Assembly (NCBI RefSeq): GCF_029016285.1
Contig: NZ_CP091976.1
Span: forward strand, 1,612,001-1,676,000
Reading direction: 5' to 3'
DNA length: 64,000 nucleotides
Source of the DNA: Vibrio sp. DW001
GTDB taxonomy: Bacteria; Pseudomonadota; Gammaproteobacteria; Enterobacterales; Vibrionaceae
The position numbers were made by a program, and so were the translations under genes. Positions 1-64,000 of this stretch are shown here, one piece after another. Below the pieces are notes generated by a model. It was not told where the DNA came from. It saw only the letters and a program-made list of their open reading frames with translations, and did no database searches. Every line of letters begins with the position of its first letter. Positions within the stretch are counted from its first letter, which is position 1.

Positions 1-1
1 T

Positions 2-649
2 ACTGGTGGTTCGCTAGAGATTGTAGCTGAAAAAACTCGATTTATCGCGCCTCCGCACCTAGCTGTTTGGGTTCCAGCTGAAGCCATGCATCACAGCTTT
101 AATAGAAGGCCATTGCGTTACTGCTCGATTAATATTGAATCAAGCAAATCGCAATATATGCCAAGCCATACCTGCTTAGTTAGCCTTACGCCGATTGTCT
201 CCGCAATTATAGAGGACTTTAGACTTCGTTCGATTAATGTGGCGAGCACCATTCCAGATCAAAGGTTAGTTAATGTACTGTTGGATCAGCTGTATCTTAG
301 TGAAGAACAAAGCCATTTTTTACCCAATAGCCACCATAAGTTATTACAACCTATATTATCTACACTGGAACAAAATCCGACGGATGACACGTCACTTAAT
401 GAGTGGGCTAGCCGGGTGCATACTACAGAACGTACACTCGCAAGATACTGTCAAATAGAGTTGGGTATGAGCTTTACAGAATGGCGCATAAGATCAAAGT
501 ATCTGCATTCAATGACGTTATTAAAATCAGGGATGTCAGTGAAAGAGGTTGCGTTGACACTGGGTTATCATCAAGCAAGCCCTTTTATAGCGATGTTTAA
601 AAAATACGCCAGTGAGACCCCTGATCAATACAAAACGAGGTTGGCCTAG
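2..649 (+). CDS. AraC-family transcriptional regulator (5' end cut by window edge)
   Basis: The frame is open from the first bases of the window, so the N-terminus is missing. An ATG at position 86 is internal: the residues before it (ending VWVPAEAMHH) form the end of a cupin-like AraC sensor domain. The C-terminal 90 or so residues carry two helix-turn-helix units (RVHTTERTLARYCQIELG and VKEVALTLGYHQASPFIAMFKK), ending in the typical G-x-x-P-x-x-Y pattern (SETPDQYKTR). It should be a cytoplasmic DNA-binding activator that responds to a small ligand or to cell state. The ligand and target are unknown. It converges on pyrC. Confidence 0.85.
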   Translation, partial: TGGSLEIVAEKTRFIAPPHLAVWVPAEAMHHSFNRRPLRYCSINIESSKSQYMPSHTCLVSLTPIVSAIIEDFRLRSINVASTIPDQRLVNVLLDQLYLSEEQSHFLPNSHHKLLQPILSTLEQNPTDDTSLNEWASRVHTTERTLARYCQIELGMSFTEWRIRSKYLHSMTLLKSGMSVKEVALTLGYHQASPFIAMFKKYASETPDQYKTRLA

Positions 650-659
650 GGTTGTGATA

Positions 660-695
660 GTATTTATGGCTCATATTTTTAGGAGCCATAAATAC
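660..695. terminator. Inverted repeat between convergent genes, likely bidirectional terminator
   Basis: Perfect 13-bp arms (660-672 and 683-695) flank a 10-nt loop. The repeat lies in the short gap between the AraC gene and pyrC, which converge. U-runs are weak on both sides, so its use as an intrinsic terminator is inferred from position and stem quality. Confidence 0.55.
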
Positions 696-711
696 ATATA
701 GAACGAGCGCT

Positions 712-1740
712 TTACTTCACCTTCCAGTATATCTGCTCATCCGCACGGATAGGTATGACAGTGTCTGTTCCAAAAGGCATTGTTTTGTCTACGTGCCAGC
801 TTTCTTTCGTTAAGGTGATGTTGTCACTATTTCTAGGTATGCCATAAAAATCAGGCCCATTGTGACTGGTAAATGCTTCTAAGTTTTCCAGCTTGTTTTC
901 TTTTTCAAAGACTTCGGCGTATAACTCTATAGCGGCATGAGCGGTATAAGAACCAGCACAGCCACAACTGTTCTCCTTTTTATCTTGTGAATGTGGTGCG
1001 GAATCAGTACCAATAAAGAATTTTTTGTTTCCACTGGTTGCCGCTTCTATTAGTGCTTTTTGGTGAATATTTCGCTTAAGAATAGGCAGACAAAATAAGT
1101 GAGGGCGTATGCCGCCGACAAGCATATGATTACGGTTGAACAGTAGGTGATGTACTGTGATCGTAGCGGCTACATTATCTCGCGCATTGTTGACAAATGC
1201 CACCGCTTCAGAGGTTGTAATATGTTCAACAACGATCTTCAGCGTAGTAAACTTCGCCACTATTGGTGCAAGAATCGTGTCCAAAAATATTTTTTCTCGG
1301 TCGAAAATATCGACTTCTGCTGTTGTCACTTCGCCATGAATTAGTAGCAGCATTCCAACTTTGTCCATCGCTTCAAGAACGGGGTAAAGTGCTTTTATCG
1401 ATGTAACTCCAGAATCCGAGTTGGTGGTGGCTCCTGCAGGGTAAAGTTTTGCCGCGACGATTTTACCTGACGCTTTTGCATTTATAATATCTTCTGGTGT
1501 GGTGTTATCTGTTAGGTAAAGTGTCATTAATGGCTTGAAATGATCACACTCAATGTGTTCATTGATGCGTGTATAATAAGCCATTGCTAATTCAGTGTTA
1601 GTTATCGGTGGAATAGTATTGGGCATTATGATCGCACGCCCGTTATAGCGGCTTATGTCGCGAACGGTATCCGCTAAAACAGCCCCATCACGTAAGTGGA
1701 CATGCCAGTCGTCTGGACGAGTAATGGTGAGAGTAGTCAT
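712..1740 (-). CDS. pyrC: Dihydroorotase PyrC
   Basis: This zinc amidohydrolase interconverts carbamoyl aspartate and dihydroorotate, the third step of pyrimidine synthesis, in the cytoplasm. At 342 residues it matches the short class II enzymes such as E. coli PyrC. The HVHLRDG motif gives metal ligands His13 and His15. The lysine of AAKLYP (Lys98) fits the carboxylated bridging residue. His135 (LIHGEV), His173 (VEHITT) and the catalytic Asp246 (IGTDSAPH) are all present. The gene is monocistronic. A PurR-like operator lies in the divergent region upstream, consistent with purine-linked repression known for pyrC in enterics. Confidence 0.97.
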
Positions 1741-1882
1741 GATTAGTTTGCTCCACTTTTAGAACTGATAAGTATCGATGCCGCTACTGAACTAGAACAA
1801 TGAATTAGAAAAGTTATGGCGTCGGGATAATATTAGAAAAAGTGTTGTATTTCATCAATTTTTTATGAGTAAATGGTTTTAA

Positions 1883-1898
1883 AAGAAAACGTTTGCGC
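1883..1898. promoter_or_regulatory. PurR-like operator upstream of pyrC
   Basis: The 16-bp site centred on AACGTT matches 13 of 16 positions of the PurR consensus ACGCAAACGTTTGCGT. It sits about 145 bp upstream of the pyrC start and 42 bp upstream of the divergent MOSC-fusion gene. PurR repression of pyrC is established in E. coli; its action here is inferred. Confidence 0.5.
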
Positions 1899-1940
1899 AA
1901 TTTGTCACGACGTAAGCAAATAACCTTATAAGGAAATCCG

Positions 1941-3788
1941 ATGTCTAACTTGTCTTTGTCCCTTCTTTCCCAAATTAATGTCTACCCAATTAAGTCAATT
2001 AAAGGTATCAGTCTATCTACTTCATGGGTTGAAAAACAAGGGATTATGTTTGATCGCCGATTTATGTTAGCGGATCAAGAGGGCGTGATGATCACGGCTA
2101 GAGCATATCCTCAATTAGTGAGAGTAAAGGCTAACCTGACACCTAACGGCATGTGGTTGAGCTTTGATAACACTGCACCTTACAAACTGTCGATGACTGA
2201 ATTCGAGATGGAGCAAGTAAAAACGAATGTTTGGAATGATGTTTTCACTGCTTTTTCGACTACCGAATCTGCGAATCGTTGGTTTAGTTTAATTTTAGGT
2301 CTTCCTGTGCAGTTACTTTATACAGGCGAAGAGTCGAAACGTGCAAAGGAAAAATTCGGACATAGTGTTAGTTTTGCTGATGGTTATCCATTATTGGTTA
2401 TCAGCGAAGGATCTCTCACGGCGCTAAACGAAAGAAGTTCGGATAACCATGATATGGCACAGTTCAGACCTAATATTGTTGTCTCTGGGGGGGAAGCCTT
2501 TGTAGAAGATAGCTGGAAACGAATTAAGATAGGTAACGTTGAGTTTGAGATAAGAAAGCCTTGTCAAAGATGTATTCTTACCACCGTTGATGCAGAAACT
2601 GGAAGCTATAAAGCCAATAAAGAACCATTAAAAACACTGATTAACTTTCGATCTTGTGAGAAAGGAGAGGTCTATTTTGGCCAAAACTTAGTCGCGCTAA
2701 ACGAAGGGGCTATACAGATTGGTGACCCTATAGAAGTGTTAGAGTACAAGCCAAAAGAGGTTTACTTTGATAAAGGATTTACAAAGAGTATAGAGAATGA
2801 AAGCCTTCGATTAACCTGTGTTGAAATCGAAGAAGTAGCGAAAGACTTTGTGACTTATTGGCTAGAACCAACCCATGGTGTATTGCCTAATTATTCCCCT
2901 GGTCAGTATCTACCGATAGAGATTGAAGCTAATGGTGAATCGTACGCTCGTTTTTATACGCTTTCGTCTAGCCCTAGTCGTCTTGGGCGGTATGCGATAT
3001 CAGTGAAGCGGGTGAATGGAGGTAAGGTATCGAACTATTTATCCGATAATATGCAAGTTGGGGAAGTATTAACAGCGGAAAGCCCATCCGGAAGCTTCCA
3101 TTTGCAAGAAACGGCAGACCAACCTCTTTTGCTTTTGTCGGCGGGGAGTGGTGTTACCCCAATGATATCTATGTTGAGATTTTTGGCGGATCACAATCAA
3201 CTCAATGATACGGTATTCTTCCATCAGTGCAGCACGATAGACGATATTCCTTTTAGAAATGAACTCGACACATTCCACGCACGATTTCCTGGGTTTAAGA
3301 TGGTTATTTCCTTGAGTCAGGCGCACGAAGAATGGGAAGGCGTGAAAGGTAGATTAGCGTTGTCTCATATAAAGCATATTCCGGACGTAGAGTCGCGACA
3401 AGCCTTCGTGTGTGGACCGAAACCTTTTATGAATAAAGCAAAAAATTTGTTACTTAAAATGGGGTTACCTGAAACGAACTATCATCAAGAATCGTTTGGC
3501 GTAAGTACCGAAAATAAGGCAAAGGAAATCAAATCTGTAACTTTGAGCCTAAATGGACAAGAGTTTCAAGGTGATAATCAATCATCCATTTTACAGCAAG
3601 CAGAAAAACAGGGCTTATATATTGCCAATAGTTGTCGGGCGGGCTTGTGTGGGTCCTGTATGTTAGAACTCAAATCTGGCCAAGTTGATCAAGAAGACGT
3701 GCCTGCATTAACCAAGGATGATGCTGCGAACGGCAAGATACTTGCCTGTTGTAGTGTACCAACAACAGATGTCGAACTTTCAAGTTAA
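1941..3788 (+). CDS. MOSC domain / ferredoxin reductase / 2Fe-2S fusion oxidoreductase
   Basis: This is a multidomain redox protein of 615 residues. Residues 5-125 form a MOSC N-terminal barrel and about 130-270 the MOSC domain, with the conserved cysteine region KPCQRC (Cys208, Cys211) that in YcbX/mARC-like proteins binds molybdenum cofactor. Residues 285-390 form an FAD-binding barrel (RFYTLSSSP near 337). Residues 395-505 form an NAD(P)-binding domain (GSGVTP near 402, CGPKPF near 491). Residues 530-615 form a plant-type 2Fe-2S ferredoxin (Cys565, 570, 573, 603). The likely flow is NAD(P)H to FAD to 2Fe-2S to a molybdenum centre that reduces N-hydroxylated compounds. E. coli YcbX carries only MOSC and ferredoxin domains. 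The Shine-Dalgarno AAGGAAA before 1941 fixes the start. Substrate unknown. Confidence 0.85.
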   Translation: MSNLSLSLLSQINVYPIKSIKGISLSTSWVEKQGIMFDRRFMLADQEGVMITARAYPQLVRVKANLTPNGMWLSFDNTAPYKLSMTEFEMEQVKTNVWNDVFTAFSTTESANRWFSLILGLPVQLLYTGEESKRAKEKFGHSVSFADGYPLLVISEGSLTALNERSSDNHDMAQFRPNIVVSGGEAFVEDSWKRIKIGNVEFEIRKPCQRCILTTVDAETGSYKANKEPLKTLINFRSCEKGEVYFGQNLVALNEGAIQIGDPIEVLEYKPKEVYFDKGFTKSIENESLRLTCVEIEEVAKDFVTYWLEPTHGVLPNYSPGQYLPIEIEANGESYARFYTLSSSPSRLGRYAISVKRVNGGKVSNYLSDNMQVGEVLTAESPSGSFHLQETADQPLLLLSAGSGVTPMISMLRFLADHNQLNDTVFFHQCSTIDDIPFRNELDTFHARFPGFKMVISLSQAHEEWEGVKGRLALSHIKHIPDVESRQAFVCGPKPFMNKAKNLLLKMGLPETNYHQESFGVSTENKAKEIKSVTLSLNGQEFQGDNQSSILQQAEKQGLYIANSCRAGLCGSCMLELKSGQVDQEDVPALTKDDAANGKILACCSVPTTDVELSS

Positions 3789-4120
3789 TCTAAAAGTAGG
3801 TACTCTTTTGGGTTGGTGATTTCAACACTACGATTGGCATGTAGTATGTAATCCGACACATGGGTAATGATGTAGGTTTGTTTATTAGTAATCACATTGC
3901 CCACTTTGAGTTTGTTCAGTGGCTTATCGCTGGATGCACAGAACCAATCTTTATGTGCATGATCGTTAACCGTAACCAAAGTAATACTCTCGATAGCGAT
4001 TGCGCGCGAACCGTAGTTTGCCAATATGACAAATTTATCGCCCGATACCATGCTTTCTACCTGACTTCCAGGTTTGAGTTGAGATAATGAATGAAGCTGC
4101 AATGGTGTTTGATTTCGCAT
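3785..4120 (-). CDS. Conserved hypothetical protein (111 aa)
   Basis: I do not recognise this family. The protein is a soluble, mostly beta-predicted chain with no signal peptide or membrane segment. Its stop codon overlaps that of the MOSC fusion gene by four bases in convergent orientation. The ATG start at 4120 is the only good one. No metal or catalytic motif is visible. Confidence 0.6.
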   Translation of the reverse strand: MRNQTPLQLHSLSQLKPGSQVESMVSGDKFVILANYGSRAIAIESITLVTVNDHAHKDWFCASSDKPLNKLKVGNVITNKQTYIITHVSDYILHANRSVEITNPKEYLLLD

Positions 4121-4195
4121 ATTTAGTGGTGTTTATCTAATGGTTAAAGTTAAATTAAAAGGTTATCAGTGACAGCCTCTCGATGAAGATATTAT

Positions 4196-4252
4196 CAGAA
4201 AGTAAAAGCTCTATTGGCTTTCATGGATGCTTTTACTCGCTGATTCTTTCTG
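4196..4252. terminator. Nested inverted repeat downstream of nadE
   Basis: Arms of 9 bp (4201-4209 and 4229-4237) lie inside a second pair of 7-bp arms (4196-4202 and 4246-4252). The structure follows the nadE stop on the minus strand and may end that transcript. There is no clear U-run, so this is tentative. Confidence 0.35.
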
Positions 4253-4283
4253 TAATTAGATACCGCTCCTATTATCAACAACC

Positions 4284-5114
4284 TCAGTCGTAAATGGTTG
4301 GTATTGCTTTTCTTTTATGCTGAGTAGCTTTGTAAGTGGCAACTATTCTATTTGTGACGTCTATAGATACTTCTTTGCCTTCCAAAAAATCATCGATCTG
4401 ATCGTAAGTGAGATGCAGCGCATCTTCATCCGCTTTTTGAGGAGACAACTCTTCTAGATCCGCTGTCGGTGTCTTATTCACCAACACATGAGGTGCTCCT
4501 AGTGTATTAGCGAGTTGTCTGACCTGACGTTTACTCAAACCAAATAATGGCGCTAAATCACAAGCTCCGTCTCCAAATTTTGTGTAGAACCCCGTTATAT
4601 TTTCCGCTGAGTGATCGGTACCTATGACCAGTCCGCCAACGTAACCTGCAATTTCGTATTGAGCGACCATACGTGCTCGGGCTTTAACGTTACCTTTTAC
4701 AAAATCATGTTTAGCATCGTTGTCAGGAAGAATACCAGCCCCGTATAGCGCTTCACCTGTGGCGGCGTGGATACCATCGACCCCTGCTTTTATATTAACA
4801 GAAACCGAGTGGCTTGGTTTTATAAAGGAAAGGGCAAGCTGTGCTTCCTCTTCGTCTTTCTGTTCGCCATAGGGAAGACGAACCGCAATGAACTGATATT
4901 CGTTGGTTGAGGATGCTTCATTCAAACCAATAACGGCGAGTTGAGCGAGACGGCCACAAGTGGTTGAATCAATACCGCCGCTAATACCTAATACTAGTGA
5001 TTTACAACCGGATTCGGTCAGTTTGTTTTTAATGAACTCGACTCGACGATTAATCTCAAAATCTGGGTCGATAGAAGCTAATACGCGCATCTCTTCACGA
5101 ATTTGATGTTCCAT
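4284..5114 (-). CDS. nadE: NH3-dependent NAD+ synthetase
   Basis: It converts nicotinic acid adenine dinucleotide, ATP and ammonia to NAD+, the last step of NAD synthesis. The N-type ATP pyrophosphatase loop SGGIDS lies at residues 45-50. The conserved block [20 protein letters not shown] and the PTADL segment fit bacterial ammonia-dependent NadE. No glutaminase domain is present. I chose the ATG at 5114, preceded by AAGGAA at proper spacing, giving 276 residues, close to the E. coli protein; an upstream start at 5144 is less likely. It is divergent from a nicotinate-nucleotide adenylyltransferase-like gene that supplies its substrate. Confidence 0.96.
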
Positions 5115-5197
5115 TTGGGTTCCTTTTCCTACAAAATGTATCAACAGGTAATATCATACCTAAATAATCACAATTAAAAACAGTGAAAATCTATCTT

Positions 5198-5731
5198 ATG
5201 TCGTTAAAAATAGAGAACAAAACTAAAATTGCCGTGTTTGGGAGCGCATTTAATCCACCGAGCTTAGGCCATAAGAGCGTCATCGATTCGTTGGGTCATT
5301 TTGACAAGGTTATCTTAGTTCCAAGTATCTCGCACGCCTGGGGAAAGGAAATGTTGGATTACGAACTACGTTGTCAGTTAGTTGAGTTATTTGCCAAAGA
5401 TTTGAGTTCGAAAAAGATAGAGGTATCCAAGGTAGAAAAAGATCTATACGAACCAGAACAGAGCGTGACAACATTTGCAGTATTGTCGGCATTGGAAAAA
5501 CACTACACTAACGCTGAGTTTACTTTCGTTATGGGGCCTGATAACTTCATAAATTTTGATAAATTTTTTAATTACAAAGGAATACTGGCACGTTGGTCGG
5601 TGACTGTGTGCCCAGAAAAACTGAACATTAGAAGCTCATTTATTAGAGATAATCTAAGAAACAAAAAATCCGTGAATAAATTGACGACATCCTCGGTCGA
5701 GAAGTACCTTTCAGAAAACAATGTATATTAA
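5198..5731 (+). CDS. Nicotinate(nicotinamide)-nucleotide adenylyltransferase-like protein
   Basis: This member of the nucleotidyltransferase fold carries FGSAFNPPSLGH, the phosphate-binding G-x-F-x-P-x-x-x-GH motif, near the N-terminus. A C-terminal NIRSSFIRDNL segment matches the I-S-S-T-x-x-R motif of NadD/NadM-like enzymes. It should join nicotinate mononucleotide to AMP, making the substrate of NadE encoded back to back with it. At 177 residues it is shorter than the main NadD (about 213 in E. coli), so it may be a second, salvage-type enzyme. The ATG at 5198 is preferred to a GTG at 5183; neither has a strong ribosome site. Confidence 0.8.
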   Translation: MSLKIENKTKIAVFGSAFNPPSLGHKSVIDSLGHFDKVILVPSISHAWGKEMLDYELRCQLVELFAKDLSSKKIEVSKVEKDLYEPEQSVTTFAVLSALEKHYTNAEFTFVMGPDNFINFDKFFNYKGILARWSVTVCPEKLNIRSSFIRDNLRNKKSVNKLTTSSVEKYLSENNVY

Positions 5732-5858
5732 TGTATTCTCCGATACTGTTTTGCTGCAATACCAACACTACTAAATAACTGGTCAGATGAAATGTGCTCG
5801 CACATGGATGTATCTAACGGTTCGTTTCATCGTCTCGATATACTGGTATCAAACGAGT

Positions 5859-6467
5859 TTAAAGAGACGATCCAAAACCAAATTCATACAAGCCAACAAA
5901 TTCTTGTTGTGAAACATCAAACAGTTCTAATGCAACCTGTTCGGGTTTCTTTCCCGAAAGCACGCGCTTACGCGCTTCTCTTAGCTTTAATGAGAAATGG
6001 ATTTCGGCATCTAGTCCCGCGTTATTGTTTGGTGCCCAAGCGTTAAATTGCTGGCTCAGTTGACTCATTAGTAGCTGAGGCTTGGTATTTTTCACCTCAT
6101 GACGAACGACCTGCAGTAAAACTTGATGGTAATCGTTGTCGAGAGACGAATCCGTCAACAAACTAAATGCATTCTCTGTGATATCACTTGCTTCAACAAA
6201 GCCAACTTTATTCGTAAAAGAGTCGGCAAGTCGTTGAGAAAATGCAATAGTTGAAACGTTAGACAATGCAAAAAAGGTCGTTGAGACTAAGCAATCAGCA
6301 GGTATCCAAAAATATTGCCCTGGTTCTACCGCGTATTCATTCTTGCCCACCTTGATCAAAATCGTGCCTTGAGTGACGGTCATCAGCGAGTGTTTTAAGG
6401 TCTTTTGTCGTGATGAAATAGTGATGTAGGGATGAGAAATGTTTTCAAATTGAATAGAGTAGTTCAT
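5859..6467 (-). CDS. AraC-like cupin protein with degenerate C-terminal domain
   Basis: The first 100 or so residues resemble an AraC N-terminal cupin (TQGTILIKVGKNEYAVEPGQYFWIPAD, split here: TQGTILIKVG then EPGQYFWIPADC). The C-terminal part (LKLREARKRVLSGKKPEQVA) aligns with the end of the first AraC HTH and start of the second, but the rest is short and poorly conserved. At 202 residues it is well below the usual 250-300. It may be a regulator with reduced DNA binding or a sensor partner. It is divergent from the acyltransferase gene at 6692. Target unknown. Confidence 0.6.
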   Translation of the reverse strand: MNYSIQFENISHPYITISSRQKTLKHSLMTVTQGTILIKVGKNEYAVEPGQYFWIPADCLVSTTFFALSNVSTIAFSQRLADSFTNKVGFVEASDITENAFSLLTDSSLDNDYHQVLLQVVRHEVKNTKPQLLMSQLSQQFNAWAPNNNAGLDAEIHFSLKLREARKRVLSGKKPEQVALELFDVSQQEFVGLYEFGFGSSL

Positions 6468-6691
6468 AGTGGCCTCGAATAATTCGCCGCTAGGTTACCT
6501 GTTATTTGACATAAAGCCAATATAGTTAGCACAAGAGCTAACCTAACGATGCATCCCGGCTTCAGGTTAGTTGCGGTATCACTCATAATGAGCAATTTTC
6601 AATACATACTCTGGTCGGACCATGATTAAATACCAATACTAATGCTGAATATAAGCCAAAGAGTGCGTAGAATTAGCCCGATTTTAAAATA

Positions 6692-7813
6692 ATGAAGAAA
6701 AATATGAATTCTGAAAAAGATGTTTACCAAGAAATTCGACCATACAATGATTCAGAAATTAGTGGCGCTATTGATCGTTTGGTTTGTGACCAAGAGTTTG
6801 TCAGTGCCATTATTAATCATCGTTTTGCAACCAAGCCTGTGTGGCTTAAGACGCTTCTCTCTCCGTTTGTGAAGATCACTTTAAAAACGAAATGGGGTAA
6901 ACTAAAAACGGTAGCCGATGTGCAATTGGAGGTTGAAAGGTATCTTGCGAATACACTTAGAAAAACAACCGATGGTGTGGTTTTTGAGGGACTTGACAGT
7001 TTAGATAGCAATATTCCTTATTTGTTTGTGTCCAACCATAGAGACATCGCGATGGATCCAGCACTCATCAATTATGGTTTATATAATAGTAAGCACAAGA
7101 CAGTCAGAATAGCGACGGGAGACAACCTACTTAAAAAACCATGTGCGACGGAGCTGATGAGGCTAAATAAGAGTTTTATTGTAAGACGTTCTATTAAGGC
7201 ACCAAGAGAGCTGTTGAAAGCGCTGGGTTTGCTATCTTCTTATATCAAAAACTCATTAGAGACAGGAAATTCCATCTGGATTGCTCAACGAGAAGGTCGA
7301 GCTAAGGACGGAAACGATATCACTGAGCCTGCAATACTTAAGATGTTTCATGTTGAAGGTCGAAAAAGAAAAGTGGGATTTGGCGAATATATAAAGTCGC
7401 TAAATATAGTTCCGGTTGCGATCTCCTATGAGAATGACCCATGTGATTTAGACAAAGCTAGAGAACTTGACGAAAAACGGAATAATGGAAGCTATGAAAA
7501 AACTGAGTTTGAAGATATTGAGAGTATCGTCAAAGGTATCGTCGGCTATAAGGGAAGGGTATCGGTTTGTTTTGGTCGTGTCATAGAGAAAGAATTTGAT
7601 AAGCCAGAAGAGCTCGCCCTAGAAATAGATAAGCAGATAAGTCAGCTGTATACGCTTTATCCTGTTAATCTTTATGCAGCGGGCATTGAAGACGATTCTA
7701 TAACAGATAAAGTCAAACAAGACTTCAATGACAAACTAGACCAGTTATCAGATGGAGCAAAGAAGGTATTGACCAATATGTACGCTAACCCAGTTCATAA
7801 TAAAGGGCAATAA
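6692..7813 (+). CDS. PlsC-like 1-acylglycerol-3-phosphate acyltransferase
   Basis: The glycerophosphate acyltransferase H-x4-D motif is present as NHRDIAMD at about residues 114-121. The later block IWIAQREGRAKDGND fits the E-G-R/T motif that binds the glycerol phosphate. At 373 residues it is longer than E. coli PlsC (245) and belongs to a larger marine gammaproteobacterial type. It should act on phospholipid precursors at the inner membrane face, although no strong membrane helix is obvious. Start choice between ATG 6692 and ATG 6704 is uncertain because no ribosome site is clear. Confidence 0.8.
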   Translation: MKKNMNSEKDVYQEIRPYNDSEISGAIDRLVCDQEFVSAIINHRFATKPVWLKTLLSPFVKITLKTKWGKLKTVADVQLEVERYLANTLRKTTDGVVFEGLDSLDSNIPYLFVSNHRDIAMDPALINYGLYNSKHKTVRIATGDNLLKKPCATELMRLNKSFIVRRSIKAPRELLKALGLLSSYIKNSLETGNSIWIAQREGRAKDGNDITEPAILKMFHVEGRKRKVGFGEYIKSLNIVPVAISYENDPCDLDKARELDEKRNNGSYEKTEFEDIESIVKGIVGYKGRVSVCFGRVIEKEFDKPEELALEIDKQISQLYTLYPVNLYAAGIEDDSITDKVKQDFNDKLDQLSDGAKKVLTNMYANPVHNKGQ

Positions 7814-7833
7814 AAGGAGCATTACGCTCCTTT
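7813..7833. terminator. Hairpin after acyltransferase gene
   Basis: Perfect 8-bp stem AAAGGAGC/GCTCCTTT with a 5-nt loop starting at the acyltransferase stop codon. It lies between convergent genes and can act in both directions; the U-run is only three bases. Confidence 0.6.
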
Positions 7834-7902
7834 CAACTAGCAAATACGATCTAATTTTTGGCTGGACGTTGAAAGGGACATATCAATTTGATCTGCCTTG
7901 GC

Positions 7903-8508
7903 TTATCTAGCCACAGCTCCACCAAGGTTTAGATTTTTCGGCCATGTTTTGATGACATTACCACCGAGAAATATATTGCCATCAACCGTCATGGTTTCAG
8001 GGAATGCATTTACCTTAGAGCCACCAATGTACAGGTCGCCCTTTATTATAATGTCATTGGGTAACTCTGTTAACGGTGTACGAATTACACTCAAATCACC
8101 ATTCACACTCAATCTGGCTGGCAAAGATTTAAGCTGCGTATCGGTAAAATTAATGTAACCGCCTACTTGAATACCAGCAGGCCATGTTTCGATTGTAGCG
8201 CCAAGAAAATTGGCATAGCCTTTAATTTTGGTGCCTTTTCGAATCTGCTTAAGTGCACTGTTTGAAGCATCTAAATTGCCATTTACCACTAGACCTTGTG
8301 GGAGTTTTTCTATGCTTGTTTTTGAAATATTTAGATTACCTTTCACGACCAAACCAGTTGGTAAAGAAGTATAAGGTTTGTTTCGAAGATATAGATTACC
8401 GTAACTATCCAGATGATTCAGTATTTCATACTCGTCAAGCGGCGTAGCAATACAAGCCGAGGGTAGAATCAAGCAGCATAGAATGAGTATTGTTTTATTA
8501 AAATACAT
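7903..8508 (-). CDS. Exported protein with leucine-rich-like 20-residue repeats
   Basis: The N-terminus from the ATG at 8508 (MYFNKTILILCCLILPSACIA) is a good Sec signal peptide, probably cut near residues 21-24. The mature part is about seven tandem units of roughly 20 residues with the pattern LP-x-G-L-x-V-x-G-N-L-x-I-x-x-T-x-I-x-x. This is leucine-rich-repeat-like and should form a short solenoid. A GTG at 8544 would extend the protein but spoils the signal peptide. It is predicted periplasmic or secreted. No catalytic residue is seen, so a binding role is likely but unproven. Confidence 0.65.
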   Translation of the reverse strand: MYFNKTILILCCLILPSACIATPLDEYEILNHLDSYGNLYLRNKPYTSLPTGLVVKGNLNISKTSIEKLPQGLVVNGNLDASNSALKQIRKGTKIKGYANFLGATIETWPAGIQVGGYINFTDTQLKSLPARLSVNGDLSVIRTPLTELPNDIIIKGDLYIGGSKVNAFPETMTVDGNIFLGGNVIKTWPKNLNLGGAVAR

Positions 8509-8611
8509 GGGCAATTTCTTAATGATTTTATTACCTATCGGCACAGAACTGAAAAACTGAAGACGTGGTGTAGAAACGAGCTAAAGAGTTTAGCCCGTTG
8601 ATATTTGAGAT

Positions 8612-8923
8612 TTAGCGACTGATCGAACGGGACTTGAGCTCAAAAATCAGTTTTTCAGCACTTACTTCAAACTTGAATTGGACATGCAACTCTTTCGCAT
8701 CGTCAGCAATTGGGCTCGAATCATACTCAACATTTGCGCAAACGTCTTTTGCTAGTACTATGTATTTGTCGAGCTCGGCTTGTAGAAGCTGCTTGGACTG
8801 AGCGAATATAGATACGTCAGCAACCTCGTCACCTTCTCCAATGATAAATCCTACTTCAGCAGTAACACCACATGCTTCACAAAGTTCATTTTCTGGATCA
8901 ATACCATTTGTATCTTTGGTCAT
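8612..8923 (-). CDS. DUF406 family protein (YfcZ/YiiS-like)
   Basis: This is a 103-residue cytoplasmic protein. The N-terminal CEACGVTAEVGFIIGEGDEV segment and the C-terminal FKFEVSAEKLIFELKSR match the YfcZ/YiiS family of small conserved gammaproteobacterial proteins. Their function is unknown. It is monocistronic with a clear ribosome site (AGGAATTGTT) upstream of the ATG. The two N-terminal cysteines are typical of the family. Confidence 0.8.
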   Translation of the reverse strand: MTKDTNGIDPENELCEACGVTAEVGFIIGEGDEVADVSIFAQSKQLLQAELDKYIVLAKDVCANVEYDSSPIADDAKELHVQFKFEVSAEKLIFELKSRSISR

Positions 8924-9180
8924 AACAATTCCTCTTACTTAAAGTCGCTCTATACTACATTAGCTACTTGATAGATAACCAGAAAAATATGCCCAGTTTA
9001 GAACAATATCGGGTTGAAAAAAAACCTATTAGCAAAGTTGTATAGCAATAGTTTCAAGATGCCAATCATCTAATCGGTAAAACCATTTAATGTAGATCAA
9101 ATAGTACGAATGGCTATATCTAATGTCGCCATTTTACTGATCGTTGAATAGTTAAGGACGTCGTCAAAAAGAGGTGATAT

Positions 9181-9648
9181 ATGCCAAAAAGAAGCAAAAT
9201 TGAAACTAAAGTGACTATCCAAAGAATTTTAGATGCGGTTGCCGATCAGTTGCTGAGATTGGGTTACGACAAAATGTCGTACACGACATTAAGTCAACAG
9301 ACAGGAATTTCGAGAACAGGAATCAGTCATCACTTCCCTAAGAAGCAAGATTTTATGTTGGCGTTAGATGAGCGCATATATGGGATGCTAGTGTCTCATC
9401 TAGATCTGGATGATAAATTGGAAAATTTCTCTGAGAGTTGGGTGAGTTCTCTAGGCAGGCCTGAATTCAAATCGATTCTTCGCATTATATTCCATCATAT
9501 TGTTGCATTTGAAAATGGTGAAAAACCGGTGCAGGGAGGCATTGATAGGCTAGACAATCTGCTCAATAATAAATATGGCAGCGAAAGTAAACGAGAATTG
9601 GAGTGGCTTATTGGAAAATCGCTGGTTGAGATAAGTTTTAAGGCGTGA
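9181..9648 (+). CDS. TetR-family transcriptional regulator
   Basis: The N-terminal 55 residues form a TetR DNA-binding domain: KVTIQRILDAVADQLLRLGYDKMS followed (after a break) by TLSQQTGISRTGISHHFPKKQDF, with the usual H-F-x-x-K end. The remaining 95 residues form a short ligand domain without a recognisable family signature. At 155 residues it is shorter than most TetR regulators (about 200). Ribosome site GAGGTGAT precedes the ATG. No obvious target is adjacent, as the neighbouring genes are on the opposite strand; autoregulation is possible. Confidence 0.85.
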   Translation: MPKRSKIETKVTIQRILDAVADQLLRLGYDKMSYTTLSQQTGISRTGISHHFPKKQDFMLALDERIYGMLVSHLDLDDKLENFSESWVSSLGRPEFKSILRIIFHHIVAFENGEKPVQGGIDRLDNLLNNKYGSESKRELEWLIGKSLVEISFKA

Positions 9649-9659
9649 GTTAATCAAAT

Positions 9660-9689
9660 ACTATCCCAACGAGTCAGAGTCGGGATAGT
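9660..9689. terminator. Hairpin after TetR gene
   Basis: 8-bp arms ACTATCCC (9660-9667) and GGGATAGT (9682-9689) are followed by TTTATT. The hairpin sits between the convergent TetR and YgjV-like genes and is probably bidirectional. Confidence 0.6.
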
Positions 9690-9724
9690 TTATTCGTTAT
9701 ATCATTGTAAACGACAGTGGAAAC

Positions 9725-9979
9725 TTAAATCTTTATAGCATCTATTACGTTTAATTTTTTTTCTTGATACATCTTGAAGAGGAAATAAACGTTTACGCAA
9801 GCAATAAAAGCATTAGTCGCCACAACGGGCATTGCCCCAATCATTACACCGTAAATTACAAAAAATGTACAGCCAACAAAGTTTAGAACGCGTAATTTTA
9901 CGATGTCTTTCATTGTTAATGAAATAGCAACCATTATAGAAGCGACGTAACCCATAATTTCAATCATATTAAATTCCAT
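9725..9979 (-). CDS. YgjV-like small inner membrane protein
   Basis: An 84-residue, very hydrophobic protein with three predicted membrane helices (starting IEIMGYVASIMVAIS, then VLNFVGCTFFVIYGVMIG, then VVATNAFIACVNVYFLF). The pattern of a short helix pair followed by an N-rich third helix fits the YgjV family. Function unknown. The ATG at 9979 is preceded by GAGGAT at good spacing and is preferred to an upstream start at 10018. A weak PurR-like site lies about 170 bp upstream. Confidence 0.65.
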   Translation of the reverse strand: MEFNMIEIMGYVASIMVAISLTMKDIVKLRVLNFVGCTFFVIYGVMIGAMPVVATNAFIACVNVYFLFKMYQEKKLNVIDAIKI

Positions 9980-10149
9980 TATTAAATCCTCATTTGAATG
10001 CCGATAATTCGGTACCAATTCTTCTCTTCGTGAGATATACGAGGAAGCTCCGTGCCTCGAATGGTTCTACTTGTTAATTGGCGCTGAATATATCAGGTAC
10101 AAGAGTGTGAGGAAAGCCACAAAAATGGATTTTTAGTAAGTTAGCGATT

Positions 10150-10165
10150 ACGCAAACGTTTAACA
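10150..10165. promoter_or_regulatory. Weak PurR-like half-perfect operator
   Basis: The site contains a perfect left half ACGCAAACGTT of the PurR consensus but a poor right half (12 of 16 overall). It lies upstream of the YgjV-like gene on the minus strand. One strong half-site may be chance. Confidence 0.25.
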
Positions 10166-10210
10166 AAAGAAAAGACGTATTTGATTACCGAATCTATTGA
10201 AAATTTGTAT

Positions 10211-10249
10211 AAAAAAACCTCAATATTGGTAGCCCAACTATTGAGGTTT
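10211..10249 (-). terminator. Intrinsic terminator of the yeeX-like gene
   Basis: Perfect 11-bp arms (10215-10225 and 10239-10249) with a 13-nt loop. On the minus strand the stem is followed by seven U residues. It lies 35 bases past the stop of the DUF496 gene. Confidence 0.85.
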
Positions 10250-10283
10250 AGTTTATGTACCATAACGTTACATTGCAGAGAGG

Positions 10284-10598
10284 TTATTTTTTACCTTGAG
10301 ACTGCTTGTCGACTTCGGTTAGTTCTCTAATACGACGACTGATTTCACGTCGTGATTTTGAGATCTCTGCGCTACTAATAATGTGGTCATCGACACGATC
10401 TTCGTAATCGGCTTTCATGTTCTTAATAATAAGAACAATTTCGTCGTGTGACATTTGAGGTTTGATATAATCCAACAGGTTGTCCAAAAGTTCTACGCGT
10501 TTGGTGTTATCACGGACCTTTTTTTCGTTGTCTTGGAGTTCACGCTTTAATTTATTTTTGCGACGAGCTTGATTCACAATCTCAAAAACGTTGTTCAT
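10284..10598 (-). CDS. yeeX: DUF496 family protein YeeX
   Basis: At 104 residues it aligns along its length with E. coli YeeX (UPF0265). Shared blocks are [34 protein letters not shown] and [14 protein letters not shown]. The protein is charged and almost entirely alpha-helical, likely a coiled-coil dimer in the cytoplasm. The molecular role is not established. It has its own terminator and is divergent from the small gene at 10798. Confidence 0.93.
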
Positions 10599-10797
10599 GA
10601 CGGTATCTTCCTAAATTTATGTAATGTTGTTAACTCGCTAAAGCATATCAGACGTTTTGAGAACAGTCATATCATAAATGGAGAGAATTTCACTACCTAC
10701 TAAAAGTAAACTGAGGTAAGGATTGTTATTCGATCAATATGTCGTTATAAAATAGAAATCAAATCAGAGGTTGTGGAATTTAAAGATAATCATACAT

Positions 10798-10971
10798 ATG
10801 CAAAAAATAAACAGTGAATCCAGTCTCAAAGTATCATTACGTCTGCAACGTGCTTACTTAAAGGCACGAGGAGAGCAAGACCTTGTCGAAGTTGATTTGA
10901 ACAGGGCTCGTATTATTTTGGTCGATCGAAATGGCAAATTAATCAAAGAATTACATAAGAATGAGCACTAG
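10798..10971 (+). CDS. Small hypothetical protein (57 aa)
   Basis: A short soluble protein from the ATG at 10798 (MQKINSESSLKVSLRLQRAY). A TTG 27 bases earlier would extend it but has no spacing to the upstream AGAGG. The sequence is basic in the N-terminal half and ends in LIKELHKNEH. I do not recognise a family. It may be a true small gene given its regular codon use, but the ribosome site is weak. Confidence 0.4.
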   Translation: MQKINSESSLKVSLRLQRAYLKARGEQDLVEVDLNRARIILVDRNGKLIKELHKNEH

Positions 10972-11047
10972 TTAAGGCAACACAATTTCTGGGTGAACAT
11001 ATCAAATTGCCAATGAGTTACTCAACATATAACCATAAGGAATGAGT

Positions 11048-11713
11048 ATGAAAATTGAATTGTCAGCTATCGAAGCACGAGTGATTGGATGTCTTTTAGA
11101 GAAAGAAGCGACGACTCCTGATCTTTATCCACTCACATTAAATAGTTTAACTAACGCATGTAACCAAAAAAGCAACCGCGAACCAGTCATGTCGCTGAGT
11201 GAAAGTGACGTATTAGACGCGGTTGAGAACCTTATATCAAAACGTATGGTAAGTGATGAAAGTGCGTTTAATAGTCGTGTCTCAAAATATCGACATCGTT
11301 TCTGTAACACTGAATTTGGTGATCTGCAGTTTTCTCAGCAAGAAAAAGGCGTGGTTTGTTGTTTTCTTCTTCGAGGAGCACAAACACCAGGTGAGCTGAG
11401 AACTCGGACGAACAGGCTGTGTCAGTTCACCGATGTAAAAGAAACGGAAGCGGTGCTAGATAAATTGTCTGTTAATGATGTTGAGTCGGCGATTGTGGTC
11501 AAACTGCCCAGAGAAGCGGGTAAGAGGGAATCACGGTATATGCATCAGTTTTGTGGAGAAGTCGATCTAGACGCGTTCTCAACTGCATCTGCAATCCAAT
11601 ATGAGGGTGTTAAACAGCAAGAAAATCAGAAGCTTCTTGAACTAGAAGAAGAGCTTGCCTTAGTTAAAAAAGAAGTGGCGGAGTTACGCGAAATGTTAGA
11701 GCTGTTACTTTAA
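11048..11713 (+). CDS. yceH: DUF480 protein YceH
   Basis: A 221-residue YceH-family protein (UPF0502). The opening [20 protein letters not shown] and the block [20 protein letters not shown] are diagnostic. The fold is two winged-helix domains, so it probably binds DNA, but its role is unknown. The C-terminal 35 residues form a heptad-rich coiled coil ([20 protein letters not shown]). ATG 11048 sits six bases from AAGGA, whereas ATG 11042 touches it, so the later start is preferred. It is followed after four bases by a GIY-YIG gene, suggesting an operon. Confidence 0.93.
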
Positions 11714-11717
11714 GCTT

Positions 11718-12011
11718 ATGTCTGATTTCGTTAACAAGCAATCGAACACAAGTTGGTGGGTATACCTAATCCGCAATAACAGAAATGCCCTGTATTGCGG
11801 AGTTACTAACAACTTGGAACGTAGATTTAAAATGCATCAGGATGGAAAGGGAGCGAAGGCCTTAAAAGGTAAAGGGCCATTAGTTTTAGAATGGTCTCAA
11901 GAGCTAAATAATAAAGTCTCTGCTATGCAATTGGAATATAAAATAAAACAATTGAAAAAGATCGATAAAGAAACATTGGTCAAGGATGGCTATGTCTTTC
12001 CACAAGTGTGA
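11718..12011 (+). CDS. GIY-YIG nuclease-superfamily protein (YhbQ-like)
   Basis: A 97-residue single-domain protein with the GIY-YIG core: WWVYLIRNN at about residues 13-21, then LYCGVTNNLERRFKMHQ, where the Y-C-G-V-T-N block carries the second strand and the arginine of the catalytic helix. LEYKIKQLKK follows at the C-terminal end. This matches the YhbQ/UPF0213 family, thought to act on damaged or structured DNA. It lies four bases after yceH, so is probably cotranscribed and translationally coupled. Confidence 0.88.
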   Translation: MSDFVNKQSNTSWWVYLIRNNRNALYCGVTNNLERRFKMHQDGKGAKALKGKGPLVLEWSQELNNKVSAMQLEYKIKQLKKIDKETLVKDGYVFPQV

Positions 12012-12135
12012 TTTGTTTTTCTAGCCGCTATTTTTAGACCAATATCGCGAAATAATCTATTTTTACTGTTATTATACATAGCGCTCATCAATGATATGAG
12101 CCTTATATATAATTAATTTTACAGTTGAGATGTCT

Positions 12136-13278
12136 ATGAAAACGATGAATAAGATTGGTTTGGCTATCGGTGTGGCGACAATGTCTAGTTCAGTCCTTGC
12201 CGCTACGCATATTGCGGATAGTCGTGGTAATGGTATGGGAAACACTGGCGTGGCGAGCGCTGACTATTTGGTTGCCCCTTTTTACAATCCCGCGTTAACC
12301 GCGCAGTATAGAGAGTCCGACAATTTTGCATTGTTAATTCCTGGTGTTGGTATGACAGTAAGAGATAGCGAGGACACGCTTCAGGAAATAGATGATCTTC
12401 AAGATACTATAGATCAATTTAAAGCTTCTCCTGACCAATCTAACATCAATCAACTTAACAGCCACTTGGATGATCTTACGGGTAATAAGCCATTAACGGT
12501 TACCGCTACAGCCGGTATCGCTGTTGCGATACCCAACGCTTTCGTTGCTGTGAATTTTTTTGGTCGAGGTTATGTAGAAATAATTGCAGAGACTGATATT
12601 GCTTCTTTATCCGAATCTGGTGGTGATACTCAAACTCGATACGAAAACTCGAATGTAAACCTAGCCGCATTTGGCTATACGGAATATGGAATATCGTTTG
12701 CTAAAAAACTGGTGATTAGTGGGCAAGAATTTTCACTTGGTATCTCGCCAAAATACCAGGAACTTCGAACCTATTCAGATATTGTAAATGTCGAAGATTT
12801 TGACCTAGATGACTATGATGAAAGTGAGGTTAACGACACCGCATTTAATTTAGATTTGGGTGCGGTTTGGTACAAAGAGCAGTGGAGAGTGGCGTTTGCT
12901 ATAAGAGATCTGTTTAAGCAAGAAATCGAAACCGCCAACTTAAATTACAAATATGAGCTTACACCTCAAGCCACGTTAGGTTTTGCTTATTCTTCTCGGT
13001 TTTTTACCGCGGCTTTAGATGCAGATTTGACCGCACAGACTCGTTATGCCAACGTTGATGATGACACACAATTTGTCCGTTTTGGTTTAGAAGGAAATGC
13101 TTGGGATTGGTTGCAACTCAGAGCCGGCTATCAAATTGACCTAGAAAACACGATCGATAATATGGTTACAGCGGGCGTTGGAATATCACCATTCGATGTC
13201 GTTAATATCGATGTAGCCGGTTCGTATGCCGGCGAAAATGAATTTGGTGCCTCTGCTAACCTAGCGCTTACATTCTAA
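12136..13278 (+). CDS. TraF-like outer membrane beta-barrel protein (chromosomal)
   Basis: The N-terminus is a Sec signal peptide (MKTMNKIGLAIGVATMSSSVLA). The opening of the mature protein, DSRGNGMGNTGVASADYLVAP, and the many alternating hydrophobic strands ending in an aromatic residue (NLALTF) mark an outer-membrane barrel of the TraF_2/FadL-like type. In vibrios such genes are annotated as conjugal transfer protein TraF, but no transfer genes surround it. Residues 75-115 form a helical insertion rich in D, Q and N. ATG 12136 is spaced six bases from GAG; ATG 12130 is an alternative. A terminator follows. Confidence 0.75.
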   Translation: MKTMNKIGLAIGVATMSSSVLAATHIADSRGNGMGNTGVASADYLVAPFYNPALTAQYRESDNFALLIPGVGMTVRDSEDTLQEIDDLQDTIDQFKASPDQSNINQLNSHLDDLTGNKPLTVTATAGIAVAIPNAFVAVNFFGRGYVEIIAETDIASLSESGGDTQTRYENSNVNLAAFGYTEYGISFAKKLVISGQEFSLGISPKYQELRTYSDIVNVEDFDLDDYDESEVNDTAFNLDLGAVWYKEQWRVAFAIRDLFKQEIETANLNYKYELTPQATLGFAYSSRFFTAALDADLTAQTRYANVDDDTQFVRFGLEGNAWDWLQLRAGYQIDLENTIDNMVTAGVGISPFDVVNIDVAGSYAGENEFGASANLALTF

Positions 13279-13307
13279 ATCAGTATCTAATCGTCACAAT
13301 TTTATAC

Positions 13308-13337
13308 GCTATCGGTATCTGCCGATGGCTTCTTTTT
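13308..13337 (+). terminator. Intrinsic terminator after TraF-like gene
   Basis: The 8-bp stem GCTATCGG/CCGATGGC (one G-U pair) has a 6-nt loop and is followed by TTCTTTTT. It ends the TraF-like transcript before luxP. Confidence 0.8.
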
Positions 13338-13366
13338 AATAGATAAGCCTATAAATGTTGCTATAA

Positions 13367-17073
<3,707 letters not shown>

Positions 17074-17087
17074 CAAAGTAAAAGATC

Positions 17088-17744
17088 TTAGTGATCAAAC
17101 GACAATTCTAGAATTTCGTATTTAAGGTCGTTTTTAATATCGATAGTTTTCTCAAATCTAATTCCGATCAATAACCCGCCGGCATGGCGCCGAATATTAA
17201 CGATATGGCATTGTGGGATGTCTTTAGGAAAATGGGTGAGTTTAGGGATGATGGTCACAATGGACTCTTTGGTGAGTTCCAACGTTTTATTTAAATAGAT
17301 GCCACAACCAGACGCTGAAAGATCTCGTAGTGTGCCATTTACCTGAGTGTCATGGTGTGAAACTACAACCGGTATATTGAGTTTAAAGCGTTTGTCTTCT
17401 CGGATCGGTTTCGATTCAAAATTGTAGGGAATACGGATGAAAATTAGCCATGTAGGGCGAGATATGATGGTGATAATCTTAGTTTTAAATGCAATGATAT
17501 GACCCAACTCAGTGTCCGTAATTCCCCTAACGACAACGGAGACATTACTTGTTTTACGGGTAATGAGGTCTTCCACCGCTTTTTGGCTCATATCGAGTAA
17601 CATGAATTGATTGTCTTTAACACCAACTAAATTGCATTGAAGGTTGTACTCATCGTTAGGACCGAATTTGATAGTCACCGATAGGCGCATTCCAAACTCT
17701 ACGTAGTGTTTGATTTCGTTCGTGCTATGGTTTTTCGTGCTCAT
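17088..17744 (-). CDS. PilZ-domain protein, likely c-di-GMP receptor
   Basis: The C-terminal half carries the PilZ c-di-GMP motif: R-x-x-x-R as REDKR (about residues 121-125) and the D-x-S-x-x-G signature as DLSASGCGI (about 145-153). The N-terminal 110 residues resemble the YcgR-type PilZN domain. Such proteins bind c-di-GMP and adjust motility or biofilm formation, usually by protein contacts. It converges on luxQ with a 14-base gap. No signal peptide is seen. Its partner is unknown. Confidence 0.85.
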   Translation of the reverse strand: MSTKNHSTNEIKHYVEFGMRLSVTIKFGPNDEYNLQCNLVGVKDNQFMLLDMSQKAVEDLITRKTSNVSVVVRGITDTELGHIIAFKTKIITIISRPTWLIFIRIPYNFESKPIREDKRFKLNIPVVVSHHDTQVNGTLRDLSASGCGIYLNKTLELTKESIVTIIPKLTHFPKDIPQCHIVNIRRHAGGLLIGIRFEKTIDIKNDLKYEILELSFDH

Positions 17745-17872
17745 GTGTCCCTTGAACTGTGTGTACTTCCTGCGTCCAATAGATTAGCGGTATTCGATGA
17801 AGTTTTGTAGGAAATTTTTCAAATAATGGAGGTTGAGTCAGTGTAGAAGGAAGATGAACAAGAGCTTGAGTG

Positions 17873-18154
17873 TTATACGTGAGTATCTAAAATTGTACCA
17901 ATTATATCATTTGAACGTTGAATTAAGCTTGCACCAGCTTGATTATAGGTTTTAGCTTGTTGAAGTTTAACGAGAGAATCTTCGGTAGTTGGTGAGGTTC
18001 TTTCTTTAAAAACTTCCATCTTTTTATCATCGATTTTGTTAAATTCGAGGTCACCTAATATTGTAGAGTCAGCAATTTCGCTCGCCGCTTCGTCGGAAAG
18101 AACTTGGGAACGTTGAATTAGTTGGTAACCAGAGTTTATCGATGACACAGACAT
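17873..18154 (-). CDS. Small hypothetical protein with flagellar-rod-like heptads
   Basis: A 93-residue protein of uncertain family. The start MSVSSINSGYQLIQRSQVLSD and the closing NQAGASLIQRSNDIIGTIL resemble the paired N- and C-terminal helices of flagellar axial proteins, and similar vibrio proteins are sometimes labelled chemotaxis protein, but the match is loose. The ATG at 18154 lies six bases from AAGGAG and is preferred to one codon upstream. No neighbouring motility gene is present apart from the PilZ gene at 17088. Confidence 0.55.
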   Translation of the reverse strand: MSVSSINSGYQLIQRSQVLSDEAASEIADSTILGDLEFNKIDDKKMEVFKERTSPTTEDSLVKLQQAKTYNQAGASLIQRSNDIIGTILDTHV

Positions 18155-18284
18155 CATATTCTCCTTAGCTTGTACGTAAAGAATAATCCTGTTTGATGAT
18201 AGTTACAAATTATTAGGCTTAAATAGGATAAAATAACGAAGGACCAATTATACCAATAAAGTAAAATTAGCGAAAAAAATAGAT

Positions 18285-18449
18285 TTAGCGAAATAAGCTA
18301 GAGATAAGATCAAGCTCTTCAGCTGTGACCAGAGGTTCTTCTTTACGTTCTTCAAGTTTAGATTCTATATCATCTTGTAATTTTTTGAGTTGTTGGGGAG
18401 ACAGCAACTCTACACGAGTCTGAAATTCCTCAAATTGTTTCTGGCCCAT
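18285..18449 (-). CDS. Small hypothetical protein (54 aa)
   Basis: A short charged helical protein (LLSPQQLKKLQDDIESKLEE in its middle). The strong ribosome site AGGAGAG seven bases before the ATG at 18449 supports translation from this start rather than the upstream 18467. I do not recognise its family. The helix resembles the N-terminal leader of some transposases, but no transposase follows, so this is only a passing likeness. Confidence 0.5.
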   Translation of the reverse strand: MGQKQFEEFQTRVELLSPQQLKKLQDDIESKLEERKEEPLVTAEELDLISSLFR

Positions 18450-18692
18450 TCTATCTCTCCTATACACTTAATTTTAATGTATACCTGTAATGATTGTTGA
18501 CTCATTCTGACGGTCCTTGTGTAGGGAATCCTTCATCTACCGTAGGTAATATAGTACGGAGTATGGTTATTAATGTGCGAGCAATGTCAGGAGTAATCAG
18601 GTGAATGTTAAAATCACCCTGTCACTTAGGCTATAATATAGACGATTTATGCGGTAGAAAATGAATATTGCTGATAATGTATACAATTTTCA

Positions 18693-20909
18693 TTATTGTG
18701 TTTTACTTCGATTGGCAAAGTTGTTGGCCAAGGATTGCAGTTCTGGCAACATTCTATAAATCAAATGAAGCTGTTGTAAAACCATTCTTGCTGACCCTTC
18801 TTCGTCTTTTCGCCACTCCGAAAGTTTGCCTTCAATATCGCTATAGTTTTGCTGATTTATTTGCGATTCACAGTCGTTGCTCAATTGGGTATTTAGTGCA
18901 TCTAACACGCCATGTATTTCTCGATGGGCTTCTAGAATTAATAGGTGTGTAGAGTTGTCAGAAATTCTCTGTCTATGGGCGCCAAGGGCTGATATATAGC
19001 TTAAAAGAGCGTGGTTTAAAGTCAAGAATCTGAAACTGTCATCAACGGATGACCGATATTTACCCGGTTCGACTAACATATTGGTGATGGCAGAACTAAG
19101 TAATGACGCTTGATTATGGGCGTGACGTCGTGCAATCCGATACGCTAAATCGTTATGTTTTCCAATTCTATATTGGCCGATAATCTGCGCAAGATAGAAT
19201 TTGTTCGCTGAGATAGATTCAGCCATAACGCCATGTAATCTTTTAGATTGCCAATCAGGCAAAATATAAGTAACCGCACCTACTGCCAGTAAACAACCAA
19301 CGATAGTATCTGTTAGCCTCGGCAATATCACGGCGTATCCCTCTCCTAATTGATCAAAGCAGAATAAGACTAAGATAGTTATAAAGGCAGTGGCATAGCT
19401 GTAATTATTGAGTCTAAACACAAAGAAGGCGACACCAGACAGAACGATGATAACCAATTGACTTAGTAACGAGGGGAACAGCGACAGCAGTACCACACCA
19501 ATTAATAATCCCGCCAAGGTTCCGACTACCCGAGACGTTAATTTTTGTTTTGTCGCACTATAATTTGGCTGGCATACGAACAGTGTCGTAAGCAATATCC
19601 AATAGCCTCTTTCTATGTCGAACAATTGAATGATCCCGTAGCCTAAAGCTAAAGCAATAGACAAACGAATAGCGTGCCGAAAGAGCAGTGATGACGGGTT
19701 GAGATTAGATTTCACTCGCAACCACATCTCCCTAAAAGTATGGGCATCGGTGTCATCGAGAACATCGTCATTTTCTCGATTGATGGCGTCAGGGTTACTC
19801 ACGTTTGATAACAGCTTTTCGATGGTAGAAAGGTTTCTAAAAAGGTAATTAAGTTGTTCTAGAAGTGGGTCGAGTTGTCTTTCTTGTTGTGATTCGAGAT
19901 ATTTAATTGAGCGCTGAATATCTTCTAGAGCGCGGTTTGAGTCCGCACTATGCTCATAATTAGTACCGGAGTTAATACAAGATGCAATTTCCGCACAAGA
20001 ATTGGATTGTATATCGATCAGATATTTAAAGCGGAACATGATGTCAGAATGAATAAAACTCGCTGCTAAATCTTGGTATCGATAGTGACTAGAGCTTATT
20101 CTTTCATGGATATCTTGGGCTAGGAAATAGATCTTGAGAAAACGGTCGCTTGGGCCGTCTACAATACCGCGATTAGAACGGGAAAGAATGGTTTGTTTAA
20201 AATTGTTCAGTGCATCAACGGTATTTACATTCAGCCTTGCCTCTTGGATTCTAAATGGCTGTGGGATCAGATCGATATTCGGGTGGAATAGATGCTTTTT
20301 CGCATCAAAATAGTTTGAAAGTTGCGTGAATACGGCGGCTAAACTTTGTTGTACAGGTCGTAATGGTGCAATGCTATACCAAACGGTAGAGCTCAGGAAA
20401 TACCATGTTGAGCCGGTGAGAAGTAATGAAGGTTGCTGCCAGATGTTAATGCTTTCGTGAGCCCCTAACATTGTGTAGATAGCGATGAGAAGCGAACCAA
20501 ACGCTATTTTTGCGTATCTTGGTCCAATAGCGCCAATCATTATAAATCCAATAGAGGACGAGAAAAGACCAATAGCAAAAAATATGGGGTAGTTAAATAA
20601 GAATTCGATTGAAAATGTTGCGATAACGAAGCAGAGCAGGGTTAACGTTTGTGCCTTAATCCTCCCCTTAAAATTGTCGTCCGATTCAGCTAAAGCAGCC
20701 GCAATTACACCCAGAATCAATGGTGTTGCGAATTCCTGCATCTGAAAGTACCAACAAGGGATAGTCACCCCAAGTAAGGTGATGAGTATAAGGACGCTAT
20801 GATTAATAGCGGGAATAACCCATAGTCGTTTAACATTGATTAAAAAAGGCACAAAAATAAGCTTCTTTATAGAGGACCATTCGGAAATAAGATTTTGCTT
20901 GAATAGCAC
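18693..20909 (-). CDS. yccS: YccS/YhfK-family inner membrane protein
   Basis: At 738 residues it matches the FUSC-type YccS family (about 720 in E. coli). The N-terminal quarter contains paired membrane helices, a long soluble region follows (about 190-390), and a second helix bundle sits near 400-525 with the conserved block LFDIERGYWILLTTLFVCQP and TKQKLTSRVVGTLAGLLIG. A C-terminal cytoplasmic domain ends the protein. The family is related to aromatic acid efflux pumps, but the substrate is unknown. The start is a GTG at 20909 with no strong ribosome site. It is divergent from helD. Confidence 0.88.
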   Translation of the reverse strand: MLFKQNLISEWSSIKKLIFVPFLINVKRLWVIPAINHSVLILITLLGVTIPCWYFQMQEFATPLILGVIAAALAESDDNFKGRIKAQTLTLLCFVIATFSIEFLFNYPIFFAIGLFSSSIGFIMIGAIGPRYAKIAFGSLLIAIYTMLGAHESINIWQQPSLLLTGSTWYFLSSTVWYSIAPLRPVQQSLAAVFTQLSNYFDAKKHLFHPNIDLIPQPFRIQEARLNVNTVDALNNFKQTILSRSNRGIVDGPSDRFLKIYFLAQDIHERISSSHYRYQDLAASFIHSDIMFRFKYLIDIQSNSCAEIASCINSGTNYEHSADSNRALEDIQRSIKYLESQQERQLDPLLEQLNYLFRNLSTIEKLLSNVSNPDAINRENDDVLDDTDAHTFREMWLRVKSNLNPSSLLFRHAIRLSIALALGYGIIQLFDIERGYWILLTTLFVCQPNYSATKQKLTSRVVGTLAGLLIGVVLLSLFPSLLSQLVIIVLSGVAFFVFRLNNYSYATAFITILVLFCFDQLGEGYAVILPRLTDTIVGCLLAVGAVTYILPDWQSKRLHGVMAESISANKFYLAQIIGQYRIGKHNDLAYRIARRHAHNQASLLSSAITNMLVEPGKYRSSVDDSFRFLTLNHALLSYISALGAHRQRISDNSTHLLILEAHREIHGVLDALNTQLSNDCESQINQQNYSDIEGKLSEWRKDEEGSARMVLQQLHLIYRMLPELQSLANNFANRSKTQ

Positions 20910-21043
20910 AATAAATCAATGAAAAAATGAATAAATTTTTCTTGGTACAATATTCAATTTTTCATCTTGGTTAGCTATTCAGGAGAAAATAGTTGTATTA
21001 TTTCAGCTTGAAAGTATTTGATTTATTTAAGAGTGTATAGGTT

Positions 21044-23113
21044 ATGGAATTAAAGGCGACTGAGAATGCTCAGTTTTTTGTCCAAAAAGAATACAGCCAT
21101 GTATTGATTGAAGATGATTACCTAATTATTTCATCCTGCAATGCAGAGGAAAGAATCCCATTTTCTGTATGGAGTGGCGATGTCACTTTGGAAAGGGGCC
21201 TTCTTTGGGGAACCCTAATTTTCCATGCACATTCTGTAGAAAACACGTCAACCGCTTGGCTTGTGCAAGGGTTACCTTGGGACGAATGTAAGACATTCGC
21301 TAAATACGCGGTACATACTTATAAGGAATGGCACTCTGAGCAGTGCAGGCATCTAAGAGATCATATTCCAAAATGGAAAGAGAGTTTAAATCTATTAAAG
21401 AAACAGCCTGCCTATTTACCTGATTCTGATGTATATGTTTGGCGAGAAAACGTATTTTCTCAGCTTAGAGAGATGAGAATATCAATCGATGAGGCAACAC
21501 AAAGAATGCCAAATGCGATGAAAGATATTGTGTCTTGGCTGACGGATGTAGAACGCTTGGTTGACGATAGAAATGAACGTTGGCTTGAAACTGAAAGGTT
21601 AAACTGGGAGGTTTTATTTTCCCAGATTGAATCGTCACCTCTAAATGCGTCTCAGCAACATGCCGTTCTACTTAATAATGATAATAACCTTGTGCTTGCA
21701 GGGGCTGGGACAGGCAAAACAAGTATCTTAACTGCACGTATCGCCTATTTGTTGCAGAGTCACCTAGCGCAGCCCAATCAACTTCTTATGTTGGCCTTTG
21801 GCAAAGATGCGGTAAAAGAGATGGAAGCGCGCTTAAGAGATAAAATTGGATCCGGTGCGTCAGATGTAACTGTGGACACATTTCATCAACTTGGGCTTAG
21901 CATCATCACTAAAGTCGAGCAACGTTCTGTTGAACTGTCCCCATTTTCTACTGATCCAAAGCACAAGCTGAAATGGTGCAGCGATTGGCTAAAAAGCCAT
22001 TGGCAAACTGACACAAATTTGAAACGTTGGCGGAAGCACCTTTCGGTTTGGCCGATAGCTTACCTAAAAGGTGATGATGAATTATCTGGCCAATCAGAAA
22101 ATTTGAAACTCATTAACTGGCTAGTGAACCAGCTGGATCAGCTGTGCAGTACTCACCTATCTAAGAAGCAACTGCAGCAAAAGTTGATCGATCAACTTGA
22201 CTATCCAAGGTTGAATAATGAGCTTTCTTTGGTTTGGCCGTGTTACCTTGCATGGCAACAGATGTTAAAAGAAAACGATCAAATAGATTTTTATACCATG
22301 ATCACACGGGCGACAGAGTACGTAGTGAAAGGCAAGTTTTTGTCTCCTTGGCGTTACATTATGGTTGACGAGTATCAGGATATATCACCAGACCGCATCG
22401 CACTTATTGATGCACTCTGCACCAATAGAAAAGGAGAGATGCAATCAACGCTTTTTGCGGTGGGAGACGATTGGCAATCAATTTATCAGTTTGCAGGTGC
22501 TGATGTGGATCTTACTACAGGATTCGCCGAGCGTTTTTCAAGTTCGTCAGTCCACTATTTGGATACTACCTACAGATTTAATTCTATGATTGCAGAGGTC
22601 GCTAATCGATTTATTCAGGAAAACCCCAATCAACTAGATAAAGAACTAAATAGCCATGTTGTACAAAAACAGAAATCAGTCACTATTTGCTCAAATAGAC
22701 GCATTGAATCGATCCTTGATCAACTTCATCGAAAAGTAACCCAAGAAAAAACCGTGTTATTGTTGGGACGAAACCACTATCACAAGCCAGAGTTATTCAA
22801 TGAGTGGAAAAAGAATTTTTATAACTTAAAATTAGAGTTCATGACCTGTCATGGCAGTAAAGGTAAAGAAGCGGACTACGTATTTGTTCTTTCCGTTGAT
22901 GAGGGACAGTTTCCAGCAACTCAGCGCCAAAGGCATTTGAATCTGGTTCTTTCTGAAGGGAGTGACGATTTTCCTGATGCGGAAGAGCGACGTTTATTCT
23001 ACGTCGCGATGACACGAGCAAAAGAGAAACTTTGGATAACTCATGGTCCTCAAGCTTCTTCTTTTGTCAATGAACTGATTAGTGAGAACTACCCAGTTAT
23101 CAAGAAAAATTAA
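21044..23113 (+). CDS. helD: DNA helicase IV
   Basis: A superfamily 1 (UvrD-like) 3'-5' helicase of 689 residues, close to the E. coli HelD length. The N-terminal 200 residues match the HelD-specific leader. The Walker A is LAGAGTGKTS near residues 217-226, motif II DEYQD near 442, motif III with GDDWQSIYQF near 470, and motif VI VAMTRAKEKLW near the C-terminus. It unwinds DNA and works in recombination and repair. The VOC gene follows 13 bases after the stop and may be cotranscribed. Confidence 0.95.
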   Translation: MELKATENAQFFVQKEYSHVLIEDDYLIISSCNAEERIPFSVWSGDVTLERGLLWGTLIFHAHSVENTSTAWLVQGLPWDECKTFAKYAVHTYKEWHSEQCRHLRDHIPKWKESLNLLKKQPAYLPDSDVYVWRENVFSQLREMRISIDEATQRMPNAMKDIVSWLTDVERLVDDRNERWLETERLNWEVLFSQIESSPLNASQQHAVLLNNDNNLVLAGAGTGKTSILTARIAYLLQSHLAQPNQLLMLAFGKDAVKEMEARLRDKIGSGASDVTVDTFHQLGLSIITKVEQRSVELSPFSTDPKHKLKWCSDWLKSHWQTDTNLKRWRKHLSVWPIAYLKGDDELSGQSENLKLINWLVNQLDQLCSTHLSKKQLQQKLIDQLDYPRLNNELSLVWPCYLAWQQMLKENDQIDFYTMITRATEYVVKGKFLSPWRYIMVDEYQDISPDRIALIDALCTNRKGEMQSTLFAVGDDWQSIYQFAGADVDLTTGFAERFSSSSVHYLDTTYRFNSMIAEVANRFIQENPNQLDKELNSHVVQKQKSVTICSNRRIESILDQLHRKVTQEKTVLLLGRNHYHKPELFNEWKKNFYNLKLEFMTCHGSKGKEADYVFVLSVDEGQFPATQRQRHLNLVLSEGSDDFPDAEERRLFYVAMTRAKEKLWITHGPQASSFVNELISENYPVIKKN

Positions 23114-23126
23114 TAAGGAGAGTATC

Positions 23127-23495
23127 ATGTCAAACCATGTTGAACTGAAACACAACAGCATCAACTATATTGAATATGCTGCAACAGATTTTGCTAAAAC
23201 TAAAGCATTTTTTAGTCGTGTGTTTGATTGGACTTTTGAAGACTATGGTGAAGAGTATATGGCGTTCACAGGTGATGGCCTAATGGGCGGCTTCTATTAT
23301 TCCCAAGGCGTATCGGTGCAAGAAAAAGGGGGCGCATTGCTTGTGTTTTATAGCGAAAATATTAATAAAAGCCTGTCCGACATTGAGGCTGCAGGTGGCG
23401 TAATCAATCGAGATATCTTTGAATTCCCTGGTGGGCGACGTTTTCATTTTATAGAACCTAGCGGCAATGAAATGGCGGTTTGGAGTCACAAATAG
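23127..23495 (+). CDS. VOC (glyoxalase-like) family protein
   Basis: A 122-residue vicinal-oxygen-chelate protein. It has two beta-alpha-beta-beta-beta modules: the first around NYIEYAATDFAKTKAFFSRV, the second around ALLVFYSENINKSLSDIE, ending in FHFIEPSGNEMAVW. The E in the final block is a usual metal ligand. The start at 23127 is seven bases from AAGGAG; an earlier in-frame ATG at 23082 lies inside helD and lacks a site. The substrate cannot be told from sequence. It faces mgsA across a terminator. Confidence 0.85.
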   Translation: MSNHVELKHNSINYIEYAATDFAKTKAFFSRVFDWTFEDYGEEYMAFTGDGLMGGFYYSQGVSVQEKGGALLVFYSENINKSLSDIEAAGGVINRDIFEFPGGRRFHFIEPSGNEMAVWSHK

Positions 23496-23517
23496 GTTGT
23501 CGTCGTATTGAGCAAAT

Positions 23518-23545
23518 AAAAAAGGGAGCGATACGCTCCCTTTTT
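23518..23545. terminator. Bidirectional intrinsic terminator between VOC gene and mgsA
   Basis: The 7-bp GC-rich stem GGGAGCG/CGCTCCC (23524-23530 and 23534-23540) with a 3-nt loop is flanked by an A-run on the left and a T-run on the right, so works on both strands. Confidence 0.92.
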
Positions 23546-23546
23546 G

Positions 23547-24002
23547 CTAAGTTCTTTCGGCTAAATAAGCTTGGTAATCTGGTATTTCGATAACAACTTC
23601 TTGTTCGAGCAAGCTAGATTCAAATAAGAATTTTGCGGATGCTCTATTGGTTGCTACTGGGATATTCCATACGCTAGAAATCCTTAATAACGCCTTCACG
23701 TCTGGATCATGCGGAACGGAATTTAGTGGATCCCAAAAAAAGATAAGCATGTCGATTTTACCTTCAGAAATCAGAGCACCTATTTGCTGATCTCCGCCCA
23801 TCGGACCAGAAATCATACTCTTAATCGCTAGACCGGTCTCTTTACTTAACATGCTGCCTGTTGTACCCGTAGCATATAGAAAATGGCTCTGAAGTTTGTC
23901 TTTGTTTTCTTCCACCCAACGCAATAGCTCAGGTTTGTAATGATCATGAGCAACAAGCGCGATGTGCTTGTGTGCTGGAATGGTTCTAGTTGTTGTTTTC
24001 AT
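23547..24002 (-). CDS. mgsA: Methylglyoxal synthase
   Basis: This enzyme converts dihydroxyacetone phosphate to methylglyoxal and phosphate, bypassing lower glycolysis under sugar-phosphate stress. The 151 residues match E. coli MgsA. Diagnostic blocks are [21 protein letters not shown] (phosphate binding), [11 protein letters not shown] with the catalytic Asp of GGDQQ, and [20 protein letters not shown]. It is monocistronic with a strong shared terminator at its 3' end. Confidence 0.97.
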
Positions 24003-24092
24003 TTGCTATTCCATATTATTACAATCGATTAAATAAGTAATTTTGACAACATCAGTTGCTGTTAACTGCATTCGTTTTTTGTCGTTACAAGG

Positions 24093-25097
24093 TCAGTTAT
24101 TTTTGCTGGAAACTGAAAATATGGGTCTAAATTCAGAAGGCGAAAGTGAATCTTGTATGACTGTTTTTTTTAATGAACTGGCCGTCAGTGGTTCAATTTG
24201 TGGCGTTTGATTTTGATTGTATGGTTCATCGTTTAGGTAGGCATGTGCTTGCCTAATCGATAATCGTCCCTGTAGCACCATTTTGTCCGTTGAAGAAAAA
24301 AGCACTTTGTTACGCAGCAGGGCTCTGTAGATACCATGGCTAAAATAGATTGAAACAAGCCCAACCTCATCTTCTTTCCCGGCGGCTCTTACCTCGCTTA
24401 TCGCCGCTTCTATTGCGACTGCGCTGCCAACAATATAATCAACGTCTGTTTGCTCAAGAACCTGTTGTACAAGGTTTCGTTGTAGTTCTTTATCGTTATC
24501 TGCCCATAATGTATTGATAATAGAGACATCAGAACCTTTAATTGCGTCGTACATGCCACTATTACTAGGTTTAGTTCCGCCACTCATTTTTGGGCCAGGA
24601 AGCCAAGCAATGTTAACCTTTCCAGAACCCAATGGATGTTTTTTCGCGAGGTACTGACCAGAATTATATCCCATCCAATACCAGTCTACGCCGACAGAAC
24701 CCTTAAATTGAGGTTTATCTTGTTCGCCTACAACGAGCTTATTGACCGTAGAAAATAGTGGGATATTGCCAATGAGCTGTGCTATTTGGTTCATGTACGC
24801 CTGTGGTGCGACGGTGCCTAATATTATTGCATCAGCGCCCCATTCACGGCAACGAATCAACTGCTGCCGTTGCTTATTAACGTTAGGGTATCCACCTGAT
24901 TCAAAAACCTTTAAGTCTATGCCAAAACGTTCGCTTTCGTTTACCATTCCGTAGTTTACAGATAACCAATAGGAGTCTTTTAGGTGCGGATAAATAGCGC
25001 AAATTTTCTCTGTCGCTATAGCAAAACTTGACGTGGTTAGTAAGCCTATCAATAGGCCTATCAGTTTTATAGGTAATTTTCTCAAGCACGACTTCAT
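24093..25097 (-). CDS. torT: TMAO-sensing periplasmic binding protein TorT
   Basis: TorT is a periplasmic type 1 binding protein that binds trimethylamine N-oxide and modulates the TorS kinase. The N-terminal 30 residues form a signal peptide. The body shows KICAIYPHLKDSYWLSVNYG, LGTVAPQAYMNQIA and VGVDWYWMGYNSGQYLAKKHP, all typical of TorT. The 334 residues are close to the E. coli protein (342). It is divergent from torS, with 88 bases between the starts. torR and torCAD are not found nearby. Confidence 0.93.
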   Translation of the reverse strand: MKSCLRKLPIKLIGLLIGLLTTSSFAIATEKICAIYPHLKDSYWLSVNYGMVNESERFGIDLKVFESGGYPNVNKQRQQLIRCREWGADAIILGTVAPQAYMNQIAQLIGNIPLFSTVNKLVVGEQDKPQFKGSVGVDWYWMGYNSGQYLAKKHPLGSGKVNIAWLPGPKMSGGTKPSNSGMYDAIKGSDVSIINTLWADNDKELQRNLVQQVLEQTDVDYIVGSAVAIEAAISEVRAAGKEDEVGLVSIYFSHGIYRALLRNKVLFSSTDKMVLQGRLSIRQAHAYLNDEPYNQNQTPQIEPLTASSLKKTVIQDSLSPSEFRPIFSVSSKNN

Positions 25098-25185
25098 AGA
25101 TAGTGGGATAGGTTATTGATATTCACCTAACAAAATATATCCTATTGCGTATAAGTAAGGAAGTATTCATTTTAAGGCTCAAAAT

Positions 25186-28077
25186 ATGTTATTAGCGTCA
25201 GCCAGTATAGGTAGAAAATTGCTGCTGTCCTTTGCTTCAATGGCAAGTCTGTTAATTTTAGCGGTAGCAATTGGTGCTTCGGGTTTTTCCTTTGTAGCTG
25301 AAACGGAAAAGCAAGTAATTGACTCGTCGGTTCCTGCGATGATTCAGGCAAGAGAAGTGTCAGAACAAAGCTCCAAAATACTGTCGTCTTTAGGGGTGCT
25401 ATCCAACGCTCAAACAGAAAGAGAAAGACAACAGGCTGGGGCACTATTGTTTTCTCAACTAGAAAAGTTATTGGACAAAATTAAGCTTCTTGGCGATAAA
25501 CCATTTGATGTGGCGATATTAGAGCGACTAGAAAGCAAGGTGCAAAATGTTATAGATACAATAGTAGAACTGGGTGTCGTAGTAGAAGAAAAATTACTTT
25601 TAGATCACGTGATTATTTTACAAGTAGAAGAGATGCGTCAACTCGCGGTTGAATTAGAAACCTTAACCCGAACTCAGGTTTTGAATACCAGCACAATAGC
25701 TGTTGCTAATATAACCAATATATATAATCTTATCGAGAGACAAGACAATGAAACGGTCTACAGAGCGCTCGATAATCTGATCGAAGTCGATTTAGACTTA
25801 TCTGAGCGGTTACATGAATTACACCTGCTGGCGTTTCAGATGCTGGCTCACATCGAAGAAGCAAGAGCCGTAACAGACTCCTCGCGCATACAAAAGCTTA
25901 GAGCTGAATTTGAACATAATATCGACATCATTAAACGTCGTATTTTGTCAGTGGAAGACCCTACCCGTTCTAGGCAGATGCAAGTGCTAGTCAGTAAGTT
26001 AGAGCAAAGAAAAGAGGTGTTTGATAATCTAGATTTGCGTTATGAAAACAGGCAAAATGCGGAAAATTTGATGGTTTTAAACCTAACGCAGTTATCAGAG
26101 TTGAATAAAACAGTGAGCTTGTTGGTAGATGAATCAAACAGCGACACAGCGTTGGCGATAAAAGAGTTAGGTGAAACGTTAACTTACGCAAAATGGTCGT
26201 TGATTGTACTTTCTTTGCTTGGATTAGTAGCGGTAAGTTTCATTCTCTGGAATGTCGTGTATCTCTCTGTTGTCAAAAGGTTGCATATCTACTCCGATGC
26301 GATTCGTTCAGTAGCAAATGGTGACTTAGCGTTCGATATTGATGTCAAAGGTAGCGATGAACTGGCGCAAATGGGTAAAGCTATCGTTATTGCTAGAGAT
26401 ACCGCTGAACAGCTTCAAATCGTTGCAGCCAGTGATGCTGTGACCAAAAATGAATTAGAAGAGCATAAAGCACATTTAGAGGAAACTATTACCGAACGAA
26501 CGAAACAGCTTAGAATGGCAAACGAGAAACTCAACCAAGAAGTATTAAAACATAATCAAGCAAGGATCGAAGCGGAGCAAGCAAACCGAGCTAAAACTGC
26601 CTTTCTTTCTACCATGAGTCATGAGATCAGAACCCCAATGAATGGTGTGCTCGGTACTGCAACATTATTGGATGAGACACGTTTAAATATCAAACAAAAA
26701 CAATATGTCGATGTAATTAATCGCAGTGGTAACACCCTGTTGGGCATTCTAAACGATGTGCTTGATTATTCTAAAATTGAAGCGGGTTTTTTGGAAATTC
26801 GCGAAGCACCTTTCAACCTTTCTGCTCTCGTGACCGACGTTTACCAACTTCAGAAGAGTAACGCGACAGAGAAGCAGCTCGGTTTTTCTATGAACGTCGA
26901 CAAAGAAATCAGTGGTTATTGGTTAGGCGACGCGACACGAATTACTCAGGTACTGAATAATCTTGTAAGTAATGCCATAAAATTCACGTCAACAGGGGAC
27001 GTGAGCGTTAACGTCTGTAAGGACTCGCGTCACTTTGGACATATTCTTTTTCGTGTTATCGATGCTGGGGTAGGTATATCGGAAGGCGATAAATCGAAAC
27101 TGTTTGATGCATTTACTCAAGTTGGTAATGCTAAAGCAAAATTAGGTGGAACAGGACTGGGCTTAGCAATTAGTCAAAAAATAGTTACTGCGATGGGAGG
27201 TCTTCTAGAGGTGGGGTCAGAACTCAATCAAGGCAGTGTATTTAGCTTCTCTATCCCACTAGAAGTCTCATTAGAGACAATCAAACCGAAACCAGTAGTA
27301 AAAGAACAAACCAACCTTGTTGCGAAGATCTTATTAGTCGAAGACAACCCTGTTAATTGCCTCGTTGCAGAGGGCTTTCTCACCAATAAGGGCCACCAAG
27401 TGGTTATTGCAGAAAATGGAGCACAAGCAAGAGATCTGTTTAAGAAGCAGCAGTTTGATATTGGCTTGTTAGATATCAATTTACCCGATTGCAATGGTGT
27501 AGAGCTTATGGCTGATCTGCGATTGATAGAGGCCGAAACCCTTAACAACGCGGAGAAACGTATTCCAATGGTTGCCATTTCTGCCCATGTGTTTAGTGAA
27601 GAAGTGCAGGGCTATTTGAAAGCGGGGTTTGATGACTATTTGCCTAAGCCTTTGGATAAAAATAAATTACTTATTCTTGTGCAATCGATTCTAAAAGGGC
27701 GAATACTTCAACGACCACAACCTTCCTTTGAAGTAGAAAAGCATCAAAAGCTGGTGGATTTACATGTATTAGATGAAGATTGCAAAGTTTTGGGTGTAGA
27801 GAAAGTGCTTGAATTAATAAAGCTATTTGAGAACAGCAGTCTAGATATCGTCAAGCAATTAGATCAAGCCGTGATGGAACTAGATCCTGCTTTGGTGAAA
27901 CAATTAGCGCACAAACTAAAGGGCTCTGCGGGTTCTATGGGAATGTATACACTTCATGCTACTTGTCTCGAGGTTGAATCCAATGACTATCCAATTGAAA
28001 CGTATCAAAAACAAAGAGATTCGCTGATCTCAATAATAGAACGGTCAATTAGACTGGTAAAAAAAGCAAGGCAATGA
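25186..28077 (+). CDS. torS: TMAO-responsive hybrid histidine kinase TorS
   Basis: TorS is an inner-membrane tripartite kinase of 963 residues. Helix 1 lies at about 12-34, then a helical periplasmic sensor domain, helix 2 near 335-355, a HAMP domain (about 360-410), H-box with His479 (MSHEIRTPMNG), ATPase with GTGLGLAIS, a receiver domain with Asp763 (LLDINLPD), and an HPt domain with His909 (LAHKLKGSAGSMGM). In the known pathway phosphate goes His-Asp-His to TorR, which turns on torCAD. AAGG before 25186 fits the start. It pairs with divergent torT. Confidence 0.95.
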   Translation: MLLASASIGRKLLLSFASMASLLILAVAIGASGFSFVAETEKQVIDSSVPAMIQAREVSEQSSKILSSLGVLSNAQTERERQQAGALLFSQLEKLLDKIKLLGDKPFDVAILERLESKVQNVIDTIVELGVVVEEKLLLDHVIILQVEEMRQLAVELETLTRTQVLNTSTIAVANITNIYNLIERQDNETVYRALDNLIEVDLDLSERLHELHLLAFQMLAHIEEARAVTDSSRIQKLRAEFEHNIDIIKRRILSVEDPTRSRQMQVLVSKLEQRKEVFDNLDLRYENRQNAENLMVLNLTQLSELNKTVSLLVDESNSDTALAIKELGETLTYAKWSLIVLSLLGLVAVSFILWNVVYLSVVKRLHIYSDAIRSVANGDLAFDIDVKGSDELAQMGKAIVIARDTAEQLQIVAASDAVTKNELEEHKAHLEETITERTKQLRMANEKLNQEVLKHNQARIEAEQANRAKTAFLSTMSHEIRTPMNGVLGTATLLDETRLNIKQKQYVDVINRSGNTLLGILNDVLDYSKIEAGFLEIREAPFNLSALVTDVYQLQKSNATEKQLGFSMNVDKEISGYWLGDATRITQVLNNLVSNAIKFTSTGDVSVNVCKDSRHFGHILFRVIDAGVGISEGDKSKLFDAFTQVGNAKAKLGGTGLGLAISQKIVTAMGGLLEVGSELNQGSVFSFSIPLEVSLETIKPKPVVKEQTNLVAKILLVEDNPVNCLVAEGFLTNKGHQVVIAENGAQARDLFKKQQFDIGLLDINLPDCNGVELMADLRLIEAETLNNAEKRIPMVAISAHVFSEEVQGYLKAGFDDYLPKPLDKNKLLILVQSILKGRILQRPQPSFEVEKHQKLVDLHVLDEDCKVLGVEKVLELIKLFENSSLDIVKQLDQAVMELDPALVKQLAHKLKGSAGSMGMYTLHATCLEVESNDYPIETYQKQRDSLISIIERSIRLVKKARQ

Positions 28078-28224
28078 GGTACCAATAAGCAACTTATTGC
28101 ATTCATAAATACATATAATTAGTTGGTTATGATCAAGATTTTATAGATTACTTGCTGTTATAGTCACCGCTATTAGATCAAGCCCTCTTAAAGTAGAGGG
28201 AACTTGCAGTATTAAGGTTAAATA

Positions 28225-29874
28225 ATGATAGCGTTAAAAGAAGCATATACAGCGGGACTGCTGAAACAAAAGTATTGGTTAAATAACGTGTTATCAGGTG
28301 TCATCGTTGGGGTTGTCGCGTTACCGTTGGCAATGGCATTTGCGATTGCTTCAGGTGCTAAGCCCGAGCAGGGAATTTACACGGCAATTGTTGCAGGATT
28401 CTGTGTATCAATATTTGGTGGCAGCAGGCTACAAATAGCAGGCCCTACTGGGGCTTTCATCGTAATATTGTCGGGCATTACTGGCGAACATGGCGTTATA
28501 GGGCTACAAATAGCGACATTCATGGCCGGTATCATACTATTTATATTTGGCTTAACGAAGATGGGTTCGATTATCAAGTTTATACCAGCCCCCGTCATTG
28601 TCGGATTTACTGCTGGTATTGGTGTCATCATATGGATAGGCCAGTGGCGTGACTTTTTTGGTCTACCAGTCGTTACCGGAGAACATTTTCATCAAAAATT
28701 TGCCCATTTGATCGAATTGTTACCCCAGTTTCATCCAAGTACTACAATGTTTGGCATTGTTTCTCTATTCATTCTTCTTATATGCCCGAAATTGCGATGG
28801 ACTAAGAAAATACCAGGCCCTCTGATAGCGCTTGTATTGATGACGTCATTGCAGGCTATGTTTCAATTCGAAGGTATTAAAACGATAGGGAGTGCGTTTG
28901 GTGGCATTCCATTAGGCTTGCCTACATTCGAACCTCTATCCTTTGAGTGGAGTCAGGTAATAACACTTATTGGGCCAGCGTTTGCAATCGCTATGCTAGG
29001 CGCCATAGAGTCACTATTATCTGCTGTCGTCGCCGACGGTATGGTAGGGACTAAGCACAACTCCAATCAAGAACTCGTTGGTCAAGGCATCGCAAATATT
29101 GTTGCACCATTATTTGGTGGTTTCGCTGCGACGGGTGCGATTGCCCGTACAGCTACAAACATTCGTAATGGTGGTAATAGCCCGTTAGCGGGTATCGTTC
29201 ATGCTATTACGTTGTGCGTTGTACTCCTTGTGTTGGCTCCCCTAGCTGACAATATACCGCTAGCTACTCTTGCTGCTATTCTCTTTGTTGTCGCGTGGAA
29301 TATGAGCGAAGCCAAACACTTTGTCAAAATGATGCGAACCGCGCCTCACGCCGATGTTGCGGTCTTGATTATCACTTTTACGTTGACAATTTTTGCAGAC
29401 TTGGTCGTTGCCGTTAATATTGGCGTGATTTTAGCAACATTACATTTTCTACATCGCATGGCTTCAAGTGTGGAAGTATCATTGCAGTCGTCAGACCAAT
29501 TGAATGATGAACAAGTCTTGGCAGGGGAGTTGCCCCTGCCCAAAGATACGGTTGTCTATAACGTAGATGGTCCCTTTTTTTTCGGCGCAGTGGATAGTTT
29601 GGATAGAACACTAGCGGAAACGTTAACAACACCCGAATACCTTGTTATTCGTTTGAAGTGGGTTCCATTCATCGATATCACAGGTATTGAGGCTCTTGAT
29701 AAAGTGATCAGAGAATTACAAAACCGTGGAATACGCGTGATGGTGTGTGGTGCGAACACCCGTGTAGAGAAAAAGCTCAAGAAAGCCGGTGTGTTGGACT
29801 TAGTCGGTGTGTATTACTATTTCGCAACCTTTGACAGTGCTGTAAATGCAATTCGGGAAAGACAAATTGATTAA
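28225..29874 (+). CDS. SulP-family inorganic anion transporter
   Basis: A 549-residue SLC26/SulP carrier with about 12 membrane helices up to residue 410. The sulphate-transporter block PTGAFIVILSGITGEHG and the LLSAVVADGMVGTKHNSNQEL signature are present. A STAS domain covers about 430-540, with VVYNVDGPFFFGAVDSL and VIRLKWVPFIDITGIEAL. Substrates in the family include sulphate, bicarbonate and dicarboxylates, which sequence alone does not resolve. AAGG lies before the ATG. It follows torS in the same direction with a 147-base gap. Confidence 0.9.
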   Translation: MIALKEAYTAGLLKQKYWLNNVLSGVIVGVVALPLAMAFAIASGAKPEQGIYTAIVAGFCVSIFGGSRLQIAGPTGAFIVILSGITGEHGVIGLQIATFMAGIILFIFGLTKMGSIIKFIPAPVIVGFTAGIGVIIWIGQWRDFFGLPVVTGEHFHQKFAHLIELLPQFHPSTTMFGIVSLFILLICPKLRWTKKIPGPLIALVLMTSLQAMFQFEGIKTIGSAFGGIPLGLPTFEPLSFEWSQVITLIGPAFAIAMLGAIESLLSAVVADGMVGTKHNSNQELVGQGIANIVAPLFGGFAATGAIARTATNIRNGGNSPLAGIVHAITLCVVLLVLAPLADNIPLATLAAILFVVAWNMSEAKHFVKMMRTAPHADVAVLIITFTLTIFADLVVAVNIGVILATLHFLHRMASSVEVSLQSSDQLNDEQVLAGELPLPKDTVVYNVDGPFFFGAVDSLDRTLAETLTTPEYLVIRLKWVPFIDITGIEALDKVIRELQNRGIRVMVCGANTRVEKKLKKAGVLDLVGVYYYFATFDSAVNAIRERQID

Positions 29875-29992
29875 ATCCTCAAACGTACGATAAATAAGCC
29901 ATTATAAATGTGTTGGATAAAGGCGATTATGTTGACAAAAGACAGCGTTGCTCATTATTCTCCACGTTGAATTTACACTTAGCAGTCTCAAT

Positions 29993-31033
29993 ATGAACAA
30001 AGCAAACAAATCGGTACAGATTAAAAAAGAGGTCGATGTAAACTCTAGTACTCTGATTAAAACCGTTAATGGACCGATAGGACTCCATTGCAGGAACAAG
30101 CATCAAGGGCGTTATGATTTTAAGAAACTTGTTGAATCTCTGCCACGGCTTAAAAAGGTTCTTACAAGGAATCCGAAAGGTGAAGACAGCATTGATTTTT
30201 CCGACCCAGAAGCAGTAAAGCTTCTCAATCGTGCACTTCTTTGTTGCTATTACAATATTGAGCAGTGGGATATCCCTAAAGGGTATCTTTGTCCGCCAAT
30301 ACCGGGCCGTGCAGATTATATCCATCGAGTTGCAACACTGTTATCAAGTGAAAGCAAAGGTTTAAAGCATCATCTCGTTAACGCGTTAGATATTGGCGTT
30401 GGGGCTAATTGTATCTACCCAATTATTGGTGTTAGTGAGTATGATTGGCATGTCGTAGCCTGTGATGTTGACCCGATTTCGATAGCGTCGGTCGAAAAAA
30501 TCGTATCGAACAATTTAATTTTGAAAGATAAGGTCGATTGTAGGCTTCAGATTAACAGTCAGAATTTTTTTCAGAATATCATCCAACCGGGTGAATATTA
30601 CGATATAACAACCTGTAATCCACCATTTCATAAATCATTATCGGAAGCGCAACAAGGCAGCGAACGCAAAATCAAAAACCTTGTATCAAATCGAATAAAA
30701 CGAGGTCAATCTTTGCAACAACTGAATAAGGGGAGCCAACCTTTGCTCAACTTTGGTGGACAAAAAGCGGAGTTGTGGTGTCAGGGGGGTGAAGCAGAGT
30801 TTGTAAAAAACATGGTACTAGAGAGTAAACGTTTTGCTGACCAGGTGCTTTGGTTTTCTACACTCATCTCGAAGAAGGACAATGTAAGGTGGATGAAAAA
30901 GAATTTGGAAAAGGTAAATGCGTGTGAAGTTCAGATATTAGAAATGAGCCAAGGTCAAAAAGTGAGTCGTATTGTTGCGTGGACCTTTAAAAGCCCACAA
31001 CAACGGCAACAGTGGCTTAAACTTAAAAACTAA
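29993..31033 (+). CDS. rlmF: 23S rRNA (adenine-1618-N6)-methyltransferase RlmF
   Basis: An AdoMet-dependent methyltransferase that modifies A1618 of 23S rRNA. The SAM-binding motif I is ALDIGVGANCIYPIIG, and the catalytic motif IV TTCNPPFHKS carries N-P-P-F, as in N6-adenine methylases. The opening block GPIGLHCRNKHQGRYDFKKL is the RlmF hallmark. The ATG at 29993 gives 346 residues; upstream in-frame ATG at 29948 has no ribosome site. Its stop is one base from the stop of arfB in convergent orientation. Confidence 0.95.
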   Translation: MNKANKSVQIKKEVDVNSSTLIKTVNGPIGLHCRNKHQGRYDFKKLVESLPRLKKVLTRNPKGEDSIDFSDPEAVKLLNRALLCCYYNIEQWDIPKGYLCPPIPGRADYIHRVATLLSSESKGLKHHLVNALDIGVGANCIYPIIGVSEYDWHVVACDVDPISIASVEKIVSNNLILKDKVDCRLQINSQNFFQNIIQPGEYYDITTCNPPFHKSLSEAQQGSERKIKNLVSNRIKRGQSLQQLNKGSQPLLNFGGQKAELWCQGGEAEFVKNMVLESKRFADQVLWFSTLISKKDNVRWMKKNLEKVNACEVQILEMSQGQKVSRIVAWTFKSPQQRQQWLKLKN

Positions 31034-31034
31034 T

Positions 31035-31454
31035 TTAATCATGAGCATTTGGTTTTCCTCTAAGTGCTTTTGTTTTTCCTTTCAGTACTTTAGTGTCTAC
31101 GCGTTTTCGTTTAGAAGAACGTGTAGGGCGTGTCACTCTGCGGGCTTTTTCAACGTAGGACACGGAAACAATTAATTCTTGAAGCCTTTTAAGTGCATCC
31201 TCTCTATTTTTTTCCTGTGTTCTAAACTGTTGAGCTTTGATGATTATCACGCCATCTTTGGTTATTCGGCTATCGTTCATGTTCAATAAACGCTGTTTAT
31301 AGAAATCCGGTAGCGTAGAGTGTGTTACATCGAATCGCAGGTGTATAGCACTTGCAACTTTGTTAACATTTTGTCCTCCAGCCCCTTGCGATCGTATTGC
31401 GGTAAGTTGAATTTCCCAGTCGGAAATTTCAACACTGTTTGATATTTTTAACAT
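31035..31454 (-). CDS. arfB: Alternative ribosome-rescue factor ArfB
   Basis: ArfB (YaeJ) is a peptidyl-tRNA hydrolase that frees stalled ribosomes. The catalytic GGQ lies in SQGAGGQNVNKVASAIHLRF near residue 27. The basic C-terminal tail (KARRVTRPTRSSKRKRVDTK) matches the tail that threads into the empty mRNA channel. The 139 residues match E. coli YaeJ. It is convergent with rlmF and separated by one base. Confidence 0.96.
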   Translation of the reverse strand: MLKISNSVEISDWEIQLTAIRSQGAGGQNVNKVASAIHLRFDVTHSTLPDFYKQRLLNMNDSRITKDGVIIIKAQQFRTQEKNREDALKRLQELIVSVSYVEKARRVTRPTRSSKRKRVDTKVLKGKTKALRGKPNAHD

Positions 31455-31540
31455 TATTTGTCCGTAAAATTAGTAGATTATCTGTTGTTGTATATATGGT
31501 AGAGTTATGGTGTCTCGATTAATTTTACAGGAAAAATAGA

Positions 31541-32143
31541 ATGAATATTGATCTTTCCAAATATGAAGGTGTGATATTTGATATGGATGGTACGCTTATA
31601 GATACCATGCCCGCACACCTTGATGCGTGGGAAACGACAGCAAAGCAGTTCAATTTTACGTATGACAGAGACTGGATCCACGGACTGGGTGGTAAACCGA
31701 GTCCAGTAATAGCAGAAGAAGTTAGCCTAAAATATGGTATAGAACTGGATTTTGCAGCGGTGTCTGACTTCAAAATGATCACTTTTTCGCAAATGGCAGA
31801 GCAAGGTGACGTTATAAAGCATACCTTTGATGTCCTCAAAAAGGCTTATGGCAACAAGAAACTTGGGCTTGGTACTGGTAGTCAAAGAGCAAATGCGATG
31901 AGGCTCTTGGAAGAAAGAGATCTGTTGCCATATTTTGATGCAATAGTGACTGCATCGGATGTGACGAATTTTAAACCATGCCCAGACACATTTATTAAGG
32001 CCGCAGAAAGTATGGGTGTTGCACCAACCTCATGCGTGGTGTTTGAAGATACGGCATTGGGTAAAAAAGCGGCACATTCAGGTGGAATGGATTGTATAAT
32101 GGTTCTTCCTGATGGTTTCGAGTTTTGTCCAGTTGAACGATAA
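31541..32143 (+). CDS. HAD-family sugar-phosphate phosphatase (YqaB-like)
   Basis: A 200-residue HAD hydrolase with all motifs: nucleophile DMDGTLIDTMP (Asp15, Asp17), motif II GLGTGSQ, motif III lysine in TNFKPCPDTF, and motif IV VFEDTALG. The cap is the small helical type seen in beta-phosphoglucomutases and in E. coli YqaB, a fructose-1-phosphatase. The exact substrate is an inference. The A-rich leader before the ATG (AGGAAAAATAG) fits a ribosome site. Confidence 0.88.
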   Translation: MNIDLSKYEGVIFDMDGTLIDTMPAHLDAWETTAKQFNFTYDRDWIHGLGGKPSPVIAEEVSLKYGIELDFAAVSDFKMITFSQMAEQGDVIKHTFDVLKKAYGNKKLGLGTGSQRANAMRLLEERDLLPYFDAIVTASDVTNFKPCPDTFIKAAESMGVAPTSCVVFEDTALGKKAAHSGGMDCIMVLPDGFEFCPVER

Positions 32144-32325
32144 AATAAACGGTGCCGATAAGTTTGAATAGTGAACGTCATGTAGACTATATGAACGAAT
32201 ACATCGTTATGATATTTATTGATATAGGTTGATAAGAGTACTTCAAATTATTGACTATTTAAGCTTATGTTTATATTGTATATAGATGTGACAAGGTCAA
32301 GGTATTTATTGTATGTATCGTTAAA

Positions 32326-32370
32326 CTTCAATGTTGATGTGTTTCTATAAATAACACACCAACATTGAAG
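32326..32370 (-). terminator. Long hairpin 3' of the LysR gene
   Basis: Arms of 18 bp with one mismatch (32326-32343 and 32353-32370) and a 9-nt loop lie ten bases past the LysR stop. The U-run on the minus strand is short (TTTAA). The rest of the 32144-32379 gap shows no gene. Confidence 0.6.
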
Positions 32371-32379
32371 CAATATTAA

Positions 32380-33270
32380 CTATTTACATAGCGTGCATTG
32401 AAATGAATTATTTTCTTCAAAATAATCTAGTATCGGCGTTATTAACACCTCCTCTCCAGCACGCCATCGTGCAATAATTGGGGTGACAAAACCTTCTCGA
32501 CCTAAATTTGATTCAAACTCAACGATATTTTTCCACTTTTCTGCACCTATATGCGTAGGTAAAAATGCCCACCCCATTTTTTCAGATAATGCACATTCCA
32601 ATAACTCTAAATCATTAATAACTTTATTATTTGGGGTGAATATAAATTTCTGATCTTTCGTTTTATTTAGATAAGCTTGTGGCAATATTTGAGTATGGTG
32701 GACGAGCTCGCTTAACATTACATATTGTGAATCAAAAAAATCTTTGTGGGCATAAAATCGATAAGGCATAAACCCAAGAATGCGCCATTCGTTCGTGCTT
32801 AGTTTCTCTTCATTATCATCTGACGGCGCTATTATAAGATCGACAATGTTTTTTTCGAGAAGTTCTAGTGACACGTTAGAACCAATTTTTATAAACTCGA
32901 TCTCCATTTTTTTTGAGTGTGCATATCGAATCAAATTTTTAATCATTTCTTTTGGTACAACGGCATCGTAAGCCATTCGCAATGTGACTTTTGAGGCATC
33001 TGGGCAGACTGTTTTTATTGTGTTTTGCCATGTAAAAATTTGTGCTGTCAATAGAATGGAAGGCTTGAGAATTCTATTCCCTAATGGAGTGAGTTCTATT
33101 TGCCTAGAACTTCTATTAAATAATTTGTGACCTAGTTCAAACTCAAAAGATTCAATATGTTCTGTAATTGTTGCACGGTTTTTATTTAAATGTTTCGCCG
33201 CCGTAGAGATATTTAGATCTTGGGCGACTTGTACAAAGGAAACGAGTTGATTGTAATTAAAGTCCTTCAC
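32380..33270 (-). CDS. LysR-family regulator divergent from reductive dehalogenase
   Basis: A 296-residue LysR-type regulator. The winged HTH covers residues 5-65 (SFVQVAQDLNISTAAKHLNK then RATITEHIESFEFELGHKLF). The effector domain follows with the usual periplasmic-binding-like layout. It begins with GTG at 33270, about nine bases after AAGGA. It reads away from rdhA across a 151-base shared promoter region, so it is the best candidate for controlling rdhAB in response to an organohalide, but this is inferred from position only. Confidence 0.88.
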   Translation of the reverse strand: MKDFNYNQLVSFVQVAQDLNISTAAKHLNKNRATITEHIESFEFELGHKLFNRSSRQIELTPLGNRILKPSILLTAQIFTWQNTIKTVCPDASKVTLRMAYDAVVPKEMIKNLIRYAHSKKMEIEFIKIGSNVSLELLEKNIVDLIIAPSDDNEEKLSTNEWRILGFMPYRFYAHKDFFDSQYVMLSELVHHTQILPQAYLNKTKDQKFIFTPNNKVINDLELLECALSEKMGWAFLPTHIGAEKWKNIVEFESNLGREGFVTPIIARWRAGEEVLITPILDYFEENNSFQCTLCK

Positions 33271-33421
33271 CTAAATCGATCCTTATTGGAAAGAATTCTC
33301 ATTCTAATTTTTTATGTCGGAAAAGCCCGCAGTTGCTGATTTCATTATCAAATAAACATAGGCTATAAATCTTTCGTATATTACATGCTTTTTAGACATC
33401 GTACATAAATGAGATTTTATT

Positions 33422-34807
33422 ATGTCAAATGAAAACCAGAAAGAAAACGAAAATGAAGTTGAAGACAATTCACGTCGCAATTTTTTTAAATTGGGATTGG
33501 GAGCGGCTGCTATTGCGGGGGTAGGTGTTTCCTCTGCCCACGCGGCAAACAAAATAGAAGGTGTAAGTCATAGCGATTTCCCTGTTCCCATTGATCCTGA
33601 TGTATTGAAACCCATGCCGCAAGAAAACTCGATTTGGACGTTTATTAAATCTCCTTTGTTGGCGGACAAATTTCCGGAAAGAAATCAGAATTTCGAAAAT
33701 GGCTGGAATTTCCAACAGCATGGCTTTAATCCCTTCGTTGGGCTGGATAACTCAAAACCTGGAATGCGACAGCTAGATCTGGCCTTAATGATGTCAGGTT
33801 GGGCGATGGATGATGTATTGGCGCCGGGTTCATCTTCGTTGCAGATCAAATCTGGCGTTTACGGTTGGGAACAACATGGTCTCATGGATCAACAATGGCA
33901 GTTCGAAAGTGCCGAAGATGCAAGCCAGAGCATTAAGTCAGCAGCCAGACTATTAGGGGCAACACGGTGCGGAATTACTCGCAACCATAAGGTGTGGAAT
34001 TGGGACCCGCTTTATGATTCGAAAGAAGGGCGAGAGGTTTCTTGGGATGAGTTTCCGTTTGTGGCAAAAACCGTAATAGTCGTTTTGATTGAGGAAGATT
34101 ACCAAGCAATCGCTACAGCACCTTCTTACGTGTCCGGAGCCGCCGTTGGTATGGGATACTCTCAGATGGCGACAGTAGCCGGGAGTTTAGCGACATTTAT
34201 TCGAGGGTTAGGTTATCAGGCTGTTGGCGCGGGTAACGATTTGGGAAATAGTGTTTCTTATGCCATAGAGGCGGGTTTAGGTGAAGGGGCTCGTAATGGT
34301 CACATGATGGCCCCACGATTTGGCCCTCGTGTTCGAATTGCGAAAGTCTATACCGATCTAGAATTACCTGACGAAGCATATGATAAACCTAAGTCTTTTG
34401 GGATTATGGAGTTCTGTGAGAAATGCAAGTTATGTGCAGAAAAGTGTCCCTCAAAAGCGATCAGTTTAGATGACAAACCGGGGTGGGGACCAACCTATGA
34501 AAATGGCGAAAACCCAGAGTACTCCTGGCACCATCAGAGAGGCGTTAAAAAATTCTATAATGACGCCAAAAAATGCTACAAATATTGGGTAGATAGTGGC
34601 ACTGATTGTGCGATTTGTATGACGGCTTGCCCATGGAATAAACCAGATTTTTGGCACCATAGATTGATTGATGCTTCTAATGCTTATACGGGCGGACCCA
34701 TTCATACCTTCATGAAAGTGATGGATGAGTTATTTGGATACGGAAATGTATTTGATGAACAGGCCGTTATTGATTTTTGGAAAACAGGCAAAGACATTGA
34801 AGTTTAA
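33422..34807 (+). CDS. rdhA: Reductive dehalogenase catalytic subunit RdhA
   Basis: A corrinoid and Fe-S enzyme that removes halogen from organohalides, here with a Tat signal (SRRNFFKLG, Arg18-Arg19) for export to the periplasm. Two 4Fe-4S motifs are present: Cys332-x2-335-x2-338-x3-342-Pro and Cys385-x10-396-x2-399-x3-403-Pro. Tyr246, Asn272 and Arg305 have the same spacing as the catalytic triad I recall for PceA. The 461 residues fit the respiratory-type class (about 460-550), and there is no fused reductase as in NpRdhA. It is followed after 15 bases by the membrane anchor gene. An epoxyqueuosine reductase is excluded by the Tat signal and partner. Halogen substrate unknown. Confidence 0.93.
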   Translation: MSNENQKENENEVEDNSRRNFFKLGLGAAAIAGVGVSSAHAANKIEGVSHSDFPVPIDPDVLKPMPQENSIWTFIKSPLLADKFPERNQNFENGWNFQQHGFNPFVGLDNSKPGMRQLDLALMMSGWAMDDVLAPGSSSLQIKSGVYGWEQHGLMDQQWQFESAEDASQSIKSAARLLGATRCGITRNHKVWNWDPLYDSKEGREVSWDEFPFVAKTVIVVLIEEDYQAIATAPSYVSGAAVGMGYSQMATVAGSLATFIRGLGYQAVGAGNDLGNSVSYAIEAGLGEGARNGHMMAPRFGPRVRIAKVYTDLELPDEAYDKPKSFGIMEFCEKCKLCAEKCPSKAISLDDKPGWGPTYENGENPEYSWHHQRGVKKFYNDAKKCYKYWVDSGTDCAICMTACPWNKPDFWHHRLIDASNAYTGGPIHTFMKVMDELFGYGNVFDEQAVIDFWKTGKDIEV

Positions 34808-34822
34808 TAGGAGCATAAAATT

Positions 34823-35110
34823 ATGATGGCATTAATGTGGTATCTGCTGGGTATGTTCACCGTAACAGCATTTATCGGGTACAGGAAACTTGATCGTTTA
34901 TATAAACTAAATTGGATAGCAAAGCTCGGCATCCTCGCTTCAGCCATCGGTATGTGGTTCTGTATTGCTTGGTCGTGGGCTTCTTTTGTAGAGAGAGAAC
35001 CTCAGTCAGGTGCAATGGGTTTGGTTATGTTTGGTTTTATTTCCATAGTGATTTTTGCTGTTACTTGGAGAACCCAGATAGCACCAAATGAAAAAGCTTC
35101 TTATAAATAA
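34823..35110 (+). CDS. rdhB: Reductive dehalogenase membrane anchor RdhB
   Basis: A 95-residue protein with three predicted membrane helices (residues 5-20, 32-55, 63-82). The loop between helices 2 and 3 reads VEREPQSGAMG, matching the E-x-E loop motif of PceB-type anchors, which tether RdhA to the outer face of the cytoplasmic membrane. AGGAG lies nine bases before the ATG. The position right after rdhA is the standard arrangement. No other function fits as well. Confidence 0.85.
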   Translation: MMALMWYLLGMFTVTAFIGYRKLDRLYKLNWIAKLGILASAIGMWFCIAWSWASFVEREPQSGAMGLVMFGFISIVIFAVTWRTQIAPNEKASYK

Positions 35111-35187
35111 TTGTATAAACGTTAGACAAATAGGGATATTTCGATAGGCCAGGAAGGCCAAATATTACAGTAAAAAGGTTACCTAAC

Positions 35188-35973
35188 ATGACTCATGAAA
35201 AACCATGCGAAGAGCTTTCCGACGCCCAGAACTACTATCTACAGGCAGCGAATCTTCTCAAGGAAATGGAACACAATGATAATGCAGAATTGGCAATAAA
35301 ATACTTAACTAAATCCGCTGATTTAGGGTTAGTTGAAGCGCAGTATCAAATGGGCGTGATGTACTCTCTAGGTGAACATGTTGCTCAAAGCCAATCTATC
35401 GCATTTGATTGGTTTAAGAAAGCCTCGGATTGCGACTTTATTCCCGCTCAATTTGCGATGGCGACGCTTTATTTTCAAAGTGATCAATTTGATAAGGCTT
35501 TTGACATTCTAAATCACCTCGCAGACAAAGAAATAACAGAGGCACAAACAAATCTAGCCGACCTTTATCTGCGAGGGAAAGGAGTCGATAAAGACGTTGT
35601 AAAAGCAATCTTACTTCTTAAGTGTGCCGCCAACAAAGGAGATAGATTCGCGCAATATCGTTTGGGGCAACTCTATTATCAAGGGCAAGATACGGCAACC
35701 GACTATGTAAGCGCTCGAAAATACATAGTATTAGCAATGGAGCAAAAGGTTCTACAAGCCCATTTTATAATGGGGTCTATGTTAGAACATGGTTTTGGAA
35801 TAGACAAAGATGTTGTTCGAGCATATAGCTTATATTGTTATTGCCGACACTATGGAATGCCAAATCTAGATGATTTGATAGAGGACGTATTGGGTACTCT
35901 TGATGATATAAAAAAACAGCAAGCGAAACAAAAGGCTCAGGAGTACTGCGAGCATGAACCTTCCCCTATTTAA
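35188..35973 (+). CDS. Sel1-repeat protein in the rdh operon
   Basis: A 261-residue alpha-solenoid made of about five Sel1-like repeats (for example LGLVEAQYQMGVMYSLGEHV and KGDRFAQYRLGQLYYQGQD). No signal peptide is present, so it should be cytoplasmic. Such repeats bind other proteins. It starts 77 bases after rdhB and overlaps the next regulator gene by 20 bases, which suggests coexpression and possibly a role in sensing or in maturation of RdhA. This protein type is not a standard part of known rdh loci as far as I recall. Confidence 0.75.
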   Translation: MTHEKPCEELSDAQNYYLQAANLLKEMEHNDNAELAIKYLTKSADLGLVEAQYQMGVMYSLGEHVAQSQSIAFDWFKKASDCDFIPAQFAMATLYFQSDQFDKAFDILNHLADKEITEAQTNLADLYLRGKGVDKDVVKAILLLKCAANKGDRFAQYRLGQLYYQGQDTATDYVSARKYIVLAMEQKVLQAHFIMGSMLEHGFGIDKDVVRAYSLYCYCRHYGMPNLDDLIEDVLGTLDDIKKQQAKQKAQEYCEHEPSPI

Positions 35974-36703
35974 TCATAGGCTAGACAATATTTCCGAACA
36001 ACTCTTTGAACAGGAGACACTGGTCAACTTTGATATATGGGGAGGCTTAAAACGCAATGAACGAAGAGGGGATGGGTTGAAAGGGAAAGAGTACAAATAC
36101 ATGACTCTAATGCACTCGAGCAATAATACGTCTTCAAATCGTACTTGGTGCTCACCGCCCGGTTTCCTTAGCAAAAATGACCATAATGTCGAGCGAATAT
36201 TAATGAGTGAGAATCCGATTATTTATAATGTGCCACTCAGGGATTCGGCACATGTAAGGTCGCTTGAGATATCACCTTACGGCTTGGAAACGAAAGAACA
36301 AAGTACATTTACTATATTGGTGCCCATTTGTGACAATATTGAACAGCGTTGGAAAGTCATCCTGTGTTTTAGAATTAAGAACGAGCAAAACCAAAACCCT
36401 CAACTGTTTTTGAAGTGTAATCAAGAACCACTCATTGGTATTGCAAGCAAGATATATAAATTATGGTTAACCTTTGAAGGGAAAGATTTTAATCTGTATA
36501 AAGTGAGAGGTTCATTCTGTGAAAACGCCATCCAAATAGCCAGTTTGATGGTGGAAGGTTTTTCTACAAAACAGATGTCAGAGGCTTTACATATCAGTGG
36601 CTCAGGCATTGAATACCATATTGAATCAATGAGACGAATATTAGGTGCGACGAATAGAGGGAGTTTAATCGCGGAGTTGTTTAGAAATGGCATCGTTTCA
36701 TGA
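35954..36703 (+). CDS. LuxR-type HTH regulator in the rdh operon
   Basis: The C-terminal 60 residues form a LuxR/GerE HTH (IASLMVEGFSTKQMSEALHI then SGIEYHIESMRRILGATNRG). The N-terminal 180 residues look like a sensor domain of alpha/beta type but do not match a named family; the W-Y-D-W-x-P pattern of acyl-homoserine-lactone binders is not apparent. The start lies inside the Sel1 gene with a 20-base overlap, so translation is coupled. It may regulate the rdh genes along with the LysR protein. A strong hairpin follows. Confidence 0.8.
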   Translation: MNLPLFNHRLDNISEQLFEQETLVNFDIWGGLKRNERRGDGLKGKEYKYMTLMHSSNNTSSNRTWCSPPGFLSKNDHNVERILMSENPIIYNVPLRDSAHVRSLEISPYGLETKEQSTFTILVPICDNIEQRWKVILCFRIKNEQNQNPQLFLKCNQEPLIGIASKIYKLWLTFEGKDFNLYKVRGSFCENAIQIASLMVEGFSTKQMSEALHISGSGIEYHIESMRRILGATNRGSLIAELFRNGIVS

Positions 36704-36801
36704 ACAGACATCAAGCTGGCATACAGTTAAATTCTTAAGTCTGAAAATGATACGGTTGCCAGACGCTATATTCTATTGTGATGAGTTTCATTATTTGAAT
36801 C

Positions 36802-36837
36802 TAACGCAAGCAAGCCTTTATAGGTAAGCTTGCGTTA
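36802..36837. terminator. Bidirectional terminator between rdh operon and flavoprotein gene
   Basis: 10-bp arms TAACGCAAGC (36802-36811) and GCTTGCGTTA (36828-36837) are followed by AGTTTTAA. It separates the convergent LuxR-type regulator and diflavin reductase genes. Confidence 0.75.
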
Positions 36838-36879
36838 AGTTTTAACTATGCGATCTAGTTATTCGACCTACCAATGCCC

Positions 36880-38196
36880 TTAAAACAACTCGAATGTAAT
36901 TTGGCCATCTTCCTGCATCGCCTTTAAGTAATTATCTACTTCTTCCTTGTCGACGTATCGCGTAGCGAGTGCGTGTTTGATCACCGTTGAAATTTCTGTT
37001 TTTAGTTCAGGTCTGCCACAAACGTACACTTGTGCGCCATCATCTAGTAACCAAGCAGCTAACTGTTTGTGGTGTTGATTTAACTTATCCTGTACATAAA
37101 TTTTCTGCTTAGAATCTCGAGAAAATGCGGTATCAAGCTGCGTGATGACGTTTTCTGCGACGTATTGTATTAATTCCTGTTGATAGTAGAAATCCTTGTC
37201 AGCGTGCCTATTACCAAATACTAACCAGTTTTTTCCGGAATGAAGCTGCTGCCTTCTCTCCTCCAATAGGCTCATCATAGGTGCGATTCCCGCTCCCGTT
37301 GCAATTAAGATGGCCGGTATATCATCCTCTGGTAATGACATGCCTGCTCCGGGTCTAATCGTTGCTGACAGTTCGTGCCCTATAGGTAGATGTTCGGTTA
37401 AGTAATCTGAGCATAATCCATTTGTAAGTTTTCCATCTAACACAAATTGATGCTTTGTTACGCATAAAGAAATCTGATTAGGGTTTTCGGTAGGGGATGA
37501 TGCGATAGAGTACAATCGCTCTTTAGCACTTCCTGGTGGCATAATGCCTACAAGGTCGTTAATTAAGTAAGGTTGTGTCACGTTGCCCTGAATGTCGAAA
37601 CGTAGCTGAAAAGCGTGATTTTCGTTGTCGGCGTAAGTTGAGGTATGTAAGGGTCTTTTCTCTGCCAAAACTAATTTTATAGGTATGCTAACCGCTTTGG
37701 TTTGGTTAATGTCGATGTCATATTCTAGCTGTTGAGAGAGCCAGTTTTGCCACACTTCCATCGGGTTGCCATTGACCATGACAGGTTCTTCTTCTGTTAC
37801 TAACCCCATACGAAGTAACTCGTTATGGAATAATTTTCCTGCTAGACAATAGTGGGAATAACTTTTGTCTCCAAGAGCCAATAAATCAACAGGTGTATCG
37901 AGATTAGGAAAATCTTTGAGTTGCTCATAAAATAGTATTCCGTCATCAGGGATGTCGCCCTCGCCACAAGTACTTACAATCAATAACACCTGTTTATAGC
38001 GTTTGAAATCGGCAGGTTGTAATGATGAAAGTGACCTGACGTCGGCGGTTCTTCCCAACCTGCGTATAATATCGCCGGATTGAGAAGCCAAATTAGCGGC
38101 GGTTCCCGTTTGGCTAGCATAACAAACGAGGATGTCTTGGTCCTCGTAAACAGGGCTAAAGAGGATGCTCATTAAAGCATGGGTTATTTTGTTCAT
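36880..38196 (-). CDS. Diflavin reductase (flavodoxin plus FAD/NADPH module)
   Basis: A 438-residue protein related to sulphite reductase alpha and cytochrome P450 reductase. A flavodoxin domain holds ILVCYASQTGTAANLA (about 22-37) and STCGEGDIPDDG. The FAD domain has RLYSIASSP, and the NADPH domain has ATGAGIAPMMSLLEERR and VYVCGRPEL. It should pass electrons from NAD(P)H through FAD and FMN. The ATG at 38196 is chosen because the longer frame runs through the small peptide gene at 38213. It follows the NosR-like gene in one operon, which suggests it feeds that membrane protein. It faces the rdh operon. Confidence 0.85.
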   Translation of the reverse strand: MNKITHALMSILFSPVYEDQDILVCYASQTGTAANLASQSGDIIRRLGRTADVRSLSSLQPADFKRYKQVLLIVSTCGEGDIPDDGILFYEQLKDFPNLDTPVDLLALGDKSYSHYCLAGKLFHNELLRMGLVTEEEPVMVNGNPMEVWQNWLSQQLEYDIDINQTKAVSIPIKLVLAEKRPLHTSTYADNENHAFQLRFDIQGNVTQPYLINDLVGIMPPGSAKERLYSIASSPTENPNQISLCVTKHQFVLDGKLTNGLCSDYLTEHLPIGHELSATIRPGAGMSLPEDDIPAILIATGAGIAPMMSLLEERRQQLHSGKNWLVFGNRHADKDFYYQQELIQYVAENVITQLDTAFSRDSKQKIYVQDKLNQHHKQLAAWLLDDGAQVYVCGRPELKTEISTVIKHALATRYVDKEEVDNYLKAMQEDGQITFELF

Positions 38197-38212
38197 ATTA
38201 ACGGCCAATCGC

Positions 38213-38344
38213 TCAAGTATAGTTCCTAATAAACGAGTCAAAAAGGAATGCAATGATAATCGCGCTGGTAACGAACAATAGCGCTGTAGAAGCCCATTGA
38301 GGTCCTTTGGTTCTTGTCTTGGGATGCAAAATTGGTTTACTCAT
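38213..38344 (-). CDS. 43-residue single-helix membrane peptide
   Basis: A short gene lies between the NosR-like and flavoprotein genes. Its ATG (38344) overlaps the NosR-like stop in ATGAGTAA. It encodes a basic N-terminus (MSKPILHPKTRTKGPQW), one membrane helix (about residues 18-36, ASTALLFVTSAIIIAFLF), and a short tail. Its stop is 16 bases before the flavoprotein ATG. The tight packing supports a real gene that could help dock the reductase to the membrane. I know of no family for it. Confidence 0.6.
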   Translation of the reverse strand: MSKPILHPKTRTKGPQWASTALLFVTSAIIIAFLFDSFIRNYT

Positions 38345-39674
38345 CTCTTTGTTCTCGTCCTGTATGAGGGCAATCATATAACCTTTTGATTGCCTTACGT
38401 TTTATGAATCTTTTGATTTGGTAAACAAGGTTATTTCTTAAATTAACTAGTAAGGTTAGCATCTCTCCTGCAGGGCAGAAAAAACGACAAAACATGTCAG
38501 GGATAAAGAAGCACCCAACGATAACAGCAGGCATTATGAACCACTGAATACCATCACCTTGCAACGAAAATATCATCGAGAATGGTTCATATGCACCTGC
38601 ACTAGGGTTTACGGTAACGAGACCAATCACTAAAGCGGCCCATAAGCCTACCTTCGGTATATAGCGACCATACTTCAGAACAATAGGCAGAATGGGGAAG
38701 TTAAGATTGCCAATTTTTTGTAATAGAAATTGGATAGCATGGAATGGGCAGATATGACCACAATAGATATTTCTTCCTAGAAGGATAACTGCGACGAAGA
38801 CGCTCCCGAATAGAATCCAGAAACCGAGATTTTCACTGAGTGCGGGTACAAAACCTAACAATAACCCAGAGAAGTTAGCTACATTGAGTAGCTGATTGGT
38901 CATAAAGCCAATGACGATAATGCTACCCAAAATGTAAGTGAGTTTTAGCTTCTTACTGCCTATCCAAATATTGATGACTGACAGCGTAATGAGTAATGTA
39001 ATTAAAACGTGATTAAGAGTGAGGTCGATTTCTTTTTGTAATGGTTTAGGGGATAAGGAAAAACTCAGTTTTGCGATGGTATGTGATGCCCTAGTATTGG
39101 CACGCATAATCGCGTTGGAGCTGAGGGTTGCCCCACTGACCGCATCCCAGTTTTTACCAGCAATGGGTAAATAATCGACAGGTTTTCGTTGGAACTGTCG
39201 TAAATATCCTGCATTTAAAAGCTTTTGGATATACGCAGGAGTGTCACTGTGGTTTAACAACTCTACTGTTTTGATTCTACCTTTTTTGGTAATGATAGAC
39301 GCCAACGTTAGTGGTCCTCCGTAACTGTTATCCGTCGCGACAGACACATAATATTCCCCGCCATTGTGGTTCATCGAAAATAGTACTTCGCTACCGTTTA
39401 TGGCTGAAATATTGGCGTTAGGATGCAGTCCTTGAATATCACTTTTCCAATCAGGCCGGTTATGCTCTTGACCCCAATACCAAGCAAAGATGAGTGTAAT
39501 GAACGCGAGTAATCGAAACACCTTTCCATAATCTAGGCGCCATTTAATCGAGGATGTTGCCTTACTTTTACGACACGATTGCGATGAACAATCCTTACAA
39601 TTCACGATAATGGCCCCTGAAAATAATAACGAAAATACAGTTGTTACTATCCACTTATGGCGAAATCGTGTCAC
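38337..39674 (-). CDS. NosR/RdhC-like FMN-binding, 4Fe-4S membrane protein
   Basis: A 445-residue inner-membrane protein. It has an N-terminal helix, then cysteines CKDC-x4-C (26, 29, 34). The external FMN-binding domain at about 70-200 contains SGATLSSNA, where Thr183 fits covalent FMN attachment. Four or more helices follow, then two polyferredoxin motifs CGHICP (Cys305, 309) and CRFFCP (Cys396, 400). This is the layout of NosR, NirI and RdhC (PceC), which link the quinone or flavin pool to periplasmic reductases. The start is a GTG at 39674 with no clear ribosome site. It heads an operon with the peptide and flavoprotein genes. Confidence 0.85.
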   Translation of the reverse strand: MTRFRHKWIVTTVFSLLFSGAIIVNCKDCSSQSCRKSKATSSIKWRLDYGKVFRLLAFITLIFAWYWGQEHNRPDWKSDIQGLHPNANISAINGSEVLFSMNHNGGEYYVSVATDNSYGGPLTLASIITKKGRIKTVELLNHSDTPAYIQKLLNAGYLRQFQRKPVDYLPIAGKNWDAVSGATLSSNAIMRANTRASHTIAKLSFSLSPKPLQKEIDLTLNHVLITLLITLSVINIWIGSKKLKLTYILGSIIVIGFMTNQLLNVANFSGLLLGFVPALSENLGFWILFGSVFVAVILLGRNIYCGHICPFHAIQFLLQKIGNLNFPILPIVLKYGRYIPKVGLWAALVIGLVTVNPSAGAYEPFSMIFSLQGDGIQWFIMPAVIVGCFFIPDMFCRFFCPAGEMLTLLVNLRNNLVYQIKRFIKRKAIKRLYDCPHTGREQRDE

Positions 39675-39794
39675 TAGGAAAAATCATAGTAAATGTGAAA
39701 ATAAAACAATAATGCGAAGCAAGGTAAACGGAAGCCTAGCGCCCTATTTAGACGTTATTATTCGTCCAAGATTAGATTGACTTTACCTAGTACC

Positions 39795-39826
39795 AAAAAA
39801 AAGCCCATTAACAAAGTAATGGGCTT
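39795..39826 (-). terminator. Intrinsic terminator of the FKBP/DsbA-like operon
   Basis: Perfect 10-bp arms AAGCCCATTA (39801-39810) and TAATGGGCTT (39817-39826) with a 6-nt loop. On the minus strand the stem is followed by a run of eight U residues. It lies about 75 bases beyond the FKBP stop and separates that operon from the NosR-like gene. Confidence 0.88.
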
Positions 39827-39901
39827 TAAACGTTCAATCACGACCGTTTTTACGGAGTTTAACGACCAACGATTAGATACATTTCGTTTTTATACCAATA
39901 A

Positions 39902-40375
39902 TTACTGTATTTCTAATAACTCAACATCAAATATCAGTACCGACGCTGGTGGGATAGGTCCGCTGCCGCTTTTTCCATAACCAAGGTTACTTGGTACAAA
40001 TAGGCGAATTTTTTGCCCAACAACCATGGTTTGGACCCCTTCAGTCCAACCTTTTATGACTTGATTTAATCCAAATGAAATCGGTTCATTTCTATCAACC
40101 GAGCTATCGAAAACCGTACCGTCGATTAATGTACCGTGATAGTGCACTTTAACTTTGCTCGTGGCGGTTGGGTTCTCGGTACCTGTACCTTCCTGCAATA
40201 CCTTGTATTGAAGTCCGCTATCGGTAGTAATGACACCTTCTTCTTTGGCATTATTCTCTAAAAATGTTTGCCCGATAGCCACGTTCGCGTCTGCGATTTT
40301 GTGATTATTCCACGTGCGATAGATGAAAAATGCGGCAAGAACAAGAATAACAATGGGAAAGATAATTTTAGACAC
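39902..40375 (-). CDS. FKBP-type peptidyl-prolyl isomerase with membrane anchor
   Basis: A 157-residue FKBP. Residues 5-20 form an uncleaved membrane anchor, the C-terminal 110 an FKBP domain (KVHYHGTLIDGTVFDSSVDR then GWTEGVQTMVVGQKIRLFVP then YGKSGSGPIPP). It is cell-envelope facing and should speed proline isomerisation in exported proteins. The start is GTG, with an AAGGAA ribosome site. Twelve bases separate it from the DsbA-like gene upstream, so the two form an envelope-folding operon. It ends at a strong terminator. Confidence 0.9.
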   Translation of the reverse strand: MSKIIFPIVILVLAAFFIYRTWNNHKIADANVAIGQTFLENNAKEEGVITTDSGLQYKVLQEGTGTENPTATSKVKVHYHGTLIDGTVFDSSVDRNEPISFGLNQVIKGWTEGVQTMVVGQKIRLFVPSNLGYGKSGSGPIPPASVLIFDVELLEIQ

Positions 40376-40387
40376 AGGAGTTCCTTT

Positions 40388-41014
40388 TTATTCTGATTTC
40401 GAAAGTAGGTAGTTAATGGTGGCTGCAAGGTCTTTTATGTCGTCATGACCTTCTGTGATAAGCAAATATTTACCCTTTATGATAAAGCTTGGTACAGAGT
40501 TAATATCCGCCTTTTTAGAAACGTCGTCAGCAAATGTCATATGTTGTTCTAGCTCAGCCACGTGAGAGCTATCGAATCGATAAGGACTCACTAAACCGCG
40601 AGAGGCAAATACTTCCTCGATTCTTGCTTGCTTTTGTTCCATCGTACCTTCTTGTTGCTGTACTACTTCAAATAGTGCGGCAACCAATTCGTGCTCTGGC
40701 TGACCCTCCACTTGCATTACAGCAGCATAATAAAGCATGGCACTAACCTGAGCGCTTTCATTGAATGTAACGTGAACCTTTCCGACTTTCTGTTTGGTGA
40801 GTGATTCGATTTCTGGTATGGAGGCTTCCATATTTCGACAATGGCCACAGGTTAAAGAAAAGACCTCAGTAATAGGGGATAAGTTAAATTCGGATAAGTC
40901 GTTTGGCAGTGCGCTGTACTGTTTACCAATTTGAGGTGTATTTGAGTCGCTGCAGGCAGCAACAAAAAGGGTGAAGGTCACCAATAGAAACAGTCGAGCG
41001 AGTTTGTTTAGCAT
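40388..41014 (-). CDS. DsbA-like thiol:disulphide oxidoreductase lipoprotein
   Basis: A thioredoxin-fold protein of 208 residues. The signal peptide ends in a lipobox FVAAC (Cys about 20), so it is lipid-anchored in the envelope. The active site is CGHC (in TCGHCRNMEA), and the cis-Pro loop VPSFI follows. The helical insert between is typical of DsbA. It should form or shuffle disulphides. The ATG at 41014 begins the signal peptide; the TTG start four codons earlier is unlikely. It is cotranscribed with FKBP. Confidence 0.88.
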   Translation of the reverse strand: MLNKLARLFLLVTFTLFVAACSDSNTPQIGKQYSALPNDLSEFNLSPITEVFSLTCGHCRNMEASIPEIESLTKQKVGKVHVTFNESAQVSAMLYYAAVMQVEGQPEHELVAALFEVVQQQEGTMEQKQARIEEVFASRGLVSPYRFDSSHVAELEQHMTFADDVSKKADINSVPSFIIKGKYLLITEGHDDIKDLAATINYLLSKSE

Positions 41015-41188
41015 GTTATTAACCAATAAATGGAATATTGGGTTGATTCTACAGTCTGTAAACCGATGATTAAAGATACGGATAACAAATTTAGGTCAAC
41101 TTTTAGAAATATTTTATTATGCTATAAAGATATTTAGGTTTAGGCCGATACAATTTTTGATTACATATGAATTTTCTTGGGTGGTGGT

Positions 41189-41794
41189 ATGAGACTGATA
41201 GTCAGCTTGGTAATGGTCGTACTTAGTGGATGTGGAACGATGAGTGAGTTCTATATGCTGGATACGGCTCCACAGAATAGCTCCCAATTACGTCACCCAG
41301 AATGGGCAGAAAGCACATCTACTTCGCGTAATCAAAATGCGGATCAAAGTTCTTATGGGCAAAGAGAAAATGATGATATGAGTTCTGTGGCAAGATTTTT
41401 GTCTCTGCAAGGCATTCAGTATGAAGTGGTGTCTGGTGGCCATACCATGATCAAACTGAAGCAAAATATTAACTTTAAAACTGGATCTGCCTCATTATCC
41501 CCTGTGTCTCAAGATTGGCTGTCCAAACTTGGTGTGTTCTTATCAGGTTATTCAAATGTAGATATCGTCATAGACGGCCATACAGATAACACAGGTAAAT
41601 TGTCAAATAATGAACGGTTATCTCAAAAAAGGGCGTCAGAGGTAAAGTCACAGTTGCTGCGTAGCGACCTACATTCAAATAATATATTTACTCGTGGTTA
41701 TGGGGAATATATGCCAGCTTGCAATAATGGCACATCGACAGGTAAAGCATGTAATCGTCGAGTTGAGTTGACGTTGATAGTCGCAAATAAATAA
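41189..41794 (+). CDS. OmpA-family peptidoglycan-associated lipoprotein
   Basis: A 201-residue outer membrane lipoprotein. The signal peptide MRLIVSLVMVVLSGC ends with the lipobox LSGC. The C-terminal 110 residues form an OmpA domain with IVIDGHTDNTGK, NERLSQKRASEVK and NRRVELTLI, the peptidoglycan-binding pattern. A short low-complexity linker lies between. It is divergent from the DsbA-like gene. Start at 41189 keeps the lipoprotein signal. Confidence 0.88.
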   Translation: MRLIVSLVMVVLSGCGTMSEFYMLDTAPQNSSQLRHPEWAESTSTSRNQNADQSSYGQRENDDMSSVARFLSLQGIQYEVVSGGHTMIKLKQNINFKTGSASLSPVSQDWLSKLGVFLSGYSNVDIVIDGHTDNTGKLSNNERLSQKRASEVKSQLLRSDLHSNNIFTRGYGEYMPACNNGTSTGKACNRRVELTLIVANK

Positions 41795-41808
41795 CAAAGT
41801 ATTTCTTA

Positions 41809-41835
41809 AAAGGATTGGCGATCTGCCAATCCTTT
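41809..41835. terminator. Bidirectional terminator between lipoprotein gene and creA
   Basis: Perfect 11-bp arms AAAGGATTGGC (41809-41819) and GCCAATCCTTT (41825-41835) with a 5-nt loop, flanked by A-rich left and T-rich right sides. It separates convergent genes. Confidence 0.88.
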
Positions 41836-41842
41836 CTTATTA

Positions 41843-42319
41843 CTATTGAGCTTTCGAATCGAGTACCGGTGTGACATAAGCCGCTGTTCCCCAGAGCGGA
41901 ACAGTAGAAAGGCTATGTTTGAAGCTGCCTGATGTTTCTTTGGTCGAGTATGAGAGATACATTAAGGTTTGGTTCTTTCCATCATAGATACGTCTGATTT
42001 TCATGTTTTTAAAGAATATGCTTTTGGATTTCTTTAAAACGACTTCACCAGATTTACTTTTGTCTATTTCGGCGATCATCTCTGAGGTGATATCTCCTGT
42101 TTGACGACAAGATATAGAGCTATCACTTGGGTCGGATAAGCTGAAGTCGGCTTCAATAGAAGCAATATGGCAGGTCACACCCGTAACCACAGGATCCGCC
42201 ATATGGTCTAGTTTGATATCTTTCATAGTAAAAATACCAAGTGACACATCACCAACTTCGTTGTCTGAACAGCCGATCAGTAAGGTTGATATCCCTACCG
42301 CTAAGAGTACTTTCTTCAT
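41843..42319 (-). CDS. creA: CreA-family periplasmic protein
   Basis: A 158-residue exported protein. A signal peptide with possible lipobox LLIGC begins it. The body matches E. coli CreA: DPVVTGVTCHIAS, ISCRQTGDIT, EVVLKKSKSIFFKNMKIRRIYD and LSTVPLW. The function of CreA is not known. ATG 42319 lies six bases from AAGGA, better than the ATG one codon upstream. It is the last host gene before the prophage. Confidence 0.9.
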   Translation of the reverse strand: MKKVLLAVGISTLLIGCSDNEVGDVSLGIFTMKDIKLDHMADPVVTGVTCHIASIEADFSLSDPSDSSISCRQTGDITSEMIAEIDKSKSGEVVLKKSKSIFFKNMKIRRIYDGKNQTLMYLSYSTKETSGSFKHSLSTVPLWGTAAYVTPVLDSKAQ

Positions 42320-42616
42320 CATTATTCCTTAAAGCCAATTTATATTACAAGTCTATCATACGGTGGTCGGATATTAATCTGTTAAAGATTATGAAAGACA
42401 ACTATCACGTCTAGCTACTTTTTGATAACAATCATGATCTGGATGCGATATCCTAAGAGCTAATTCTGACCCGATGTAACACTGATATCAGAGAAATCTG
42501 TGTCTAACAGCCCTCCAATTAATTAGATGTATATCAAATGATTTCACAAATAGAGCCAGTTGAGAAGAAACATCAGTGGTTAACAAGTCATGTCGATGTA
42601 GCGCGACTTGCGATTT

Positions 42617-42680
42617 GAACAACAAAGCCTAGAAAATTGAGCAGCGATAGAAATGCTCAATATGTTAGGCTTTGTTGTTC
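42617..42680. repeat. Nested inverted repeat at end of phage late operon
   Basis: Outer arms of 15 bp (42617-42631 and 42666-42680) are perfect. Inside them lies a second hairpin with 7-bp arms (42637-42643 and 42654-42660). It sits downstream of the fibre assembly gene on the minus strand and could act as a terminator or RNA 3'-end structure. In the rest of the 42323-42709 gap I see only creA's promoter region and the candidate prophage end. Confidence 0.6.
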
Positions 42681-42709
42681 TTAGGTTATGTACTCAACGA
42701 GAGATGATT

Positions 42710-43231
42710 CTAACTATTTAATTCCCACGCGATCAACTCAAGCTTTTTACGGTTTTCGGGCGTGTCTTCTACTATAGCATTGACACGCTCTTTCAAATCC
42801 GAAAAGTAATTGCGAACTACTTCAATGTGTTTAGTCATATCAACGCGAACTTGGGTGCATTGTTCTGGTGTGTGCAGCTCAGGTACTGCCGAGGCTTTAT
42901 CATCAACATAAGTGTCGATACTATGATTGTTGGTGCCGACCACATAACCGTTAATATTTAACTGATCGACTATCCGGCATCGATAGAGCCTTGAAACACC
43001 GAGTGCTGACGAATTAAATATAGACTGGAGGATAGTTGACTCGCACGCTGCTGATAATGCAGTGAGCTTCTCAGCCTTCAGAACATCAAGCGGAAAGCCT
43101 TTTAATTCTCCATCTAAACAAATTTGGCCTATTTCAACCTCTGCAAACTCGAATGAATTACCGACTAAAGCGTTAGTAAATCCAATCTCATTAACAGCAA
43201 TGACTCGATTATCAACTACTAATGCAAACAT
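42710..43231 (-). CDS. Phage tail fibre assembly-type protein (DUF4376-like)
   Basis: A 173-residue protein of the tail fibre assembly or chaperone type. The opening MFALVVDNRVIAVNEIGF and the C-terminal coil (TKHIEVVRNYFSDLKERV) fit DUF4376-like proteins encoded after tail fibres. Its start overlaps the fibre gene's stop in TAATG, so translation is coupled. It is the last gene of the phage late operon. Confidence 0.75.
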   Translation of the reverse strand: MFALVVDNRVIAVNEIGFTNALVGNSFEFAEVEIGQICLDGELKGFPLDVLKAEKLTALSAACESTILQSIFNSSALGVSRLYRCRIVDQLNINGYVVGTNNHSIDTYVDDKASAVPELHTPEQCTQVRVDMTKHIEVVRNYFSDLKERVNAIVEDTPENRKKLELIAWELNS

Positions 43232-44229
43232 TACACAACCCCTTCTTTTACGTATCCGATCACTTGTCTGACTGAATCGTTAGCCGCTCTAACTACTGAA
43301 AATGTATTTAGACCAGTAGCGTTGACTCTTGAGTTTTGTCCTGATTCGGAAACGTACTCAGTGTACCAAGATGTTGGTGAATTTTTTATTGCATCTTCAC
43401 TTACCCAAATTGCCGCCCCAACAGCTTCACTTTCAATGTCATTTGCCGCATGAATAGTGACTATAAATACATAGTCTGACCAAGGTCTTCCGGCTGCATT
43501 TGAAAATGAACCGGAAGTATAAATTCCAAGTGGCAATATTGTCTCATAATTACCAATTAGGCCGCTATTAGATTGAGTTACAACCGTGGCTTCTTGCGTT
43601 GACACTTCATCCCCAACTCTCTGCCAAATCCCTTCAACTTCACTTGAACCGGGGAACTCGTGCGAGCCTGATTGTAGTAAATCTACCTCAATGTGCGTTC
43701 TACCCGCTATTACCCCCAACGTTACACCTGTCATGTCTTGGGAGTTATTAAGTCGCTTAACACCAAAATAATCATCGGGAAACTCGCCATCAATGGTTCT
43801 GCGGTAAGTCCCCGTTCCTGATAGCGCTTTATCCGTTTTAGTAATGACACATTCTGTCACTGCCAGCCAACCTGCCGCAATTTCTTCTCCCGCGGGGTAA
43901 GTGTACTCGCTCGCACTTGGCACTGGATGACCGTTTTTACCAATTACATTAGCGTTCTGATTGGGAAGTAGGCGGTTTTGAGCAAGAGCATTAGCTTGGC
44001 TAATACCTTTAATCGCTTTAGTCATATGATCAAACTTATTTGGGTCAAAAGCCACACCACTTGCAGAAAGCGCCGTCTGAAACTCACGAATCACTGCATT
44101 AAACCAATCTTGCCCTGGATAGCTTGGTGCGCCACTATCGTTGCTCTCACTGAAGTATCCAGCCGTACCGACTCTTGGCTTGGGCGCGGGTACGTTCTCG
44201 ACCTGAGAGCCATTATTTAAGGGATGCAT
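43231..44229 (-). CDS. Phage tail fibre protein
   Basis: A 332-residue fibre. The N-terminal 85 residues (PAPKPRVGTAGYFSESNDSG then PSYPGQDWFNAVIREFQTAL) match the baseplate-attachment end of Mu-like and P2-like fibres. The rest is beta-rich with low conservation, as expected for a receptor-binding tip. It is much shorter than Mu gpS and has only one fibre gene following. Its stop and the next start share TAATG. Confidence 0.85.
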   Translation of the reverse strand: MHPLNNGSQVENVPAPKPRVGTAGYFSESNDSGAPSYPGQDWFNAVIREFQTALSASGVAFDPNKFDHMTKAIKGISQANALAQNRLLPNQNANVIGKNGHPVPSASEYTYPAGEEIAAGWLAVTECVITKTDKALSGTGTYRRTIDGEFPDDYFGVKRLNNSQDMTGVTLGVIAGRTHIEVDLLQSGSHEFPGSSEVEGIWQRVGDEVSTQEATVVTQSNSGLIGNYETILPLGIYTSGSFSNAAGRPWSDYVFIVTIHAANDIESEAVGAAIWVSEDAIKNSPTSWYTEYVSESGQNSRVNATGLNTFSVVRAANDSVRQVIGYVKEGVV

Positions 44230-44816
44230 TACACGCTCTCCTCATAGATGAATTCATAGTACTTACCGCCCAACTTGAACTGGTTTAGCGTACATTCCAG
44301 AATAGCGGCGGTTTGAGATACTAACGGGGTTAAACAATCGTCTAGGCACGTTGCGTAAGCTTGTGTAATGCCTTTGACGCGAATACGTAATAAGTGGCGG
44401 TACTTCTCTTCATAAAGCGGATAAGTACAACCACGTAAACAGTGGTGAGGGAAGATTTCTTCAACCTCGATATCAAACCCTAAATCAGCACCAAGCTTGT
44501 CGATGTTCCATGCTTGTAAACCACCTTTACGGTGATACTTTTCAACCACAGCTGCACGGCGTGATTCAAACGTTTGGTTTTGAACTTGGCACTCTGGAAG
44601 CCCTAGATACTCTTCCCATTCGTCTAGTAATTGCTGAGTGGTTTCAGGGCGCATTTCTAACAGTAAACTGTCTGCGCTAACTTCTACCGATTCAAGCCTT
44701 GGTGCATAGCCTGCCGCGTATTTATGAAGGTCTAGAGATGCTGAACGCTGCCACAAGATACCTCGTGGCATTTGCGCCATGATTGAGTTTGTCCATTGCT
44801 CTACAGAGTGGCCCAT
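44229..44816 (-). CDS. Mu gp48-like baseplate protein (YmfQ/DUF2313)
   Basis: A 195-residue protein of the YmfQ/DUF2313 family: YAAGYAPRLESVEVSADSLL, TQQLLDEWEEYLGLPECQ and HRKGGLQAWNIDKLGADLGF are typical. It links baseplate wedges to the fibres in Mu-like phages. It overlaps the next gene by 16 bases, in the late operon. Confidence 0.9.
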   Translation of the reverse strand: MGHSVEQWTNSIMAQMPRGILWQRSASLDLHKYAAGYAPRLESVEVSADSLLLEMRPETTQQLLDEWEEYLGLPECQVQNQTFESRRAAVVEKYHRKGGLQAWNIDKLGADLGFDIEVEEIFPHHCLRGCTYPLYEEKYRHLLRIRVKGITQAYATCLDDCLTPLVSQTAAILECTLNQFKLGGKYYEFIYEESV

Positions 44817-45868
44817 GTGATCACTCCAAGCTCATGTAACTCATTCGATGCAGCAGGAACGTCAGCATTAAGATCTAGCGAATAGTCTTCAATACCTGGT
44901 ACTGAACCAATAGCGGTGCGCACAGCACTTACAAGCAAGGTACTAGCAGGGCTTAGCGTTTTAAAATAGCTGTTGATACTGGTCTGCACACTGGCGCGAA
45001 GCTCTGTGTTATCTGGGGTGATATTGATGTCTAAATCCGTCACTTTCAGCGTTAACAAAATCGGCACTGGCTCGATGCCACCAGGACGACCAACGTCACT
45101 ACCTGTTGCTGGGTCTTTATGGCGATAAATATAATCAGACATCGCTTGTTGGTCGGTGACATTAGGCAGAATATCGGTACGGCCATCGAAGACAAACGCA
45201 TAACCAACCGTTGAGCCGCCTTGATAGGCATCGATAGCCCAAGCACGAGTAACCCCTGCCACTTCACGGCACCATGCCACGTAGTCATGCACCGCGCCGC
45301 CCATTGGTGGGTTACGCTTACGAAACAGTAAACGCTCAAGCACTTCAGCAACGGATTCTATTTCCGCACCACCTGAAATTTCACCCGTCACACCATTAGG
45401 TTGAATGCCTGGTACGGTTGAGACCAATGTCAGCGTTTCACCTGCCGCGAGATTACCCGCTGCGCCTGATTCTTCCGCTTCTACTTCCACTAAAACGCTG
45501 CCACTGTCTGGCGCATTAGATAGCGTCACTCGATATAAGCGGCCATCAGAATGCGTCATCACAGTACCAACGGGAATAGGCACACTACCTGTAAAAGTAA
45601 CGGGGCCAGCGGCATTCGTTGCAAGCTTTTGAATCACGCCTTCATAGCGCGCTGCATCGATGATGGTCTGGTCTTCAGATTCAGTAGAAGGGATGATTTG
45701 ACGCACAATCCAAGATTGGTAATCGTAGAGATCACGAACGCTGCCACTCACAGAAGAGTTAAGCGCTTGCTCAATGCCAAACTTAGGTAAAACCTCATCT
45801 AACGAGGCTTCAATATCGATTAAACCGTTTTCAATAAGCTGGCGTAGCGTAGGAACGTTAAACGGCAC
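44801..45868 (-). CDS. Baseplate J-like protein (Mu gp47 type)
   Basis: A 355-residue baseplate wedge component. Blocks PTLRQLIENGLIDIEASLDE, FTGSVPIPVGTVMTHSDG, RKRNPPMGGAVHDYVAWCRE and GVTRAWAIDAYQGGSTVGY are typical of the baseplate J family. It overlaps the gp46-like gene by 11 bases. Confidence 0.93.
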   Translation of the reverse strand: MPFNVPTLRQLIENGLIDIEASLDEVLPKFGIEQALNSSVSGSVRDLYDYQSWIVRQIIPSTESEDQTIIDAARYEGVIQKLATNAAGPVTFTGSVPIPVGTVMTHSDGRLYRVTLSNAPDSGSVLVEVEAEESGAAGNLAAGETLTLVSTVPGIQPNGVTGEISGGAEIESVAEVLERLLFRKRNPPMGGAVHDYVAWCREVAGVTRAWAIDAYQGGSTVGYAFVFDGRTDILPNVTDQQAMSDYIYRHKDPATGSDVGRPGGIEPVPILLTLKVTDLDINITPDNTELRASVQTSINSYFKTLSPASTLLVSAVRTAIGSVPGIEDYSLDLNADVPAASNELHELGVITWATL

Positions 45869-46313
45869 GTTGCGCCTCCCATCGTTTCATAACGGTCAGT
45901 GAGATGACTTCGTTGTCTGGTTTGGTGATATTGATAGACAAGGCAAGGGTTTGAAAACGAGGAATAGAGCCAACTACAGACACGCTTTTTGCCATCTGGC
46001 CATCACCGCTATCAACCAACATCCAAGCCAGTGCATCCTCTGCGTATTTCACCGCACGGTTGCGCACATCGGTAGTCAGTTTTTCACGGTAAAGCAGCCA
46101 AAGTTTAGAGCCCCATGGTGCATCGTAAAACGTGTCACCAGGCCAGCCTCTAAAGTCGTTTGAATCGTCGGGTAAGCGGTCTGAAGTATCGGCGCGTGCA
46201 TCGGTAAACAACGAGATCAAAACGAGGGCTGAAACTGTGACATCTGCGACACTTCCGCCCTCGATAATGATTCCTGTGTTTTTCATCATGTCGAACACGA
46301 TGCTCACGCTCAT
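45858..46313 (-). CDS. Mu gp46-like baseplate protein
   Basis: A 151-residue protein of the GP46 family, which fits the W/gpW-25-like wedge. It shows SDRLPDDSNDFRGWPGDTFY followed by GSKLWLLYREKLTTDVRNRA, the usual N-terminal pattern. It lies between gp45-like and baseplate J genes as in Mu. Confidence 0.9.
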   Translation of the reverse strand: MSVSIVFDMMKNTGIIIEGGSVADVTVSALVLISLFTDARADTSDRLPDDSNDFRGWPGDTFYDAPWGSKLWLLYREKLTTDVRNRAVKYAEDALAWMLVDSGDGQMAKSVSVVGSIPRFQTLALSINITKPDNEVISLTVMKRWEAQRAV

Positions 46314-46315
46314 AG

Positions 46316-46921
46316 TTAACCCACTGGTACTGAAGTATTCCTGTTCTCTGCATCTTTGTGGAAGTGGCCAAGGTAGCTAAAGCCGCCTGCGGTAAAATCT
46401 AAACCGCTAACAACGCTGGCAGAAGTAATGCCGCCAGTAGCAAAAATACCAAGGTCTGTAGATATCCCACCTGTCACATGCAAAGGGCCTTGAATCAATG
46501 TTTCAGGGGAAATAATAGTGAAGGAATTAGAGGCTTCAAAAATAACGTCGGTTGCTGTAACAACCACCTTGCCATCTTTGGTTAAGCGGATTTTATGACC
46601 TTCCAAATGGTAGAGGAAAACGTCACCGCTTTCACCCTTTGGACGATATTTTTTATCTTCGACGGCCACAGCAACCAAGTTACCTAGGTTGCCACCGATA
46701 GCCGCAAGAATAGCTTCAGAGCCTATAGGTGGGAACGAACTGCAACCGTAGTTTTGAAAGCGCTCGATGTCATCAACAGATTCATCCGCGTGCATCTTAA
46801 GCTGTAAGTTTTGGCGCTGTAAATCTTCAACCACACCAGATACCACCGCGCGAGTAATGGCACCTGTAATGCGGCGTTTAATAGGGGCAAGCAATCGCTC
46901 AATATAACGCTGAGTTACCAT
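46316..46921 (-). CDS. Mu gp45-like baseplate spike protein
   Basis: A 201-residue puncturing-spike protein. An OB-fold head (about residues 20-95, with RFQNYGCSSFPPIGSEAIL) is followed by a beta-helix shaft with repeated short strands (LTKDGKVVVTATDVIFEASN then the GPLHVTGGIS and GIFATGGITS units). This matches the Mu gp45 layout. Its start and the hub gene's stop overlap by one base. Confidence 0.9.
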   Translation of the reverse strand: MVTQRYIERLLAPIKRRITGAITRAVVSGVVEDLQRQNLQLKMHADESVDDIERFQNYGCSSFPPIGSEAILAAIGGNLGNLVAVAVEDKKYRPKGESGDVFLYHLEGHKIRLTKDGKVVVTATDVIFEASNSFTIISPETLIQGPLHVTGGISTDLGIFATGGITSASVVSGLDFTAGGFSYLGHFHKDAENRNTSVPVG

Positions 46922-48003
46922 TATCCAATACCTACTTTCGTTTGCTGTTCAATTTCAGCAGGGATGTCAAATGCTTCTGGTTTCACCACACTCACCACAG
47001 CCAGACGACCTGAATCATCTTCGCTAAACATGATCGAGGCAATCAGCATCTCTTCATCCAAACCTACAATCTCATCTTGAACTGGCACTATCGTATTGAA
47101 GTTCCATAGCTTGCCCGTTTGAGGAATTCGCCACCCTGTCACCGTGTACTCAGCGCCATTAGAGGTAGCAATGCTACGCTGGCGCTCCCACTGGCCGCGC
47201 TTGGCTGCACCTTCCGCAGTGGTGATTTCTTCGTTGATAATAATCATTGGACGATAGCGGTTAATATCTGCATCTTTAACTTCGGCTTTGATTCCAACAA
47301 CATTAGAAGGTTCAGCGCCATCCCAGCGTTCAAACGAAGGCCCGACAGCCTTAACCGTAAAGCTACTAAAACGCTGACGCCAGCTGAAGCGCCCACGCGC
47401 AGCTTTCACATTCTCACCAAGAATTAAAGACACACCCGCACGCTCTGTACTTCTACGCACGATCACAAGATTGCCAAACGTGTCACTGGTTAGCAGCACA
47501 CCACGCTGACGCGCTAGACGAGCAAGCAGCTCATGCGGCGTTTCACCTTGCTCGATTTGAATACGAGGGAACGCCGCGCCCACATCGGTATTCACGATCA
47601 CTTTGATACCGAAAGGCTTACACACCACGTTAGCAATCTGAGTTAACGTTTGATTCTTGAACTGCCCTGAAGGGTAGTCAATCGAGCAATCCACTAGGTC
47701 AGAGGTTTTGTCTCGGCCACTCACCGATATCATCACCTGGTTTGCATCGTAGCTAGGCACCCAATCATCCACATAGCCTGTAATCACGCGCTCACCACCA
47801 ATTTCAATCACACAAGGCTGACCTTGCTGAATCGGCTCCATGAAGGCTTTGTATTTATCGTCAGAGCCTTGCCACTTCCAAGTCAGTTCTAAATCAAATG
47901 AACCAGACATCGCATTGATTGAGCGAGTCACGCTGACCTTAGTCCAGCCACCGTAAACATTACCGCCAGCTTTCAATACAATTTCATCTAACTGCGTTGT
48001 CAT
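46921..48003 (-). CDS. Baseplate hub protein (Mu gp44/P type)
   Basis: A 360-residue hub of the late control D/gp44 family. Motifs are GWTKVSVTRSINAMSGSFDL, TPHELLARLARQRGVLLTSD and WNFNTIVPVQDEIVGLDEEM. It would form the trimeric hub above the spike. It overlaps the gp43-like gene by four bases (ATGA). Confidence 0.9.
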   Translation of the reverse strand: MTTQLDEIVLKAGGNVYGGWTKVSVTRSINAMSGSFDLELTWKWQGSDDKYKAFMEPIQQGQPCVIEIGGERVITGYVDDWVPSYDANQVMISVSGRDKTSDLVDCSIDYPSGQFKNQTLTQIANVVCKPFGIKVIVNTDVGAAFPRIQIEQGETPHELLARLARQRGVLLTSDTFGNLVIVRRSTERAGVSLILGENVKAARGRFSWRQRFSSFTVKAVGPSFERWDGAEPSNVVGIKAEVKDADINRYRPMIIINEEITTAEGAAKRGQWERQRSIATSNGAEYTVTGWRIPQTGKLWNFNTIVPVQDEIVGLDEEMLIASIMFSEDDSGRLAVVSVVKPEAFDIPAEIEQQTKVGIG

Positions 48004-49319
48004 GAGCTAATCACCTCAATGGAATCTGAAGGCAAGATAAAAGATGGATTAGACAGACCATTACGACGCACTATGCTCTGGCGCGTTTCAGTGTCGCCGT
48101 TCTCTTGCCATGCCACCAAAGAAACAGGCACCGTACTGGTGGGCGTATAAATACTTAACTGAGGCAAAAGCTCGGCTCTTGCTCTAGTATCCGCCAAAAC
48201 CGCTTGACGCAGCACCCGAAACTGACGCCACACCGCAGAGTCACCAAGCTCAACGGCATTCGCAGAAAGCTCCGCTAACTCATTGGCAATGTCATACCCA
48301 ATCTTCTTGTACTGCTCACCTGTTAATACGGCTTTACGGTCAGCACCTGAAAGACTATTAATCGACTCATCGGTATCAATCAAATCAACACCAATATCGG
48401 CATCACCCATTGCTGAAGCCTTAGAAACCGTCGTGGAATTCATAATCAAACGCTTGTACGCATCGGCATTATTTAGCACGGCTTGTTGCTTCACTGGGTT
48501 AGCCACGCTAGGCACCGAACTTGCGAAGCCATCAGCACTATCGATGTTACGGCTTAAACCACCAGTCACAGCCAGTTCAGCACGCATACCATCCCAACGG
48601 TTTTGCACGTTCTGGTAAACATCGAGGGCGCGAATAGGGTCAGTGACCACGCCTTTCACGTCTTCCAACAGGCCCATAGTTTCACGCGCTAACTCACCAG
48701 GGTAGGCCAATAGGTTGCCAATGGAATCTTTGGTGCGCATAAGGCGATCTGTCCACTCACGTAGCTCACTAGGTAGTGATGGCAAACCACGAGTGAATTC
48801 ATCTAAGTCATCTAAGAACTGATCAACCATATCGCCCACACCTTCCGTGGCCGTCTCATCAAATTCTTTTTCAAAGGCATCATTAGCCGCATCTTGTGAC
48901 TTGGTTGATTCACCTTGCACCTGGCTTGCGGTATCGCGCTTTGAATTCGGGAATAGGTTTTCACCTTGCTCAAACACCTCAAAGCTAAACGTGGCTAAGC
49001 CGTCTGTTTTATTGACTAACTTAAAGCTGCCTTTACCAACCTGAACTTTACGAACGCCAAACCAAGGGTGAATCAGTTCACATGGCCCTGGTGTATTAAT
49101 CGCTTCAATGATTTGCTGTAGCTTCTCAAAGTAGCCATCACCCACAGTGCGGCCATTAATCATTTCTTGTTGAAGCACTTTACCGTTATCTTCGGTATAG
49201 CCTTGTTCACGCTTAGGGTAAGCATGAGGGATAGCACGGCGACCAAAGTCACCACTTGCATCATCTAGGAAAAATTCAACACCACGAATAGAGGCGGTTA
49301 AACGATCTTCAAATGCCAT
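48000..49319 (-). CDS. DNA circulation protein (Mu gp43/N type)
   Basis: A 439-residue protein with the DNA-circularisation N-terminal domain: FFLDDASGDFGRRAIPHAYP, then YTEDNGKVLQQEMINGRTVG and PGPCELIHPWFGVRKVQVG. In Mu it is a tail and injection-related protein. The C-terminal 250 residues are helical and less conserved. It follows the tape measure gene. Confidence 0.9.
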   Translation of the reverse strand: MAFEDRLTASIRGVEFFLDDASGDFGRRAIPHAYPKREQGYTEDNGKVLQQEMINGRTVGDGYFEKLQQIIEAINTPGPCELIHPWFGVRKVQVGKGSFKLVNKTDGLATFSFEVFEQGENLFPNSKRDTASQVQGESTKSQDAANDAFEKEFDETATEGVGDMVDQFLDDLDEFTRGLPSLPSELREWTDRLMRTKDSIGNLLAYPGELARETMGLLEDVKGVVTDPIRALDVYQNVQNRWDGMRAELAVTGGLSRNIDSADGFASSVPSVANPVKQQAVLNNADAYKRLIMNSTTVSKASAMGDADIGVDLIDTDESINSLSGADRKAVLTGEQYKKIGYDIANELAELSANAVELGDSAVWRQFRVLRQAVLADTRARAELLPQLSIYTPTSTVPVSLVAWQENGDTETRQSIVRRNGLSNPSFILPSDSIEVISS

Positions 49320-49330
49320 TTAAAGCCCCT

Positions 49331-51073
49331 TTAATTTGCGCCCGTATCTGGGTCGATTTGAATAGTTGGTGAAGAGGAAGTGACCTTTGTTGTGATTCGG
49401 TCATCACTGACTGAAACATCTACGTTTATATTTCCTCCCGTGTTTGAAGACAAATATGGATTGTTGACCGTCCCTTCATTACTTGAACTCGACGAAAACC
49501 AACTTTTGAAGTCGTCTACCACATCCATCAATCCAGCCGAAACAGGGAAACCTTCAGGCAGTTGACTTCTATCAACTTCAGATTGGCGACGAACATTAAT
49601 AGGAGAGAAGTCAGGAATGATAGAAAGTCCATAACCTACAGTGGTCGCAGCTGCTAAATTAGAAAGGCTCATAAACCTAGACTTAGATGGCTTACCTCCT
49701 TTAGGGCTTTTCCCATCAGGAAGATCACCACCTAGACCACTCATGCCACCACCTGGCATGTTTACAACAAACACAGGCATCGCGCCTAAATCTTGAAACC
49801 CACCTTTACCGCCTGCACCAGGAACGCCACCTTTACCAAATACGGTCTTAACCGAAGCAGCAATGTCTAATCCTTTTTTAGCCGCAACCAAACCACCGAC
49901 AACCCATAGTGCAGTCTCACCCCACTTCAACCAGTTTTGAATGGTTTCATCATCAACACTGTTAATAGCATCAGCGAGTTCTTGAATTGGTTCAGCCAGC
50001 CTTTGATTGGCAAATTTATTGAATGAGTTATTCAGAGAGGTCATTGCACTATTTAACGTGGCGGCATTCTTAGCAGCCGCTTCTTGCGTTGCACCTAGCT
50101 CACCAGTACCTGAAGTCATTTGTAGAAGAAGGTCTTTGTTCTCTTGAGAATAAATAGAAGACAGACCTTGCAATGAAGTCTGGTCGAATACATCGCCCAA
50201 CTTTAGCGGGTCATTTTTTGCCGCATCTAACACTTCAAGCAGTAGTTCTACTGGCTCTCGCAATTCTTTAGTGCCTTCTTTAAATACAGCGATGCCTTGT
50301 TTGTCTAGAAACTCAACTTTCTTTTTGTCTGAGAAAGTGGCGAACACGGCTTGAATAGAGGTTAGTGATTCGTTGGCGTTACCTTTTGCCTTTGCAAACA
50401 ACTGAACAAGGGCAGACATTTGTGTAATCGCTTCAGGGCCTTTGGCTTGATAGGTAGCAAAAAGCTGCTCTGATATCCCTGCCAAATCCTTAACGCTCAC
50501 ACTACCAATGGCGAACTGGCCGTACAGTTCATCAATGGTTTTCATTACAGCTTCTGAATCACGAATGCCTTTCTCTCGGAACTGAGCAAACAACGCACCT
50601 GTCGATTCAGCATCAGCGCCAAAGGCTTGCATGAACACACCCATGTTCTCTAGGTTGTCCATTACGAATTCAAGATCACCTGTCTTGCCAAGTAAGGTAT
50701 CAACGCCTGTCGCGAGAGTCGTTGTATCGATACGAATATCAGCTTGAGTAGAAAAGTCTTCAATGGATTGGGTTAGTACATCCACTTGGTCGCTAGACAG
50801 CTTGGCATTGGTGCCAATACGAACCATCTGAGCATCAAACGCTGCTACATTACGAACCGTAGCGCCTGTAGCAAAGGTTGCCGCCATACCAACATAGCGA
50901 TTACCTAAAGCGTCGATACCCCGACCAGCTGCGGCGGTCGAGGTTTTAACGAGTGTCATGGCTTTTTGGTTTTTCTTGGCGAACTCACCCATCGAATTAC
51001 CATACTGACGCGCCTTAGCCGCTAGGTTGCCTGCAAGGTTTAAGACAATATCGGTTTCAAGTTTCTGTGCCAT
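49331..51073 (-). CDS. Phage tail tape measure protein
   Basis: A 580-residue tape measure protein. The first 320 residues are the TP901-type domain (ATGATVRNVAAFDAQMVRIG then AFGADAESTGALFAQFREKG). A membrane-like stretch lies near 375-395, and the rest is low-complexity. The length should set tail length. Its first codons overlap the end of the frameshifted tail chaperone reading frame. Confidence 0.9.
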   Translation of the reverse strand: MAQKLETDIVLNLAGNLAAKARQYGNSMGEFAKKNQKAMTLVKTSTAAAGRGIDALGNRYVGMAATFATGATVRNVAAFDAQMVRIGTNAKLSSDQVDVLTQSIEDFSTQADIRIDTTTLATGVDTLLGKTGDLEFVMDNLENMGVFMQAFGADAESTGALFAQFREKGIRDSEAVMKTIDELYGQFAIGSVSVKDLAGISEQLFATYQAKGPEAITQMSALVQLFAKAKGNANESLTSIQAVFATFSDKKKVEFLDKQGIAVFKEGTKELREPVELLLEVLDAAKNDPLKLGDVFDQTSLQGLSSIYSQENKDLLLQMTSGTGELGATQEAAAKNAATLNSAMTSLNNSFNKFANQRLAEPIQELADAINSVDDETIQNWLKWGETALWVVGGLVAAKKGLDIAASVKTVFGKGGVPGAGGKGGFQDLGAMPVFVVNMPGGGMSGLGGDLPDGKSPKGGKPSKSRFMSLSNLAAATTVGYGLSIIPDFSPINVRRQSEVDRSQLPEGFPVSAGLMDVVDDFKSWFSSSSSNEGTVNNPYLSSNTGGNINVDVSVSDDRITTKVTSSSPTIQIDPDTGAN

Positions 51074-51543
51074 TGGATTGTTCTCTTAGTTTTCGATAGG
51101 TTTTGAGTAGTCGCCGCAAAGGCATGGCAGTGGTGACGCTTAACGGAATTCTTGAACACATCGCAAGTTGCAAGTTTTCACAGACTTCCGGTAGCGCCTT
51201 AAGATCGCCCCCTGTTTTCGAGCTCCTTGGTAATCAGCTCATCAAGCTCACTTGCTTTTTCTTGCAGCAGCTTAAAGTCGTCCTGGTGCAGCTTTCTTAA
51301 CTCCTTGATAGAGATAGGCCCCTGAACACTGCCAATGTACTCAACCTGACGAACAAGAAGCTCAATGCCATAAAGCACATCAGAGGTGTACGCCATGGCC
51401 ACGCCATCATTCACGATCACTTTCTCTGCCGCTAACTGCGCATCGATGTAATCACCAGAGCTTAACTCTCTTAGACCAACTTCATGGTGGACGGCTTCGC
51501 CCACCTTGAAACCATGATCCAATGCAAAGGTCATGATAGCCAT
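51057..51543 (-). CDS. Tail assembly chaperone, -2 frameshifted long form
   Basis: After glycine 112 the ribosome can slip back two bases on GGGGG (GGG re-pairs to GGG) and continue for 50 codons (GDLKALPEVCENLQLAM at the start), stopping at TGA 51059-51057 inside the tape measure gene. The total would be 162 residues. The -1 frame closes after about 21 codons. Mu is known to use a -2 shift at this gene. This reading is my inference from the sequence. Confidence 0.7.
51199..51543 (-). CDS. Tail assembly chaperone, zero frame (Mu gp41 type)
   Basis: A 114-residue protein of the Mu gp41 tail-assembly family (MTFALDHGFKVGEAVHHEVG at the start, LRELSSGDYIDAQLAAEKVI after). It lies between tail tube and tape measure genes, the usual position of the G/GT-type chaperone. 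The last codons contain a G5CGA run where some ribosomes probably shift (see next entry). Confidence 0.9.
   Translation of the reverse strand: MAIMTFALDHGFKVGEAVHHEVGLRELSSGDYIDAQLAAEKVIVNDGVAMAYTSDVLYGIELLVRQVEYIGSVQGPISIKELRKLHQDDFKLLQEKASELDELITKELENRGRS
51205..51212 (-). promoter_or_regulatory. Slippery sequence GGGGGCGA for programmed -2 frameshift
   Basis: On the minus strand GGGGGCGA lies six bases before the zero-frame stop TAA (51201-51199). A P-site GGG codon (51210-51208) can shift to GGG at 51212-51210 with full pairing. The same kind of site is known in phage Mu. Confidence 0.7.
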
Positions 51544-51896
51544 TAAACTTTCTCCGCTGGGTTTCCTGTGAACGTACCTGTAATCTCACCAGAATCACTC
51601 AACACAAATGGCTCTTGTGGTGATGCACCCGTAATCATGTAGTCAACACCGTTATCGCCTTCGTAAGTTAAGGTGGCATTTGTCATAGCATTAATCTCCA
51701 CAACATCGACATCTTCGTCTGCCGCAATCACTACAGATAGTGTTGATGGAACGAAGTCTTGAGAGAAACCCCAAATTCTCTTTGGCCCATTATGAGCCGT
51801 ATTTGTTACTCCACCTGGGTTCAAAGTAGAACCCTTCTTTGTTTTAAGCTGTTTGCTGTTAGCACGAACAACAACTTGACCAAGGATTTGTCCCAT
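51543..51896 (-). CDS. Phage tail tube protein (Mu gp40/M type)
   Basis: A 117-residue tube protein. The block STLNPGGVTNTAHNGPKRIW, the NATLTYEGDNGVDYMITGA core, and the position after the sheath gene match the Mu M family. It stacks in rings inside the sheath. Its stop overlaps the chaperone start by one base. Confidence 0.93.
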   Translation of the reverse strand: MGQILGQVVVRANSKQLKTKKGSTLNPGGVTNTAHNGPKRIWGFSQDFVPSTLSVVIAADEDVDVVEINAMTNATLTYEGDNGVDYMITGASPQEPFVLSDSGEITGTFTGNPAEKV

Positions 51897-51911
51897 GGTG
51901 CGTACTCCCTA

Positions 51912-53390
51912 TTAAAGTTTGAACTGCATTAATGCGGCGAAGATACGGAACTGATTCACGATGTCTGGCTTGAACACACAGTTCAAACGGTTCTTATCGT
52001 TTTCGTCCCGATACAATTCTAACGTCTCTTTGAAACCTTCGAAGTCTTCCATCAACGCGCTCGGCACCCAGTCATCACTTGCTAATTCGATGATGGCAAG
52101 GCGCATAATCTTTGGTGTCACCACTGGCTGACCAGGGTCAAGGCGATCAAGAACATCGTCACCGGCCAACTTATGGCGAGGGAATCGGTTAGTCACCATG
52201 GTTCGAAGTGAGTAACGTAAGTAACCCAATGTCGCTGGTGTCGTGATATCGAGGTAACTTGGGTCTGGGTCGCCATACACGTTCTCACGGTACATTGATA
52301 CTTCACGCTCAATCGCAATTTCATTACCTGGCGTAACGGAATAGGTCGCAATGCCATCGTGCAGAAGTAGATTGCGTTCGGTCATATCCCACTGAGCGGT
52401 TTTAGCCGGTGGTAGCAAACTGGTCAGCACTAACGTTTGAAGAGGGCGTGCAGGGTCAATACCCAGTGAGTAAGATGCACGGCCAGCATAAGCGGCTGCA
52501 AATTCCCAAGGCGAGTTTGGCGAACTGTTCGTACCCATACACGTAAACAAGAAGTCATTACGCGCAGAGCCAAACGCACCCGTCTCAGCAAAGGTGCCAC
52601 GGAACGCGGTATAAGCAATGCCTTCAATCATCTTGAGTGGGCCCCAGCGATTAATCAGCTCGTCACGTAGGTCATTCATTGATTGGGTATCGTTAAATGG
52701 CATCACGATATGGTTGTACCATTCGTTCGGAATAGCCGCGATAACAGCGCTCATGTCTGGCGTTCCTGCGCCGCCTGTCATGGCAGTAATCGCAATAGTC
52801 ACACCACTAGGCAAGAACTCACCGTCGTAGTAGTTGTAACGGATATCGATATCGTCGCCCGTAATACCTGTCCATTTACACGTCAGCTCTACAATATTTG
52901 TCTCAGCTGTTTTCAAAGCAGCAGTAACAGGCAGGTTGGTATCAGCATTCACCTTAGCAATGATGGCCGTCGCAATAGAATCAGCATCGTCCGTATCTTT
53001 CACCGTTACCTGCACGCTTTCGCCAGCAATCAATAAAGCGATCACACCTGCTTTAACCGTGGTTGCAGTAACGGCAATCTCACCCTTAGCCGCACTTGCT
53101 GCTAAGTCAGCCACACCCAATGCATACACGTCTGTATATTCATTGGTTTTGCGGAACTTCTTAAGCGAACGAGAAAGCATTGAACCTTTACCATAAAGGT
53201 CATCCATTTGGCTTTCACTTGTCGTAATGCGATTCAGCGTAAGTGCGTCAGCACTGCCCGTTGCCAGCTGTTGGCCAAGGACTAATACTTTCTGAGCCAA
53301 AGCGGGTGTGCCTGAATTCGCTTCGCTGTTGTCGATCTCGATATAAACGAGTGGTACTCGAATATCGTTAGGAATAGAGCCTAATGACAT
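51912..53390 (-). CDS. Phage contractile tail sheath protein (Mu gp39/L type)
   Basis: A 492-residue sheath. Motifs are LGSIPNDIRVPLVYIEIDNS, ERNLLLHDGIATYSVTPGNE and YLRYSLRTMVTNRFPRHKLA, all sheath family. It shows this is a myovirus-type contractile tail. Sixteen bases separate it from the tube gene. Confidence 0.95.
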   Translation of the reverse strand: MSLGSIPNDIRVPLVYIEIDNSEANSGTPALAQKVLVLGQQLATGSADALTLNRITTSESQMDDLYGKGSMLSRSLKKFRKTNEYTDVYALGVADLAASAAKGEIAVTATTVKAGVIALLIAGESVQVTVKDTDDADSIATAIIAKVNADTNLPVTAALKTAETNIVELTCKWTGITGDDIDIRYNYYDGEFLPSGVTIAITAMTGGAGTPDMSAVIAAIPNEWYNHIVMPFNDTQSMNDLRDELINRWGPLKMIEGIAYTAFRGTFAETGAFGSARNDFLFTCMGTNSSPNSPWEFAAAYAGRASYSLGIDPARPLQTLVLTSLLPPAKTAQWDMTERNLLLHDGIATYSVTPGNEIAIEREVSMYRENVYGDPDPSYLDITTPATLGYLRYSLRTMVTNRFPRHKLAGDDVLDRLDPGQPVVTPKIMRLAIIELASDDWVPSALMEDFEGFKETLELYRDENDKNRLNCVFKPDIVNQFRIFAALMQFKL

Positions 53391-53392
53391 GC

Positions 53393-53674
53393 TTATTCTC
53401 CTTCAGTTTTAGAGGTTGTAGCCTTGGCTTCTTTCGCCAGCGCTTTCTTTTGTTGCTCGATGGCATCGGCTTTTTCTTTTGCCAGCGCCGCCTTGGCTGC
53501 ATCCCAATCTTTTTGATGGACTAGTACCACGTCGCCATCATTAATTCTTCGAACCCAGTAACCTGTGCGTTCGACTTCTTCACCATCTGCGTTAACAAAA
53601 CCACCGTCAGGTTTGCGTACAGGCACTTCGGCTTTCTTGGGTTTAATGGGGATCAGATTCTTTTTTAACGACAT
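53393..53674 (-). CDS. DUF2635 protein (Mu gp38 type)
   Basis: A 93-residue small protein. The opening PKKAEVPVRKPDGGFVNADG then WVRRINDGDVVLVHQKDW is diagnostic of DUF2635. Its C-terminus is a highly charged A/K/E tail. It is encoded right before the sheath, as in Mu. Function unknown. Confidence 0.9.
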   Translation of the reverse strand: MSLKKNLIPIKPKKAEVPVRKPDGGFVNADGEEVERTGYWVRRINDGDVVLVHQKDWDAAKAALAKEKADAIEQQKKALAKEAKATTSKTEGE

Positions 53675-53701
53675 GATTAAGTCCTATATTTGTGTCACGG
53701 T

Positions 53702-54292
53702 TTATTGAGGCAGCTTCACTTCACCATCAATGGTGGGTGCGCCATCTGCGATTTCACCTTTCAGACCAAAGGTAATGAAGTCATCTAACGTACTGAGATC
53801 AATCTCTTCATCTAAGTACCATTGCTGCGACCAAGTGACAGACCAGATAGCAATACCAAGCTTGTCAATTTCACCGCTGTATAAATTGTCACTGCGTACG
53901 TTTTCAACGCGACCATAGGCCGTTGGCAGTGCGCTTCTATCCACCAGTTCACGCACCAACTTTCCTGCGACCACTTCAGCACGTAGGTCTTTTTCGTAAC
54001 CGAACTGGTCGGTGGTAAACACATAGGCCACAAGGTTAACGTTACCAATTAAGCGATTACCCACGGTTTCATATTGCGGAACACGTAGGGCAGCAACACG
54101 AACGCCACCGTCACGGTTCGACATCCAGCGCTTAATATCATCCGCTTTATCAAAGCGGCCAATGTGGCGCTCAACGGTTTGGATCTTTTCTATTTCACGT
54201 ACACCACCTTCAAGCTTTGGCTTAAGGTACTGAACGATTTCATTCACAGCCCAAACGGTAGAACCACTGGTGGTAAAGTCGGGTCTAGACAT
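53702..54292 (-). CDS. DUF1834 protein (Mu gp37/K type)
   Basis: A 196-residue protein of DUF1834, the Mu gp37 family, likely a tail terminator or neck component. It lies between the virion morphogenesis and DUF2635 genes, and overlaps the former by eight bases. Confidence 0.88.
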   Translation of the reverse strand: MSRPDFTTSGSTVWAVNEIVQYLKPKLEGGVREIEKIQTVERHIGRFDKADDIKRWMSNRDGGVRVAALRVPQYETVGNRLIGNVNLVAYVFTTDQFGYEKDLRAEVVAGKLVRELVDRSALPTAYGRVENVRSDNLYSGEIDKLGIAIWSVTWSQQWYLDEEIDLSTLDDFITFGLKGEIADGAPTIDGEVKLPQ

Positions 54293-54827
54293 TCATTAAC
54301 TCCTTCCAGAAGTTACCGATAACCGTATACACATCCGCTTGGTTGTCGGTACTTAACCCTAAAAATTCTCGCTGCGGTATGTTCATCATACGAGTGAAAG
54401 ACGAGATGAATTGAGTTCTCTGAGGAATCGCTTTACCAAAGGCTTGTGTGATAAGGCGCGTATGAGCAGACACTTGAACCGGACCAGAAAAGCCATCTTG
54501 ATGAACGCTAGCGTAAGCCAATGGCGATCCAACTCGAACTTGGTTTCGCTCCACTTGGAAAGTAATGGAGTCTCGCAAGTCTCCTTCACCAACCAATAGG
54601 GATTGATTTCCATGTCGAGTCTTCGCATAACTGCTAGACCAATCATCCCAACGTTGACCATCAGGTGAAGTTTTCTCATCGGCAATTCTTCTCGTGGTTT
54701 GGTTTTCTACAACACTCCCTAAACTATCCAAAAGTTCCATTTTGTGCTTTGGGTCGCTTAGGGTTTCAAGCAGCTGTTGATAGCGCTCAAGCTCTTGCGT
54801 TCCCGTTACTTGAACACCAATCGACAT
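54285..54827 (-). CDS. Phage virion morphogenesis protein (gpG/gpS type)
   Basis: A 180-residue protein of the phage virion morphogenesis family (related to P2 gpS tail completion and Mu G). Blocks RRIADEKTSPDGQRWDDWSS then SSYAKTRHGNQSLLVGEGDL are typical. In Mu the G gene follows the minor head gene F, whereas here it sits between gp36- and gp37-like genes. Confidence 0.88.
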   Translation of the reverse strand: MSIGVQVTGTQELERYQQLLETLSDPKHKMELLDSLGSVVENQTTRRIADEKTSPDGQRWDDWSSSYAKTRHGNQSLLVGEGDLRDSITFQVERNQVRVGSPLAYASVHQDGFSGPVQVSAHTRLITQAFGKAIPQRTQFISSFTRMMNIPQREFLGLSTDNQADVYTVIGNFWKELMNV

Positions 54828-55261
54828 TACAAGACGCCTCTCAAGCTTTTGCGAGTGAACTGACGCTCGTTCTCTTGAATCAGCTCAACCTTGCCCACGC
54901 TGCTTTCGCTTGGGGCTTCGATGGTTGGCAAACCAAGTTCGCGCTTGCCATTGGCTATCTCACGCAGGGTTTCAAGCTGCATCTTGTAGCGCTCTTCTAG
55001 TAAGTTAGTGGCCTGTTGGTCACGGTCGGCTAACCAGTAGAACGCAATAGTGATGGCAACCTTATTCAACATACCTGGCACAGTCGGCAGTGGCAGAACA
55101 TAACGACGACCTAAGAAAGAGTTAATCTCTTCATCGGCTTGGTCTAATGCCTGGTTAATCCAAACATCGTTGAGTTCGCCAGTGGTGCGGTCTACCGCAA
55201 AGTTCCACAGCATTTGCTCATCACGATCAAGTAGGTCTTGCTTGGTTGCGTAAGTTGCCAT
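54827..55261 (-). CDS. DUF1320 protein (Mu gp36 type)
   Basis: A 144-residue protein of the DUF1320 family. YATKQDLLDRDEQMLWNFA at the start and the LGRRYVLPLPTVPGMLNKVA block are typical. This is likely a head-tail connector. It overlaps the next gene by one base. Confidence 0.9.
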   Translation of the reverse strand: MATYATKQDLLDRDEQMLWNFAVDRTTGELNDVWINQALDQADEEINSFLGRRYVLPLPTVPGMLNKVAITIAFYWLADRDQQATNLLEERYKMQLETLREIANGKRELGLPTIEAPSESSVGKVELIQENERQFTRKSLRGVL

Positions 55262-55285
55262 CGTATTTACTACCTTTTAAAAACG

Positions 55286-55909
55286 TTATTGCTGCATGTC
55301 TTGAAAATCGAGTACGTCTTCAAGCTCAACAACTTCAACTGTTAGGTGCGGCTCGTCGTGTACTCGCTTCGCCTTTTCAGGAGAGAGGAACACCACGCAC
55401 TCTGGTTCATGATCTTTCGCATGAACTCGCGCAGACGCATCCGGCTCTTGTTCCACCACAAGCACCAGCTTTTCTTGGAGACGATGGAACTGAACGCCTG
55501 AGCGCCAAAACCCAGCATCTGATTTAGCGCATACTTTGAAAGCGCCAAGAATACCGATAGCGTCAACGCCATCCCCAGGATGAACCACATCATCTTTCTT
55601 TGAATCCACTTGCTCACTTGCCTTTCCTTCTTTGGTTTCAGTGCCCGCCATCGACGCATCTTGCTCCAGCTTGTCGTTCTCCCCCTTTTCAGGGTTCTTA
55701 GAATCAGGCTCTGATTGAGATGAACTTTCAGCTGTTGATGCTTCCGGCTCGGTTGTTTTTAACTGAACATTGGTTTCAGCTTCTGCTTCGGCCTTTAATT
55801 CAGCATCGGCGTTGTCTAGTGCTTTCTGTTCGGCTTCCGCTTTAGCGGTGGAGGGATTTCCTTCCACTTTTCCAACTTTTCCAGTTGTTGATTTTTTAGT
55901 TCCACTCAC
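55286..55909 (-). CDS. Mu gp35-like protein with long acidic linker
   Basis: A 207-residue protein. The first 120 residues are a low-complexity A/E/K/S/T-rich linker, and the last 80 form a small domain (CAKSDAGFWRSGVQFHRLQE) of the HI1506/gp35 type. It should be a capsid-linked protein. The acidic linker may be surface-exposed. Function not known. Confidence 0.75.
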   Translation of the reverse strand: MSGTKKSTTGKVGKVEGNPSTAKAEAEQKALDNADAELKAEAEAETNVQLKTTEPEASTAESSSQSEPDSKNPEKGENDKLEQDASMAGTETKEGKASEQVDSKKDDVVHPGDGVDAIGILGAFKVCAKSDAGFWRSGVQFHRLQEKLVLVVEQEPDASARVHAKDHEPECVVFLSPEKAKRVHDEPHLTVEVVELEDVLDFQDMQQ

Positions 55910-55947
55910 TGTGAACTCCTTTAAACGAATATTTAATGGCGATTAAA

Positions 55948-56511
55948 TTACGGTTTAATGCCCCAGAAACTCATGATCACACCCGCTGAAGAGGGCAACC
56001 CATTAGCCGCACCAAATGAAACAATGGAAACCGTTCGGCTTGCATCGCTCGTTGAATGCATCCAACGGAATTTGTCACCCGCCAAGATGGAAACAGACAC
56101 AGAATAATCAATCGCTCGCTTCTCATCGGTTGACTGGCTATCTAAGGTAATCGGTCTCAAGCTGCCGTCATAAGCTACCCATTGGCCTGTTCCTGTATCG
56201 AACACTTCGATGAACATTCCCCAATCGGTACTTCCTGCACCTGCAAGCTCACGCAAAATGGAAACGTTCAAGCTCACCATTCCACTAAAGTCTTTAAGCG
56301 CTGTGGTTTCACCTGTTAATAAATCAAGGGAAAGGTCAGCAGACGCTAGAGGAATTTGGTTAAATTGAATCGCTTCTGGTGTGTTGTCTGCCGCGAGCGT
56401 TTGCTTTAAATCGTTCGCATCTGGCGTGACATAACTGGCACGCATAAGCAAAACAGATTCAGGTGCTGGCGGTGCGCTTTGGCTTATCAGTGGTGAGTTT
56501 TCAAAAAACAT
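55948..56511 (-). CDS. Hypothetical phage head-associated protein
   Basis: A 187-residue protein with beta-rich composition. The ATG at 56511 is preceded by GGAAGG inside the end of the upstream gene. A longer frame to 56592 runs over that gene and is rejected. The closing GVIMSFWGIKP looks like the last strand of a viral jelly-roll. I do not recognise it. It may be a head decoration or fibre protein, given its position after the capsid genes. Confidence 0.65.
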   Translation of the reverse strand: MFFENSPLISQSAPPAPESVLLMRASYVTPDANDLKQTLAADNTPEAIQFNQIPLASADLSLDLLTGETTALKDFSGMVSLNVSILRELAGAGSTDWGMFIEVFDTGTGQWVAYDGSLRPITLDSQSTDEKRAIDYSVSVSILAGDKFRWMHSTSDASRTVSIVSFGAANGLPSSAGVIMSFWGIKP

Positions 56512-56513
56512 AC

Positions 56514-56762
56514 TTAACCTTCCGTAACGATGACATCGCCTGTTGAGCTGGCGGTTCTTCCGTAAATGTTTTTCGCTACAGCGCGAGACCAACCAATGCC
56601 TTTTTCAAGCTTCAGTTGATGCCCAAACGTTTCAGCATCGGATGGTGCTGAGTCTTCAACACGGTACTTCACAACGCTGCCTGCTTGGTTGTCCATATAA
56701 CCCGCCGCAGCAGAAGAAATAAGCGTCCAAGTGTTTGGATTAAGTTCAACTTTTACAGTCAT
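56514..56762 (-). CDS. Small phage protein (82 aa), unrecognised
   Basis: An 82-residue protein (VELNPNTWTLISSAAAGYMD in the N-terminal part). It sits between capsid and the 187-residue gene; two bases separate it from the latter start. The composition suggests a small beta-barrel, perhaps capsid decoration. No family assignment. Confidence 0.65.
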   Translation of the reverse strand: MTVKVELNPNTWTLISSAAAGYMDNQAGSVVKYRVEDSAPSDAETFGHQLKLEKGIGWSRAVAKNIYGRTASSTGDVIVTEG

Positions 56763-56815
56763 GGCATAAATCCCTAAAGGTTGGCGGCATTGCTACCGCC
56801 AATCTGTCTTGCTGG

Positions 56816-57712
56816 TTAAGCGATGAATGGAGAAACGATCACTTCTACGTCTTGGAAATACACGTTGGTATCACCACCTTCGATGAGCATTCGTTCAATC
56901 AATTTCTTCGCTGCCGCACGGTTCGCATAGCCAACCACAAGTGTGGTAGGGCGAACACCCAGAGGCACACCATCGGCACGTTTCATTCCGCCAAGTTGTT
57001 TAACCGCCGCTTCATAGTTCGCTTCCGTCAGCGCAGCTTTAGAGCCAATCGCTAATTGAGGGAAAGAGAAGCCAACTTCACAACGCCCATCAGTACCCGC
57101 TGCAAACTTGTTGTTGAACCAGGTGTACTCTTCTGTCGGGTTCATGTTTTTGAACACGAACGGACGACGGTTCTGATACACGATAGGCTTCAGCGTTTGC
57201 GAGTTATCAATCAAGAACCAAGGCGAACCTGTATCGGTTGACGGGTCACCAACCACGTTCGAGAACGTTGAAGCAGGTGTCGTGTCTAACGGGTGGTCAG
57301 AATCAAAGTAGTTCTGGCCGTCATAACAAAGCGTGGTGAAACCTGCTACAAGCAATGGATAAGCAAGCTTGTCTGGGAACATCGTTACCTGATCACCAAA
57401 ACGTTCTGCCAATACTGAGTACTGACCGATTTGGTCATCTTCAACATTTTCACGGCTGATAGAGATAGAGCTTTCGAACGTCTTGTTTGTAATGGCGTAA
57501 CCATGCTTACCCACATCAGCCAGCTGTCGGTCACCTACCCATTCTTTAATCTCTGGTAAGTCTTTCAACCAACCATAGAAGTTAGAGGCACCAGAAGACG
57601 GAACTTCAGTAGCAATCTTGTCCCATTGTGGGTTTGCTCGTGAAACACCTTTCACGAACGAGGCGTTCATTGATACAAACAACGCTTCAATAATTTGAGC
57701 TTCAGTCGCCAT
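56816..57712 (-). CDS. Major capsid protein (Mu gpT type)
   Basis: A 298-residue HK97-fold major head subunit of the Mu gpT family. Blocks EALFVSMNASFVKGVSRANP, YGWLKDLPEIKEWVGDRQLA and VGFSFPQLAIGSKAALTEAN are typical. The ribosome site overlaps the end of the protease gene two bases upstream. Confidence 0.95.
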   Translation of the reverse strand: MATEAQIIEALFVSMNASFVKGVSRANPQWDKIATEVPSSGASNFYGWLKDLPEIKEWVGDRQLADVGKHGYAITNKTFESSISISRENVEDDQIGQYSVLAERFGDQVTMFPDKLAYPLLVAGFTTLCYDGQNYFDSDHPLDTTPASTFSNVVGDPSTDTGSPWFLIDNSQTLKPIVYQNRRPFVFKNMNPTEEYTWFNNKFAAGTDGRCEVGFSFPQLAIGSKAALTEANYEAAVKQLGGMKRADGVPLGVRPTTLVVGYANRAAAKKLIERMLIEGGDTNVYFQDVEVIVSPFIA

Positions 57713-57714
57713 GA

Positions 57715-58704
57715 TTACGCGTCCTTATTCAGTTCTTGGTTAGACGCGATAGAGTTCTTTGATGCTAGGAACTCTTCTTCGGTCAAATTCATCTTGCGAC
57801 ACATCGCAAGTTCGTCTTTATCTAACTGGCTGCCACCTTCAACTTTCGGCTTCTTAACCTGGGAGTTGGTCGCAATAGATGGAGCACTCTTCACAAACGC
57901 TTCGAACTGCTCAACACCGCCTTCAGCACGACACATACCAACAAACATTTCTTTGTTCGCTGGCGCAATCTTGCCTTCATCAATCGCAGCCTGAACCAAG
58001 CCATCGATTTTCTGATCGTCAATATCTTTTAACTGAGCTTCAGCCGTGGTGGCGCGATTCAGTGCAACGGTGTGTGTTTCAATTGGGATGAACTTAGTTA
58101 AGTCCGGCGTAGCGGCACGGTTTAGCGCAATGTCTTTCTCAGACTTAAGTGAATTAATTGCGGTAACACCTTGCTCTTCGGTCGCGTCTGCGGCTAGGCC
58201 AAGCGCGGCTGCAATCAGTTGTGAAAGCGGCATGTCGGTTTCCTCTTGTCGATTAAGGGCAGGTACATAAAAGTTAGGTTTGTTGGTTAAGCCAGCGCTG
58301 CTCATCGCAGTAATGACGCCTTGCTGGTCATAGTTAAAAGCAGGGGAGTAATACAGATATAACTTGTCGGTAATTTTATAGCGGCCGATATAGTTCCATT
58401 CGACTTGCGCCCAAATCTCACCTTCGCGGTTTTCTAGTGCCAGAATCCAACCCGCTGCATCAGCGTCTTTACCTTCTGGGCCACGAATCTCGGTAGCGTG
58501 TTCAATGTCGAAAGGAAGTTTTGCATCAAAGGCTGCAACAATCGCATCAGGTTCGGTGTTCATCCACATGCGACCATCACGGCCTTTTACTTCACCCGCA
58601 GGAATCATTGGCAACCAAACGCTGTTAGTACCTTGTTCTTCACCAAGGCCATCAATCATGCTGTTCGATAAGTTGAAACACATTGCCAGGTAAGTTTTTT
58701 TCAT
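57715..58704 (-). CDS. Phage head protease / scaffold (Mu gpI-Z type)
   Basis: A 329-residue protein. The N-terminal 190 residues are the Mu gpI protease family (VWLPMIPAGEVKGRDGRMWM then PFDIEHATEIRGPEG). The C-terminal 140 residues form the helical scaffold (Z). In Mu the scaffold is also made from an internal start; METs lie in the middle here (for example at the MPLSQLIAAALG segment). ATG 58704 is preferred because GGAG precedes it at good spacing. Confidence 0.88.
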   Translation of the reverse strand: MKKTYLAMCFNLSNSMIDGLGEEQGTNSVWLPMIPAGEVKGRDGRMWMNTEPDAIVAAFDAKLPFDIEHATEIRGPEGKDADAAGWILALENREGEIWAQVEWNYIGRYKITDKLYLYYSPAFNYDQQGVITAMSSAGLTNKPNFYVPALNRQEETDMPLSQLIAAALGLAADATEEQGVTAINSLKSEKDIALNRAATPDLTKFIPIETHTVALNRATTAEAQLKDIDDQKIDGLVQAAIDEGKIAPANKEMFVGMCRAEGGVEQFEAFVKSAPSIATNSQVKKPKVEGGSQLDKDELAMCRKMNLTEEEFLASKNSIASNQELNKDA

Positions 58705-58726
58705 TACTCGCTCCATAAATCAGAAC

Positions 58727-58743
58727 TTACATAACAACCTCCT
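58727..58743 (-). promoter_or_regulatory. Perfect ribosome site with immediate start-stop codon pair (ATGTAA)
   Basis: On the minus strand AGGAGG (58743-58738) is spaced five bases from ATG (58732-58730), which is followed at once by TAA (58729-58727). The protease gene starts 23 bases further on. It may be a start-stop element or the remnant of a small gene. Seen directly; its role is not known. Confidence 0.5.
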
Positions 58744-58788
58744 CATTGGATTAGTTGGTATGAACTCGTTTCGTGGAGTTAAGAATGC

Positions 58789-58826
58789 AAAAAAAAAGCA
58801 ACCGACGAGAAATAACGTCGGTTGCT
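58789..58826 (-). terminator. Intrinsic terminator ahead of protease gene
   Basis: Perfect 11-bp arms (58797-58807 and 58816-58826) with an 8-nt loop, followed on the minus strand by nine U residues. It is the second of two in the 312-base gap between the protease and minor head genes. Confidence 0.88.
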
Positions 58827-58884
58827 CTATTTTGGAGGAAAGGATGAATTGAAATACTTTTCTTGAGGGCTTAAAGATTACCCG

Positions 58885-58907
58885 AAAAAATCAGCTTATC
58901 AAGCTGA
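58885..58907 (-). terminator. Intrinsic terminator after minor head protein gene
   Basis: 7-bp arms (58891-58897 and 58901-58907) around GAT on the minus strand, followed by six U residues. It is 110 bases past the minor head gene stop. The 58705-59016 gap otherwise holds the second terminator, a start-stop pair and presumably a promoter for the capsid genes. Confidence 0.8.
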
Positions 58908-59016
58908 CTTGTGCAATCTCACCTAAAATAGTTTACTGAACCATGTTTAAACACTGTTTAAATCAACTCAGATTTGTTAGAACTTTTTTAAACGACACAT
59001 TGTAGCCATTTTACAA

Positions 59017-59811
59017 CTAAGAGCCATTAGAGAGCGTCTCACGCATTCTTGCTTCTTTTTGTAATAGGTCTTCTTGCATCGCTTCTTGGCGTGATTTACC
59101 AGGGTTGTAATTCCATCCTGGTTCAATGCCTTCTGGTAACACTTCCACTTCACCCGTTCGCTTGTTTAACCACTGCTTAGTGCCACCTTCTGGCGAGTCG
59201 GTCGATACTTTATCATCAGCAATCAGTTTCTCAGCTTCAAACTTAGAGACCTGGCGTATCCAACATTTGCAGCCCCAACCATTCGGTGGCATGTGGTTAT
59301 CCCACCATGGGTCACCAACAGGAAGCAGCGTATCTTTCCATTTAACGTGATCAACTCGATGCTCCATGGATGGCCCAAGCTGATAAAGCAAATAAGGCAT
59401 GGCGCGTTTGGTTCGCTCGATGCGTTCCCATTGCCCAGCTGAACGTGCTGTTCTCATGTTGGTTTTGTAAATGGTCTTTACTCGGCCTTCACTGCCTAAT
59501 TGAACGGGCTTTGAATCTCCGCTCAGTGGGTCAACCATTTCTTGAATGCCCCACCAACCAGACTTAACCAAGAGTGGCTTTAGAATATCTTGAAACTGCT
59601 TGAACGTTTGGCCTTGCTCGATGGCCTCTTCAACAATGGCTTTCACATCCACAAGAAGATCGGCATTCAGCATCTTTGCTACAGTGAATGCGTTGTTGTG
59701 CTCTTGCTTCCATACGTCGCGATAGTCAAAGCCAGGTTCTATCCCTTTACTCTTGAACCATTCGAGCGATTCAACAGGGACTATGTTTTCAGACGCCAGG
59801 GCTTTAGACAT
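59017..59811 (-). CDS. Minor head protein (Mu gpF / SPP1 gp7 type)
   Basis: A 264-residue phage head morphogenesis protein. The C-terminal RVDHVKWKDTLLPVGDPWWD and PPNGWGCKCWIRQVSK blocks are the SPP1-gp7/Mu gpF signature. The ATG at 59811 overlaps the portal gene's end by eight bases. A longer frame to 59868 lies inside the portal gene and is rejected. Confidence 0.9.
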   Translation of the reverse strand: MSKALASENIVPVESLEWFKSKGIEPGFDYRDVWKQEHNNAFTVAKMLNADLLVDVKAIVEEAIEQGQTFKQFQDILKPLLVKSGWWGIQEMVDPLSGDSKPVQLGSEGRVKTIYKTNMRTARSAGQWERIERTKRAMPYLLYQLGPSMEHRVDHVKWKDTLLPVGDPWWDNHMPPNGWGCKCWIRQVSKFEAEKLIADDKVSTDSPEGGTKQWLNKRTGEVEVLPEGIEPGWNYNPGKSRQEAMQEDLLQKEARMRETLSNGS

Positions 59812-61360
59812 CTTTAGCGTCTCCATAGCCGCGCATCTGGAACATGTATTGCGCCATCTGCTCAACAAACACGTCAGCGCCTAATGTCTCTTGAAGCTCT
59901 GGCAGCTTTTCTAAGAACGTTTCATAACTGTCTGACGCATTGGCCAGTTCGATGATCGGGTTCATGAAGTCTTCCGCTACTTCTTCCCAGTCGCTCATGG
60001 CCTCATCGGTTAAGTTGTTCATTTCCGCTTCAGCCGTTTTTCTTATGCGGTTAATCGCTACCTTTGATTTATCTCGGTTGGTCGCAGGAAGGTTTTGAGC
60101 AAGTACCGCGCTTGCTGGCATCAGCACATCTTCATTGTCGGTTGGTTCACGTAGCCCAAACTTTTCACGCACTTCACTTGCAGATACGCGCATCCCACTT
60201 TCAATCATTGGCTTTAAGCTATCGACCAACATTTTCAAGTCTTCTGGCTCTGGCACTCGAATGCGAACTTTAGGGTAACGCTCTTGCACCCCCCAGTTCA
60301 GGATCACATAGGGCTTAACCATGTACTCATTTACACACGCTTCAAGTTGGCGCGCATCCCACTTAGCAATATCCATACGTACTTCGTTATGAACATTGGC
60401 TTGAGATTGCGAACTGCCGTTATCAGCCGTCATGGTTTGGCCAAGTACCGCTTTACTGGTTTGCTCATCACACCAACGGGCCATGTTTTCAAACAGTGTT
60501 TCACCACCATTGCCTTTGGCCGTTTCGATAAGCTCTAGCTTCATGGATTCAGGAATCACCGCACCTGCATCACTGGCAATGCGACCAATGGCATTCACAA
60601 GAGTACTGATATCTTCGGTACTGGCGTTCGGGCCGTATTTACCCACACGAACTGGAATACCAAACACTTCAGCAAACGCCCACCAATCACGAACCGTGAA
60701 CGATTTAAGCATGTACATCACGGCAACCAAACGGGCTAAACCGTTACGCCAAACAATGCCAGATTTAGATCGAGGCGTATGCACCATAAACTTATACGGC
60801 TCTAACGGCTCGCCACTTGGCGCAGAATCACTAATCAATAGAATGTCTTCAAGCGTGTCTTGGTCGGCACGAAGATAGCGAGGGTCTACCCATTTATAAT
60901 CTTGTGGTTTCCATGGTGTTTGTTTGGTATCCCAAAGCACTTGTACAACGGCTAACCCTTTACCTAGGCCATCAAGCAAATCAAAAAACAGTTCTGGTAT
61001 TTGGTCTTCGGCCATGATGTCACGAACGCGATCAGCCATATCGAGATCAACTTGCTCATCACTGGCAGGTTCAACGGTAGGCTCAATAGCAGCAACCGCC
61101 AACTTACGGGTGCGCAGCTGCGCCGCGTAGTGCAAATCGCGCTCTTCCATTTCTTCGGCAAGCGTCATGTAATCTTGTGGGTTGTTTCCATCTACCACAC
61201 TGCGAAGTAATCCCGCTAATCGAAGCGGGTTTAAAGTAGAGGCGACACTGGCAGGTCGAGGGTTTCGCACACTGGTGGTGTACGCTTTGGCAATGTCTTC
61301 AGACAGTAGCGTCTTATCGGCTTTTAATGGCTGGCCGTTTACATCAACAATTTGGGTCAT
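59804..61360 (-). CDS. Portal protein (Mu gp29, DUF935)
   Basis: A 518-residue portal of the DUF935 family. Blocks NPLRLAGLLRSVVDGNNPQD, LDGLGKGLAVVQVLWDTKQT, RDWWAFAEVFGIPVRVGKYG and TSKAVLGQTMTADNGSSQSQ are typical. It is the DNA entry ring at the capsid vertex. ATG overlaps the terminase stop in ATGA. Confidence 0.95.
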   Translation of the reverse strand: MTQIVDVNGQPLKADKTLLSEDIAKAYTTSVRNPRPASVASTLNPLRLAGLLRSVVDGNNPQDYMTLAEEMEERDLHYAAQLRTRKLAVAAIEPTVEPASDEQVDLDMADRVRDIMAEDQIPELFFDLLDGLGKGLAVVQVLWDTKQTPWKPQDYKWVDPRYLRADQDTLEDILLISDSAPSGEPLEPYKFMVHTPRSKSGIVWRNGLARLVAVMYMLKSFTVRDWWAFAEVFGIPVRVGKYGPNASTEDISTLVNAIGRIASDAGAVIPESMKLELIETAKGNGGETLFENMARWCDEQTSKAVLGQTMTADNGSSQSQANVHNEVRMDIAKWDARQLEACVNEYMVKPYVILNWGVQERYPKVRIRVPEPEDLKMLVDSLKPMIESGMRVSASEVREKFGLREPTDNEDVLMPASAVLAQNLPATNRDKSKVAINRIRKTAEAEMNNLTDEAMSDWEEVAEDFMNPIIELANASDSYETFLEKLPELQETLGADVFVEQMAQYMFQMRGYGDAKDV

Positions 61361-62949
61361 AGTCTAATTCCTTTGCCGCGTAAGTCTTGGTTCGGCATAT
61401 CATCAAATCGGTTATTTTCTTCGGCGGTGCCATGAAAGCGGCGTTGGTTTTCATCGGCACTGGCCTTGATGGTGTGCAAGCCGTAACGCGTTAAATCCGC
61501 CTTAGAAGCTAAGTAAGCAAACCAAATAGCAATGGCACTATCGCCGTGTCGTTTGTTTCCGTTCTCGCCTTTGGTTCGTGTTGAATCAATACTAGGAACG
61601 CCAGCTTTAATTTGGATTTGTCCCAAATCAGTAATCACGTCCTCATGCTTTGGAAGCAGTATTTCATCATCTTCAAACGCAGCTTTAAATGAAGGCATGT
61701 TCTCGCGGTAGTAACCCACAGAGAGCATTACCTCAACCACTTCTTCGCCGTACTTGTATCGGGCTTGTTCGGCTAGGTACTGGCCATTACCACGCGCATC
61801 AAGATAAATACCATCACGCCTTGGGAGTTGATCACAGATAAAGTAAAGCGCTTGCTCTTGCTGCTTGAATGGCACATTGCCAAGTTCTAACAAGAAAGGA
61901 ACGGTGCGCTTCACATCATTTTGAACGGCCATGGGTGCATAAACGGTTAAGTCACCAGAGCGTGCAAAATCCTCACCCAAGCAATGGCGCAGTTTAGGAT
62001 CGAGTTTATCGAGCTCTGGTTGAACGTGTTCGTCCAACCACTCTTTCATCTCAGCTTCGCGTATGTGCTCTTTCGCTTCGTTAAACGCTTTAGAGCCAGT
62101 GAAGCTTAATACAGGGCCATCTAACCGCGCAGCACGTTCACGCAAGCCACGGCTAATGTAAGCACCACCGCCATTCTTCGGAACACATTGGTACTCTTCG
62201 AGTGCATCTTCTTCGGTGGCCGTGTCACGAAGCAGGTTCGCTTTCCATTCATCTTCGAGTTCTTGCGTCCACGGTGTCTTCTTAACCTGGCATATCCGCT
62301 TATATAGCCCTTGTTCGCAAGCGTTATCTAAGGTGATGGTGTGGATCGAGTAACGCTTTTTACCTGCACGACTGTCTTGAATTAGGGTGTTGAATAAATT
62401 CTCGATGCCGTTATGGGTACTGATTAAGCGAACCTTTGAACCCCACATGGTTAATGCGAGGGCCGCTTTTAGCACTTCGGCTAAGCGTTCATGAAAGGCC
62501 GCTTCATCGATGATAACCGTGCCTTGCATACCACGCAGGTTAGAAGGGTTACTTGATAAGGCTTTGACTTTGAAACCAGACGCAAAGTTGATCACGTAAG
62601 TCAGAATGTCTTTGTCTTCATTCTCGAAGACTTCTTCACTGACATCATCACATGCGCAGCTGTAAGCTTTGGCCCACATCGAGACAGCATCAATGAACTC
62701 TCGCGCCATGTCTTTGGTTGAACCAACATAGAAGACATCTTCACCGCCTGCACTAGCAGAGGCGGCAGCACTCAATGCTGAGTCTGCCGCTTCTGCCCAT
62801 GTAACGCCTGTTCGTCGGCTTTTCTCTGCAATCTTTAATTGCGAGTCATCCGCTATCCAACGCTTTTGATAAGGCAGCAATACATCATTCTTATCAAACT
62901 CGCCAGACAAGATCGCACTGCGACTTTGTGATGTGGTTTCATTTTCCAT
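61357..62949 (-). CDS. Terminase large subunit (Mu gp28)
   Basis: A 530-residue packaging ATPase and nuclease. The adenine/Walker A region is KSRRTGVTWAEAADSALSAA, Walker B is GTVIIDEAAFHERL, and the nuclease-domain start LGEDFARSGDLTVYAPMAV has the catalytic Asp. The ATG at 62949 follows the small gene's stop by five bases and has GGAT upstream. The longer frame to 62982 overlaps that gene. Confidence 0.95.
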   Translation of the reverse strand: MENETTSQSRSAILSGEFDKNDVLLPYQKRWIADDSQLKIAEKSRRTGVTWAEAADSALSAAASASAGGEDVFYVGSTKDMAREFIDAVSMWAKAYSCACDDVSEEVFENEDKDILTYVINFASGFKVKALSSNPSNLRGMQGTVIIDEAAFHERLAEVLKAALALTMWGSKVRLISTHNGIENLFNTLIQDSRAGKKRYSIHTITLDNACEQGLYKRICQVKKTPWTQELEDEWKANLLRDTATEEDALEEYQCVPKNGGGAYISRGLRERAARLDGPVLSFTGSKAFNEAKEHIREAEMKEWLDEHVQPELDKLDPKLRHCLGEDFARSGDLTVYAPMAVQNDVKRTVPFLLELGNVPFKQQEQALYFICDQLPRRDGIYLDARGNGQYLAEQARYKYGEEVVEVMLSVGYYRENMPSFKAAFEDDEILLPKHEDVITDLGQIQIKAGVPSIDSTRTKGENGNKRHGDSAIAIWFAYLASKADLTRYGLHTIKASADENQRRFHGTAEENNRFDDMPNQDLRGKGIRL

Positions 62950-62954
62950 CAGCG

Positions 62955-63161
62955 TTATCCAAGCATTGCACGAACGGCGCAATCTTTAGCTTCTAACAGC
63001 TTTCTTAATGCGATTTCACGCTCTTCATTATCAGGTAGGTCTTCAGCTATTAAGTAAGCCAATTCATTGAAGGGTTTGCTGACCGTTTGTAAACGATCAG
63101 GTAAATGCAAGTATTTAAAATACTGAAGTATCTTCGGTGGTGTCGGTTTCTTAATTCCCAT
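62955..63161 (-). CDS. Small phage protein, Acb2/Tad1 hairpin-like
   Basis: A 68-residue protein between the terminase genes. The second half is a helical hairpin: SKPFNELAYLIAEDLPDNEE then EREIALRKLLEAKDCAVRAM. This pattern (hydrophobic helix, L-P-D turn, second helix with L-R-K-L-L-E-A-K-D-x-x-V-R-A) matches the Acb2/Tad1 hairpin type as I know it, whose characterised members bind cyclic nucleotide signals of anti-phage systems. Activity here is an inference. Its start overlaps the small terminase stop by one base. Confidence 0.6.
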   Translation of the reverse strand: MGIKKPTPPKILQYFKYLHLPDRLQTVSKPFNELAYLIAEDLPDNEEREIALRKLLEAKDCAVRAMLG

Positions 63162-63751
63162 TATGCAATCCCCAATATGCCTTTCTTAATGTCTTGAATG
63201 GTTTCAGCGGTCACGCCAGCTTGCTTCACAATGGCTTCAGTTGCATCGGCCACTTCTGCCGCAAATGCAGCGCGTATTTCTTTTTCAACCTTATGGCTCA
63301 CCATTGAGGCTTGCTCGATACGTTGAATAACCAAAGCGAGTTGAGCGAGTGCTTTGGGTGGAATCACTTCACCCTCTTCAGCTGCGTTTTCCATCATGGA
63401 CATAGACGTTTCAAAAGCCATGGTACGCACAAACTCTTGCAGCAGCTTACCCACATCAGAGGTGGGCGCTTCACCCAGTTTGGTTGTCCACACTTCCGCC
63501 ACTTCGCGAGACTGCTTCAAACGCTGGCCCATTTCTTCCATGCGCTTGGCGTATCGGTTAAATCCAGTACGACTGATTTTCACATCTTCTGGAAGTCCCG
63601 CATCATCAATCATTTCATTCACAGCCAAGCGAATGTCTTTCTGTGTCATGTTCCCACTGCGAATAAACGCATTCAGAGTTTGACGAATTTCATCAGGCAG
63701 CAAATCTATCTTTGATTTTCGATTACTGGCTGAACGGTTAACAATGGACAT
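63161..63751 (-). CDS. Mu gp27-like small terminase (DUF3486)
   Basis: A 196-residue DUF3486 protein. SKIDLLPDEIRQTLNAFIRS then MTQKDIRLAVNEMIDDAGLP and SRTGFNRYAKRMEEMGQRLK give the typical HTH-like DNA-binding start. This is the likely small terminase in Mu-like phages. It directly precedes the small hairpin gene and terminase. Confidence 0.92.
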   Translation of the reverse strand: MSIVNRSASNRKSKIDLLPDEIRQTLNAFIRSGNMTQKDIRLAVNEMIDDAGLPEDVKISRTGFNRYAKRMEEMGQRLKQSREVAEVWTTKLGEAPTSDVGKLLQEFVRTMAFETSMSMMENAAEEGEVIPPKALAQLALVIQRIEQASMVSHKVEKEIRAAFAAEVADATEAIVKQAGVTAETIQDIKKGILGIA

Positions 63752-63760
63752 ACAACACTC

Positions 63761-64000
63761 CTAAGCGCGTGGACGTTTTACGCCTGGCACAATGGCTTGA
63801 CCTGTTGCCACATCTTCACCACGGCCTGTAAGTTTTGCGACTTGGCAATCTAATACAGTACGAATGCTAATTAGCCCTTGCTCTTCAAGCCAAGATAAAT
63901 GCGTACGAACTGCATCACGGCTAATGTTGTGACCGTAAGTATCAAGGCAAGAATCAAGGATAGATTCGTTCGCTTCATACCCTGTCATGTCATGAAGTGA
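63761..64000 (-). CDS. Small phage HTH protein (Mu gp26-region type), cut by right edge
   Basis: The frame is open to the end of the window (residues SLHD precede MTGYEANESILDS), so the N-terminus is missing. It shows a winged-helix pattern (RDAVRTHLSWLEEQGLISIR) and the C-terminal GQAIVPGVKRPRA seen in small Mu-like phage proteins of about 100 residues near gp26. It probably binds DNA in packaging or regulation. Confidence 0.7.
   Translation of the reverse strand, partial: SLHDMTGYEANESILDSCLDTYGHNISRDAVRTHLSWLEEQGLISIRTVLDCQVAKLTGRGEDVATGQAIVPGVKRPRA

Follow-up and report, generated by a model that had tools for sequence, protein, structure and literature searches.

The reductive dehalogenase genes rdhA and rdhB of Vibrio sp. 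DW001 lie beside a cassette that may feed RdhA with electrons from NADPH. This cassette, rdhC–small ORF–fldRed, occupies positions 36880–39605 on the minus strand of the window (the whole stretch of 64,000 nucleotides that we analysed), 2 kb downstream of rdhAB and on the opposite strand, and was overlooked in the preliminary description of this DNA. We propose, with a probability of roughly 0.5, that electrons pass from NADPH to the fldRed product (FldRed), on to RdhC and then to RdhA, a route of which we infer every step. The genes concerned and their neighbours are as follows.

32380–33270, minus strand: gene for a LysR-family regulator, divergent from rdhA and kept beside rdhA in loci L067, L068 and L071.
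33422–34807, plus strand: rdhA, an open frame of 461 aa with Tat arginines RR18-19 and the triad Y246/N272/R305; a corrinoid and 2x[4Fe-4S] reductive dehalogenase, predicted to be exported.
34823–35110, plus strand: rdhB, a 95-aa membrane anchor with three hydrophobic segments and an E57xE59 loop.
35188–35973, plus strand: gene for a Sel1-repeat protein, downstream of rdhB also in L067, L068 and L071.
35954–36703, plus strand: gene for a LuxR-type HTH protein, kept in L067, L068 and L071.
36880–38199, minus strand: fldRed, a compact diflavin reductase of 439 aa with flavodoxin and FAD/NADP domains and without the CysJ connecting domain.
38213–38344, minus strand: small ORF of 43 aa between rdhC and fldRed, with one strongly hydrophobic 19-residue segment.
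38337–39605, minus strand: rdhC, a NosR/PceC-like membrane flavoprotein with an SGATLS FMN motif, two CX3CP motifs and an N-terminal CxxC...C.

The start of fldRed was set by alignment to P0121, and the GTG start of rdhC was also placed by alignment (longest ORF, 38337–39674). The stop of rdhC, which lies about 3 kb from rdhB, overlaps the ATG of the small ORF. A relative of the LuxR-type HTH gene comes after rdhAB in locus L084. Close to the rdh island, at 24093–28077, are genes for a TorT-like periplasmic protein (identified by eye) and a TorS-type hybrid sensor kinase (TorS_sensor_domain). A contractile-tailed prophage fills positions 42710–64000, with matches to tail fibre, baseplate, tape measure, sheath, major head protein, portal and terminase; its G+C content is about 47%, against about 40% outside.

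The preliminary description reported an intact rdhAB pair, and both frames were indeed open (RdhA, 461 aa; RdhB, 95 aa). RdhA scored 204.4 bits against TIGR02486, above the curated cut-off of 160.35, and sequence comparison matched it to 8q4h (E = 3.4e-64), PceA (4uqu; 2.3e-43) and NpRdhA (4ras; 2.4e-21). Because the alignment with PceA was gap-free from residue 212 to residue 314 in both proteins, Tyr246, Asn272 and Arg305 carry identical numbers in the two; the spacing described earlier is therefore that of PceA, and the triad aligns with its corrinoid-pocket residues. The two reported 4Fe-4S motifs are likewise present (C332-x2-C335-x2-C338-x3-C342-P and C385-x10-C396-x2-C399-x3-C403-P), and their eight cysteines, together with the triad, were invariant in all 71 rows of an alignment of the window RdhA with 70 relatives. 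Among the RdhAs of the loci, a set that includes copies of the same genes, the eight cysteines and the Tyr and Arg of the triad were found in 52/52, and the Asn in 42/52; at least six of the ten exceptions at Asn272 were of the RdhA2 type. The Tat motif had been called perfect. Its twin arginines, R18-R19, are present, as in 52/52 locus RdhAs (copies included), and predict export, but the word was a slight overstatement, because SRRNFFK has a Phe where the consensus has Leu.

The structure model of RdhA (pLDDT 85.7) had the fold of solved reductive dehalogenases, and its closest structural match was 8q4h, at 36% identity in the structural alignment. PceA of Sulfurospirillum multivorans shares the triad numbering and both cluster motifs with the window RdhA but is only about 30% identical to it in structural alignment. 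Thr242 of PceA, which we take to line the pocket, is a Val in the window protein; thus the substrate cannot be read from the RdhA sequence. The Pfam scan of RdhA returned ferredoxin models only and gave no match to PF13486, the model that PMC6511854 names. Directly after rdhA comes the small three-helix protein with conserved glutamates that had been described as RdhB: hydrophobic segments span residues 1–19, 31–49 and 63–81, with the loop E57-R-E59, and a profile scan gave no Pfam or NCBIfam match. We concluded that RdhA and RdhB very probably form an exported corrinoid dehalogenase.

That vibrios carry such genes was less novel than first stated. The preliminary description had singled out rdhAB in a facultative vibrio as noteworthy; the genes are there, but 33 of the 329 Vibrionaceae genomes, counting that of the window, hold an RdhA over the cut-off, and existing annotations already give the name reductive dehalogenase to relatives in Vibrio sp. 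VB16 (99% identity) and in RC586 and V. vulnificus (49–50%). We therefore rejected the idea that finding rdhA in a vibrio is a surprise by itself. PMC5928378 reports 16 Vibrio RdhC sequences, as well as RdhCs from Photobacterium and Ferrimonas. The window's rdhAB adds one more member to a known set.

The lack of any B12 source had been raised as a possible objection to the dehalogenase assignment. We rejected it because cbi/cob genes in the host genome (5.46 Mb, two contigs) passed curated cut-offs, with two cbi/cob clusters and CbiC and CobS twice each, and because one MetH was over its cut-off; a BtuB-like receptor scored below its own. One of the clusters adjoins a second RdhA of 545 aa (L063, L064; G000:C2:1335001-1375000), in which the residue aligned with Asn272 is not Asn. 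The order there is an RdhC-type gene on the other strand, cbi/cob genes, then TPR-rdhA-rdhB-AraC. When ten proteins of this stretch were compared with cobalamin models, eight were over the cut-off (CbiD, CbiL, CbiH, CbiF, CobA, CbiB, CbiP, CbiA), and CbiK-like and CbiG matches fell below theirs. Just downstream of the second rdh cluster is a transposase-like ORF (L064 8455-9471; IS110-like by eye). The other cobalamin cluster (L065, L066; G000:C2:1145001-1185000) sits beside a PocR-type regulator and deoxysugar-catabolism-like genes (by eye), from which we read that the genome carries the cobalamin pathway twice. By gene content, the host is predicted to make cobalamin de novo. The rdhA block of L067 and L071 also lies beside a cob cluster. 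Across the family CbiC was found in 49/329 genomes, nine of them with RdhA; it occurred in 9/33 RdhA genomes vs 38/296 without RdhA (two marginal CbiC genomes, G046 and G056, dropped), with a Fisher p of 0.035 that ignores kinship. B12 synthesis is thus a weak marker of RdhA genomes.

We then consider the cassette. FldRed recovered 27 clusters at 328 bits or more in a protein search, after which scores dropped to 233. Its alignment retained the FMN-, FAD- and NADP-side residues and lacked the CysJ connecting domain. In 22 rows, which took in one CysJ (P0202) as outgroup, S-x-T-G and R-L-Y-S were invariant; in the window's SRD..KIYVQ the S, K, Y and Q were also invariant and the R was kept in at least 90%. 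The SR..K.Y.Q residues are presumably the NADPH 2'-phosphate site. With its flavodoxin domain, RxYS and SR..K.Y.Q, FldRed has the features of an NADPH-dependent diflavin reductase, its cofactor preference being predicted from these motifs. CysJ, the flavoprotein of NADPH sulfite reductase, shares the flavodoxin and FAD/NADP module, but FldRed forms its own group of 27 clusters and scored only 247.7 bits against TIGR01931 (cut-off 668.15). We ruled out an ordinary CysJ on this ground and because a separate, more distant diflavin match (G000:C1, 36% identity) lies elsewhere in the host genome.

RdhC matched FMN_bind and Fer4_5 in the Pfam scan, with SGATLS at residues 180–185, CGHICP at 305–310 and CRFFCP at 396–401 of the longest ORF. 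It agrees with the definition of RdhC in PMC5928378: a multi-helix membrane protein with the FMN motif and two CX3CP motifs and without C-terminal ferredoxin motifs. A protein search gave 24 clusters at 369 bits or more, followed by a drop to 258. PMC5928378 describes RdhC as a dehalogenase partner family of elusive function and gives PceC an outward-facing FMN domain with covalent FMN, for which menaquinol is proposed as donor. The window RdhC shares with that family the FMN domain after the first helix; it differs in the extra N-terminal CxxC...C and in the small ORF and fldRed downstream in 5/5 loci read. The CxxC...C was present in 17/19 rows of the window's RdhC family, the two exceptions starting further downstream, and in 0/2 RdhCs of the other type. 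In the model (pLDDT 78.3, pTM 0.72; low confidence for residues 1–45, which hold the extra cysteines), helix 49–71 is followed by the FMN domain and then by the remaining helices. As in PceC, this helix lies between the CxxC...C motif and the FMN domain, so an FMN domain on the outer face would place the motif on the cytosolic one.

The order rdhC–small ORF–fldRed was the same in all five loci read (window, L068, L067, L118, L079), and each small ORF had one hydrophobic stretch of 19 residues (mean hydropathy 2.3 to 3.0). The small ORFs of the window, L067 and L118 mutually outscored all 500 shuffles. That of L079 was clear only against L067; shuffles did as well in 3/500 against the window and in 35/500 against L118. 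Over 55 codons of the longer frame, the window and L068 differ by 9 non-synonymous and 4 synonymous changes, so the overall rates give no sign of purifying selection; residues 27–50, which cover the hydrophobic stretch, had no non-synonymous change.

Occurrence of the cassette was tied to RdhA in the Vibrionaceae. FldRed was found in 5/329 genomes (E <= 1e-40; G000, G260, G272, G288, G034), and all five had RdhA. Chance would produce this with a probability of 7.6e-6 (8.5e-5 when the sisters G000 and G260 are treated as one genome), by a statistic that ignores kinship. The genes rdhA, rdhC and fldRed lay within 9 kb or less in the window, L067, L068 and L079, and in L079 (G034) rdhA-rdhB-TPR-rdhC-small ORF-fldRed all run on one strand. 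Several observations count against the NADPH route, among them that FldRed was absent from 28/33 RdhA genomes, that the cassette and rdhAB are on opposite strands in the window, and that in G272 (L118) the rdhC–fldRed pair is on another contig than rdhA. The cassette of G272 adjoins TonB/ExbB/ExbD-like genes (L118 4390-8237; by eye), which may hint at a link to substrate or corrinoid uptake. In a tree of 58 rows, the RdhAs physically near the cassette fell in two separate, well-supported clades. The window's clade (10 rows; 100/99) held one RdhA each from G000, G260, G272 and G288. Far from it, the other (100/99) joined the RdhA of G034 (L079) with a second RdhA of G288 (L084), both on long branches.

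With equal size of the longest contig as a proxy for the same contig, 17 of 24 RdhC clusters had a longest contig exactly as long as that of a FldRed cluster. Among the 120 RdhA clusters listed of 871, four size-matched the contig of an RdhC cluster and three of these also that of a FldRed cluster; a fifth match, at 2540 bases, paired RdhA with FldRed alone, came from different sources and is probably due to chance. At L077 3042-8613, genes for a 1190-aa pyruvate:flavodoxin/ferredoxin oxidoreductase and a flavodoxin come after rdhA-rdhB-rdhC and share their strand. The start of a similar oxidoreductase gene (by eye) is cut by the contig end in L073. The oxidoreductase and flavodoxin of L077 may be a parallel case, in which the rdh set adjoins another type of low-potential donor from the cytosol. 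The rdh neighbourhoods suggest that RdhC is where low-potential electrons of the cytosol enter. In G108, one rdhA (L078 9180-10611) reads over two overlapping frames and thus looks broken; the same vibrio has an rdhA2-type copy (L082).

Endozoicomonads also carry the rdhC–fldRed pair (P0141/P0258, P0142/P0253), as does a Ferrimonas. The contigs of these four endozoicomonad proteins had no equal in size among those of the 120 listed RdhA clusters (871 in all), so the pair may have another job in these bacteria. This is weak evidence, because the listing is blind to distant RdhAs and also misses the contig of P0145/P0263, taken to be that of G034 with rdhA beside the pair; no match for the contig of Ferrimonas sp. 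SCSIO 43195 was among these clusters either. When P0142 was compared with 369 class genomes, matches came from three: the genome of the window (49%) and two genomes that belong to a single other family (38–39%, in frames of 774–778 aa). A published 16S primer pattern, used to look for endozoicomonads, matched none of 80 genomes with up to one mismatch and none of 80 more with two, a search that covered 159/369 class genomes and the genome of L005; an endozoicomonad may be among the remaining class genomes or have no 16S gene in its assembly. P0146 gave five distant matches (33–35%, longer frames) in 14 genomes of the genus of L005 (Ferrimonas). No relative was found on viral contigs. On plasmids, the 15 of 173 matches listed were FldRed-like proteins of at most 31% identity, and those with a name were called sulfite reductase or PepSY proteins; plasmids also held two distant RdhA records. 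A word search of the main text of two endozoicomonad genome papers found neither 'dehalogen' nor 'halogen'.

Building on the gene identities, motifs, predicted folds, gene order and co-occurrence observed for the island, we propose how it may work. The island would encode a Tat-exported, membrane-anchored reductive dehalogenase, with RdhA held by RdhB outside the cytoplasmic membrane, where its corrinoid and two [4Fe-4S] clusters would take halogens off an organohalide. At least part of the electrons would come from cytosolic NADPH. FldRed would accept hydride from NADPH on its FAD and pass single electrons via its FMN to RdhC, and the small one-helix protein may help it to dock at the membrane. 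RdhC would conduct the electrons across the membrane, possibly through the extra N-terminal cysteines and the CX3CP motifs, to its exported covalent FMN, from which they would reach the clusters and then the cobalt of RdhA. We put a fuller version at somewhat short of even odds: a dedicated line from NADPH through the compact diflavin reductase and the small one-helix protein/RdhC to exported RdhA that skirts the uphill menaquinol step, with a pyruvate:flavodoxin oxidoreductase and flavodoxin swapped in by relatives, and with the cassette shared with sponge- and ascidian-associated Endozoicomonadaceae.

RdhAB might instead be a menaquinol:organohalide oxidoreductase that draws on the quinol pool via RdhB, with the cassette either an accessory (e.g. 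for RdhA reactivation) or unrelated. Because the best structural match, 8q4h, bears menaquinol:organohalide oxidoreductase in its title, RdhAB alone may take electrons from quinol, as far as that title goes. Compared with the titled complex, the neighbourhood here adds rdhC and an NADPH-type diflavin reductase, and a quinol donor leaves unexplained both the restriction of the cassette to RdhA-bearing genomes among 329 Vibrionaceae and the same-strand run in L079. We consider quinol as the donor unlikely, if still a serious contender; the neighbourhood suggests the NADPH route rather than, or beside, the quinol route.

A rather improbable explanation is that rdhC–small ORF–fldRed is a general supply of NADPH electrons to the periplasm for another exported enzyme, and that shared ecology or the make-up of the island has placed it close to rdhA. 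The pair in endozoicomonads and a Ferrimonas, with no size-matching RdhA among the 120 of 871 clusters listed, agrees with this, as does its separation from rdhA in G272; but RdhA is present in each of the five Vibrionaceae genomes that carry FldRed, and RdhC belongs to a known dehalogenase partner family (PMC5928378). It is very improbable that RdhA is not a dehalogenase in its host, whether unexpressed, decaying or drifted to another reductive reaction. PF13486 did not match and vibrio rdhA can break, as in L078, yet the reading frame in the window is unbroken and shares 99% identity with its counterpart in Vibrio sp. VB16, the triad and eight cysteines are invariant in 71/71 rows, and the model (pLDDT 85.7) has the right fold.

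PMC10463259 describes a catabolic RdhA that has a reductase domain of its own and dehalogenates with NADPH as the driving force. Self-sufficient enzymes of this NpRdhA/JtRdhA type share with the window the corrinoid, the iron-sulfur clusters and the NADPH donor (shown there, proposed here), and in them the reductase is fused or supplied to a soluble RdhA. The window RdhA, in contrast, has a Tat signal, and its reductase is separate and signal-less and would need RdhC to cross the membrane. The arrangement would combine the NADPH source of catabolic RdhA with export.

How electrons reach RdhA is an open question. According to PMC7031245, the potential of menaquinol is -75 mV and that of Co(II)/Co(I) about -360 mV, and it is not clear which proteins bridge this barrier. 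An NADPH donor that its gene links to RdhC would open the question to direct experiment, in a host that should be a fast-growing, facultative marine bacterium and that carries genes to make B12 itself. Should the cassette have this role in sponge symbionts too, it might also bear on the turnover of natural organobromines.
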